A stretch of DNA of 64,000 nucleotides from assembly GCF_000165425.1 (NCBI RefSeq), contig NW_001799619.1, positions 4,578-68,577 on the forward strand, in the 5' to 3' direction. Below the pieces are notes generated by a model. The model did not search any database. It was not told the DNA's origin and was given only the letters and a program-made list of their open reading frames with translations. The position numbers and the translations under genes were made by a program. The number at the start of each line of letters is the position of its first letter. Within the stretch, counting starts at the first letter, position 1. This stretch comes from Paramecium tetraurelia (lineage: Eukaryota; Ciliophora; Oligohymenophorea; Peniculida; Parameciidae). This document shows positions 1 through 64,000 of the stretch, in pieces.

Positions 1-1
1 G

Positions 2-282
2 TTCCAAAAGGCATAGAGAAATCTAACGCTCTTAATAAAATTCGCATACAACATCCCTCCTCTTTTGGAAAGATGGGATGAGGACATGACTTATTTAGAG
101 TATAGCTCAAATTGCTTAAAAGCATATTCATGATTAGAAGTGACAAATGGACTAATTATGAATCAATATTATTTAATTAAAAATAATCCTAAAAAAAAAC
201 TGCTTATATAGAAAAATTCTCTTATAGCACCTCCTTTATTCATAACAAAATTAAAAAGAAAGAAAACTCTTAATAATTATGA
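2..282 (+). CDS. 3' end of an unidentified gene
   Basis: The frame is open from the left edge and continues through a likely 23 nt intron at 100-122 (GTA...AAAAG) to TGA at 280-282. The joined product carries segments such as NIPPLLERWDEDMTYL and FMIRSDKWTNYESILF and looks like normal protein, with a Lys/Ser/Gln-rich tail. Without the intron, the frame would stop at 131-133 after a less protein-like tail. The gene begins outside the window, so its family cannot be judged, and I recognise no domain. It converges on the alpha-tubulin gene; the bases between 283 and 650 hold only short AT-rich frames and look like two 3' flanks. Confidence 0.4.
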
Positions 283-650
283 AATTAATCTCTGGTTTTT
301 AATATTTTTCTCATAGATGATTAAGTCGTTATAACAAAAGGGATTTATTGAATCACCAAGTTCCACGACTCTATTATTATTTAATCAATATAGCATGTGA
401 AGAGCATAATATTTGTGAAAAATTTGTATCACTACTTTTATGATCTCTATTTAATAAAGAACTCCATAAAGAAAAATTGATATAGAAAATACAATTTATA
501 TTTGACTCATCTCTACGAATTAGGGTATTTTCAAAATACCTCTAGAAACAAATTCAATGAAAGGGATTAAGTATCTTCATTTTATAATTATTTATATATT
601 TTGATATTTTTTATGGGTTTATATGATGGTAAAATTAATTAATTACTCTA

Positions 651-1997
<1,347 letters not shown>

Positions 1998-3810
1998 TTT
2001 CAAGTGTTTTATGATGTTAACTCTTAAAAAAATGATTATTCCTTTTCTGTTACCCTGGCTTTGAAACTGAGAAATCTTCAAGAAGGGGGTCGAAAATGTT
2101 ATAAAAGAAATATTTTGAAAAAATGATAAATTAATAAAATTTTCTGCAGTTAAGAAAAATTATTAGAATTTACAAAGAAAACCGTTGTATATTTTCTAAT
2201 TATAATAGTTGTCATTGATCTTAAAAATAAGTTAGTCTAAATTAATTGTTCCAAAAATAAATTAGAAACGTACCTCAATACCACAATATGGTGCAGACCA
2301 TGAAATAGCATAAAAATTAATATATAATAACTAGTTTTTTTGTACACCTTCTTATTAAAATTCGAATGAATTATTATCAACATTACTAAAATAATTATTA
2401 ATTTTAATGAGAGAAGTAAAGAATTTATATTGGTGTTTCGTTGATATCTAAAAGACATATATTAAATATCCTGAAAAAAGAGGCATTTTTTATAATTCTA
2501 ATATCATTCAAGACATGCTTTTTCTGTGAATTTTTGGCAAAATCTAAAAAAGCAATATGAATTGAAACAAAAAGTAAAGTAATCTAATAGAGAAAGAATA
2601 AGAGATATATCTATTAAATTTTATATTTTATTAATCTTAGTATAGAAATTACATCAGAAATAACTTAACTAATAGAATCACAAAATTGCGACCTAAATAA
2701 CTAAATAAAGCCTTATTGTTTTCTAATTTATTGAAAAGAAGAGCTTCATTATTTTATATATCAGTATACTCTATTTCTTAGATATTTAACTTTTTATTTA
2801 TATTTCAGATAGATAAGTTTTAAATCAAAAAGATTCTTAAGCTTTCATTAATAATTAGGTCCCTTGTTCATCACTATAATTTTCAAACATGTGATTTGAA
2901 CAAAAATAGAAGGAATACTAATTTAATATCAAAAAGTAAGTTAAAATAATCAGTTTCTCATTTAAGTTTTTGATTATTCTAGAAAAAGTATAATTTAATA
3001 TTGAGTTAGATTAAAAAGCTTAAATATTAATAATTGATGAGCGGACTTTTCAAAAATTGTAAGATAGTTGTAATATTATAGAAATGAAGAAAGTAACATA
3101 AATTATCTTAAAACATCCCTTAATATGATTGTTAAACAAAAATTAAGCACAATTATAAAAATTAATTAAGATTAATATGCTCCCAAATCTCAGACTTGAG
3201 CTTAGTTAAACTCGTACGCTAAATTAAATAGAAATAAAACATTTTAGATCTAACTTTTAAGGAGGTTTCATAAAATAAGAGTTCTTGAGTTTAAATTTTG
3301 ACATAATATTTATTTTCTTTATAATTCCTTCAATAAAAACTCTATATCTTAATGAAATTAAAGGAGAATGCATTTATAAAAATTTCTAATCCCAATATCA
3401 AACTTCAGCAAGTGTTTTCTTTGGAATTTATTCAAATCCTTTGGTGACTAATACATTTTTCTAATCTAAATTGTAATTCAAGATAAAATTCATCAAAATT
3501 CTGTTTACGATTTATTTTGAAAATTCAATTCAAACATAGGCAAACAATGCATTCCCCTCAAAAAATTAAAATACTGAATTTACTCAAATAAATCTCTTTT
3601 TCGTAAGTAATAATATACTATATGAGAATTAAAAATAGAGCATATTAAGGTTGTCAACTGTTTGAAAGACTATTAGAAATTTTAAGAGAAATATTATAAA
3701 TCATGTAAATACGATGAAAAATCTGATTTATTTTGTTAATCGATTTATAAGCAAATCCTAAGAGTATTTTAGCATTTATAAATAAGAATTTATCTTTAAT
3801 ATTAACGAAT
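1998..3810. other. 1.8 kb gene-poor, AT-rich stretch
   Basis: Upstream flank of alpha-tubulin followed by very AT-rich sequence. I read both strands with TGA as the only stop and found only short frames without protein-like composition. One minus-strand frame of 73 codons near 2237-2458 is Ile/Leu/Lys-rich and not convincing. The first 100-150 bases upstream of 1997 presumably hold the tubulin promoter, but no element can be named. The size is out of line with the usual 20-150 bp spacers here, so an unrecognised RNA gene or regulatory region is possible. Confidence 0.5.
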
Positions 3811-4652
3811 ATGGAGAATTTTAAACTTGAATAAATCGAAGATTATATGTAACAAATAGAAACATATTATTAGATCAGTTATGGAAATCAAGAAAGAAGA
3901 TAGTAAAAAAAAGGGTTAACTAAAGTAAACTTAATAGTTGATTGAAAAGATTGATGATTTGAATTCTATTTCTATCATCTATAAATCCATAAAATAAGCT
4001 GAATAATACGATGCAGAAGTATAATTTCTAAAAAATTTAAGTTATAAATGGTAGAGTTTTAATAAAAACTATAACTTGAAGAATTTGATGAAGCTTGGGA
4101 AGATCTTTACAAAATTGAATAAGACAGAATTAAGGAAGCTGAAAATACTATCTACTCACTCCATTTGTATAATATTCTATAATCTTAGCAAGGAAATGGA
4201 ATAATTATAAAAATAATTGCAGGAGTAATCTATTCCAAAAATTAAGTTTTCTTCAGATATCATTTAAAAATAAGCCTTGTATAATCAGTTATTCAGAGCT
4301 GGGCAGTATTATTAAATATGTATATAGTTATGCCGATGCAGATCTAGTTCAAAAAAAATTGTAAGAATAGATTGATATAGAAAATTAAAAATGGGAAAAA
4401 TAACATGTTGAGAAAATAGAGAATAAGTTAAATTAATTAACCAAAAAATAAATTAATGAGTTACAAGTCCTAAAATAGAAACTTAATAGTTAGATCTAAT
4501 AATTCATTATAAATAGAGATAATTAAAAACAATTATTAATAAATAAGTTGTAAATAATTAAAGTTGAGAAGGAACAAAAAATAAATTAAGATATTAGCAA
4601 GATGAATCAATAAGTTAACAAATTATTATAAAAATTGTCGCAGCAATAATGA
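3811..4652 (+). CDS. Coiled-coil protein, four micro-introns
   Basis: About 250 residues, rich in Gln, Lys and Glu, with long heptad-like stretches in the C-terminal half (for example LNQLTKKQINELQVLKQKL). Continuous frame is obtained by removing likely introns at 3849-3873 (25 nt, TTAG end), 4019-4041 (23 nt, TTTAAG end), a 22 nt intron near 4153-4174 and a 22 nt intron near 4320-4341 (ends CAG). A conserved-looking middle segment reads IPKIKFSSDIIQKQAL. The pattern of a short head, a helical repeat and a coiled-coil tail is common in ciliary and basal-body proteins, but I recognise no family and propose no function. Confidence 0.65.
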
Positions 4653-4699
4653 ACATTATTGATAAAATTTTAGAAATCAACTAATCATTTATTCTTATT

Positions 4700-5060
4700 T
4701 CACATTTCTTCTTTCATTATTATAATAAATTTTAGCTTTGATGCATATTTGAGTCTAGGTTCTTACATAAATTTGATTTTATTATTTTTCTCTTATGTCT
4801 ATATTTTATATATCCTTTCTATTTTATGATTTGATTAATTCATATTTTTAAGTTTGTTAATTTCCTTATTTCTTTTATCTTACTTTAATTTTTCTTCTAA
4901 TTAGAATTTTATTACCTACCTTCTTCAATTCACCTTATTTTCTTTGGAGATTCTCCTAATTACTTATCTGTAATCCATTATTTTATTTGACTTGGTTTCT
5001 TTAGGCATGTGATACCAAATATTGTCAATTTCTTTTTTTCAATGAAAAATTTTAAGACAG
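4700..5060 (-). CDS. Possible small Lys-rich protein, model unresolved
   Basis: Two minus-strand frames look coding. The upstream one contains QWITDKQLGESPKKIR; the downstream one contains a Lys-rich helix ending near PRLKYASKLKF, with TGA at 4700-4702. They are in different phases, and the joining intron is not obvious: several GT...TAG pairs lie between 4860 and 4910. The start codon is also unclear. No family is recognised. The gene lies convergently 47 bp from the coiled-coil gene on its left. This may be one short gene with two or three introns, or a decayed one. Confidence 0.3.
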
Positions 5061-5527
5061 AGAATCTCTATGCACATTATGATTAAAAACAATAACTTTT
5101 GAATAATATTCATGACTCATATATAAATTATTGATTAAAGTAAAGGAAGATAAGGGAAAATGTACTATTTTTTTATATTTAGTGTTTAATAGAGTATTAT
5201 ATTGACTAGAGAATTAAAAGATAGGATGTAGTAAGATTTTCATATAAAACAATAAAACTGAAATTAAGGATCATATTAGGGGGTCAAAAAAATGGAATAG
5301 GATTAATAATAAAAAAATCCTAAAATTCTTGCTTGATGAATAAGTTTTTGCTTAGAAAAATTCTTAAAAAAAGTAGATGGTGAATTTCAAATTACAATGT
5401 CAAAGCCAGACAAATTAGAATTATTATTATTAGAAAAGTTACGGTAATATTACTTGATCACACAATAATTATATTAAGAAAGAAAATAATAATCATATCG
5501 TTTAATAGGTTAACAATAAATATGATT

Positions 5528-6854
5528 TCATTATTATTGTTGTAGCATATTTTCACTTTCTGAAACTTTACCCCAAAACTATTCTGCAATTTATGAAAGA
5601 CTAATTTCATAAGAAATAATATTCTTAATCATGCAGTAATATTGATACTGCTTTTCCCCCTTAAATTTATCTATCTCTATATATCCAACAAGAACAGTTA
5701 GAATATCGCAGATAAATTAATAGCTCTCAATTTCCTTTCCTACATCAGCGATTTGCTATTAAAGCTTAGCAACATTGTCTTCCTTTTTTCCTGTAGTAAA
5801 TAATGTTCTAATTGTAGTCTTCCCTGCTAAAACTTCTTATAATTGCAATTATAACTCTTTTTAACGCTATTCTGCATTTGCTTTCTATTATTCATATTTT
5901 TCTCTCTCTTCAAATGTCTCTAAAAATGCCTTTAATTTATGTCTATTCATTACCTTCAACTATTTACCCTCTTTTCTAACTTCTTAATATAGCTATTAAA
6001 ATTTAGGATCTTTCAATAGGTCACACTAAATAATCGAAATATTGCATTACATACTAATTAATTAAGCCTTTGATTTCTTCATTTTGTATCAAATTTGCAA
6101 ATATTAGTTTCTCTTTTTGTTCAGCATATTCTAACAAAACATTATTTTCATATTCTGGAACAAAGATTGTTATGAAATGAATTAAGGATGTTTAATGAGC
6201 TGATTTGGCTTCGGCGATATTTTTTGCAATTTACTTAAAATTTTAGACCATTGGCTAAATTTTCTTAATATATGCCTTGAAATCATTAATTTTCGAAATT
6301 ATCTCTCGATTAATTTCTTTCTAGAAGTGAATAATTTTAATAGTTTACTCCAGATAATTCTGAGAATGATTCTTGATATTTATTGATAATTTCATCATTT
6401 GTTATTTTAGGAATAGATAACAAAGCCTTGTATGACGTCAAAAAATACTTTTTCAATTTCTCCAGGGGTTTTTAAGAAAATTTAAAATTCTTCTGAATAC
6501 CATAAATATTTGAGAGTTGCTATTTTCTTTAAAAATTCTTCGAGCATCAACCTTCTTTCATCAATAAATTATTATTCCATATTACCCTATAAAGATTAAT
6601 AATATTTTTACAAAGGCTTTTCTTGGAGGAACAGGTGGTATATAGCATCCTGGCCATTTTGTCAAAAGAAATGATCTGATTGTCTTAAAATCGCTAAATC
6701 TTCTCTAAACATCGAATTGTCCATTTTTATCCATTCCCTTCACAGTGTATACAATGTATTTATTTATTCCCGGTTATACTTTTGGATCGCAAACTTAGAG
6801 CACTATCTAACAGAAGAATTAACATCATACCTCAGTCTCATCAGATTAATCCAT
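5528..6854 (-). CDS. Sorting nexin (PX domain plus BAR-like coiled coil)
   Basis: Endosomal membrane-binding protein of the SNX1/SNX2/SNX4 type. After a 24 nt intron following the eighth codon comes a PX domain with the phosphoinositide-binding pattern RRFSDFKTIRSFL and the PPVPPRK loop, then a second 25 nt intron, then DERRLMLEEFLKKIA, the usual end of a PX domain. The C-terminal 250 residues are helical, as expected for a BAR dimerisation region, and end in a short Gln run. One frame break is needed at 6465-6473 (GGGGTTTTT on the plus strand), where one base too many separates EEFQIFLK from PLEKLKKYFL; no GT...AG pair explains it. Function in retromer-like sorting is from the family. Confidence 0.85.
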
Positions 6855-7359
6855 ATTATTAAAAATAAGATATAAATATAATGAAGCCATAATTCTAATG
6901 TACTCTATTATATTCAAGATCAAATAAATTGCGATATAAGATCTGTAAATTTAAATATGAGATAATACTTAAGTTCAAGTTGCCAACCCATAGATTAATA
7001 TATCATGATTCTTGTATTTTTATTTTTAATGGCGAATTCAAATTACTTCAAACATAAGACTTATAAGACTATACAAAATATATAGAAGAAAAGAAATTGT
7101 CATATTTAAGGTATTAGTATTCCAATTATTATATCTTTTGAAAAATTTCTGCACACCTTAATAGAAGAGACTAATATTTAGATTATGAATGTTAGATTTC
7201 TCATCAGTAATTTTTATATATTCTAATGATGCATTTGAAAGATGAGTTACTTTCTTAATGCTCTATATTCTGAAATGTTTATAATTTATAGGAAGATGGT
7301 ATTTTAAGTATTAGATATAAATTATTAATAAAAGAAAAGAACAAAGCTCTCTCCAGATT
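6855..7359. other. Intergenic, nothing recognised
   Basis: About 500 AT-rich bases between the sorting-nexin start codon and the stop of the zinc-finger gene, both on the minus strand. No frame of convincing composition was seen. It should contain the sorting-nexin promoter. Confidence 0.5.
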
Positions 7360-7702
7360 TCATTAATTGGGTATTATTTTCTCTTCCTTCTTTTCATCTT
7401 CCCTTTTTTCTTCATCAATAAACACTTGATGCTTGCTTTCTTCATCACATTTTGTATTCTTTTCTCTAGGTCTTCCTCTACTCCCATAATGCTTATCACT
7501 CGGAATCTATGTACCCGTAGGAGGTTGGCCGTCATGTTTAATTCTAAAATTTCTAAATGAAATACTTCAAATGAGTATATAATGCAGGATAACTATAGTA
7601 ACCACGTCCACATCCGCAAGTGTAAGGTCTCGGATTTTCATCATGCTTCGTACATCTCCTAATGCGCTTCTTTGCACTCGGCTGGTCCTGCTATTATGAC
7701 AT
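7360..7702 (-). CDS. Small single zinc-finger protein
   Basis: A 106-residue basic protein made from two exons joined across a 22 nt intron (GTA...TTTTAG). The centre reads YTCGCGRGYYSYPALYTH and then KIKHDGQPP, giving two Cys and two His in C2H2-like spacing, with a short C-x-C knuckle. The N-terminus is Arg/Lys-rich and the C-terminus is a charged Lys/Glu tail. A C2H2 finger suggests nucleic-acid binding, but one finger alone may instead serve protein binding. I recall similar one-finger proteins being common in ciliates, but cannot name a characterised orthologue. Confidence 0.6.
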
Positions 7703-7789
7703 CTATATATATTTTATTTAATTTATTTTATATATGTAAATCTCACAATTATTTACTACATAAGTAACGCTCTTTATTTTATTTTACTC

Positions 7790-8129
7790 TCAAGTCTACC
7801 CTTCCAACAATTCTCTAATCCATTTTTGATTTTGATCTTAGCCTGTCTCTCGGATTTCACAAGCTTTTATTAATTTCCTTTGTTATTATATAATTTCAAT
7901 TGTTTTTCTTGTTTTTTATCCTTCGATTATTACTCTCAGTTATTTAGAGTAATATGCTATTTATCTTTATTTTTTCTTCTTCAATTATAAATTTTATCCA
8001 TAGAAATGATGATTACTATATCTCTCCTAACTTTTTTCACATTATTATTACTTTTTTCATACTTTTTTAAACAAAACCTTAGAATTAGGTTTAAAGGGAT
8101 CTTCAAATTACCTTTTTATCTCCTTTCAT
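7790..8129 (-). CDS. Small helical protein, unidentified
   Basis: About 100 residues. Exon two is clear (ERYSNHHFYGQNLQL onward to ACEIRETGQDQNQKW and LLEGQT, then TGA) and is preceded by a 36 nt intron (GTA...TTAG) and an exon reading FEDPFKPNSKVLFKK. The ATG at 8127-8129 (start of MKGDKK) reaches this frame only if one base is skipped at 8111-8112 (CC on the plus strand). The model is therefore plausible but carries a +1 break. No domain is recognised. The gene lies 79 bp downstream of the L1-domain gene on the same strand. Confidence 0.45.
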
Positions 8130-8208
8130 TAATTGTATAATTTCATTATTGATTCATTTTATCGCCTAATTTTACTAATTGTATTTTAAACATAAATAAA
8201 AAAAATTA

Positions 8209-9133
8209 TCATTTTATTTTCCATGCTTCTATCTCTCTAATGCTAAGCCTAGTATAGAAAGGTAACGAAACAGAGCTAGATAACTTGACATTTAATTATC
8301 TTAAGCAACTTAAACTCATTCCTTTTTCTTACAAAATATGAGGCAAAACTTCATAAGCAGCTGCCAATACATTTTATGTAATTTAATCTGGAGTTTATGC
8401 AACCCTTCCTATTTTGACAGTACTAAAATATCATGTCTAAATTACTATACAGGGCCATTTCCTTATATAAAATAAGTGGAGTTTGATAATTCGTTTAATG
8501 CCTCTTAGGTAATATTTTCACAATTAATTGGAAATGGTATTCTAAATATGAATATTCATTACTTTTTTCTATCCGTAGAAGATTTTTCCTAATCCTTTTG
8601 CCAAATTTCCATATATCTTTTAATCACAAAAGAATTGATCATATTGATAAAGTAGTTTTCTCTTATCTGTGTAAGTTGGGGTATTTTTTGTTCAATTTAC
8701 TATATCCAATTACCTTTTAAATTAAAGGAATATCAAATTCGCAAATTTAATCTTTGAACTATCTTTAAGGATTTGTGCTTATTATACAGAATTTAGAATT
8801 CATTTCCTAATTGTAAATTGTATTTGGTAATTTTCTAATATTAATTTAACTCTTTTACATTTACACAGGCCTCAATGAATACCTGATCGGTTATTTGTTC
8901 AATACAATTTCTAAATAAATAAAGTCATCTTTGATGTCAAGGATATTTGCAGTATGAGTGGATTCTCTGTATTTCAATATAGCATTTATTGCCTTCTTAA
9001 TTTGTTTTTAATCCAGGGTCACTAGTTTCCTTAATGATTGGCCTATTTTTATAATTCTAGTCTTTTTTATAGTCAAAACCTGCTCTTTGGTCTATTTCCT
9101 TTCCCCTTCTTCTTATTCAATATTTTTGCCCAT
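8209..9133 (-). CDS. Ribosome-biogenesis L1-domain protein (Utp30/Cic1/RSL1D1-like)
   Basis: About 290 residues of the ribosomal L1-like fold found in nucleolar assembly factors. Landmarks in order: IGQSLRKLVTLDQKQIKKAI, STNPQRQFKD, IQKVIGYSKLNKKYP, TYTDKRKLLYQYDQFF, KGLGKIFYG, GPVYTVKIGRVAQTPDQIT, QNVLAAAYEVLPHIL, SSSVSLPFYTRL. One intron of 23 nt is clear in the GPV/YTV region. The frame breaks once at 8678-8681 (GGGG on plus), exactly between KKYP and TYTDKR, and again near 8563-8568 (T6 on plus), each needing one base removed. Both flanks match the family, so the gene is either recently damaged or miscalled. Nucleolar role is inferred from the family. Confidence 0.75.
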
Positions 9134-9328
9134 AATTTATAATTATAATAATGTAATTAATTTAATGAGTAAAACAACGAATACTAGTCATTTGATAAAC
9201 CAATGCTATTCATAGAGATTGGTATTGTGATATTGGAATAAGTCGCAGCTTGATCAAATCATTATTTATATTTTGATGTCAAATAATTGAAAACAATTAT
9301 CATATAATTTAGTATTCTAGGTTTAATA

Positions 9329-10258
9329 TCAGTTATTTAAATCATCAAAATAAGCATGTTTTAGGGCTTCCTCTGCAGTGATTCTAGCATAAGGATCATA
9401 TGTTATCATTTTAGAAAGGAGATCTAATCCTAGTGGACATAAATTAGTAATATCTTTTCCTAACGTTGCAGCTGGATTAGTAGGGGTTGGCCATCTTGGG
9501 AAGGTACTCTTAAAGTCAGGTAAAGTGCTAACACCAGGCCAAGTAGATTCTTTAGGAGTGCCCATAATTTTAAATATCTTAAATAACTAATCTATTTCTG
9601 AATCTCCACAAAATAATGGTCTTTTTTGTGCCATTTCAGCAAAGATGCATCCCAATGACCAAATATCTACTGGTGTTGAGTATTATCTTTACCCAAGTAA
9701 AATCTCAGGGGCTCTATACCATAGGGTTATAACTTCATGGGTGTAAGTTTTTAAAGGTAAGCCAAATGCTCTAGCCAATCCGAAATCTGCGATTTAGGTA
9801 TTTTATTATTTGATATCTACTAGGATATTTTATGGTTTTAAGTCTCTGTGAATGACTCTATTTTAATGACAATAGTTTAAGGCTTGTATCATTTAATTTA
9901 TGAACTTCTTCACTTGCATTCTATCTAACTAAGGTACGCTCTCCATATATTTTTTTAGATCTAAATCTACAAAATCAAATATTAAATATAATCTTGATTC
10001 ATCATAAACTACATCTTTCAGTGGAACAATATTTGGATGTTGAACCTTTCATGATTAATACAATTTTACTTCTTTTAATAATGAAATTTCTCTAATTGCA
10101 GTAGATGGAACACCTTCGTCTTCATGATCCATTCTTATTTTTTTTAATGCCACTATATCGCCAGTTTGATTATCTCTTGCTTTGTATACTAATCCATATG
10201 TTCCTTCTCCTATTTTTTCCAATTTTTAATATCTTTCTTCGCTTTATGCTAAATCCAT
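9329..10258 (-). CDS. Cyclin-dependent kinase, PSTAIRE type
   Basis: A 301-residue Ser/Thr kinase of the CDK1/CDK2 group. It shows [11 protein letters not shown], the VALKKI lysine, an unaltered PSTAIRE helix, HRDLKPQNIL, DFGLA, the activation-loop Thr in [14 protein letters not shown] and the GDSEIDQLFKIF insert. A 24 nt intron at 10046-10069 (GTA...AAAG) is required because it holds an in-frame TGA and splits KEV from QHPNIV. Length equals the family norm. It should bind a cyclin and act in cell-cycle control; several PSTAIRE paralogues are known in Paramecium and I cannot say which this is. Confidence 0.95.
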
Positions 10259-10586
10259 AACTAACAGCTATTCGTTAATTTTAATAATTATATATTCCCT
10301 TATTTATTGAACTTTAATAGTTTTATTAGATAAATGAAGTGTTTATTCTTTGAATTTTATTAAACCAATAGCAAAGATCTTTTATTTTACTAGAAATAGA
10401 TCTAAGGTTAAAACAATGTCCTTTAATAGGTTTTAAGTTAAAAAATATTTCAACTTTTCAGGAAACCCATGATGTGATGTGTGAATGCTTCAATCTGAAG
10501 CTAATTATAAGTGTTAAAGAAATAGGATTTTATAGCAGATGTATGCATTTTTAAAATCTATATTGTTTTATTAATAAAATAATGGA
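10259..10586. other. Intergenic, nothing recognised
   Basis: About 330 AT-rich bases separating the CDK start from the stop of the RCC1-repeat gene. No supported frame was found. It presumably contains the CDK promoter. Confidence 0.5.
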
Positions 10587-11841
10587 TCAAATTTAGACAA
10601 TAGCATAACGATTACGATATGCTCCTCCTAATTCAAGAACTTTAGCATTTTAATTTTAAAATACTGTGGCAACATCATTGGTGATAATTCCAGTCGAAAG
10701 ATCTTCATTTCCTTCTCCAAAGAATTTCTTTCTGTAATAAAGCTTACCATCCTCGGTTGCAACTACGATGCATCTATAACAACATCCAATATTGGTGATT
10801 TTAGCGATTCCATCGGGTAGAGGAAATCTGAATAAATTAAATTATGAATCTACCTAGCTGGAGAATATTCAGCCTTACTACCAGACCAATAAACTTCATT
10901 GTTATCTAAGAGTACTGCTACAAGATCTTCTGCGACAACAAAATCTACGATCTTATTATCTCCAAATTTGTCTTTCAAAACCTGAGTTGGAAAATTGGCT
11001 GTCTCATATATTTCAACTCCAATCTCTATCTTGACGCCAATTTATCCAAAATCATTACTACCCCATCCATAGAGATTTCCATCACTCATCAAAGCCACTG
11101 AATAGTTATTGCAAGACTTTAATTTAACAATCGAAAGATTTTATTTTTTTTTTAAGTATCCCTCAAAGAACTCGTTTCTTTAGGGAATGTTGAAAGACTT
11201 ATTATTTCCATCACCAAATACGCCATAATCACCTTTACCCCACACATATAACTCATTATTTTCATTTATGGCATTAGTGAATCTCAATCCTGATTGTATA
11301 TATTTAATTTTCTTAAGTGACCTTAATGCCTTCACTGGAGTAGGTGTGTATCTATTTTTTGAATTGCCATGACCTAATGCTCCAACTTATAAAAATAATA
11401 AATCCATTAAAAAATTTTATTCTTTGCCTCCATATCCCCAAGTCCAAACATCTCCATCGTGAGTTAAAGCAACTGTATGATAATCCCCCAGTGCAACTTA
11501 TTTCACTTTCAGATTATGTTTTGTAAAGAATTCAACCAATTGAGGTGTAATATAATCCTTATCTAATTTGCAATCAGATCAATACCGTTGTTATGTCCCA
11601 ATTATCCACTATTACCAGTTCCCCACGTATAGAGCTCTCCCTCACTTGTGATTAAAGCCGAATGGTTTTAACCCATTTGGACTTATGCTACATTATTGTT
11701 AAATCCTTTAACTAATTAAGGCATCGAAACTCCTTTCATTTATTGTTGACTTCCTACTGCATAACCTAAACTTCCATTAGATGAGCCCCAGGTAAACAAA
11801 GAACCTGTACTAAACAAGTACCTTCTTACACTATTAAACAT
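10587..11841 (-). CDS. RCC1-repeat beta-propeller protein
   Basis: About 400 residues built of RCC1-type blades, recognisable by repeated strings such as LFTWGSSNGSLGY, GELYTWGTGNSGQLGH, DVWTWGYGGKE and LYVWGKGDYGVFGDG. A 23 nt intron (GTATTG...AATTAG) lies after the second blade. The N-terminus (MFNSVRRYLFST) is short, basic and hydroxylated, resembling a mitochondrial targeting peptide, so a mitochondrial RCC1-like protein is possible. Family members range from Ran exchange factors to organellar and ubiquitin-ligase partners, and nothing here selects one. It is divergently arranged with the persulfide-dioxygenase-like gene, 146 bp away. Confidence 0.85.
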
Positions 11842-11987
11842 AAATTAATTATTATTTAATTAATTATGGTGAAGTATGAATAATTATTATAATATTAATT
11901 TTCTGAACATCTTAGTGTGGCCATGATGTATCTTAATTTATTATGATTTTAAAGGGCATTAATCATTAATTGGATATTGTTAAAAAT

Positions 11988-13462
11988 ATGATAAAAATAT
12001 TACAAAAATTCAATAAAACACTCTTTCATTTCTCAAAAGAAGTATAGCTAAAGCAAAGTGAAACTTTGGGCAAAGGATTTTATCAATAGCAAATATTTAC
12101 AGGATGCTTAGCTGAGTATGCTTATTATATTGAATCAAATAAGGAAGCAATAATTATTGATCCTCTTAGAGACATCTAGCCATATCTGTAAATATTGGAT
12201 ATATTTTTAGCAATATTGCAAAGGAGAGAGGAGCAAAAATAAAATATGTCTTATTAACACACTTTCATGCCGATTTCATAGCTGGGCATTTAAGTTTATA
12301 GAGAGAAACTGATGCTTAAATAATTATGGGTCCAAGGGCTACTGCTCCATTCATTAGCAAAGTGATGAATGACAATGAGTTTTTAAAGGTAGGAAAAGTT
12401 AAGATTCAAGCTCTTCATACTCCAGGTCACACTTAAGAATCAACTTGCTTTTTATTGTACGATGAGGAAGGAAAATAACATAGGTATACAAAATAATTAA
12501 ATTATTTTAGCATTTATACAGGAGATACATTATTTTTGGGTGAAGTCGGAAGGCCTGATTTGGCAGTGAAGAGCGATGTTACTTAATACGACTTAGCCTC
12601 ATTGCTCTATGCTTCTCTTAAATAAAAGATATTGGGATTGCCTGATGATGTTATTGTATTCCCTGGTCATGGGGCTGGTTCAGCTTGTGGAAAGAACATC
12701 TCAGCAGGTTATAGTTGCACTATTGGAAATCAAAAGAAAAACAATTATGCTTTACAAGAAATGGATTAAGAAACCTTTGTATAATTAGTAGCTAGTGATT
12801 TGCCTAAGCCACCTTAATATTTCTTTTATAATGCAGGCTTAAACAAAACTAATCAATTTTAAGATCTAAATTTGATATTGAAAAAAGCTAATACAAAATT
12901 GACTCCAGCAAAAGTTGTTTCAAAATAAGGAATACAAATAATTGATTCAAGAAATTCCATATCTGAAGGATTCATTCCAGGATCAATAAATGTGCCTCTC
13001 TAAATTCCATTTGCTCATTGGGTTGGGACACTCTTACCTCACGATAGAGAAATCGTTATTGTTTGTGACCCTGGAAATGAAGAATAAACAATCATGAGAT
13101 TATCTAGAATTGGCTATGATAACATTGTTGGATATTTACATTTTGATGATTGGAAATAATCAGGAAATACAATCAACAAACCAACAGAGTTAGAAGTTTA
13201 AGATTTCTTGAAGAGAAGCAAACTTGCATAGATTGTTGATGTTAGAACCAAAGAAGAATGGGGTAGAGGTATTTTGAAACATGCACAACTAATTACTCTT
13301 AGTGAACTACCTTAAAATTTAGAGAAATTAGATAAGTTAAGAGATATTAGCATATATTGCGGGACTGGATAAAGAGCAAAAATAGCTCATACATTATTGG
13401 TTGCCAATGGATTTACAAGAGTTTAATATTGCAAAGTAGGATATGATGATATCATCAAGTGA
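11988..13462 (+). CDS. Metallo-beta-lactamase / double rhodanese fusion (persulfide dioxygenase-like)
   Basis: About 475 residues. An N-terminal MBL domain carries THFHADFIAGH, HTPGHTQEST and TGDTLFLGEVGRPD, the pattern of ETHE1-like persulfide dioxygenases. Two rhodanese domains follow. The first (IIDSRNSISEGFIPGSIN) has CDPGNEE in place of an active loop; the second has a standard Cys loop, CGTGQRAKIA. Introns are at 12188-12210 (23 nt) and 12484-12510 (27 nt). The Lys/Phe-rich N-terminus could target mitochondria. The expected role is oxidation of glutathione persulfide in sulfide detoxification. Human-type ETHE1 lacks rhodanese domains; this three-domain form resembles bacterial fusions. 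Confidence 0.88.
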
Positions 13463-13546
13463 ATTTTTATATTTAATACAATGATAAAAATCTTTAAGTA
13501 TGTTTATTCTGTTTTTATATAATAATCAGTTTCAGTTCGCAAACCC

Positions 13547-13792
13547 TCATTATTATCTGGCCTACGGTTTTTCTGGATTATTCTAAGTCAAATAGCTAGC
13601 AATGAATTCAATAGGGTTAGGAGGTCTTTATTAAATTATACAAACTCACCTCACTTTAGCGACTTCAGTCATCGCCTAAAGTAGGATTGGAACGACTGTT
13701 TAATCCAAATAATTTCTTATAGGAAGTTATTGCAATTGCTTCATTCTCTAGGGTAAATATAAAATCTTGATTACTTCGTCTTCGCTCGACAT
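13547..13792 (-). CDS. DPY-30 domain protein
   Basis: A 73-residue protein. The whole middle is a DPY-30 dimerisation motif: RNYLDQTVVPILLQAM then PPNPIEFIASYLTQNNP, the typical X-R-x-Y-L-x-x-x-V-x-P-x-L start and the RPxxPIEFLAxYLL end. A 24 nt intron at 13626-13649 (GTGAG...AAAG) is needed to keep frame between AKV and RPP. Stand-alone DPY-30 is the core dimer of MLL/COMPASS H3K4 methyltransferases, and the same motif occurs in axonemal proteins. Either role is open. Only 28 bp separate its start codon from the stop of the OST48 gene. Confidence 0.88.
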
Positions 13793-13820
13793 GTATTTTT
13801 TATTTGAAATTTAATTAATA

Positions 13821-15062
13821 TCATTTATTTAATAAAAATGCAATTAGAAATACAACAAATCCAGCCATAGTTCCAAAACTTGAAAAATAATACGGGAAGG
13901 CTTAAACTAAATATCTACCATATTCATCATGTCTAAAGGGTCTTACGGTTATTTTTTCAGCTATTTTTAAAAATGTATATCCAGGTTTCAAATAATTGAT
14001 TTTAAATTAAAATACACCATAAACATCTGGGATCTATCATAATTTGGATGGATAGATACTTTAACCGATAATTCATATTTTGATCCTTCTCCTTTTTTCA
14101 ATGGAAGTCTGTAATATGGATCTAACATTACAAATTCTAGAATAACATCATTATCTGTTGAATTATAAGGTACCCATTAATCCTTTTAGTAATCCCATTC
14201 AGAGATGTCAATTGAAAAATAGCAATCCTCTCTCAATCTATAATTGTAAGGTTTAATATCATCAGAATCCAATCTTCTATGAATCAGATTTTCTGCCTTT
14301 AAAATCTTTGATTATCCAAAACCCCATCGAATGATTTCTTAAGCTAATTCAAAGTTTCCCAAATTGGAATCATTCACAAATTCATCGCTCAAGATTTCCC
14401 AAGACCCTGTTGCCACAAATCTTGCATTATTTCTCCCTTAAGTTGCTCCAACATAAATAATATTATGACTAAGATTGGGACCTGAAAATGCTGTTTCTGA
14501 CCCTCTCACTAAACCATAAACTTAAAATGTTTCATATGGTGTCATTGTTAATCCTGCTCCTTAATGAGCTACTGGTTTATCTACTTTAAGGATATTCACA
14601 TTGTTTGTAGTAACAACATTTTGATTCCCTTTGATATTATTGAAATAATCAACTACAGAAGACCCCTAAAAATATAGCTTTTGATTTTACATAGTCATGC
14701 ATGTCTAAACCAAAACTATTTAAAAACTTTCTAAAGTATTTAGATTGGTCTGTTGATCCCAATAATAAAATATTTCTACCAGAGTCATAAAAGTCCAATA
14801 ATTCTTAGGTGCTTACTTTCAAATCGTTTGTAGTGCTGAACAACACAAGATGATCATATTGCCACTCTCCAAACAACTACAAATTGAAGGTATTTGATTA
14901 GATGTTTTTATAATCAACCCTGTATGACTTACTCAACAAATTAAAAAATTAAGAATGTGAAACATAGACTGCAGGATTATCAGATAGCACTAACACTTTC
15001 TTTTGGTTGTATGGAGTCCCTGCCAATACTACACCAAGTATTAAAATTAAAAATTTAATCAT
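13821..15062 (-). CDS. Oligosaccharyltransferase 48 kDa subunit (OST48/WBP1)
   Basis: About 395 residues. A signal peptide (MIKFLILILGVVLA) is followed by VLVLSDNPAVYVSHSQFF, FGEWQYDHLVLFSTT and DFYDSGRNILLLGS, diagnostic of OST48. The luminal half includes VAHQGAGL, GLVRGSETAF and ARFVATGSWEILSDEF. The C-terminus has PDVYGVFQFKINYLKPGY and AFPYYFSSFGTMAGF followed by one membrane helix and a short Lys tail. Introns of 25 nt (after LDMHDY) and 26 nt (before IPDVYG) are clear. It is an ER membrane subunit of the N-glycosylation complex. Neighbours on the same strand lie 28 bp and 16 bp away. Confidence 0.93.
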
Positions 15063-15078
15063 AATTAATTAAAAACCT

Positions 15079-15408
15079 TCATTCAATATCTTAATGTACA
15101 TTAAGCTTATTTATTTCATCAAATAGTTCCTCGAATACCCAAGATTGAGACTCAGAAATTGCTTAGATGGAAGATAATTATTCTTCAACTTCTAAAGCCT
15201 CATTTTCCATATGTTCAACATGTTATTGATTATCCTAGATTTTACTTTTCTATTTGGTTCTTCGTTTCTTTAACCCTTTTTCTGTATGATTTTAGATGTA
15301 TTTTTCTCCTACCTCACTAACTATCACTTTACGGATTTTATTGCATAAAATTTCAATCGAGTTTGAATCTTCTTGATTTTATTATGAGACTTTCCTTTTA
15401 GATAGCAT
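15079..15408 (-). CDS. Hypothetical charged protein
   Basis: An intact 109-residue frame from ATG at 15408 to TGA at 15079. It is basic in the first 70 residues (KKRRTKQKSK) and acidic in the last 40 (MENEALEVEEQL, VFEELFDEINKLN). No domain or signal peptide is seen. Composition and clean boundaries favour a real gene. Its stop lies only 16 bp from the OST48 start codon, on the same strand, so the OST48 promoter and this gene's 3' end must overlap. No function is suggested. Confidence 0.65.
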
Positions 15409-15464
15409 CTTACTAATATTAATTATAAATTAATAAATTATAATAGATTACGATTATGCTCAAA

Positions 15465-18113
15465 TCAATCTTATTGATATCTAAAATAATTTTAAATTAT
15501 AATAAAAATTAATCACAAACACAGAGACAATCCTCAATATATCTGTAATATCTTTGAATAATTGTTTAGTATATCTACACTACTCTAAGAAAATTGAACT
15601 TCCTACTTACAAATTCTTATCCCTTAGGAGACAGGATATTTAAGTAAAGTCTCGTTAAATTCTTTTATTTTGGCACTAAAATAGTTATTTAAATTATTAC
15701 ATTGTTAGCGATTTATCAAGATCTTTTTTCTCTTAAATTAAATACAAAATTTAGCAGAAAACCATCTTCATTAAATGCACTTACTTATTATCTAATAAAC
15801 ATTTCGATAGTTCACGCACATTTATATTGACTAACATAGAATTAATTTCATTTAATGAGATTTAATCTTATCTGATTAATGCAGAAGTTAATTAAAATAT
15901 CTCAATCAATTAAAATCTATGCAAGTAATAATATTATTTAAAAGTCTTTGCTAAACTCTTTATTTTAGGATGTAATATCTCTAAATTTCTAGCTAAATGC
16001 TATCCTTTATCCTATTTGACACCTAACTATGAAATATAATATTAATTGACTATGAAGCTAGCTATTATCAAAACAAATTAGGTTTCATGATATAAATAGA
16101 TAGCTGTTTCTATCAGAGTTTCTTAGTTTTAATTAAGCAATAGTCTGATATAATTGCTCATTTCATCTAATTTCAAAAATATTGCAGTTTAGCAGTCACT
16201 GATTTAATTTTTTGTTGAGGCCATAGCCAATTATTATTATAAATCTTTCAGAGCAGAGTGCAAGTTTTTTTCAAAATGCTGATGAACCATTTCATTTATG
16301 ATTTTAAGTAATTGATAAAGTCCAAAAATGCTTTCCAAGTTCTCCTTTGTGGTTTTATCGCTCAATACTTAAGAGACATGATTGCTTCTTTACAGTAAAT
16401 TTGCAATAGACTCAGTATTATATTCAGCAACACTTAAAATCAAACAAGAAATAAGAGGATATTTGTTCTAAGTATAATTTACAATATTGTCGATTATCCA
16501 TTTAGTTTATTTTTCAATATCTTAATTAATTTGTGATTTGATGTTAAGGGTTGTAATCACTGAATTTAAAATGAAATATTCAATTTGTGAAAGGCACTAA
16601 TTTTGAATTTTGTATAATTCATTCAAAATGTAATCATACCTTTGTAAAAAGAGATTAGTTCTTAGGCAAACAGATGTTTAAGGTATGACCTCATGTAATT
16701 CTGCCAAAGTCCAATGAGGAAATGATTTTTTTGATTCATACTCTTATCTTTCATATTAAATATAATTTTCGGAGACGTGAGCCGTTTTCAAAATCATCCA
16801 AAAGAAAAAGTCCTTATCTTTTTGGAACTTGGTTTCCTCAAAAACATCATATGCTTCACTTACATCCATTAATAACCAATAACATTATTGCAATATGATA
16901 TCACAACATTATTACCTATATTTCTCTTCAACATCATTTTGATTGATGACTTTTTTTTAATATGTAATTAGGTTAACCAAATCAAAGAAGCTTAAGAATT
17001 ATTAGGCAAAATTCTAATCGTTAGAAATGAGTGTTTAGAGTATTTTCTCTGCTTCGTTTATTTTTCCGCATCTCATCAATACAAGGAGAATACCACTTGG
17101 ATAAAACTATCCAACTTAATATATTTCATTGTCATGCAAATACGGAAGATAATATTCTTTAAATTTTCTATTTAAATTTTACAAGTCAATATGTCCAATT
17201 TATTTAAGCATATCATTTTCTAGATGAGTTACAGTGTTTCTGATAATTTTTTCGCTAAGATAAATTCATAAAGGTATACCAAATATCCTCATGAGTTTTA
17301 TTTTGTGTTATGTCTTTGAATTGATCTGCCAACAATTTCATTTCCACTTTGTGAGGGGTTTCGAAATTTTCCAAGGTTCTAAATAGTTTCTCATAAATCA
17401 AAGGATTTTTTTTGTTCTTATTAAATTCTTACAGAACCTAATATAAATGATGATCAATAAATAGCTTTTCTAAAATGACCTCATTATATTAATTAAGTTG
17501 AAATTCATTCGTCACCAGTCTTTCTATTCTATGGGATGTTTTTAGGATATCAACTAATTTAGTTCTTTGTCGACATCTGCTTTTCTATTCAATATTACTG
17601 AATGAGTTGAATGTCTATCTGATAATATAGAACTTTTTACTTGCTTGTTTTTGAAGTGGTCTTGGGATATTTGCGAATAATTTTTGTAATCTTAAATTTT
17701 GATGTTAGAATTATAATGCGAATGTCTTATTTTGATATCCTAATTTACTTTTTCAGTTAATCTTTTGATATGGTCACTCATATAATCCACATTATTAATT
17801 TATAAATTGAATTTCTTAAATAACTAATCTACTTTTGTTCCCATTTCGTCAATTAGATAGCCTAGGTAGTAAATTGGTGCAAATTACATTGAGTCTTTTT
17901 GATTGGAATTAGACAATCAAACCGCTTACTCATTCTATTGAGCATGTAGTTGGTTGAGATTGATATTGTTAAAATAGTTTTCTCATTTATCTCTTTAATT
18001 TTATCTGCTTCAATTGTGTCTTGAGAAATCGATTTGAGATTCAACTAATTAGACCCAATGTTAGTTAAGGCATTTTTCAGCTGTAATCCCTCTCGATAAC
18101 TACTTTAAAGCAT
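15465..18113 (-). CDS. Large helical-solenoid protein, possibly Nup93/Nic96-like
   Basis: About 860 residues, nearly all helical. The N-terminus starts MLQSSYREGLQLKNAL and continues as a coiled coil; a 26 nt intron (GTAATT...CCTAG) follows IKKTQ. The middle has FYPSGILLVLMRCGKINEAE and, further on, DKDFFFWMILKTA and FPHWTLAELHEVI. The order of an RCG-containing helix, a Phe/Trp-rich WxxLK helix and a following LxxxxxxI helix recalls Nup93/Nic96 of the inner nuclear pore ring, and the length agrees. Similarity is weak by eye and another alpha-solenoid is possible. The 3' end is uncertain; TGA at 15465 is the nearest consistent stop, and further introns probably exist near 15600. Confidence 0.55.
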
Positions 18114-18227
18114 TTATTTTTAATTGTTTTAATTAATCAAATTCACTATCATTATTTAATTATTTTATAAAACAATACTTAATATTTTATTTTATTATAA
18201 ATGCATTCATAAATCTCACTATCAGAA

Positions 18228-18880
18228 ATGTTCAGAAGTTATGAGCAAGACTATAAGGCTCATATGGAATCAGTTATGTTGGATCTCTTGAAAATGAGTA
18301 AGGATAGAAGGGATGAAGCAGATAAAAGTTTCTCCAAAGTATCTGATGAACTTCAATAGACAGAATAATGCGTAATTTATTTCTATATAGATTGCAGATC
18401 AAATAAATGGAGTTGGAAGCCTCCACTCTGCCTGGTAGTTATAAAAAGGAATTGATGGAAACAATTAAGTAATATAAAAGGGATATGGCAAAAGTGGAGA
18501 AGGATTTTAAATAATTATAGTTGGATCAATAAGAAGACTCAAGCAGAGAAAAATTGTTTAATGACAGATAAATCAATCAAGCCTTGCTAAAATAAGAAGA
18601 TCGTTTAATTCGACAAACTTTAGAATTAGAAGCAGCCAAAAGAACTGCTTATTTGACTGAATAATAGGCAAATCAAATCTCGCTCAATCTTCATTCTTAA
18701 TCAATGACTTTAGATAATTCAATTAGGAAGACGTAATATATCAGAGAGGACTTGGGAGAATCTAATAATTTAGTGAAAATTATGAAAAATAGAATAATGA
18801 AAAGAAAGTTTATAGTCTACGGAGTTTTTGGTTTCCTAGGTCTATGTTTAGCAATTGCCATAATGAGTTGGTTTATTTGA
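18228..18880 (+). CDS. Vti1-like Qb-SNARE
   Basis: About 208 residues: N-terminal helical domain beginning MFRSYEQDY, a linker, a SNARE motif in which hydrophobic heptad layers run from LTEQQANQISLNLHSQ to NNLVKIMKNRI, and a C-terminal membrane anchor (FIVYGVFGFLGLCLAIAIM) ending two residues later. A 26 nt intron at 18372-18397 ends in GCAG; using the nearer TATATAG instead gives the wrong frame. An in-frame ATG 27 bp upstream (18201) could also start translation, but the family start pattern favours 18228. It should act in Golgi-endosome-vacuole fusion. Confidence 0.85.
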
Positions 18881-18929
18881 TTAAGAATTCAGTTTTAAAG
18901 TTTAATTATTATTATTAATTGAAAACTAA

Positions 18930-20453
18930 ATGGCGGAAATCTTAGGGGACTTATTAAAACAAAAAAGAGACAACTTTCGAGTCGAATTAAGGAGAAAGGC
19001 AACTGAAGAACTCTTCAAACAAAAAAGAAGAACTTATACGAATAATGTGTAAACTTAATTGACGGATGAAATAATCAATATTTGGTAAATGAATTTAGTG
19101 AACTAAAATTATGAGGAAACCCTCAATGAAATAGGATTATATTTAAGTAATTCAACCGTTGAAGTATTAGAACTCATCTAATAATTAGTATAATTTAAAA
19201 TTAATTAATAAACATGAAGTATATTCCTTATTACTAAACATTTGGAATAAGCAGGAATTGAACTATCATATAATTGAACAATTACTTAAGATATTCGCAA
19301 ATTTACATTCCCATAATGTATTTGATGATTTGAAACTATTGCAAAATGAATAGCTAATGAGAAAATTGTTTTAGTTATTGGAAATGACTTCATATCAAAA
19401 AATTCAATCTCTAATCTTCTTCTTATTAGCAAATCTCACTGGAAATGATAATGGAGTCAAAGCTAGATAATTGGCAGATTATGAATTTTGTACTCTTCTC
19501 AAGAAAATGTGGATTAATAGGCAAATTTCCTTTGAAGTATTATATTATTAGTAAATTTTGAGATTGAAAATATTAGATAATTCTGTTGGTTTTTAAAAAA
19601 CTTTTTCTCCTATGATTCAAAAAATGTGGCTGGTTTTACATTAAGAGAAGTATATTGTGATTGATTTATTAAGGTCAAAGATCTTTTGCCAATTGTATTA
19701 GAATGCATTGATTAAAATGATAAGGAAATAAAATTCTATTCCTTATTGACTCTCAAGTATATGTGTTAAGCTAAAGAAGAAATACTTGCAGACATTTTTA
19801 ATAAACTGAAAATGTTCAATAAATTAATCGATATGTAGAGGAAAAGTAATGATGAGGAGATTTAATTAAAAATACTTGACATTATAGCCTCTTTTGCTAT
19901 GGCAGATGATTAGATAACGACTTAATTAGTGAATGAGTTCAAAATCTTGGACTTCTTCTTATAAATCTATATCTAACCAGGTAGAAGCAAGTAGATGGAA
20001 TTCAAAAAAATAATCTTATGGGGATTAAACAACTTGTGTTGTAATTAAAAATTTGAAGTATTACAAACCATAGTGCAACATGATCTAATCTAATTTATGC
20101 AAAAGGATGAAAATGAAACAGAAATTATCAAAGATGTCTTAGAAGTTATTATAAGCGTTTCTTAATTAAAAAACACAGATTTATTAAAGTACTTTTTAAT
20201 GAGAGGTAAAATTGCGGATATAGTGATGAATTAATTGAAGCTCAAAACATCAAAAATTGTTATGTTAATGTGTTTGAAAATAATACATAACTTTGCTTTT
20301 CAAATAGGAAAGCATTCACAATACGATTTGAATATGGCGGTAGAATTGTTTATTTCCAAAGGCTTAGACAAACTACTTAATTAATTAGAATTTGATCCAG
20401 ATAATGATATCAGTCTATTTGCATAAAAATTAACTGAGACTTTCCTTTAATGA
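18930..20453 (+). CDS. Importin-alpha-like armadillo protein
   Basis: About 490 residues. The N-terminus (RVELRRKATEELFKQKRR) is an importin-beta-binding domain, followed by armadillo-type helical repeats (for example LIFFLLANLTGNDNG and ILWGLNNLCCNQKFEVL) and a C-terminus like MAVELFISKGLDKLLNQLE. It would carry NLS cargo into the nuclei. Two phase changes are not fully explained: one extra base at 19210-19212 (AAA) between INQQ and HEVYSLLL, and a shift at 19657-19673 that could be a 17 nt intron (GTG...TTAAG) between EKYIV and KDLLPIV. The canonical W-N repeats of the NLS groove look weak, so this is a divergent member. Confidence 0.75.
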
Positions 20454-20506
20454 ATTGATATAATTAATTTATTGACATTTATTATTATTGAATTTATGCA
20501 CAAAAT

Positions 20507-21233
20507 TCATTCGTCTTTGTAATACGATTCCTTCAATGTTGGGATTGTATGAAAATTCTACCAGGTGAACTCAACATCGCATTTTGATTGCCACACATAG
20601 AATGAAAACAATCCTACTGTTGTATGCCACATTCCATGATAAAATCTTAAATAATCCTAATACTCATCTTGGGATAAACTAAAAAACACTATGGCTGCCA
20701 ATAAGATAAGCAATCCTTTTTTCATCTTAATAAATATTTGAGATTAGTACTTTCTATTTATTCAATTTTGGCAATCTTCTTCTTTTGATAATCAAAAAGA
20801 TGCAAATAAATAATTGCATTAAAATAGGTCCCACAGTATAATTTAAATCCCATGGAGATTTGGCTTATGCTATGAAAGTAACAAAAAGTCCAAAATAATT
20901 TAACATTGTTTCAAGATGTAAATTTTACAAATCGCTCAATTAGGTAAATAACATCTAAAAACAAACAATTGATCCAACATTATCTAATCGATGCCAACCT
21001 CCTTCTTCAATTATGAAATACTTGCAATCAACACTCTCTAATGTGTGATACATGAAACTTGTAATCAAGGTAAATATGGAGATATAAAATTAGAAATCCA
21101 TTCTTTGCTTCCTGATAATGATAATCGCTGGAATCACCACGAAATTAGTAATTCCTGTAATTAAAACCATCATAAACATTTCAAATTAGTTGTACCCATA
21201 TTTAGAATGCACAACATTTTATATATCTGTCAT
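20507..21233 (-). CDS. CREST-superfamily seven-helix membrane protein (TMEM8/ceramidase-like)
   Basis: About 233 residues with roughly seven hydrophobic segments. The putative metal-site residues of the CREST superfamily (alkaline ceramidases, PAQR, Per1, TMEM8/myomaker) are present in order: SFMYH (Ser-x3-His) after helix two, WHRLDN (Asp) before helix three, and HGMWH (His-x3-His) before the last helix. A 25 nt intron at 20726-20750 ends TTATTAAG and must be removed to keep frame. The local context WHRLDN resembles the TMEM8 branch (DUF3522). A lipid-hydrolase role is from the superfamily; substrate is unknown. Confidence 0.7.
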
Positions 21234-21552
21234 TAAGTAATTAATTCATTTATTATAAAAGCTATTTGAATTCTTATCAATCAGAATACTAAATGCATTT
21301 TCTAATTAAATTTCATTAAATTATATCATATTGAGGTACTTCTTATAGACAAATCACATCAAAACCTCATCAAATTTTTTGAGTGTAAAATATATTAGTT
21401 TAGATTAAGGATAATATTTAAGATCATTTGAATTCTACACAATAACATTGAAATCTGGAAAATACACAAAATGAAAAATACTATACGCTCCTTTGAATTG
21501 ACCTTTAATAATAATTAGAGATTAATTAAAAAATAAATTAATTTTTAAAAAC

Positions 21553-23055
<1,503 letters not shown>

Positions 23056-23165
23056 TGAGTATTATAAGATAATATAATAAATCGATTTGGTCTTACTTTT
23101 TATATATTTGTTATAAAATTTTTTTGGTGTTTATATTGTAATAATTATGGAAATGCAAAATTGAA

Positions 23166-24699
23166 TCATAAATATTTGCTTAATCCAAATTAATCTTTAA
23201 GGCTCAAGTATTCATTTCTTATGTTGACTCCAATTTGTCCAATTGCATTTTATGTACCATTATAAAGTGCACAATTATCAAAGACCAATAACATGTCTGC
23301 ATGAAATTCTCTGCAAGATTTGTAAGCATTTACATTCAATTTATTCTGAATATAAGTTGATTATTACTTTTATTGTTCCGAAATCCATGGGTCTTTTAAC
23401 AATTTCAAAATAATCACTAATATGATATTCTTTTTGATCAACTGGTTTATGGAAGAAGTATGCGCCTTTTGACTTCCATATTTAAGCTAATTATTTAATA
23501 CAGTTGTACATACCAATTAATCTTTTGGCTAATTTCTCCCAAGTTTCATCTTCTTTGCATTAATTAATCATATTTTCATCAATGATATCATCAGCATTTA
23601 AAATCAATTGAGCAATTTCTGGATATTATCTTTGGAACCTTGAAAAATCTTCATTTGTTAATTCTCTTTATTATCCTGTATCATCAGTATGTAAAATTTT
23701 GTATTATTATTTTGGTACATCTTTTTGTTTTTTTTTAATTTGCTTTTATTATTCAGTAACTTTGACAACTTCCTCCTTTTTTTAGTGAACATCTTCCTTT
23801 TGTTTTGTCATGCTTGCAGTAATTAAGTCTATCACCTCCTTTTTCTAAGATTACTTTGCAAAATAAAGCGCAGTTTTTTTTTTATTATCTTAATGATTAA
23901 CTGGACATCCAGCCTAAGATCAGATGCTAATCTTACCTCTATCAATAATCTACAAGCTTCAAAGTGTCCTTTGCTTGCCGCATAAAATAAAGCTGTTTGA
24001 CAAGATAATGTATCCAAATGAGCCACATCAGCACCCAATCTTATAAATCTATATAGGTTTTTTCTTATATTTACTTTTAAATTATATCAACCCTGTTTTC
24101 TCTTGATGCATAAAACAATGGAGTTTATCCATAGGAATCAGGATCCGATATATTTATTCCTTAGGATATCAAATAATCAAACAATTTAGTTTTACCATCT
24201 CTGCAAACATAAAATATGATTGATTATTTTAGATTATCTTTATAGTTAACATTTGCCCCCAACTCACATAATAGTTTTAGTAATTGTAATGAAACTTCCT
24301 CATCTGACCCTTAAATTGCGATAAACGTAGATATTTATCTTGTTTATGGATCTATTCTGTTTACTAAATCTACTTCTTTTTAATATTTATCTAGGATTAA
24401 ATATGTTATTGCATACTTAAGATATGCTTTACTTTTTCAATGTGTTATAAATGTAAAGCTTACTTAAATTCTCCTTGAATTGCATAAATTTATTCAGATG
24501 TCAATTTTTCAATAGGGATTTCTTATTCAACAGGTTGAAGTAATTATTGGAACTAATTAATGTCTATATAGTTAATCATCTCACCTATTTCAGATTTGAT
24601 TTAAGAGACTATTGACTGTATTTATGAGTCATTATAATTTAAACTTCGCAATATGTTTTCAACCTAGATTGAATTTACTCTATCATTATTTGCCTCCAT
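23166..24699 (-). CDS. Ankyrin-repeat plus bromodomain protein
   Basis: About 480 residues. The N-terminal 60 residues are charged; then several ankyrin repeats are visible (LCELGANVNYKDNLKQS, YGQTPLFYASREN, QTALFYAASKGHFEACRLLI). A Lys/Glu-rich linker leads to a C-terminal bromodomain: WKSKGAYFFHKPVD, YHISDYFEIVKRPMDFGTIK, and the acetyl-lysine Asn in NCALYNG. A 22 nt intron (GTAATA...TTCAG) sits after GTIK, and another splits the N-terminal region. It should read acetylated histones. The same domain order occurs in apicomplexan bromodomain protein 1 (BDP1), an alveolate-wide architecture if confirmed. Confidence 0.85.
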
Positions 24700-24898
24700 T
24701 CTAAATCTGGTTAGAGCAGTTTATAGATAATTTTATGAAATCATAATTATTAAATTAAATAATAAATGAAATTCTCAGAAAAATCAACTTAAATTACAAG
24801 TATTTGATGCTTAACATTGTACAAAATTTGTTGCTCTTCCAATCGATATAAAAATATAGAAATTAAATATATATTTGTTTTTCAATAGATTATACTAA

Positions 24899-25410
<512 letters not shown>

Positions 25411-26443
25411 AAATTGTTGAAATTATATTTATATTAATATTTAATATTTGTATGATAAATAATATTTATACTCATATTCAATGAACATATTCAATAATTA
25501 AATCAAATGTCGTCAGGATTGTTGCGTTCAAGAATTAAATATGTTAATACTATCAGAAATGATTGATTTCATTGTGAATATTTGAAAAATAGTTAATTTC
25601 ATTTTAAATGTTCTTCTACTCTAAGAAGTGAGTTTGATGTAATTTATTATTGTTTAACCTATTGCGACCATAAATTAAGATATATTATCCCCCTTATAGA
25701 GGATAATCATTTAAATAAAATACCTAGTTTCAAAAGAAAATTATAATATATTATATTCAATTTTAGGAGATTCTAAATAATATAGGTGGGCAAACAGTTC
25801 AAATTAGAAAGGTGATTATTTTAAATTTCATTTTAAACAAGTCTATTTTCAATATCATATATTTTGGAGTTTTAATTAACTCCAAAGATTATAAGAAAAA
25901 ATAATTTAATTAGTTTAATATTATAAACTCAACTAATATCTACTCTAGCATTTTTTATGTTGGATATTTTATAAAACAATAATTTTACCTTACAATTTAT
26001 GAATCAACCAAAAAAGTTATATAATATATATTGAAATTATTAAGAATATATATTCCCAATATCAAAATTATATTGAGTGTCTCATTCTTTTTATATTATT
26101 TATCATTTTTCTAATCAAATTCTTCATATTTTTAAAAGTATAATTCTGTGTGTAATTATGGTTAAATATATCAAATAGCAAATAAAATGCATATAATGTT
26201 GGGTTATTTCTTTCCACATAGTTTTCTAACTGAAAATATAAAATTTCATTGTAATCCTATTACTCACCTCTAGCGATTACACTCAAAGAATAATCCTATA
26301 CTACCTTTATTGAAATACAATAAATTATGATAATAAAAGATTAAAAATTTGAAAAAAGCTGAGAAATTAAGCCTTCAGTTTTATAATATTTAGGATATAT
26401 GACTTAAAATATAATATATTAATAAATTTATTAGTAAATTAAA
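25411..26443. other. 1 kb gene-free stretch with two decayed-looking frames
   Basis: Between the divergent E2 and coiled-coil genes. A plus-strand frame from ATG 25508 (MSSGLLRSRIK) is interrupted by one TGA and then stays open for about 85 codons. A separate plus frame near 25768 gives EILNNIGGQTVQIRK. A minus-strand frame near 26050-26230 reads LENYVERNNPTLYAFYLLF and on to a TGA, but has no start codon I can accept. They could be fragments of lost genes, tiny-exon genes or chance. None is annotated as a gene. Confidence 0.4.
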
Positions 26444-28137
26444 ATGTTCAATAATTAAATGTAACAACCAAACCCATAATATGGGCCTATGACAACTTAG
26501 TTTCCTTAAAATTAAAATAGAAATCCTTAATAGCCTTCTTTAGCCCCAAATTAGAAATAAATCTACCCATAGATGGTATTATTGTTGACTTATAAAATTT
26601 AAATAGATCCCTCCTTAATAACCTTAAACCGTTCCTTAAATGCCAAATAACATTCCTCCTCAACCTATGAATTAATCTCAGTAATAAATTAGGCCTAATG
26701 TCATTTCAAATAGAATCATACCACAACAAGTAAAATATCCTGATCTTATGCTGCTAGGAACCTCTTAGATCAATTAGAAATTAGGTGTAACCATTTTAAT
26801 AGTCCCCATAATAATTTATTAATAATGATATCCCATAGTCGATTAGAAACTAAAATACTTAATCCCCTTAAGGTCCAGCATCGCAAAAAAGCAATGTCAA
26901 CCTTTCTGGATAAAAACCTGCATTTGTTGAGTATTTCCCACCAGTCTATGTTCCTCATATTGAGCCAATGATTACATAAACAGTGGTTGACAATCCCATT
27001 AAAGTGGTGGACTTAAACAAATTTGAAGAAATGTGGCAGAAGCGAATGCAAGGAATCGAAGAATTATTAGCAGCAAAACAATAACCTGTAGAACCTGAAC
27101 CATTAGAATTAAGGGCAGTGTAAAATGATGATAGTGAAAGAGTGATAGAGCTAGAAAATGAGCTGTTTAGAACAAAATCATAATTAGACGATCGTGATAA
27201 AGAAATCATGGATCTGAAATCTTAGCTGTAATCTGCAATTGAACAATTGGATTTCGAAAATTGTAATTACATAATCTATAAATTTAGAATAAAGTAAGAA
27301 CTAAGCTTCAAAGTTAATATCTGAATTATAAACGAAAATAAGTAATCTTTAGTCAACAATAGTCAATCTTTAACTTGAACTCAAGCAATCTGATTAAAAT
27401 TTGGAAAAATGTAAAATAGACAATTTGTAATTGAAAAATGATGTCTAAAATTATAATATGTAATGCTAAATAAAGGATGAGACAATCCAGAAATTGAACC
27501 AGTAAATAAAATAATTAAATTTGGAACTATGTATATTATTTAATTTAATAATTTTTAGAACAAAGTAGGAATGGATCTTCTGCTCAAACAACTGAACTAT
27601 CAATGCAAATAAACACACTCTAATAAACCATTTCTAATTTAAAAAATGATTTGTTATTGAATTCTTAATTAATTGAAAAATTACAAAGAGAAAATGGATA
27701 ATTAAGATCTGACATCTAAAGTTATATTGATAAATGCAATGATAAGGATGAATATATTGCAAAATTGGAGTAAGAAATATCCGAATTAAACTAACATGTA
27801 GATTCATTGACTGAAGAAATCACAACAACTCAATCAATAAAAACCTTTGAAGAGGAAGCAAAAATTTGGAAGAAAAAGTTCAAAGAGCTGAATGATATTT
27901 ATCATGCATGCTAGGAGAAACTTATGGTAAAGGAAGCAGAATATGAATCATTATAGAAATAATAAAGTTCATAAAGAATAGTGACATAAACTACAGTAGT
28001 CAAATCAAATAGTTCCAGATAAGTTAAGAATGTAATATTTAACAATATCATTTTAGGATTCTGATTACATTTCAAGCAGTCTAACTTAAAATGATATTGA
28101 AAAATTGCAAAATTTGTAAAAACCATTATAATTGTGA
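26444..28137 (+). CDS. Pro-rich head, coiled-coil tail protein
   Basis: About 530 residues. The first 150 are rich in Pro, Gln and Asn and contain tandem-like short motifs (YGPMTTQF, PFV EYFPPVYVPHIEP). The rest is a long coiled coil (for example TELSMQINTLQQTISNLKND and WKKKFKELNDIYHACQEKL), ending KNDSDYISSSL and a short tail. Several introns are needed: about 31 nt near 26573, about 25 nt near 27262, 28 nt near 27529 and 25 nt near 28031. Protein type suggests a structural role in the cortex or basal bodies, but I know no orthologue. Confidence 0.65.
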
Positions 28138-28297
28138 CATTAAACAAACATATGCCTTATAATAAATTTATCCTTATTATTTGTTAATGTTTCTTTATCA
28201 TTCAGAATACTACTCTTTCTTTTATATTATAAATTTTCCATTCTATTAGAATTAAAATGAACCAATACAATATTATTAGATGATATATATATATATC

Positions 28298-29068
28298 TCA
28301 CAATGCTTTTAGTTTGGCATCTAGATCGTCCAAATTCTCTTGAGGGTTTACTTATTATTACTATTGTTGTTGCTGCATAGGTTATATCAGGTTATTCTAT
28401 TTAAGTCCTCCACCGCCATTGCCAGCTCCAGCAATTTTGGCTTCCACTTCTTATATGTACTTGTCAGCATTTTCATCATTATACTCATCCTGGTCCTCAT
28501 TCATGATTTCGCCAATTTACTCTATAGAATAATATTGATCTAATTCATACCTTGTAAGAAATTCTGTTTTTCGCTCTCTATCGAAAATATCTCGATAGCC
28601 TATTAAACATTCTTGACATCTATGGCTGAATTTGCCTACTTCATCATCTTTGACATTCCTGACATCACTTATACTAATGTTTCTGTGGTTGCTGCTGAGT
28701 TTAATCTTTATAAATATTTAATGCTAAATAAATACTGGAACATGACATCATTCATTTAGGCGTCTAGTCTCTAATATTTTTGAACATATTGCTAATTTCT
28801 TAATATAGCTGCTGCTAACATTCTTTACGTAGCCTAATATGATAATTATAATCGACTACCTTAGGTTCTTTTGCTTTAACTGATTTCTCTAAATCAGTCT
28901 TAAGCTTCTTGCTTTACATTTCCATTCTCATAATCTCTCTATTAAATTCCCTTTACAATTTTCTAATTGTTCTTGAGAATTCTTTAACCATTTCTAATAA
29001 ATAGAAAGAAAATTGATACCTTTAACAGTCTTGGGTGGTTGAGGAGGAGGAGGTGGTTTATTGCCCAT
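28298..29068 (-). CDS. ESCRT-III subunit (CHMP/Vps2-Vps24 type)
   Basis: About 245 residues. After a Pro-rich start (MGNKPPPPPQPPK) and a 26 nt intron comes the basic first helix FSRTIRKLQREFNREIMRME, then Snf7-type helices, an acidic segment (NEDQDEYNDENADKY), a Gly- and Gln-rich spacer and a C-terminal DDLDAKLKAL, matching the MIM1 pattern that docks Vps4. The protein should assemble on endosomal membranes for scission. The first helix favours the CHMP2/CHMP3 branch; the Gly/Gln spacer before the MIM1 is unusual. A 160 bp convergent region separates it from the coiled-coil gene on its left. Confidence 0.8.
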
Positions 29069-29235
29069 TTAAAATTCGTATAAAAAATAATGAAGATTTT
29101 ATGATTATTGTTTATGTTATATATTCTGTAAATATACATTAATTATTAAATTTAATATGGAAATCCTAATTAATTTATAGAATATTTTCATTTATTTGAT
29201 ACTAGTATTAATAAGGAGTCGAAATCAAATCCTAT

Positions 29236-29668
29236 TCAAATTTAATCAAGCGACATCCTCCTAAATACTGGTTAAGTTAATTACAATAATAATCAGTAAC
29301 AATTTTCTTGTTATAACCCATACAAAGTATTTCTAGGTACCAAAATTGATTCAAATTCTAAAAGTTGAATACTTATCCTCAATTTTATTATCTATTTCAT
29401 CATAATCCACTATTAAAGAAAGAATTTCTTTATATAATCGCTTAAGTTGAGTATAGTTTTAAGATCAGCCAAGAAATTTAAACAATCAAGATAGTTAAAG
29501 TGCTGAAATAAACTAAATTTAGTGCTATTATCCAGGGGTAAGTAGAATCATGTGACAATAAATTGAAACTGAATTTAAATCAAATGTCAACTGATATAAG
29601 TCTATAAATCAAAAATTCTATTTAATAGATGTTATAGCAACGAGTTAACAATTCATATTTAATTCTCA
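29236..29668 (-). CDS. Unidentified protein with one unexplained TGA
   Basis: A minus-strand frame beginning ATG at about 29668 (MRIKYELLTRCYNIYQIEF), overlapping the last codons of the ENY2-like gene. It continues after a 23 nt intron and includes LFQHFNYLDCLNFLADLK and ESILVPRNTLYGLQQ. A further intron of about 33 nt leads to RRMSLDQI and TGA at 29236. One in-frame TGA at 29548-29550 remains inside the model, so a missed intron or a base error is likely. The residues look like a soluble helical protein; no family is recognised. Confidence 0.35.
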
Positions 29669-29988
29669 TCAAAGAATTATCTAAGTCTTGATAATAGGTC
29701 CTCCTTTACTTTATTAGGAATTGTGGCTTAACCTCTAACATATAACATATCTGTCAATTCTTCAATTGTTATTTTCTCGAGTCCTTTTTATCTTATGACT
29801 TCTTTACAGTAATCCTTTAGATCATCCCTCCATCTACATTCAATCAGTTTTTATCTCAGATATTCTTCCAATCTAAAACTATTACATTTTGATTACCTGG
29901 AATCTTCACCTGATTCTCTGAGTTTTTAAGCCAACAAATTAGTTCTTTGATTGATAAAGTCACCAGCCAATCTTGACTATTGATTCAT
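29653..29988 (-). CDS. ENY2/Sus1-like subunit of SAGA and TREX-2
   Basis: A 105-residue protein. LEEYLRQKLIECRWRDDLKD, CKEVIRQKGLEKITIEEL, RGQATIPNKVKEDLLSRLR follow the five-helix Sus1/ENY2 pattern end to end, including the Val/Ile-Pro-x-x-Val-Lys step. An 18 nt intron at 29879-29896 (GTAATCAAAATGTAATAG) is needed, at the lower size limit for known Paramecium introns. ENY2 links the SAGA deubiquitinase module with mRNA export at the pore. Its start codon lies 23 bp from the start codon of the divergent Gln-rich gene. Confidence 0.85.
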
Positions 29989-30011
29989 AATAAATAATAA
30001 TTTATAATAAA
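29989..30011. promoter_or_regulatory. 23 bp divergent intergenic (shared promoter)
   Basis: The only sequence between the ATG of the ENY2-like gene (-) and the ATG of the Gln-rich gene (+). All 23 bases are A or T. If both starts are right, both transcription start sites and 5' leaders must lie in this interval or inside the opposite gene. Confidence 0.55.
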
Positions 30012-30623
30012 ATGAATTCTGTACTTAAGGGAGAATAACCATTTTTTGATTAACAGCGAAGATCAACTATAAGTCCAGAAAATGGGAAACAAATTTAAAA
30101 TATACTTCATCGCAAAATCAATTATTCTCAGACTGATTTGATAACTCCTATTGCAATTAAACAAAGTCATAAAAAATAAGCGATTAGTCAAGGATTGCAA
30201 TAATTGCTTAAATCTAGTCCTTATAGCAAATTAGTCTCCTAAAAGTCATAACAATAATTACAGTATTAAGATAGTTTTTCTTAATTACATCTAAATGGTT
30301 ATACTCCCAATTAACAATAATCTTAGTTATTGTTTAAACCGGAAGTCAGAACACCCTCTTTAAATTCTACGAATTCAAGTAGTATAAAACCTAGAATGAG
30401 GAACCAAGCAAGAGATTCTTTGTAAAAAAAATCATTTGATTCTCAAAATGCCATTTCTTATAGAGATAAAGATAAGTAAACCATTTCTTAACTTTAAACC
30501 ATCATATAGAAAACCTCTGTAGTATTATAATCCTACAAAGAGGAACTATAAAAAAATATTTAAGAGAAATAGGATTTATTAAGGTAAATCCAGACCTTAG
30601 AATAAAATAAGACAAAAAAATGA
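30012..30623 (+). CDS. Gln/Ser-rich low-complexity protein
   Basis: An intronless 203-residue frame. Gln is the commonest residue, mostly from TAA and TAG codons, mixed with Ser, Asn and Lys. The last 50 residues become helical and charged (IQKTSVVLQSYKEELQKN, LLRQIQTLEQNKTKK), a likely short coiled coil. Several SP/TP pairs (SSPYSK, NGYTPNQ, VRTPSLN) could be kinase sites. No domain is recognised. It is paired head to head with the ENY2-like gene. Confidence 0.6.
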
Positions 30624-30864
30624 ATAAAATGATTAAAAATTTATTAATTTATTTTCTGTTTCTCCAGAAATATAAATGAATTTTTGAATTAATATACAAA
30701 TTTACCGTTTTAACCTTAAATGCATGTATATTATATAAAAAAAGAATTTAATTCCAAAGAAATCAATTTTATCTTGCATTTAAACATTTAAACTAAACAA
30801 CCAACTCCTTTTCAAAACATTTTATCATATATAGATAGGTTAAAATAATATAGAGTATAAATAG

Positions 30865-31522
30865 TCATTCTTCTACTTCATATGAAGTTAAAATTTGTAA
30901 GGAATTTTCTAAAATTGAGCTGTCTTAACGACGGATTTCCTGAAAATAAGAGTCCATTTTAGTTTTCGCATTTTCTGGGTCGATTGCTTAAGTGCAATCT
31001 CTTAAGACATTTACTTTGTATCCTAATTTGATGGCATCCAAGGCTGTGAACAGAACACAATAGTCAAATGATAATCCTCCAACATATATAGTGTTCACTT
31101 TTAAGGTTTTAAGCTAAAATATTATGAATGATTAGTACAATTTCATGTAAATTAGTCTTATCTTCTTTGCATCCAAATCCACTATAGCTATCGTACTTTG
31201 AGTTTTTGCCTTTAAGTATAAAGTGATCCCCATTTCTGATTTGAATGTCTTTGTGTAATTAGGCTCCATAAGAATTTTGGACACAATGAACTGGCCAAAG
31301 ATTCAATTATTCGAGCTAAGACAGTTATTTATAATTAGGGTGATTGGTTTTGAAAGAAATATGATTCTTAGGGTGCCAATCTTAGGTGAAAATCACGTTT
31401 TTGAAGTGTTTTCTAACTTTGTTTATCTAAGGAATGATCTTAGAGGCATTTTGCACAGAAAGTGATCCTCCTTCACAAAAATCATTTTAAACATCAACGA
31501 TGATGAGTGCAGAATTTTCCAT
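30865..31522 (-). CDS. Nicotinamidase (PncA-like)
   Basis: About 210 residues of the isochorismatase-like fold. The catalytic Asp is in IVDVQNDFCEGGSLSV, metal ligands in DWHPKNHISF, the Lys in ILKGKNSKYD, and the nucleophile Cys in GGLSFDYCVLFTALDA. A 25 nt intron (GTACTA...TTTTAG) is placed between HEI and LKT. It converts nicotinamide to nicotinate for NAD salvage. The C-terminus extends about 20 residues past the usual end (SSILENSLQIL). The gene stands alone between two long spacers. Confidence 0.92.
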
Positions 31523-32183
31523 TTTAATATTTCTATAACTATTGTAAATAATTTTATTAATATTCCAATTTTAAAAAATGCAAAAACCTAAATACAGCAT
31601 TTTTGTCTATTAGTTAGATACCAGAATTAATTATTATGTCATTCTATTTTTGTTTTAATCAGAAAAATTATAAATAATATATATTATACTGATAATAGTC
31701 CCTAAGTATATAATTAATAATACAGTATAAAATAATATTTAAAAACCAAACCGTAATTAAGAATTACTTTTAAATATTTGTTTTTCCTAAGTATTATAAT
31801 ATGTTGGAGGTTATGAGTTTAAGAATAAAGATATATTCTTATTCCAACTCAAAATTTTACGTAATATACAACATATAGTACACGAATACAACTATTTTTC
31901 TTATAAACCAAGTAATTGCTATTTTCACCCTTCAAATCCCTTTAAATACATTAAAATTGGACTTACTTATAAACTAATTACATTCAAATAGGCTTATATA
32001 GATCGTAATTGTAATGGTTTCCAAAGGTTAATCTCTTCCAATATTACATATAAATCGGTCCAAAAATTGGAATTGTTCATTGAAATTATTTATTTCCTCA
32101 AGGTACTGCGTTCCATAGTTGAAAATATTCAAGAATATGGTACAAAGCAGTTAGTTATTAATTAAGTATAATTATTATAATTA
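31523..32183. other. 660 bp divergent intergenic region
   Basis: Very AT-rich, between the nicotinamidase start (-) and a small plus-strand gene. No frame of protein-like composition was found on either strand. It is the second-longest clean spacer after the one beside tubulin and may hold regulatory sequence or an RNA gene that I cannot recognise. Confidence 0.5.
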
Positions 32184-32595
32184 ATGCAAATTCCAAATTA
32201 CGATAGGGATTCGGTATGTTCATTTTTTAAGAAGCTTACAGGAGATATATAATTTTATCTGGATGAAATGAAATCTGACTTTGCCAAAAACCCTCCATAA
32301 ACAAATATAAAGGACAGGGTGCTTGTAATAATGGTTTCTTAATTAGCTATGGAAAGATAAATATTAATAATCACTCAATCAATGCATAATGACTTATATT
32401 ATGAAAACAGAGTAAGTTGATGTGTCACAATTCTAATTTAAAGAGTTCTTAGATAGAGTGACAGACGAGTATTAAAATGATCAAGAATTTATGGATTTAT
32501 TAAAGCAGTGCAATTAAAGCATAGAAAATCTTAAAGATTTCATAAGAACAAACTTAGCGAAAGATCCTTCCATTTATGTAATAAAGGATATTTGA
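32184..32595 (+). CDS. Small helical protein, unidentified
   Basis: A 129-residue protein obtained by removing a 22 nt intron (GTAATAATGG...TTAG) after KDRVL. Start MQIPNYDRDSV; middle LLWKDKYQQSLNQCIMTY; end QFKEFLDRVTDEYQNDQEFM and IRTNLAKDPSIYVIKDI. The pattern of amphipathic helices suggests a small subunit of a larger complex. No family is recognised. Its stop is 101 bp from that of the PP2A scaffold gene. Confidence 0.6.
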
Positions 32596-32696
32596 TTTTA
32601 ATTTCTATTTAAGATGGAAATATGAATGATAATTAACTATTAGAGGGAATATTTAATGGAAATTAATATTTTATAATTTATTAACCATTATGTAAG

Positions 32697-34576
32697 TCAC
32701 AATGATTCTAAAGCACTTTTTGCTTAGTATTTGACTTCAGCATCTTAATCATCACTAAGAGTTTATAGAATTTTTTTCATAGGATCAACAACGTTACCTC
32801 CCTTTTCTTTAGCCAATTATATGGATGTTCTACAAACGTTGCTTCTGATATTGGCAACTGAATCTTTAGCCATAGCTTATAAAATGGGGACGATAGTTTT
32901 TATAATGTAATCATTGTTTAATTAAGAAGTAATTTGCTATAATAAAATAAGTTCAATACATTGATTGTGAATAAAACAGTTATTCGATGAAGATAGTTTT
33001 AAATTGATTAAAATGCCCATATTTTTGTTAATAGGTTTTTGTCTGCCCAAGCCAATCCAAGAATAGAAATCAATTAGGCTGTCTATTGGATTGCTGTTTA
33101 TCTAACTGAAAAGACCTTGTCACCCATCCAATCTAATAGCAATTTCAGAACTTTATCAGATAGGAATTCTGGTCCAATAGCTCTTGCGAAGAAACTCAAA
33201 ACTTCGATAGTTGAAGCCCTTATTCTCCAATTCTTATCTTGTGCTAATTCTGTCAATGCTGGGATAACACTTTGGGATAAAGAATCGACACCCAACACAT
33301 TTGTGATAAGACTTAATTTCTTAAAGAGGGTTATTCTGACTTCTGAATCTTAGTCTTTCAGTAAGGTCAAAAAGATTGGTAAAATCTGTTCACTTGTATT
33401 CTTCTTACCGATAATTGGACATAATGCCAAGACTGAGGAGGCTAGAGCGTCTTTAAGTTTAATTATCGAATAGGTTACTTCTAACAAATGCATTTGCGTC
33501 AGACTGTATGGTTTTCAAAAGAGGAATTAATTTATTTAGAATATCTTCTGGATCCATTAGACCACTGACTCTTTCAATTTTCAATGCTGCAATTGATTTC
33601 ATTTCAGGTTCAGCATCTTAAAGGAACTTGAGATGGTAATTTTAGAAATTCTTTCTATAACCTTCTTTAGTTACAGCTTCACCTATCTTTATTATATTCA
33701 ATATTCTTACTTCAGCCAATTTATCACAAAAGTAGAATCTGACTCTCCATGATTGATCTTCAGCCAGTTATTTAAACATATTAAGAACAAGGTTTTGTTA
33801 TTTTTGGAAGAAAGGTGTTTTACTCGATTGTATTAATGCATCTACAATGTACATTCTAATGAAGTCTTGTTCGTCTTTAATGAAGGAATTCAATATGTTT
33901 TGGATGAAGGTTTCGTTTATCAATGGGAAATGTTTAACCAAATCCTAAATTTTGAAAAAATTAATACTTGAAAATACATGGATGTGAATTTTCTAACTTG
34001 AGGAATTTGATCCTAAGACATTTTGAGTATGATATTTATTAAGTCGTTCTGATTATTCTATGAAACTTGATTAAAGATTGCTGGAATTAAAATTGCAACT
34101 GCATTCTTGGCCATGTAATAATCGCTATCATTTAATCTCTTTATAATTCCAATCGATAATTCCTCTACTTTCTTTTAGTCTGGAAGTTGAGTTAGACATT
34201 TTTTGATTTGATTGGCAGCCTTCATAAGTAATTATATTACCTTTTCTCTTACTGAAGCATCTTCCACTCTGCATAAGGCTTCAAATGTAGGCAGTAGAAC
34301 TTATGCTTAACCTCCTACAAGCTCTACAAAATTTCTTGATAATGAATCTACTAATTCGATCAATACTTCATCGTCATCATCCAGCAATTCTACATTAGAT
34401 ATTAGCATACCTTAGATGAACGGAATGAGTTCATTTTTTGTTCTATCTGGACCAATTGTACTAGCAATTAAATCTAAATGCTTGACTGAATGAATCCTTT
34501 TTCGTATGTCATCACTTTTTAGTTCATCAATAATCAAATTTATTGACATTCCAGTCGTATTTTCGATTTTGGGCAT
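32697..34576 (-). CDS. PP2A scaffold subunit A (PR65, HEAT repeats)
   Basis: About 610 residues of tandem HEAT repeats. Clear units include DDDDEVLIELVDSLSRNFVE, LAEDQSWRVRFYFCDKL, LAQDKNWRIRASTIEVLSFF and LSDDQDAEVKYQAKSALESL, with the W-R-V-R turn typical of PR65. It starts MPKIENTTGMS and ends ALESL, close to the family length of about 590. At least two introns (near 33040 and 33960) are implied. It scaffolds the catalytic and regulatory subunits of protein phosphatase 2A. It is 67 bp head to head with the first ULK-like kinase. Confidence 0.92.
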
Positions 34577-34643
34577 CTTTTAATTAATTTATTAAATACA
34601 CTATTTTTTCTTTCGATTTTTATTTTAAATATTAACCGTTGAT

Positions 34644-36223
34644 ATGTAATAAGGCTAAGTCAAAGCTATTGGTAATTACAGTTACAACCTCAAGCATTGT
34701 TTGGGAGAAGGTGCCTACGGTAAAGTATACTAAGGACTTGATACAACCAGTAATTTAAAGGTGGCTATCAAAAAACTTGATTTACGTAATTTTGAAAGAG
34801 ATAATTATCTTAAACAATCAATCATATAAGAAATCGAAATTCTAAAGAAATTCAATCATAAAAACATAGTCAAATTTATAGATTTGATTTCCACTCAAAG
34901 AAGTCTCTACATCATAACAGAATTTTGTAAAGATGGAGACCTAAGAGAAATCATGAGTAGAAAAAAATACAACGAGTAAGATGCTTGGAAAATCATGAAA
35001 TAAATCATCCAAGGATTCCGTGAACTAGTATCCAATGCTATCATTCATAGAGACTTAAAACCAGCAAATATTCTTAGTCATGAAGGAGTATTCAAAATAG
35101 CTGACTTTGGATTCGCTAAATATGTTGACAATTTTAGTAATCAATTGCTAAGATCATGTGTTGGATCTCCACTCTACATGGCTCCTTAAATTTTAGCAAG
35201 AAAACCCTATTCTACCAAATGTGATATTTGGTCTCTTGGTGTCATATTTTACGAGATGGTCTTTACTGATGTTCCTTGGAAAGGCAGAGACGAAAGAGAT
35301 TTATTGAAGAATATTTTAAGTGTTCCTGTCTCAATCAAAAAAGGATTTCTGACATCCAAATCTGAAGAATTCTTAAGGAAAACATTAACAATTGAAGAAA
35401 ATGATAGAATATCATGGGAAAAAGTATTTGAAATGTTTGAAGTTTTCAATCTTCCCTCTGATCAGAGAATTCAAACTTCTCCTAATCTAAATATTAGAGT
35501 AAATAATCATTAGAATTCATCAAATAATGAAAAGGAAAGAAAGAAATCTATATTCTAAGCTCCATCATAATCACCTATGCATTAAGCATCTGCTCCTGTT
35601 TAACCAATTGCAGTCTAACCTTAAACTCCTTCTATTAAGAATCTAAGAAATGAGATTATTTTTAGGAATTTTGTATTGACAACTGAATTATTCCCAAGAT
35701 ACACATCTAACAAAAATAGCGTTGTAGAAAAACTTATGATTTGCTTGAGTAAAACTAATATGGCAATGCAAAATAGTTTATATACCTTAGCAAATCAGAT
35801 CATGGTCCCAGCAATAAAGAAAGATCATGATTAGTATGTATAATTTCATTCAGATTTAATTGAAACTTTACAAAGAAACGGGTAATTGCAGCATTGTGAT
35901 AGAGAATTAGATGTAAATTCAAAGGATTAGAATTGCACTGATACCGAATGCGATAAGTTAAATATAACCTTAACTACATTAATTAAATAATTATGGTATT
36001 AATTTATAGATTATTTAGTTAAGAAATGCTTGAGGAACACAAGAGAGCTCCTTCTAGACCTATCATGTTATTATTAGAAAATCTAGTGGATATAATTATA
36101 ATTCACAAAAAAGTCCAAAGATGTGTGGAGATAGATTATGATTAACTAAATGCTGAGAAGGCTGAAGAGGATGACCCAAGGAAAATCATGGATACTGTTA
36201 TAGAAAAGCTTAGGCATGCTTGA
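34644..36223 (+). CDS. ULK/Atg1-like Ser/Thr kinase 1
   Basis: About 515 residues. Kinase domain: LGEGAYGKVYQG, VAIKKLD, ITEFCKDGDL, HRDLKPANIL, DFGFAKYVD and CVGSPLYMAPQIL, all intact, so it should be active. The DFGFA and GSPLYMAP wording is that of the ULK/Atg1 family. After a Gln/Ser/Pro linker comes a helical C-terminal region (FVLTTELFPRYTSNKNSVV, NMAMQNSLYTLANQI), with a 23 nt intron near 35993, ending TVIEKLRHA. In Paramecium the family is expanded and may not be limited to autophagy. Confidence 0.88.
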
Positions 36224-36523
36224 TTTATTTTTCAATATTTTTTCTACCGATAATCATTGCAGTTATTGTAACTAATTGCTGAAATATTATAATATAACTT
36301 TTTTTGTTGTAATTAATTGTAATCAAAAATTTACAAATTAATATAATATAACAAATTTTAAATTAAGAATTATTCGTTTTAAGAAGTAATCGATGATTAG
36401 AATCCAAAAAACTCCTTTTTATAGTAATTCATTTTTCTTTTTTATTTTAAACTTATAATTATCACATAATGTCATTCAAGATTTAACTTTATTTACTTTT
36501 ATTATTAATATAATAAATCCTAG

Positions 36524-37291
36524 ATGGGTAGCAATTGTTCATCCAATTAATAAGTTTCAGAAAGAAGTACAATCATGAGATAAGATTCATTTTTTGATAA
36601 TGGCAGAATTGCAAAACCTCAAATGGATAGTATGATAGGAGCAAGTTAATTGACATAAATGGAAATCCCAAATGCTTAATTGAGATCCCCGACTAAACCT
36701 AACATATCCAAACAAAATGAAATTAAATCTTTAGTTAGAGTTCCTTCAGAAGAAAGCTTATTTCAAAAAGAATTTATCTAAATTAAAGAAAGCAAAAAAT
36801 AAACCAATCCTAAGTCTGAAACAGCTATTCAACCTAAATTACAGATCAATTTGCAAGTTTAAAAATAACGATATCGTTAATAAAACCAATAAGAAAGCCC
36901 TAAATTTTAATCATCTACTAAAAAAAAAAGGTTATAAGAAAAAAGCCAATCTCATTCGCCTCTCTAAAATCAATAGGTTCCAAAGGAGAAATCAAAGAAA
37001 AATAGAGAATCTCTAAAAAATTCTCATAGGCATATCGAGAAAATAGCTCCAAAAAGAAAATACTCTGATTTACCTGAGAAAAAAGATAAAGTTTAATAAG
37101 TTAGAAGAAAGATAAGCGATATTTGCGATGATCATGCATACATTATTGGATTAGATAGTCCTACTAAATTTAGGTCGTTAACTCCAAATTCAATTTTAAA
37201 AAGAAAAGAATCGGAAATTGAAACCAATTCTCCTCAAAAAAAGTAAGTCAGATTCAAGGATTAAAGATAAAAAAATCTTATTTGTACCTGA
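36524..37291 (+). CDS. Basic protein with N-terminal acylation motif and RVxF site
   Basis: An intronless 255-residue frame. MGSNCSSNQQ fits N-myristoylation (Gly2) followed by palmitoylation (Cys5), so membrane attachment is likely. The body is Lys/Gln/Ser-rich and disordered (KKKRLQEKSQSHSPL). Near the C-terminus, LDSPTKFRSLTPNSILKRK and KKQVRFKD appear; the latter matches the RVxF docking motif of protein phosphatase 1. A membrane-anchored PP1 partner is one possible reading, but acylation-like starts and RVxF matches also arise by chance. Not a recognised family. Confidence 0.6.
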
Positions 37292-37323
37292 TTCGATAAA
37301 TATATATATATAGATATTTTAAT

Positions 37324-39920
37324 TCATGCATTAAATTATGGAAGTTTATTAATTGTTATTTCTAATTCATTGCAATGAATTTAAACTAGATCATTATCTT
37401 TACTTTTTCTATATTCAATGAGTGTTGATTCTTTAAAATTTTAAGACTCCATTTAGTACAAATCTAAATCAATGATTAGAATAGTATATAAGCACAATAA
37501 CTTTGATTAGATCCAATCCCTCTCTGAGAACTAGTTATTCTGTAAATTACCAGCTTAGGCTTTAGTTAGAGAGGACTTAATCTTCGGATATAATTAGGTA
37601 TATAGATATTTTTATGTTTAAATCTTTGTGCTAGTCTTGATATTTAAATTTAGTTATGGCCCTAACTTCTATTAAGATACATCTTCCATTGTGATAAGAT
37701 AGCTACAAGCCTTCTCCAAATAGAGTTAAAATTCCTACTCTACATTATCATTTTATTATGTTATAGTAGCTTACAGTTATTAATACTATTGAGTTGCTTT
37801 AAATGCGATGAAATCTGGTAAATCAAATATATTCTTTTCCTGTTATACATCTTGAAGAAGAAGTCTTCTAATTACATATCCTCTCTAATCGTTATTTGTA
37901 TTAATACTTTATAAACTAAGGTAAGTGGAACAATCCATTATTTGCCTTATGACATTAACTTTTGATTCAAGTCATTAACAGTGAGAATAATATATTCTAT
38001 AATTGATAAATAATGAAAATATCTAATATAGATAAATTAATACTTTTTTATATAATCAGCAAACTTTACGTTTTATTAAATTTGATTATCCTAATTTCTA
38101 TTTAATTAATCTGAAGGATTTAAAAATTTCGGATCCTAGAAATCCAAAATTTCTAAATTTTAAGCATTTTATTAATATTAATCATTATTTCCTTATTTAT
38201 CTTTTTAATCTAAATTAGGTTTCTGTGTTATTATTTGATAGTCCTAAAAAGGTCTTTTGATGAATTCTTATTTTTTACCTTAAACCTATTAATTATTCTA
38301 TTGAGTCTAAATTGTATTTTAATTAGAGTTAGCTTAATCCTATAATAATAAAACTTCAATTTTATCATCTTCCTTTTTATTTAATTATCCATGAGCAGGT
38401 GTTTTTAACTTATTTTGTTTCAAAACCTTTTATTATTTATTTTAATAATCAGATTATTCTTCCATATCTATATTTATGGTTTCTTTTAATTATGAATTAG
38501 ACATATTTATAAAAGGAGATTTAAAATTATCTTGATTAATTTGTGCATTTGGGATTTGAGTATTATAAATTTTTTCAGTTTAGTTTGAATTTGGAACATT
38601 TAAATATGATAAATTATTTATTTGTTAGTTAGGTTGATTTCTCGTTGAGATATCATTGTTTGAATGTTTTACAATTTTTTAAGCATTTGCTACATGATTC
38701 ATAACAGGTTTATTTACAATTATATCAGGTATTTGAGATCCATCAGACATAAATGGAGAATTTTTCTCTAATTTTTGTACTTATTAAGTTTTACTAGAGT
38801 CTCTACTTAGAACTGGCTATTACAACTTTTGTTGAGAGAGTACAGACTTTTAATAAAAGAAATAATTTTAGGTTTTATTGTTCGAGATTACACTTTATTA
38901 AGAGTATCTTTATCCATTACCATTTTAATAAAATGATTGCTAGGTAACATTATCCTTATTTATATTAGAGGCAGATTATTTTTTATTTTATAGATTTTTA
39001 GTCATAGTTGCTGATGCAAAATCATAGGATGAGCATTTATAATTGGAAATTGGAATTTATCTTTTTTATTTTTAAATGGCTGCTCTGACGGATTCATTAT
39101 GAATTGAATCTTATTAATTATAAGCTTGGTAGTTTTATTATTTAATAGCCCTTTATGATGAATGAAAACTAGTTGTGTTATTTGAAGGAATGATAGTATT
39201 TGTAAAATCTATTACACTAGAACTATGTTTCTTCACCTATTTTTTTGAATAAAACTATCTCCACTAGCCGACTTCTTAAAATGTGGGTCTTTGAGATGGA
39301 TCCAATTTAACCATTTTGAGGATTGATTCTAAAATATCATAGCTTAAGTGATTATTTTCTGCTTCTTATTTGATATAATAATCAATTTAATACTAATCCT
39401 TGCATTAATAGATTTTATCAGTCATGTATTTTGGGCAGTTAAGATTTAATAACAATAAACCAAAGAGATAGGTTTTAGTTTTTGTTGTGAATTCGAAATC
39501 TCTGTATTTTTTATTTACAAAATCACTTATTCCATAATCCAAAACAAATATCTAACCATCATATGTAAAAATGAAATCGGGGTCGAAATCTAAATTCCCA
39601 TCTAAAATGGAATATTTTTGATACAATTGTTAATAAAGGGATTTCAATGACTCAATTTTTATCTATTATTCCAAATTTATCCAAAAAGCACTATCTAAAT
39701 AAGAAATTAGTATTGCTTCCTTAGATTCTATTTTCTCAAACACAAAGTCCAACTGTTTTTGTCTAAAACTTATTTAGTCAATCATTTCTTAGGTTAAATA
39801 TTATCTTGGAAATATGTGCAACAGATAAACTTATCCATTTTGATGTCTTCCTCGATATAGCTGTTAATATGGAGATAATTTATTTATAGGCAATTCAATT
39901 TCATAAGAACTGATATTCAT
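37324..39920 (-). CDS. Large pseudokinase with Gln/Asn-rich linker
   Basis: About 850 residues. The first 260 follow a kinase fold (YQQLYRGRHQNGQVYLLHIF, then LDYGISDF, TYLFGLLLLNL, LKMVKLDPSQRPTFQEV), but the VAIK Lys, the HRD triad and DFG are all altered: the catalytic-loop region reads ILDGNLDFDPDFIF and DFG is DYG. A long Gln/Asn/Ser linker follows, then a helical tail (FADYIKKYQFIYIRYFHYL, WIVPLTLVYK, a 23 nt intron, RGYVIRRLLLQDV) and a final domain ending NELEITINKLPQFNA. The tail layout recalls the nearby ULK-like kinases. A plus-strand ORF at 37418-37792 is a shadow of this gene. Confidence 0.75.
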
Positions 39921-39979
39921 TTTAGATGTATTTATTTAACTAATAATTTTTATTAATTTAGGGATTTATAATGATTTTA

Positions 39980-41476
39980 TCATAATGTTTAATTTTATTC
40001 AATATTTTCTAAAATATTGGGGTAAAGCCTCTTGTGAGCATCAATTGCCCAAACATAATCTAAATGAGCATAATCATTTATTATTTTTATCTAAAGAGTG
40101 GATGGGTCAAATAATGGGATGGTTTTTTGAAGATCTTTTTCATCAGCAATAACATCTTTGGATCCAATATAAAAATATTTTGGTATTTTTAATTAACAAA
40201 GATTTTCAACATTATATTTTGGAGGAACAGATTAACCATATTCAGTGATATTTCTGGATCTACCATAATCAAAATATGAAAAGGTTCCATTTCTATAGAA
40301 TTACATCCTAACTCAATAACCAAATACTTTTACCATTAAACTAATGTTTTTGTAGATGTACCCCCAGGTTCATGTGACACCATAAATCCAAACTTCTTAA
40401 GGTCTATTTTGTTTTATAATGGATATCCACAAATCAGATTGGTAATAGAGAACAAGAATTTTCTATAGATCCAAGGAATCATATCACAAAGTGCTCCAAT
40501 TTTTAAATTGAAGCAATCATCAAAAACAAAAAAGTAAGGTATGCCAATTAATCTGGTAAATTCAAATATCCATGTCTTTACAGCAAATTAAAGAAATACT
40601 GATTTCTATTATAATAATATTATATTAAATACTGAATTCTTAATATAAATAACAGGTCCCAAGGCAATAAAGCATTTCAGATTTTCTTAGAAATCAATAT
40701 TATTTGACAAGTATGCAAATGCTTAAGTTGAACCTTAGGAATGACCTATGTAAATTACCTTCTCCTTTTAAGAAGCTCTCTTTACATGGTTTACGATTGC
40801 TTTGAAATCGTATTTCTATATATCATCAAAACTGAAATTCCAATATTATTTATTGTATTGAACTCCTGGAATCTTGCTGTGTCCCATAGAATATTTATTT
40901 CCTCTATTATTGGTCAGCCAAACATCATAACCTTTATCTGCTAAGATATAAGGTAGAGTTTGTTCATTAGTGTTGTTAATAAACCAAGACCATGAACTAT
41001 CAAGCAAGCCATGTTGGAGTACACTAAGGATATATATATGATATATTTACATAGGACATTGATATTCCTTGTTAATTGTTTTATACAATCTCCAGGCTGT
41101 GAGAATGTATCCATCTTCTGTTAAGATTTGATGAATTTCCAAATTATATCCTTTCTCTGTAATCATGTCAGCTTTAAAAATAATGTAGAATAATACTTGC
41201 TGATGTGTATACTCCTGGATAAGGTCGTAACTCATTGACCTTGATTCTGACTTGATTTATGAAATTTTTATTTCTTATTTCACAATCTCTTACAAATAGT
41301 GAAAGGATAAAATCTGTGAATTCGATTGTTGAATAAGTGAAATAGTACAAAAAGGATAGTCCAAAGCCAAGTAATGGTTTTATAATCCAAACAAATAAGT
41401 TAAAGAAAACTATTTGAATTAGATTTAATAACATAATATTATTAAAATTAAAAAAAAATAAATTCTTCAGAAGCAT
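39980..41476 (-). CDS. Lysosomal acid lipase-type alpha/beta hydrolase
   Basis: About 470 residues. The N-terminus has two long hydrophobic stretches (LNLIQIVFFNLFVWII), more than a simple signal peptide. The lipase body begins TEDGYILTAWRL, then VLQHGLLDSSWSW, GYDVWLTNNRGN, the nucleophile elbow YIGHSQGSTQAF and the catalytic His in YAHLDYVWAID. Introns include 25 nt at 41172-41196 (ending TTTAAAG) and 27 nt near 41032. Enzymes of this group cleave triacylglycerols and sterol esters in lysosomes; the membrane-anchored start makes location uncertain. The start could also be an internal Met (MLLNLIQ). Confidence 0.88.
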
Positions 41477-41860
41477 GCTTGCATTTATTCAATTCATTAT
41501 GAATATTCTTAGAATTCTTATTACAATTGAAAAATAAGATCATTAATAATTCATATTTGAAAAAGAGGAAAACCTAGATATTATTAATTTAAATTCAATT
41601 ACTCTCTAATAATTATATAACTGATTTCAATTCTTAAATTGAAGGATTTAACCATCTTCTCCATATAGGATTATTTAATAATAATAATAAAAAAGTGAGA
41701 GGATCATACCTTAGAATTAGAAACTATGTTAAAATACGATAATTTAATATATGATATGATTATTCTAACAAATCATTTTCTAAGGGCTTAGAAGATCTTC
41801 AATTTATCTAATTTACCATGTTATCTCAATTTTTGAACGTGAGTACCATAGTATTATAAT

Positions 41861-42476
41861 TCATCCTAAATTATTAATTTATGGTATTACATTAGCCTTA
41901 TATTTGAGATAGTCAGATCTGAAATAGTTAGTGAATCCCCATTTGGCTGAGACAACAATCTTTTATCTTCCTGGGAACTTGTTCTTTCCTCTTCTCAAAG
42001 CTTCCATAGCATGATTGATTGAAGCATCCTTGCATCTCAAAGAGTAGAGAATGCTGCCAATTTTGACTCTGGCGCATAAACCATTTGGTTTACCGAAGGC
42101 ACCTCTCATACCGGTTTAAAGTCTATCTGCACCAGCACATGAAAGCATTTTGTTGATTCTGAGTACGTGCCATGGGTGGACTCTGCATCTAAGATGGAAT
42201 GCGTCTTTTCCGACTTTCTTAATCATATATTTGTTGATGGCAACTCTGCATGCTTCTAAGGCTTCTGATGAGATTTATTCCTTTTCATCTGAAACAATGT
42301 GGATGGCAGCCTAATTCATATTAATTATTCAATACTGGGAATTCGTCAACGTTGGCCTTCTTTCTTCCGACATCATAGATTCTAATTTTAGCATCTGGCA
42401 CACCTCTGTTGTATCTGGATTTGGGGAATGGTTTACCATTACTCACTCTGTAGCATCTTGCTGGTCTTCTGCCCAT
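41861..42476 (-). CDS. RPL10: 60S ribosomal protein L10 (uL16)
   Basis: About 196 residues starting [20 protein letters not shown], with [54 protein letters not shown] and the end [20 protein letters not shown] followed by a few residues. A 25 nt intron (GTATTG...ATTAG) lies after DEFP. The protein binds the large subunit near the P-site and is needed for 60S maturation. Codons are more biased than in the neighbours, as expected for a highly expressed gene. Identity is secure. Confidence 0.97.
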
Positions 42477-42906
42477 TTTTATTTAAAAAAATATAAAAGA
42501 TTAAAAATTTTTTTGAAATCGATCAACCACTTTCTCATTTATATTTATATTATATCCATAAATCCAAATTTCGAAACGAATCTAAAATCTCCTTAAAATT
42601 CTGTAGATTATAATAATCATTGAGGTGAAAGAACGTTATTATATGATTCTCCGAGCATCAAAAGTATTCATTTCATTTAAGATATCTTCAAAAAAACTAA
42701 AAACTTATATAATTTGTAATTTTGATGATCAAAGTAAATGATATCAACAATTAGATGTCAATATCAATATCAGTTTTTACTTTAAACATTGTTATATTCT
42801 TTACAAATCTATATAGGATATAGATTTTAATGGATAAAATGAATAGAAATTTAAATAGAAAATGTAAATAACAAATAAAATTGACTAAAATGAAAGATAT
42901 TAATCA

Positions 42907-44169
42907 TCACTTAATTATGTAATCAAGTAATTGATCTAATTACATTTGAGCTACATTGAACTCTCTTAAATTCGACTATTCGGATGCATCAACCAAATAT
43001 TCAAGTAAATACTTGAGCTCCAAATCATCCACATTATCATTCCATTCTAAGATTGGAATTCCGTTGTCTATCTGAAGTCCAAAAGAATGGACTAGATTAT
43101 CAACGAATAAAGTCTTATTAAGATCTAAATCGGTAATAATTCTTAAATCTTTAATAAAGAATCCATTTTTGGTTTCCATGCAGTTAGTTCTGTTGAGAAT
43201 CCCACTAATATACTGTCTTTTGGGATCAAGATAGTTTACAATAGCGGATGCGTACTATTATGAAGATGCTGTGTAGATGTAGACAGTATAAAATTGTGAT
43301 AGTTCTTACAAAAAATATTAGGTATATGGTCTAATATTGATACCAATCTAGGATAATGAAATATATTTACTTCTGTTTCGCTGCCATCATCATTTATCTA
43401 GTTAATTTTGACTTACGAGTTATCTTTTGAGAGACTGGCGTGAACAAGGGTTTCATCAAGATCCAAAAAGATTGTATTCAATATTTAGGGATTATTTCTA
43501 TTAAGAGAAATCTTTTTCTTTTCAATAAATTAATCAGATGGACCTTTTAAACATCTTTTTGAATATATTAGACCTCTCTGAGTTATACGTAAGTGTTTAT
43601 CGAAGGTCTCTTCTGATATGGTTGGATTGAAGACAAGGTGTCGAAATGGATGATCAATTAGTTTGTCCTATTTGGATTCTCCAACCTTTTAAAAATTTCT
43701 CATTGAAATAGGCTTGGATTTGATTTATTTCAGTTTTGGGTTCACTTTTATTTTTTCCTCAATCTTTTTCAATTGCTCTTCCATTGCTTTTGTCTAGTCA
43801 CCGATTACCAGGGCCGATTGAATTTGATGTTATTAGCTCTCCTTGTCTATTATTTCTGGTTCTTCGTCTTTATCTCCTTCATTCACTGTTATTATTCTTT
43901 AAGTACTGAATCTAGATAATTTTGGAACTACAATGATAATGAGAGGAATTACTTTTAACTTATTTCATAGATTCTTGTTTTTGTGAACTTTTACAAGTTT
44001 GATCGTTTTCGGGTGAAAAATTAGTAGGAGACATCCCTTATAATGGTTTTGGCTTAGGCTTTGGGGTAAAATCAGATGACAATGCCGTATCCCTATCATC
44101 TTCACTTTAAAAAGACAGTTTTGATCCAGGTGAAGATCGAAAATATAATGATTTAGGACTGGGCCTCAT
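42907..44169 (-). CDS. SCP/FCP1-like HAD phosphatase (NIF domain)
   Basis: About 410 residues. A Pro/Ser/Lys-rich N-terminal half (MRPSPKSLYFRSSPGSK) leads to a phosphatase domain: TIFLDLDETLVHASLS with both catalytic Asp, VYIYTASSQYASAIVNYLDP, DLRIITDLDLNKTLFVDNL and NGIPILEWNDNVDDLELKYL. These are the small C-terminal-domain phosphatase signatures. A 22-27 nt intron before the DxDxT block is likely. Members dephosphorylate RNA polymerase II tails or SMAD-like targets; in ciliates the target is unknown. Its long disordered N-terminus is not typical of short human SCPs. Confidence 0.88.
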
Positions 44170-44687
44170 GTTTAAAAGCTAATCCATTAAAATAATTGAT
44201 TAATTATTGAATAATTCATAAAAATGTAAAATCGGATTTAAATTTAAGGCAAACAAAAAATAAACTCCATGTTGCATCATGATAAAAAAATAATTAAATA
44301 TTATGAATTTAAGTTTATCAATAAATAATTTATATATGAATAGTATAAAGAGTATATAAATTTAAGTAAAATACTATTACAGACATTGTACTTTAATAAT
44401 TGATATATTTATCCAATTATAATTACTAATTGAGTAATAATGTTGAACATCCATCTTCCTTCTCTATAGCGCTTAAAATCCTGTAATTATGATATTCGTT
44501 GGAGTGTCATTTAATAGAATCAAATTAAATGAAGTTTTTCTTAAATATAAATTTAAATTGGGTATTTATAATAATAATTTATTTTTAAATTAGTTCAATA
44601 GAAACTAAAATTTTAGTTGACCTTATATTATTCAAAATCTCCATCAATTCAATCAATGAACCCTCTTTAATTAATTTATATCAAAAT

Positions 44688-46703
44688 ATGTTCAAAACTC
44701 CAACTTATTTGCCTTAACATCTTCTTTCATAAGGTATATATTGTAATTTACAAATGTGAAGTTGAAGGTGCTAGAGGGCGTAATGAGAAAAGAAAAGCAA
44801 TAGATCATTATTCTTATGCTATCGACCAAGAAATAGGTAAAGGATTCAGTAGCAGAGTTTATAAAGGAAGAGATGAAAGAACCTTATAGAATGTAGCTAT
44901 TAAAGTATAAAAATATCTTCGTATTAGGTGATCGACATGAAGTAACAGATACACACACAATTATTAAAAAATGAGATCAGAGCGTTGAAATCATTCAGTC
45001 ACAAGAATATCCTTAAGCTTTTTGATGTATATTAAACAGAAAATAACACATATATCATCACAGAATTCTGTGATTCGGTATTTCCTGATTTTATGAAGGG
45101 AGATCTAGAAAAATTTTTAAGGAAAAATTTGAAAATCAAAGAACCAGAAGCTATTAGAATATTATAGGCAATTGTTCATGCAATAAATGAAATAAATCTT
45201 AAAGGATTTATCCACAGAGACATTAAACCAGCTAATATTCTCTTAAGTGGGAATGAACCAAAATTAGCTGATTTTGGATTTGCTATACCTATTTGGTAAG
45301 CGAGGATTTAGTAAAGAAATATCAATGTAGGCACTCCTCTATATATGTCGCCATAAGCATTAGGAGATTATGACTATTCTGAAAAAGGGGATGTATGGGC
45401 TGTAGGAGTAGTGTATTTTGAGATGCTTTTTGGTAAAAAGTTGTTAAATTTAATTTAGGTAGAACCCCTTTTAATGCTCAATCAGAAGCAGCATTATTAT
45501 CTAATATACTGAATTAACAATTAATCATACCTTAGACACCATCAGTTTCAGAGTTGTCAAAAGATTTCATTAAAAAATGCTTATAAAAAGATGATTATTT
45601 AAGATTCAATGTGAAAGATATGTTTGAACATCAAATTATATAATCTAAACATTTCTATAGTTTTTTGTAGGAAGATCCTTTCTAAGAAATTACAAACATT
45701 ACTTCATCCATTAACACTTTAGTAAAAAAGAATAAAAGAAGCTAAACTCAATATTTCAAAAGAATTTCAACCAAAGATTATAGCACTCTTTAGATTGATT
45801 TATAAGAATAGAATGAAAAATGCTAAGTTTAAAAGGAAGTAAGTTCAAGATCATCTAGTTAAAATTAGATGTAATTGCAATCATAAAAAATGAAGCATTC
45901 TTCAAATACTTCATATCAATAAACTAATAATAACATTAGGAGGCAATAAAATTCCTAATTAAGTGCTGAATTTAAGGCTAACAATGAAATTCTGTTATTT
46001 TATTTAAACTATTGTCGATACTTATTTAAGTTTTCATTACATTTAGCCAATTCTAAATTTTTTTAATTTGAATATCGAGATAAGATTTTGCTAATCTTAG
46101 GGAAATGTATAGTCATAAAAATCTGCCAATTATCTTAACTCATGGATAAAGAAAATAAACTGGATAATTATTTTTCGCTTTTGGATTATGATAAGTACAA
46201 AGAAAGTGAATAATTTAACGAATTTTGTTCAGCAATTTCTGAATATTAATTAAAATATATGAAGCACTTTTAGAATACCTTGGTATAAGCTCTTAGAAAT
46301 AGTAAATAGTATTTTCTTAAAATAAGATTTTCAAATCGATCCAATTATAGGTTCTTCTTGTAATGATTGTCTAAATGAGAGTAATACTGTATATGAGATT
46401 GCTATGTATTATATAGACATGGGTCTTAATAGGCTGCTATTGAATTTACACTAACTAACAGGATAGAGATCATCGGATAGCAAAAGAAATTCTGATGTAA
46501 AAATTGAATAATTTTAGCCATAATAAATTTTATTTATTGTCGAAGGGTTGAACAACTGTAAGGAATTAATCTTGATGATTTAGTAATGCAAATAAGATTA
46601 CGGAAAATTCTATGATAGATTTTCAATTGATAGAATAATAGGACAGAGAGTAGATCCAATTAATTATAAGTTAACCGAATAATAAATTTAGAATTAATTT
46701 TGA
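44688..46703 (+). CDS. ULK/Atg1-like Ser/Thr kinase 2
   Basis: About 610 residues. IGKGFSSRVYKGRD, VAIKVID, ITEFCDS, HRDIKPANIL, DFGFA and GTPLYMSPQAL give an intact kinase. A Gln/Ser-rich linker follows, then a helical C-terminal region (FYLNYCRYLFKFSLHLA, CLNESNTVYEIAMYYIDMG). Introns used: 44734-44761 (28 nt, ends GTGAAG), a 23 nt one after VAIK, others around the activation loop, and 46302-46326 (25 nt, ends AATAAG), which joins LRN to FQIDPIIGSS. Without the last one, the frame stops at 46364. Start MFKTPTYLPQHLLSQ chosen as the first ATG upstream in frame. Confidence 0.82.
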
Positions 46704-46921
46704 AATATATAATATCTTTTATAAAAAGGCTATGAAATTATCAATATGATGAAATATAGATTGAATTAATTGTGAATTATGTAGATAATAAAAATTTTTA
46801 TCATTATTTTTCTGTAAGTTCAATTTCACTATTCTCCTCTTTTTCAGTTGGATAACTCCTAATTTAACGAAGAATTGATTTAAATTACAAGAACTACATA
46901 TTATATTATTGTGTTACTTCG

Positions 46922-49900
46922 TCAAAAGATGAATAATGATTTCGCTAATCTTAACTTCTAAATAGTGTGATCCAATTAAAATATTTATCGTTAATGAATT
47001 TAAATAAGTATCTAAATAAGATGATTTAAATATTACGTGACAACACAACCAAAAGAGGATAACAAAAGAGACCCAAAATATTCTTTCAAAGTAAGTTTAG
47101 ATAAGTTAAAAATAAAATTACAATGTTCCCTAAATATAAAATAAATATCTTCTTACACCACAAGATATTGCATCACAAATATTAACACAAGCTAAATGAT
47201 TAACTTTGTTCTTTCTCTTTTGTTATTTGAAATGCATATATCAGTTTTGCGAATTTTATGAGAAATCAATAAATTGAAGATCTGAAGGTATACAAAAGTA
47301 TTAAATAGTAGGGTATGTGATTTCAAGTCAAAGTGATAGCAATTCAAGCCGTTTTTCATTGCAATGTACTTTTAAGTTGAGAGTTAAATCATAAACAAAA
47401 CCAGCAATTGATAGATTATTTATGAAATGATATTTCTCCACATATTGGATGTAATCAAATGGTATCTCTCGTTTTATTATCTTTCGTATAATCTTCTACT
47501 GGCTATGGAATTAAAATGTAAATTTACGTATTTCTGTGGCATACATGAAGAAAGCTGTAAAATCAACAATGAATGTGATCCATAATAATTAGGTCTAATT
47601 AAAATAGTGGAAGATGCTAAAGGTTTGTAGGATGGATAAGGATAAGAGAAGAGCTATTTTAAATTAAATGAATTTTCTAACTGCATCAAAAATGTTCCTT
47701 CCCCAATCTATTGAATAAATAACAGAAGAAAAGTTATCATCTAAAATGGAGACACTAACCATATAATTATACTGTTGAATTATTTTTGAGTTCTGACAGA
47801 AACCAACATCAGCAAGTCGATAAAATGCAGGTTCATCACTATGACTGAAGACTCCAACAACGTAATTCAATTCCTTTAATCCTTGTATGATGGCCAATTT
47901 CTCATCTAGACTTGCTCTAACTAGAACTCTCAACTCAGCAGCAACCTAAGCGAAGGCATCCATATCACCGATTTTTGGTATAATTTGACCATCTTATTTT
48001 TTGTAAGTGATTCCTTTTACTAAATCATTTAAAATCTTTCCAGTCATTACCTTCTTGGAGTCCTTCTGATGCTAATAGTTCATTGGTAATATTCCACATT
48101 TCTTACTTAAGGATATTGAACATTCTAGACTCTCATTCGTTATCATTCTCACTATAACTCCTGCTTCTTTGCATTATTAAATTGACCTTTACACTCCCTA
48201 TCTTATTTCATCCTCTAAAGCTAGTAATGCCACGAAGATCAATTGTTTCTCCATCTATTTTTCAGACAGTTACTTAGGATTTAGATTGTTCTCTATGGTT
48301 TTATAGGCTAAACACAAGGGTCTGTAACTTTCTTCACCAAATTTCTTGATTTAATTGTAGATTTACTGTCTGTATTACTCAGTTAATCTTTAAGATATGA
48401 ATTATAAAATACTTTTGAACTTCACCCTTGCAGTTTATAAAGTCTGTGCAATTTTCTAAAATAATATCTGGAGCTCCCTTAGTGTATAATATATATTTAT
48501 TTTATAATTAAATTAGCACACTCATCATTTTTCTATCAGAATTAAATTTAAAATATTATACAATTTAATTTTAATAACTTTTCCTTATAGTAGTATAATC
48601 TTATCCTAATTCATGACAATATTCAAGTAGAGCACAATCGATTTCATTTCCAAATTTTTCAAAAACAGTAATATCATTAGATCTATAGCTAATTTTTGGA
48701 TTGGCTGTTGAATTCAAACAAATATTCTCTTGGATTAATTGAATGGTTGAATATCTTAGTTTTTTAATATCGAATTTCATTAACAGTTATTCCTCAGCAA
48801 ATATCTGTACCAATCTTGTATTCCCATTAGTTAATATCTAACTTTTACTTGTGCAAATATTATTGATTCTGCCCAATATTTCACAGGAACTCGGTCTTTG
48901 AAATTTGATGCGATCTCTTTTCATTCTCTTTTAGTTATACTGAAGATAAGTGGATACAAATTTCTATAGATTGTCATTCATCACCATTAACAATAGCAAG
49001 ATGGAAATCTAACTTTACTTTATAATTGAATGAATGGAATCCACTAAATCAAAAGAGTATTCATAAATCGAAATATGATAACAATAATTAATAAATTGAA
49101 TTACCAAAGGAATGATTGCTAACACAAAGAATAGTTTAATTAATTATTATTGTAAATAATTTAATCTTTCTTAAAGAGGCGTTGTGTATTCATGTTACAA
49201 ATTCAAATCACATTTTTTCATATGATAAGTATTGACTCCCACTGCCAAAACTAATAATTATCCATTGCCTTATATGACTTTAGAACCTGAACGTACAAAT
49301 GGTAGTTTGTTAGTATTGGTATCAAAAAGCAAGGTTTAGTTCGATTAATTGGGTATAAGAATGCCATCTACTTCAATCAGCTGATCTTCTCCAAAGATGA
49401 GGATGTCTCCGACTACAATTTAGTCAGATGAAATATTAATGAGTCTATCTTTTCTCTTTAATTTAACTTTGCTGTTTTGAAATTGGCGTAAATTATTGAG
49501 CAGTTCCTGATTATCAGTTTTAAATATTCTTATTAGCAGTTGCAATAAGGAGAATACCAGAATAAATAATGATTCCATTCTTTCCTATAATATTTTGTTT
49601 AGGTACATTTTTAGAGGCAGTAAACATCATAGATAATGCTAATTTAGTTAGAGTGAGAGCAAAGAAGATTTGATGCCACTTATTCTTGATGATTTGAATG
49701 ACTAACTATTAAATTTAGACAATATTTAAACTTGATATCTAATAGTTTGTGAATCATGTATTTTATGTGTGCCAAACCTATTATAATTCAAGATCTTTAC
49801 TGCTTCTTTCGTTTGTTTAGATCGAAATGATTTGAAGAGTCGAGTCCCATCTTGAAATAAGAATAATGCATTCAATACCTGCAGATCGGTGTCCAACATT

Positions 49901-50004
49901 TTCGATAGAGAAGTTGCTGTATATGAGGTGTTTTAAGAACTTATGATTTAGAATAAATCATTAGGAGTGATTGTAAAGTTGTGTAATAATGGTTATTTGT
50001 CCAT
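46922..50004 (-). CDS. Catalytically dead PMCA-like P-type ATPase
   Basis: About 1000 residues with the complete layout of a plasma-membrane Ca2+-ATPase: N-terminus FTITPNDLFQ, actuator domain (IVVGDILIFGEDQLIEVDG, LPFVRSGSKVIQGNGQLL), P-domain, nucleotide-binding KGAPD (TKGAPDIILENC), LDDNFSSVIYSIDWGRNIFD and membrane helices through LLFNTFVYLQIFNLLI. But the actuator TGES is missing (NQSNQTLLFD), the ICSDKTGTLT phosphorylation site reads ICTSKSQILT, and the hinge GDGxNDxP reads FSHSDEPAF. With the phospho-Asp gone it cannot form the phosphoenzyme. The reading frame is otherwise kept, so it looks like a maintained pseudoenzyme. Confidence 0.85.
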
Positions 50005-50043
50005 TTATTATTATTTTTAATGTACTTTTTAATAAATTATTAA

Positions 50044-50565
50044 TCACTTCTTCTTTCTTTCGACTCCGAGTGTTTAACCTCCTCTACCAGTGGTTTTGGT
50101 GTGTTGTCCTCTGACTCTCAATCCCCAATGATGTCTCAAACCACGATTACACCTTAACTTAATTTAATTGAAATACTTGATTTTCTTCATTCTTTCTAAA
50201 TCTTCTCTTAATTTGGTTTCCAATTCGTTTGTAGTGACTTAATAATTCTTGCCATCCTTGAAATCTCTTTGTCTATTCAAAAACCATCTTGGAATGTTGT
50301 AAGCCTCTGGGGATTTGATGACTTCTGTGATTTTGTGAGCTTCATCATCAGTCAATTCACCAGCTCTCTTTGAGAGATCAAGACGGAGAACCTATAGGAT
50401 GAATAAACTCACATCAAATACCTTGCAAATTTAGATAGCAAATCTTCTGCCGATACCCTTGATACTTCTAATACCATAAGCAAGTCTTTATTTTCCATCA
50501 ACGTTTGTGTTCAATATACGAATAATGTGTCTGAATGAATCAGCCTTTTCCAACACCAAAGACAT
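50044..50565 (-). CDS. RPS18: 40S ribosomal protein S18 (uS13)
   Basis: About 163 residues starting MSLVLEKADSFRHIIRILNT, with GKQRLAYGIRSIKGIGRRFA, SPEAYNIPRWFLNRQRDFKD, LRCNRGLRHHWGLRVRGQHT and TTGRGGQTLGVERKKK at the end. A 30 nt intron (GTATTTG...CTATAG) splits CK from VLRLDLSKR. It sits on the head of the small subunit next to the P-site tRNA. The dead Ca2+-ATPase gene starts 39 bp downstream of its stop. Confidence 0.97.
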
Positions 50566-50603
50566 TTATTTGTATAAAAGATTTAATTTAATTTAAAATT
50601 TTA

Positions 50604-50759
50604 ATGGCTGCTCGATTGCATGCAAATATTGCTTCCCAGAAACTCATTCCTTTCTTCTCTTTCTCTTTTTCATAAACTAACAACATATATCAATTGATCC
50701 CATCACCCATTCTTAGTCGCCTTCATGAAACACAAAGCCTACTTATTCTACACTATTGA
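50604..50759 (+). CDS. Possible small ORF, divergent from RPS18
   Basis: A 51-codon frame starting MAARLHANIASQKLIPFF and ending LLILHY before TGA. It begins 38 bp from the RPS18 start codon on the opposite strand. No homology is recognised and it may be chance. From 50760 to 51007 nothing else is supported. Confidence 0.2.
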
Positions 50760-51007
50760 AACCAGATCTAAGTAAAGAAAAAAAGATAAGTTTCCCTTTC
50801 TTAATGTAAAATAAATAATCAATTATATGCTTGCTAATTTTAAGAAATCATAATTCTCCTAGAAATCCCTTATCTTATTTATTTTCATTTATTATACTTC
50901 AGAATTCAATTCAATAACATTGCACAATGATATAATCTTAAAAAAAGAGATAATTATTAAGATGAATTTTAATTATAATATCTTCATTTTCCTCCGAACT
51001 TTATCTT

Positions 51008-51439
51008 TTATAAGAGGTAGTCACATAGAGCAATTGGTATTCTGCTTTTGACTTCCTCCAAGGAAACCCACCTCTCAATGCCTTCTTCGTGTATATAGAT
51101 CCAGAATTCAATTCTACCTTCATTTTTCCTTAAGGATTTCACATAACCCTTTTCTGAACTTCTCTCCTTATGAGGAGTCAGCTTGGGTTTTTCAACTTCC
51201 ATCATCTAATTAAGTTGTTCTTCAACTATTTTCATAGTTTTTGACTCAATCTTTTCAGAAGACTTCGAATTCTTTTTGTAATGTTCTTCCAATTCCCATT
51301 GATTTACTAGTGATAGCATTTCTGGTGTGAGTTCAATCATAGGTTCATAAGTAATTGAACCTGTATTCCATTGGATTTTGTATTCAATCCTTTCCTCTAC
51401 TTTTTTTTTTAAAACTTAAACAGGGTGTTTAATTTGCAT
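51008..51439 (-). CDS. HP1-like chromodomain / chromoshadow protein
   Basis: An intronless 143-residue frame. The N-terminus (VEERIEYKIQWNTGSITYEP) fits a chromodomain core: acidic start, the YxxxW strand, a short loop and the Tyr-Glu-Pro turn in place of Trp-Glu-Pro, followed by an amphipathic helix. A Lys/Ser/Glu hinge is followed by KSLRKNEGRIEFWIYIHE and VSLEEVKSRIPIALCDYLL, resembling a chromoshadow domain in the spacing of its strands and final helix. If right, it is a small HP1-like reader of methylated H3. Similarity is by eye only; 68 bp head to head with the next coiled-coil gene. Confidence 0.5.
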
Positions 51440-51507
51440 ATATTAAATAATAACAGATATATCGATTATATATATAAATTATATATAACAGACAAAAATA
51501 ATCGAGA

Positions 51508-52836
51508 ATGCACAAGGACTTTAATTACGCAATCGAAATTATGGAGATAGAGAAAATAAAATTGCATGAACAAATTGATTATCTTTAGTAATAGATATAG
51601 CAATTGACGAATGAGTATAGTGATAAGATCTTAGAAAAGGATGAAGAATTAGTTACAGCCTTTCTTAAAATGCAACAAGCAGAAAAACTGAATAACGAAT
51701 TAATTTCAAAATTACAGTCAACCAAAAAAAATGAAGAATAGCTAAATAATGCAAATTATAATTTCATCACCCTACAAAGGAAATTGGATCATCAAATTTA
51801 GGAAAATTAAAAACTAGAATAAAAGGTCAAATTGCTATCGGAATAGAGCATGCAATTCCAATAAAAATGGCAACGAGTATCTATTCAATTAAAGCAATAA
51901 ACAACTCAAAAAGTAAGTGCTAGAACTATAGAATAATAATTAAGTCTCAAACAAGATGAGTGCTAGTAACTTAAAGAGAAACTAGTTCAATATCAACTAG
52001 AATTAACGATTGTCAAACAGAGTGATTAAGAGTACAAACAATCGATTCATTAAAAAATGTAGGTACTTTATTAGGAATTGAGGGAAGCCTAATAGAAATT
52101 ACAACAAAATCAATATATTTCTTAACAACACAAACAAGAATGTTAGTAATGCGAATACTTTAGAAATGAAACTGAATAATTGAAGTAAATCATCAATCAA
52201 GATCAAATCTCACAAGAATAAAATAGAATCAACAGTCAGATTGTATTATATTTTACATTATCAATAGAATCAACAATAGCATTAGCAAATGAAAGAATAC
52301 CAAAACAAAATTATGGAGTTGGAGTATGAAAATTAAAACTTAAAGCAGTAGATCTAACTTCCTGAATCTATTAGCAATCTCAAAAGCAACGATTGTCTCA
52401 ACATCAAATCCATCATCAATCATCCTCTATACATTAAGATGACTAAATTGGTTGAGTAATTGACTAATCAGACTTAACAAGAACTGTTTAGGAAATCATT
52501 GAATGAGCTAGGATTAGAAATTGAAAAACGAGAAAACAAAGAACAATAACTATAGGAGTGTAGAACCATGTATGATAGATTGCTGATCAAATACTATGCA
52601 TTACAAAAGAGTATCAATAAGATTGAAGAGAATAGCAATGCTAATTACTATGCAACTTAATAAATTACTTCATCGAAATAATAGACTCTTCAGAAGAAGA
52701 CGAATTAGTTGGATTCCTTTTTATAAGAATAGGAGACAACTAAATAAATGAAATAATCAATATTTTCCAATACCCCAAAACAGAGAGTAAATAACAAACT
52801 AAATTTAAGTTTAGATAGTTGTTAATTTAAAAAATG
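51508..52836 (+). CDS. Long coiled-coil protein
   Basis: About 430 residues, starting MHKDFNYAIEIMEIEKIKLH and nearly all Gln/Lys/Glu/Leu heptads (for example KMQQAEKLNNELISKLQS, QYQLELTIVKQSDQEYKQSI). A 25 nt intron (GTATTATATT...CAATAG near 52237) joins INSQI to NQQQHQQMK. The last 40 residues are Lys/Thr-rich with SNTPKQRVNN before NKLNLSLDS. A rod-like structural protein is likely. No orthologue is recognised; many ciliate cortex and basal-body proteins look like this. Confidence 0.7.
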
Positions 52837-52909
52837 ATTCTTATTTATAAATAATATTCATATTGCTTGTTTTTTCCAAAATTTAACGAATAATTATTTA
52901 ATATTTAAT

Positions 52910-53462
52910 ATGCAATATTGTTAGATTCACAATCCTCAATTCTAATAAACCTAATATCAATCAACATCATAACAGCAATAACTGTTACCTTAGCATGTCA
53001 TACTCATAAATAAATATAAAAACAAAAAAAAAGCATACAAAGGTATTATTATATTTGATTGTAGAGTCTCTAAATGATCTAAGGAATTAGATGAAAGGAA
53101 TTTTTGATAAGCAATTGCACTAAGAGTAGGAATTAACTCAACTAAAAACTTAATATCATTTGGAAAAAGAGTAATGGTAATAAGAAAAGAAGATCTTGAA
53201 TTCGATGTTACCATAAAAGGACTTGAATTTCAACGGATTATAGAAGGAGAAGAAGTCTTACAAGGAAAAGAAATAAAAACTCAAACATGAATTGGATCAA
53301 TATAAATAACACTGTGAAATTTAAGATGGAAAATTACAGTAAATTTTACTTGAAAACTCAAAATTAAAAGCAATTTTAAATGGGAGAGACCAAGAATGTC
53401 TGGCTCTGTAAGAAGAAGTCGAATACTACTAAAAGAGATTAATTTAATTGTAAAGATAGTGA
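52910..53462 (+). CDS. Coiled-coil protein with Gln-rich head
   Basis: A 176-residue protein joined across a 22 nt intron at 53043-53064. The head (MQYCQIHNPQFQQTQYQ) is Gln/Asn-rich and coded mainly by TAA/TAG. The tail is heptad-like (ECLALQEEVEYYQKRL) with KEQWQQEKKILNSMLPQK in the middle. Follows the larger coiled-coil gene by 73 bp on the same strand; they do not look like parts of one gene, since each has its own start and TGA. Function unknown. Convergent with the TPR gene, stops 28 bp apart. Confidence 0.65.
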
Positions 53463-53490
53463 TGATAAGAATATCTAATTATGTATAACA

Positions 53491-56400
53491 TCATTTTTGT
53501 TGTTTATTTTAAAAAAATCGTTACAATTTTTCTTCAATATCCTTATCCAACATTAAATTGTTTTTTATTTGAGTAATTTCCACTGCTTACACTTGTGCTT
53601 ATGTTTATTACTGATGATCATCCTCTATTTCTGTCTCCAATCTTATATCATCTATAAATTAGACATTATCAGTGAATATAATCATGTCATCTTATTGTTC
53701 CCTTCTGATCCAAGGAGCTTCAGGTTTATTTTCAACAGACAAAGGCTAAACATAGGAGAATAATGGATTACCCCAATATTTTAAATTAACTATTTATCAA
53801 ATACGATTGATAATGATGGAGGTGATAACTTTGGCAAGCTAAAAGATAGTCTAATTTTCAATCCGTCTATAAATATAATAGGCACTTAGAAACAAATAAT
53901 ATTTTCTTTAGGTTCATCGTACAAACAAATCACTCTCTGATAGTCAATAGGATGTTAATCCTTCATTAAGATCTATTCGATGTGCATCAACAGAATTTAT
54001 AATCCCTCCTATTTAGCTTCATTAATGTTCTCAATCAATTGTTTACAAATCTCTTTAGCTTTTTTAAATTATTTTAAAATAACTAAGCAAATTAGTTCAT
54101 TAAATTTGATCTCTAAGATCTCCAATAAATCAGCATCTTCCTCATCTTCAGTTACTTCAAACTATTCCTCATCAGTAAATAAATCTGTTTAGCTTCCTCT
54201 TTGTCTCAGTCGTTTTTCAGTAATTTAAAGTTCCTTTTGACTTTTGGCCATTTAGAAATCCTTTAATGCTTCTTCGTATTTCTCCAAATGAAAATGAAAA
54301 GCCCCTCGAAAAATATAAACGTGGAACTATTAAAATAACCTTCCCTTTCCTCTGGTTAATTAGGTTAAATTGTTCACAGCTTTATTTAAATTAGTTTTAA
54401 ATTCCATTTATTCACTTTCACTTTCTTCATTGAAATAAATTTGTTGATCATCTTTAAAGACCAATCTCAAAGCTGATAAAATATCTTTATCGAATTCAGC
54501 AGTTTGATCTTTAGTCAATTTATAGAGTCTACTGACATCTTCTTAGCATAGGCCTAAGTCACTTAAAATCAAATAGCATTCTGATCTCAATTGTAATAAT
54601 TTTGGGTTATTTTTGAAATCTTTATTATTAGAGTATGCTTTAATTGCATCTTCAATGGCAGCATTTGCAAATAAGAAATTGCCAGCCCACACATGCATTC
54701 TTGGATCATCTTATAATATATGAATACATTATTGTAAATCCTAGAATGCAGAGTTCGAATCTCCACTTAAAAAATGACATTTCGCTCTATTTAAATATGC
54801 ATCAGCAAAATTTTCATCCAATGTTAAACAGATACTAAAATCATTTAGAGAATGTTAATATTCTTTTAGAATTCCATACACCATTCCTCTAAAATAAAAA
54901 TACTTAGCCACATTGTCTTCTGATTTTTGAATAGCACTTTCAATATCCACCAAGGCCTCGTTGGCTTGTCCTAAAAAGCATTTTACTATAGATCTAACAT
55001 AATATAAGTTGGCATTTTAGTCATTCAAACTCTATGCCTTATCTAACAACTCCAATCCCTTTCTAATATCCTTATATTAATCACTTTTTTTTTTAAAGGC
55101 TTAATTTATTAATGTTACTCCTTAATAGAAGGTAGGTTCCATTTTTTTTTAGAATATCTTTTACGCCCTTTAAAAGAATTCCATGCCAGCATTAAATTAC
55201 CCAGCTTAAATCTTTAAGATTCCTTCACATAGGAATTTATTATAATGAATACTAGGTTCAGCAGGTTAAATGTCTAATAAATACTTATAATCCTCCAAAG
55301 CCTTTTGATGTTTGGACAAACAAAAATGGCCATAAGCTCTATAAGCATAAAACAACGGTTTCAGAAAATCATTTAATTGATGATGATTCTAAATTTCTTG
55401 GAAGTTGTTTAAACTCTCTTAAAACTTGCGTTTCATCAAATGTATGACAGCCTATGATCAATGTATGTAATACCTCAGTGAATAGTCTAAACTTCTCCAA
55501 ATAGCTTTTTTCGGTATCTAACAGGGCTGATCTATTTAAAGTATGGAAGGCTGCATAAAAATCTCTTTATTCAATCTTCATCTTGGCAATTTCATAGAGT
55601 GATTTAGTGACAGCTTTTTTAGAGTTGTTATGCTTGATAGCTTACTCGAAACATAAGAGGGCTTCAGTAGGATTCTCTAGAATGTATAGTTTAAGTACTT
55701 GTTTTTAATTTACATAATCCTTTAAAATAATAAGCCTCAGAGTTGATAGGATCAGTTTCTATAAGTTTACTCAAATCTTTAGCACATTCATCATATTATT
55801 AACTCTCATACAGAGTAATGGCTTTCTTTAGTAATGCAGCATTCCCAACTGCTTACTCACAATTTATGGCTTTCTAATAATAGGATATGGCTTCCTTATA
55901 TTAATTTTAGATCCTCAAACAATCAGCCTTACCCAAATACCCTAATCCTTTTTGAGGACTTAGTTATATTGCCATATTAAAATCTGATTCGGCTTTCTCA
56001 ATTTAATTGAGTTTTGTGAAGAGCTTACCTCTGTAAATGAAGGCATCATAATATCTCGAGAATAACTAAATGACTTTATTTAGAATTGAGATTGCTGAAT
56101 CCAATTCATTAATCTTCTTATGAGATATTGCCAATAGCAAATAGATGTTCTTTCTATGTGTGGCATCCTGTTAAACTACATATTAGAATTCTGCTATTGC
56201 TTTCTAATAGAGTTGCTTTCCGAGATAACCAATGCCCAGAAAGTAATGTCCTTCCAATATTCTGAAATCAGTTTCGATACATTTTTTTAATTGTCTAAAA
56301 TTATTCAATTTGATACTCGATAGCGTCTTCAATTTGCTTTTCTCTTAATAATTATTTTCCCTTCTCTAAGAATTTGATAGCTCTGGGATTATAATCATCC

Positions 56401-56953
56401 AAAGGCTTGGTGGTATCACTCTAAAATCCGCTATGATCCTAATAACCTTTAATGAGATTGTTCTCAAAACTCAAATCCACTGTTTGCTATCCATCCATGC
56501 TGTTATTAATGTTTGATTGTTTCTTCTATCCTGTTAAAGAGAGTTTCTGCTGATTGGGAAGGTACCAATTCTGTATTTAATTATTGATTGGCTTTTGTCT
56601 AGTCTACTTCTTCCTATCATGATAATAAACTTCTACGTGACTTTGCAAAAACTATCATTAGGCTTTGCATTATTGAACAATATATTAAACAGTAAATTTT
56701 GAGCCTTCTTTTCTTGACTAAAATTGGAGTTCTGTCTCTTTTTATGATGTTACTCCAGACTTTCCCCACTTGAAATATTAAAGGAAGTTTATCTGGATGG
56801 ATAAGGTTACGATGATTTTTTATAATGAGGAGTTGGATTTTCTGACACAAAGTGTTCGCCATGTGACTTTGTAGGAGAAAAAGGTTATTTTGGAAAGAAT
56901 GATCCCATTTGGTTCTTAACTGATTGTGGAGGCTTGTTTGGCCTATATTACAT
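53491..56953 (-). CDS. Large TPR-repeat protein
   Basis: About 1100 residues. A disordered basic start (MQYRPNKPPQSVKNQMGS) is followed by many tetratricopeptide repeats; one clear unit is CLSKHQKALEDYKYLLDI with QAGQFNAGMEFFQRAQKIF next. After about 20 repeat-like units the C-terminus turns acidic (FTDEEQFEVTEDEEDADLLE), followed by a globular tail ending VEITQIKNNLMLDKDIEE. A 26 nt intron (GTAATC...GTTTAG) sits near 53740 and another near 56650. Several TAA codons that look like stops are Gln. Such proteins are scaffolds, for example in intraflagellar transport; no specific orthologue is seen. Confidence 0.75.
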
Positions 56954-57009
56954 AAATTTTGAATTTTTAATATATTCCCTTAAGCATTTTATTAATTTAT
57001 TAACTGATA

Positions 57010-57540
57010 ATGATATTTAGTGGATCACTCAGAACTACAACTCCAGAATAAAAGTCTTAAATACGCACCAAAAAACATTTTGAAGTCAAGCACGATTTAG
57101 AAGACCAACTATTATCACTCAAAATATTTAAACAATTAGAACATCATTTAAAGCATTAAAACCAAAAAGCACATTTCCCCTATTTCCAAAGTTGAAAATG
57201 TCAATAATAGCAGGTTGAGAAGATCAACATCTCCCTTATAAAATAGTTAATTAGATAGGAATTTGGTACCCAAAATTGATAATGCTCCTAAAACACCCTA
57301 AAAATCAAGACTTTATGCTAATTTATTTAATAATCAGTGTTCGTTTGAAAACATTTGTTTACAATAATGTCTCAATTGTAAATCCAACAACAAAGAGAAT
57401 TTGCGTATATAAGAATCACCAATCAAGATGACCCAATCTTTGTTTCAGCAATCAAGAACACTTAAACTCTGTTTAACATAGTAAAGGGAACTACTTTAAA
57501 AAATGAAGAGAACTACTATATATAATGATAGATACATATA
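57010..57540 (+). CDS. Hypothetical Ser/Asn/Lys-rich protein
   Basis: Starts MIFSGSLRTTTPEQKSQ, 56 bp head to head with the TPR gene. The first frame stops after about 60 codons (AHFPYFQS) but a shifted frame reading ISKVENVNNSRLRRSTSP, then NNQCSFENICLQQCLNCKS, then ESPIKMTQSLFQQSRTL continues, so at least one intron is needed near 57080-57200. The Cys pattern ICLQQCLNC is suggestive of metal binding but is not a known finger. The 3' end cannot be fixed. Between 57540 and 57903 only AT-rich sequence is seen. Confidence 0.4.
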
Positions 57541-57903
57541 TATATATACTTTTCACAATTGTTCATAGTTGTTTTTAGATTTAATAAAATTTTATTTACA
57601 TATAATTATTGACACAATTATTAAAATAAATATAGTTATAAATAAGATCTTCTCTCAGATTTTCTTTAGAATAATTATAAAAAAATAAAATTGATAATAA
57701 AATTGATCACATGTTTAACAATCAATTAACATTTGATTCACTTAGATTTTTTATCAATTTATTAAAATATTCTTAATTACATGATGACTTGACGTTCCAC
57801 AGATTTGTTATTTTATGCTATAGATAATCTATTAACACTTGGTTGATTTCTTGTTGAATTTAATTAAATTTTATAAAATCTGCATTTTTTTGTAAGATTG
57901 CAG

Positions 57904-58718
57904 TCATCCTGCGGACTTTTTGAAACTCTGTTAAGTGCTGTTACAGTAAGGCTCAAAAGTAGATGTCAATGTTTCATCTTCACTTAATAATTCGGGATCA
58001 AATGTTTTATTCTTTAAAGATTAGGAATCAGATTGAAAGGTTTCATTCTTTGGAGAAAATAAAGTGAATGTGGCTCTAGTTTTATTGATTTCAGATTCAA
58101 GATTTTGTATTTTGGATTTTAACTCAGTAATGGATTCTGACTCTTTTTTGTGGCATAGTTTATTGAATTATTTTTTATACTCGTTTTCGAGTGACAAATT
58201 TTCTATAATCTATTGTTATTGAATGTTGATAGTCTGCAACTGTTGGATAGTCTAGGCATTGATTTATAGTTAGAAATTCTTCTCCTGGATTTCGTTGGTC
58301 AAATGGTTGGTCTGTTTATTCAAAAGTGCAATTTAATTTATTTAAGATTCGATTTCCTTTCTTTAATGGTCGACTTACAATTGTAATTGGGAAATTTAGT
58401 GAAGTAGATTCTTTTATTAAGTATTCTTATTAATCTTCTCTTTATTCAAGATTTCTTGCGGATCAAATTTATTGAAAGCATTCAGGTATAAATTTGCCCT
58501 CGGTTAGACTGCAGTTTATTCTTGGGGTTGGGTCTTTTTCAAGATTTTCATGACTTAATCCTTTCTTATGGAACTCTCTTATTTGGTCTATCTCGCTGAT
58601 TGTTAAGATAGCGAAGAAACTGTAATATCTGGCACTGGAATGCAATCTATAGCTTTGATCAAATCGCGATTCGACTATTGAGAGTATAAGCGATTGTTAC
58701 TGTTATATATTCATCCAT
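57904..58718 (-). CDS. Coiled-coil protein
   Basis: About 262 residues. A 26 nt intron (GTAACA...CAATAG) follows the sixth codon; the protein then reads SNRDLIKAIDCIPVPDIT and a disordered Ser/Gln stretch, a long coiled coil (LLHQISQLQLQVDHQRKEIE, NEIQEKNFQLQINAQTIQQL, ELKSKIQNLESEINKTRA), and an Asp/Ser/Thr tail ending QQSFKKSAG. The function is unknown. The start codon is 23 bp from the start of the third ULK-like kinase, so the two probably share a promoter. Confidence 0.7.
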
Positions 58719-58741
58719 TGTTAAATTATTTTAAATTTAAT
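58719..58741. promoter_or_regulatory. 23 bp divergent intergenic (shared promoter)
   Basis: Only 23 bases, all but one A or T, separate the ATG of the coiled-coil gene (-) and the ATG of the third ULK-like kinase (+). The length equals the spacer at 29989-30011. Both leaders must be extremely short or overlap. Confidence 0.55.
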
Positions 58742-60078
58742 ATGCTTAACGAAAAAGTCATAGGAGAATATGTTTATTTAGTATCCGATGAATGCAAAGT
58801 CGGAGTCGGTTAATTCAGCCACGTCTACAAAGGATATCACGAGAAGACCAAGAAGCAAGTGGCAATCAAGCAGATTGACAAAAAACAAATCAAAGGTATT
58901 TTTGAATAGATGCTCCGAAACGAAATCAATATACTAAAGCAACTGAATCATCAATACATCCTGAAGATGTATGCTTATTATGAAACATCCAACAATTTTT
59001 ATATCATCACAGAATTTTGTGAGACAGGTAAACAACTAATCAATAATCCATAGACGTTCTTTAAATCTTAAAAAACCAAGGTTCTTTGCCTGAAGAAAAA
59101 GTAATTGCTTATGTTTTGCAGATTAGTGAAGCATTGAAGTACTTAAATTCAAAAAGTAAACTTTCATTTCTTAATTATAGAAATCATTCACAGAGATATC
59201 AAGCCATCCAACATCCTAATCCATGAAGGGGAAGTGAGACTGGCTGATTTTGGTTTTGCAGTTCATCAAGACAAAGTCGGAATTGAGGACAGACAATTTT
59301 AGATTGGATCTCCCTTGTATATGTCCCCAGAAACCTTATTAAAAAATTAATACAACCACAAAACGGACTTATGGTCTTTGGGTGTCCTCTATTTCGAAAT
59401 GATTTTTGGTATCTCCTATCCTTTTATTATACAGGCGTTGTTCCTTTCTTCTCAATTGAGATGGATGACCTACTCAGAAAATTACAACAATATCAATAGG
59501 ATTATATATTGACATTCAAATACCCAGTTTCAGAAGCTTCTACTGAAGCAATAAGAAATCTCCTAGCATACGACCCATCTCATAGGTGTGAAATTAGAAA
59601 TTTGGAACTAATACTCAAAAATTATTATAGTAATAGAGCTGCTGGAGATGCTAGCATTCATTCATAAAAACGAACTATTACTCCTGATAAAAGAAAGAAA
59701 GATTCCCCTAATTAAAGTCCGGAAAACAGAAGCAAAGCACAGCCTATTAAAAAGGAACTAGTAAAAGTAAGTTGCTCTGCTAAGTGTTTTGATAAAAATT
59801 CTACCTATTTTACCAAAAATAAACCTAATAAAGAGGATGATTAATAAAATTCAAAGAGAGAGGAAAATCTAGGAACAGACAGAAAAGATAACGAAGCCAT
59901 CCATCAAATCTCGGGTATTAGATTACATGACTTAACAGTATATAATGAAAAAGTAACACTGGAGAATATGAGTAATGAAGACTTTTTAGCATTTCTCATT
60001 AAGAAATTAGAATCTGTTAAAAGATAGGATCCAAGTTAAAATATATAAATTAACGAGTGCCAATTATTGTTAGTATGA
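58742..60078 (+). CDS. ULK/Atg1-like Ser/Thr kinase 3
   Basis: About 420 residues. VGVGQFSHVYKGYHEKT, VAIKQIDKK, ITEFCETG, HRDIKPSNIL, DFGFAVHQD, GSPLYMSPETL and LWSLGVLYFEMIFG show a complete, probably active kinase domain. Introns of 26, 25 and 26 nt sit after CET, after LNSK and after FEMIFG; the last ends ATACAG. The tail is Lys/Ser-rich (RTITPDKRKKDSPN), with a final helical part (EDFLAFLIKKLESVKRQ). Shorter than the other two ULK-like kinases in the window and without their long helical region. Next gene-free stretch, 60079-60329, shows nothing. Confidence 0.88.
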
Positions 60079-60329
60079 ATTTTTTACATATAAGTATTAA
60101 TACTACGGGAAAGATCAGAATATACTCTAAGGTTTGAAAAATAAGGGAACATCTAGTTGAATATATAAATTGTTCGTTGAAACGTATTTCTATATTTAAA
60201 CAACATATAAATTGTAATTTCTAACATAATTTGGGCAGATAAATCTAATTATTTTCCTATTTCAAAACTCATACAAAGACTTTAACATCAATAAATCTAT
60301 TAGTTATGTTTTAAATATAATTCATGTAT

Positions 60330-62161
60330 TCATTCTGCTATTGATAACTCAAAAAGGATTTAGGAAAGCAAAGGCGTAACAGTTTCATCAGATGCAGCCA
60401 CAAAAAATAATTCCCTAACATAAAAATTAACATATTTACTTTTCAAAAATAAGCAAATATTATTTTGCTGCAGGAGCCTACGAAATATTATTGAGGGTGA
60501 TTGCTGCTAGTTTGACATGTTTTTCATTTATTTTATCCTAATTACTTTTTTATTCTTATGATTTCTGAGAATTGCTCTTAATTTGACCAGTGCTCAAAAT
60601 GGCAACAAGTCTTTATAGTATTTTAGGATGCTTAGCTATGGATAACCTAGTTGCCATTTTTAAATCACTTAAATAACAGAAGAACTCCAACACAATTTCT
60701 CTTAATTCTTAATTCTAATAGATTAGCAATCTCGCTAATTGATCTATATATTCTCCGATGGCTCCTTCTATAATTGATTCATTATCAGAAATGGATATCA
60801 GATTTCTGAAGGTTTCTGTGACTAAACCTATGTCTTCATATGATTCCCCATTAAGAATTTCTATTAATTTTTACATAAAAGCATCCATGAAGATTGATTA
60901 ACTTCACTGATGAACTGTACGTTTGGATAAGACTGAAAATGTTTCCAATGCAGATTTAGATAATTCTTAATCAGCGCCAGACAAGAGAATTTAATAAAAA
61001 AAGGATAGTAATTTATCTTGTTTTATAAAGCAGGCTTCATTAGATCTAATCATAGCTAAATTTCTCAAAGCCACAAACAAGGTTCTCAATTTTTCCAAAT
61101 GTTTACATTCTGACTTTTTTTCATAATTCCCTTAGATCAAATCGATATATTTTTTCTAGTAGATTAACTCACTTGGTTTAACCATTTCTGTCATTTGATC
61201 ATTCATAATTACTGATATATGAGAATTATAATTTTCCAAAGCATTCTGATTTTTGATTAAGTCAACTTGAACTTGCATAGATTTTCGCTATTAGTATCCT
61301 AAATTTTCTAATTATTGTTATCCTACTGATTAAAGACAAGTTTTAAAAGAGTATGATTTATTTAAGTAACTAATTTATTTAATAGTATCTTCAATGTATG
61401 TAGTAATAGTATCAAGTAATTGTGGATACTGATCAATAAGAAAGGTTTGCTAGAATGATTAACATTAATTGTTATACTGAGTAATTGCAAGAATACATTA
61501 ATAAATTATTAATGGCGAAAGTAAGTTCATCGTCAATTCTGCTTTCAAAAGCAAGGATAATTCTTTTTGACTTCACTGGCTTATGCTTGTATTTTAGATT
61601 TCTTAATGAAAAATATGGTCTCTGCCTTTTCCACCTTGGCATAGTTTAAATTCAAAAGAGCACTTAGAGGTTATCCACTGAATTCCATTTAGTGTTGTCT
61701 GTCTTCAGCTTCTGCACTTTGAAATAGATAGTAATATTACACATAGCCAGCCTATTGATTTTCTTCCTCATATCCTATTTTCGTTTTTTTTCTATTGGAA
61801 CTCATTTCTTCATCATATATATAGCCCATCCTCTTTTACCAAAGAAGAGCTATTATTTATTCATATGCCAAAAGCAATTTCTAATAATGATTTCTTAAAG
61901 GTAAATGAGGCTGAAGTACATGTGGCTGGAAACGAGAATTGATCTACAATTTCCTTTTAAGATCAAAATTAAAAATTTACTTTCCATAATTTATTTGCTG
62001 ATACAACTTTTAAGGCCTCCTCTTTTTGTGACTGCTTTGTATAGCTTGAAAACTTCCAGTTCTCGCCCACCAATTTGAGGTATTTTGACCGATACACCTC
62101 TCTGTTCCCAAAATTTTTGCAATTGCTAAATGAATACTTTCTCTTCTTCCCGCTCGTCCAT
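60330..62161 (-). CDS. ARID-domain protein, ARID1/BAF250-like (SWI/SNF subunit)
   Basis: About 590 residues. The N-terminus is an ARID DNA-binding domain: FIQQLQKFWEQRGVSVKIPQ, LEVFKLYKAVTKRGGLKS, CTSASFT, NHYQKLLLAYEQ. A 27 nt intron lies after KQIME. The C-terminus (KMATRLSIAKHPKILQRLV, KLAAITLNNISQAPAAKQY, LIFEKELFFVAASDE, LLSQILFELSIAE) resembles the armadillo-like BAF250 C-domain, so this is likely the ARID subunit of a BAF-type remodeller. A 25 nt intron before ELFF is used. One frame break remains at 61897-61899, where a single extra base divides CTSASFT from LRNHYQK. Confidence 0.8.
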
Positions 62162-62357
62162 TTATTATTTTATTTTATATAAAATATATATAAATATAAA
62201 AATTTATTGTAAACCTCTTTCAAAATCTATAAATCATTTTTCACTGCAGTTTACTTTACCTTTTAGTATTTAAAAACATCTACGATTAAGAAATGTAAAC
62301 AAAATATACTAAATAAATACATATTAATTTTAACCGAAAAATAAATAACCAAAAATT

Positions 62358-64000
62358 ATGAAATGCATACAAAAACCGAGTCAAGTCTCTTTAGTTAATA
62401 GACAGTTCTCTGTTCAAAAGGATATAGCGAATTTTTCAATGTAATCTCCAGATAAATAAATCCATTGTGTTAAAACATAATCACAAGCTAAAATATTAAC
62501 ATATGGCCCTTCGCCTTATATGTAATCGCCTCTGTTAGATGTAAAATACATTAACCAAAACAATATCACCATTTAACCATCTCCCCCTTAAAAATTAGAG
62601 AACTCTTCTCAATATAAACTTAACACAAAGACTCTAAGTCAAAATTTTGATGTTCTCAAACCATCTAATTAATCAGACACATTAAAATAATAAAATGATG
62701 TGAAACCATATTATGGAACAAGTAAGTAGGAATATCATAAAACGCATGGAAACTATTAGAGTGACAGAAATAAAGACACTACTACATCAGAAAGAAGAAG
62801 CAATACTTTAAACAAAGAGGCAACAATCATTGAAAGCAAAGAAAATTACGGATTGACTACAAAATCTCCAATTACAGATAATCATCTTGCTGTGGGAAAT
62901 AGTAGGCTTTCATCTCAAAATCATGGATTTTTGTAATTGAAACCAAAAATATCAACAGAAATAGCTAAGATTTCTGGGTAATTAAGAGATTTGATGTCAA
63001 GTGTTTAAAAAATGGCTACTAATGGAAAATTACCTGATAATATTAATGATAAAATGATTGAGATATTAGCTACTTTTAGAAAATTTGAAGAAATATCTCA
63101 TGTTGAGCCTAACGAAAATGAATCTAAAACATTAAACATGGCAGAAGATTATAATAAACTAAAGCCAATACTTGAGCAGTTATAAAGTAAAATGACTGCT
63201 TTAGTCTAAGAGAATTAAAAAGTATTTGAACATTATTAATCTTGTAGCTGAATAAGAATTTGATAGAACAAGAGCAAAAGGTTATTGAAGAATAAAGTAA
63301 AAGACAACTAGCAGAAGACAAAGCAAATTAAACAAATAAGGAATTCAATAGAGTATTTGAATGTTTACAAATAAATTAAAAAGAAAATGAAGAACTTAAG
63401 ATGAAATTACAATAAAAAGATGCTTTTAACAATTAAAAGATTCATTAAAGCATAACCAAAAATGAAGATGTACAGGATTATAAATAGAAGAATTTGTAAC
63501 TATAAAAAGACTTGGAATTATTGGAAAGTAGGTATAAATAGTTATTGGCTGAGAAAGCGAATTCAAAAGAATTACCAAAATCACCTTTAATGATGAAATC
63601 AATTCATTCAAGTACATCAAAATAATAGGAATAGTTGGAACTTAAACTATTATGATTGCGAATTGAAAATGATAATTTAAAAGCAGAAATCGCTCACAAT
63701 TAGGTTGATGCTAAGGTGATTGATAGTAAGAATGAAATGATCTAAAAGTTGGATGAAAAAATTAAATCAATAATAAAGGAGAAAGAAATTTCTTAAGAAT
63801 AATAGTTTTAGATTTACCATAACTTAGAAACTCAAAATGAATAATTGAAAAAGACTCTATTAGTTAAGGAAAATGAGATTTCCACTTAATTGAAGTTGAA
63901 AAATGAAATGGAAAGAGAACTAAAAAGTTAGATAAATAATCATGCTCAACAATTGAAAATGTTGGATGATAAACTATTGACATCCAAATAAGATTATCAA
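62358..64000 (+). CDS. Coiled-coil protein, runs off the right edge
   Basis: Starts MKCIQKPSQVSLVNRQFSVQ; the first 300 residues are Ser/Thr/Asn-rich and probably disordered. Then a long Lys/Glu/Gln coiled coil begins (KIYEEYNKLK-like heptads; LNKNLIEQEQKVIEEQ) with a 26 nt intron (GTATTTG...TTGTAG, near 63217). An in-frame TGA occurs at 63653-63655 (LKLL-stop-LRIENDNLK); the frame then stays open with the same heptad pattern for the last 345 bases. Either a base error, a missed intron or two genes explains it. No stop is reached in the window. Family not recognised. Confidence 0.6.

Follow-up and report, generated by a model that had tools for sequence, protein, structure and literature searches.

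Pseudoenzymes are well known in other enzyme classes. Among P-type ATPases, no stand-alone inactive member was recognised in our literature search, which covered titles and abstract openings of mostly open-access papers. The nearest precedents differ from such a protein in specific ways. First, the GCbeta of Plasmodium, one of the alveolate guanylate cyclases, carries a degenerate P4-ATPase-like domain which, in passages of PMC6592433, is fused to the cyclase. Second, CATP-1 of Caenorhabditis elegans is a P-type ATPase for which pump-independent functions were suggested; passages of PMC11631496 indicate that this evidence is genetic, that pump activity matters too and that the Asp (D409) of DK[S/T]GT is retained. 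The biochemical requirements of the P-type cycle are established and are restated in sections of PMC10654040 and PMC7858053. In the kind of organism studied here, active plasma-membrane Ca2+-ATPases (PMCAs) set ciliary Ca2+ and swimming behaviour, as stated in part of PMC4588038, and ciliary PMCAs are the subject of a 2021 paper cited in PMC9608856. Here, we describe a gene of Paramecium tetraurelia that encodes a P2B-type protein which, unlike the P4-like domain of GCbeta, stands alone and, unlike CATP-1, lacks the phosphorylated Asp.

The gene lies on the minus strand of the window (the whole stretch of 64,000 nucleotides that was analysed) and spans positions 50004-46801 in six exons and five introns, coding for 1026 amino acids (Table 1). 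The initial annotation had described an open frame of about 3 kb ending at 46922, and both points had to be revised. Indeed, a single open frame was rejected, since the minus-strand ORFs 46922-47866, 47328-48521 and 48379-49626 each lie in a different frame, and five short introns of 22-26 nt are needed to join exons that are spread over three frames. The fifth intron, which had been overlooked, shifts the frame into a conserved segment (YLFKFINDKYFNWITLF) that can be aligned to C-terminal sequence of active PMCAs, so that the gene extends beyond 46922 and ends at 46801. Translated by the ciliate code (code 6, in which TAA and TAG are read as Gln and TGA as stop), the spliced frame has no internal stop and no frameshift over 3081 nt, and the coding frame contains 0 TGA triplets, whereas the two remaining sense frames contain 28 and 42. 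According to a section of PMC5485702, the introns of P. tetraurelia measure 20-30 nt in about 98% of cases and average 25 nt; the 99 introns of our 19 paralogue models have a median length of 25, and 5 of them begin with GTT and 19 end in AAG. Use of this code, introns of 22-26 nt and extensive block duplication together suit a Paramecium from the aurelia group.

The model was built with a splice-aware protein aligner written for this analysis, with a paralogue as the reference. Reference positions 147-987 were joined with three introns and no frameshift, and introns 1 and 2, at the 5′ end of the gene, were placed by hand. A frameshift step was needed in 8 of the 19 paralogue models, three of these being L032, L033 and L034 at a poorly built stretch of the hand-built reference, so that a frameshift-free window gene is no easy pass for the aligner. 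We rejected the idea that the window copy is a frameshifted pseudogene, as each change of frame coincides with an intron, and two of these introns sit where active paralogues have theirs. AlphaFold predictions made for exon 3 and exon 4 separately and with no alignment were uninformative (mean pLDDT of 39.1 and 39.1).

Table 1. Features of the PMCA-type gene and its neighbour in the window
Feature	Position	Strand	Remark
Ribosomal protein S13/S18 gene, syntenic anchor	50044..50643	-	ends 39 nt upstream of the ATG of the PMCA-type gene
Exon 1, with ATG at 50004	49732..50004	-	spliced model, open under code 6
Intron 1, 26 nt, GTT..TAG, phase 0	49706..49731	-	position common to 0/19 paralogue models
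Exon 2, M1 region	49607..49705	-	spliced model
Intron 2, 22 nt, GTA..TAG, phase 0	49585..49606	-	position and phase as in L032/L033/L034 only
Exon 3: M2, A domain, M3-M4, phosphorylation loop, N domain	48413..49584	-	1172 nt
Shortened A-domain loop NQTLLFDTNTNK replacing DESxxTGE[ST] of active paralogues	49306..49341	-	
M4 VMNDNLQK replacing A[VI]PEGLPL	48961..48984	-	
ICTSKSQILT replacing ICSDKTGTLT; phosphorylated Asp to Ser	48829..48858	-	
Nucleotide-site segment F..(S)xRKxM of the N domain, retained as FKFNSDRKMMSV	48517..48552	-	
N-domain TKGAPD, ATP-site lysine kept	48466..48483	-	
Intron 3, 25 nt, GTA..AAG, phase 2	48388..48412	-	position and phase as in L032/L033/L034 only
Exon 4: remainder of P domain, M5-M6	47528..48387	-	860 nt
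P-domain MITNESLEC replacing M[VLI]TGDNxxTA; TGD lost	48120..48146	-	
VFSHSDEPAF replacing VTGDGTNDAPAL; hinge lost, 2-residue deletion	47823..47852	-	
Intron 4, 25 nt, GTA..TAG, phase 1	47503..47527	-	position common to 0/19 models
Exon 5, M7-M10 region	47037..47502	-	spliced model
Intron 5, 25 nt, GTA..TAG, phase 2	47012..47036	-	overlooked in the initial annotation; position common to 0/19 models
Exon 6: conserved YLFKFINDKYFNWITLF and 49-residue tail	46801..47011	-	TGA at 46803-46801

The full-length PMCA-type layout claimed for this gene was borne out. The best curated model is the PMCA-type TIGR01517, whose match (E = 1.4e-95, 321 bits) is more than chance and stays below the curated cut-off of 507. 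The Pfam models Cation_ATPase and Cation_ATPase_C are well above their cut-offs in the spliced protein; for E1-E2_ATPase, the best stretch spans no more than positions 3-48 out of 181. Among solved structures, phmmer retrieved first the ACA8 pump (8qmp, 4.4e-77), then PMCA2 and PMCA1.

Within the genome, introns 2 and 3 out of the five match the introns of L032, L033 and L034 in position and phase, and match none of the other 16 models. Because this agreement is confined to one clade, we read the window gene as descended from that clade of active pumps. L032, L033 and L034 are also its nearest neighbours in the tree by path length, its branch being too long for firm placement, and the highest identity is 32% (L032, over 845 columns). 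The window gene shares with them full-length homology, the ATP-site residues of the N domain, the M6 Asp and ATE(x)P, M7-M10 and the C-terminal segment. It differs from them by the absence of the phosphorylated Asp, TGE, TGD, GDGxNDxP and PEGLP, and by its score below the TIGR01517 cut-off.

The three losses first noticed in the catalytic motifs were all confirmed on the spliced model. The TGES of the A domain is missing from a loop that is shortened by a gap and that has LFD in place of TGE; the phosphorylated Asp is gone, with ICSDKTGTLT turned into ICTSKSQILT; and the hinge GDGTNDAP reads FSHSDEP. Two further losses came to light, namely PEGLP to NDNLQ in M4 and TGDN to TNES in the P domain. 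The Asn of M6 is gone as well and the Asp of M6 (D790) is kept. We next scored 198 columns that are invariant in 17 active models (the 19 fetched minus L045 and L049). Of these, 89 are unchanged in the window gene, as compared with 176 in L045 and 156 in L049. The five catalytic motifs, taken as 23 residues (TGE, PEGLP, DKTGT, TGDN and six hinge residues), keep 4 of these versus 85 of the 175 invariant residues elsewhere (Fisher p = 0.006), a test that is not blind because the loss of three of these motifs was known beforehand.

The retention of KGAPD and LDDNF, also claimed at the outset, was verified. In the N domain (PF13246, 2.4e-22), the nucleotide-site residues are kept: FNSDRKMM, TKGAPD and the Arg (R537) of YRPLCLAY. 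In SERCA, the F..RK segment, the KGA lysine and this Arg make contact with ATP. Region by region, the invariant residues kept amount to 1/10 from the N-terminus to M2, 10/24 in the A domain, 9/27 in M3-M4, 7/16 in the phosphorylation loop, 12/18 in the N domain, 27/57 in the remaining P domain, 15/34 in M5-M6 and 8/12 from M7 to the end. Retention is higher in the N domain and from M7 to the C-terminus (p = 0.016 when pooled, 0.08 for the N domain alone), with a grouping that was chosen post hoc and region borders that were set by the analyst.

The history of the gene can be approached through the duplicated blocks of the genome. The region surrounding the gene has a partner block on C14, with 84% identity over two long pieces, and further partner blocks on C189 and C155, with 76-77% identity over their longest pieces. 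We infer that C14 is the partner from the recent whole-genome duplication and that C189 and C155 go back to an older one; the P. aurelia duplication is dated to tens of millions of years in a section of PMC5485702. From the S13/S18 gene to the next shared gene, the distance is about 0.7 kb on C14 versus 3.4 kb in the window. These 0.7 kb (L068; C14:54000-54830) contain a decayed relic of the window gene, starting MDKQPLLPTFTIT, whose alignment is collinear over window positions 50107-49510. Past the first 88 nt, the alignment scores 58.4; 1000 first-order shuffles averaged 27.4 and reached 43.2 at most, and the antisense strand scored 25.2. Across the gene part of the relic we counted 14 gaps, 11 of which are not divisible by three (one of the 11 inside intron 1), that is, 14 gaps to 122 mismatches (about 0.11) over some 500 nt, these counts resting on one alignment of sequences that are about 30% diverged. 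Window gene and relic mismatch at 109 of 371 coding sites (0.29 per site) and at 13 of 38 intron sites, and identity is complete (99/99) over the aligned sites that immediately precede the ATG.

At the older partners, translated searches of L069 (E up to 1) and L070 (E up to 0.5) gave no match, and beyond the end of the ribosomal gene C189 and C155 hold just scattered short DNA matches. Nor did protein and DNA searches of the genome find a close second copy: the remaining protein matches are remote, with 31-36% identity for those that score best, and the sole other DNA match is one of 128 bp at 72% in the PMCA of C44. As a relic lies on C14 and no copy was found at C189, C155 or elsewhere, it is very likely that the gene predates the C14 duplication and that one of the two copies then rotted.

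Since the relic decayed while the window copy is unbroken over 3081 nt, selection has very likely kept the window frame open since the C14 duplication. In neutral simulations on the window coding sequence (200 runs), no TGA had arisen in 7.5% of the runs after 0.05 substitutions per site, and every run had acquired TGA (0/200 free, with a mean of 5.2 TGA) after 0.1. Taking the TGA and gap rates together, we estimate that the frame would probably have been broken by any neutral drift of more than about 0.01 substitutions per site. The terminal branch of the protein is 3.33 changes per column long versus a median of 0.033, and its amino-acid composition differs from that of the alignment. The composition by codon position is flat, with G at 0.197/0.115/0.140 for positions 1/2/3; in eight other PMCA coding sequences, G at position 1 ranges from 0.288 to 0.334 versus 0.197 here. 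The mismatches between window and relic (window 50004-49510) are 38/121, 38/127 and 33/123 at codon positions 1, 2 and 3, without third-position excess. The open frame looks protected; the amino acids themselves are changing fast, at any rate over the 5′ portion for which the relic allows a comparison. The claim that the gene is maintained and not decaying stands in part: the unbroken frame, the five spliceable introns and the decayed C14 duplicate speak for it, whereas the long branch, the flat composition and third-position mismatches that are not in excess give no sign of strong amino-acid constraint.

The long branch, the flat composition and the lack of a third-position excess also fit a very recent pseudogene, in which the last function was lost lately and the frame is still unbroken by chance, as does the loss of the duplicate. 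However, gaps are frequent in the relic (about 0.11 per mismatch) and 11 of the 14 are not divisible by three; the drift of more than roughly 0.01 per site that should already have broken the frame is little compared with the 0.29 mismatches per site counted between window gene and relic, and five introns that can still be spliced would need explaining. We consider this explanation unlikely, though the likeliest of the alternatives.

Our favoured reading, which we hold to be rather likely, is that the gene encodes a maintained, fast-evolving P2B pseudo-pump that looks catalytically dead and may well be an ATP-binding, non-hydrolysing membrane partner protein. Because the pumping motifs are replaced in an unbroken gene, the protein probably has a function other than pumping. 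Ca2+ sensing, inhibition of active pumps or scaffolding, as suggested at the outset, would be conjectural roles. With the acceptor Asp, TGE and TGD/GDGND absent, the Post-Albers cycle should not run: the protein lacks the Asp for phosphorylation, the TGE for dephosphorylation, both TGD and GDGxND for Mg and phosphate, and the PEGLP of M4. High-affinity binding of Ca2+ is unlikely, since PEGLP of M4 and the Asn of M6 are gone. In contrast to these losses, the retained N domain suggests that nucleotide may still bind. The most economical role would then be that of a partner in the membrane whose shape depends on ATP and which acts upon other proteins, active PMCAs perhaps among them. Such a protein could pair or compete with active PMCAs or with their partners, with an N domain that changes conformation in response to nucleotide. 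The gene structure, the motif losses, the retained N domain and the relic of the duplicate are observed directly; inactivity, the binding of ATP and the role as a partner are inferred.

A maintained protein could also have gained a positive new activity, for instance as a channel or as a lipid or ion carrier, instead of acting as a regulatory partner. The long branch and the retention over the whole length are compatible with this, as is the kept Asp of M6 (D790). Nonetheless, Pfam and NCBIfam scans of the spliced protein returned P-type ATPase models only, neither the M4 motif nor the M6 Asn is left, and nothing points to a specific activity, which makes this possibility improbable. Less probable still is that the protein is dispensable and that the transcript or the open frame alone is kept, for example as a spacer shielding the neighbouring ribosomal protein gene: the S13/S18 gene is indeed only 39 nt away, and the sites upstream of the ATG are identical to C14 (99/99), but the neighbour on C14 survives beside a mere relic of about 0.7 kb, and thus the S13/S18 gene does not need its PMCA-type neighbour. 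Finally, we find it scarcely credible that the losses are mis-splicing or assembly artefacts of an active pump, even with an intron 3 that ends in the less common AAG and an intron 1 that begins with GTT, as all five replaced motifs fall within exons 3 and 4, in frame with conserved flanks on both sides, both intron borders occur in paralogues (AAG ends in 19/99 and GTT starts in 5/99), and replaced blocks of this kind are beyond the reach of single-base errors.

Returning to the maintained pseudo-pump, we asked how the other PMCA-like loci of the genome compare. The phosphorylation loop was read in 24 PMCA-like loci including the window gene (L059 and the C190 locus being left out), and DKTGTLT is present in 22 of the 24, the exceptions being the window gene and C197:320k. 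The latter locus (C197:318-324k; L015/L045) reads CKTGILT, the phosphorylated Asp being replaced by Cys, and has MN for MD in M6, with no frameshift or stop over the 1020 amino acids modelled. Like the window gene, it thus combines an intact frame with a replaced phosphorylated Asp. Unlike the window gene, it keeps TGE, TGD, GDGTxD and 176 of the 198 invariant columns, and it falls in another PMCA subclade. Since it does so, the phosphorylated Asp is, judging from the sequences, lost at least twice and independently among the PMCAs of this genome. Separately, L049 (C207:347k) keeps its Asp and has PDSFP in M4 and HGG in place of KGA. The genome holds 117 matches to PF00122; among P4-like loci, L052, L056 and L057 were considered as motif-less and rejected, since FDKT[CG]T[ML]T is present and the Asp is therefore kept. 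A broader scenario, which we put forward as tentative and not as probable, is that Ca2+ pumps were turned non-pumping more than once, the long-established P2B pseudo-pump of the window, with its ATP-site residues kept and its motifs for phosphorylation, dephosphorylation and ion binding lost, and the younger, independent C197:320k serving as nucleotide-responsive regulators of plasma-membrane or ciliary Ca2+ pumps.

If it is expressed and conserved, the window gene would be a case in which nature itself has parted the pump fold from the pump cycle. P-type ATPases could then be tested for pump-independent roles with a protein in which catalysis was lost naturally, and the decayed duplicate in the same genome would serve as a built-in neutral control.

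At the partner sites of the older duplication (L069 and L070), no recognisable trace of the PMCA gene was found in the ~1.5 kb beside the S13/S18 ribosomal protein gene. Aligned with one another, these two sites share 87% identity across 657 positions and 99% across 129. Directly upstream of the pseudo-PMCA ATG, window positions 50005-50107, which take in the last part of the S13/S18 gene, at its 3′ end, together with the 39-nt spacer, match L068, a stretch of the partner block on C14, at 99 of 99 aligned sites, two small gaps aside, while past this stretch the pseudo-PMCA gene is ~30% divergent from its C14 counterpart. Either gene conversion or constraint on the 3′-UTR is proposed to account for this identity.

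Coordinates of the PMCA paralogues and older duplication partners
Locus	Position	Description
L045 (= L015)	C197:318100-323900	PMCA paralogue; modelled frame open
L049 (= L020)	C207:345600-351400	PMCA paralogue
L069	C189:652780-654400	site adjoining S13/S18 gene, older duplication partner
L070	C155:74380-75980	site adjoining S13/S18 gene, older duplication partner

Elsewhere in the genome, three PMCA loci (L037 on C171, L041 on C149 and L042 on C44) gave models with one or two frameshift steps each, to which L042 adds a stop; these breaks may reflect slips in the assembly, introns that were missed, or copies in decay. At L052 (C67) and L056 (C218), a pair of similar P4-like ATPase loci, the phosphorylation motif is FDKTCT[ML]T, with Cys in place of Gly and the Asp retained.

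The paralogue on C207 retains DKTGTLT; its M4 motif reads PDSFP and HGG stands where KGA is expected, and its function is possibly altered or being lost. In the paralogue on C197, the phosphorylation motif reads CKTGILT and lacks the phosphorylated Asp, M4 reads PECLP, the M6 Asp is replaced by Asn and the N-domain Arg by Ser. On its sequence, this gene is a candidate second pseudo-pump, which would be independent of the window gene.
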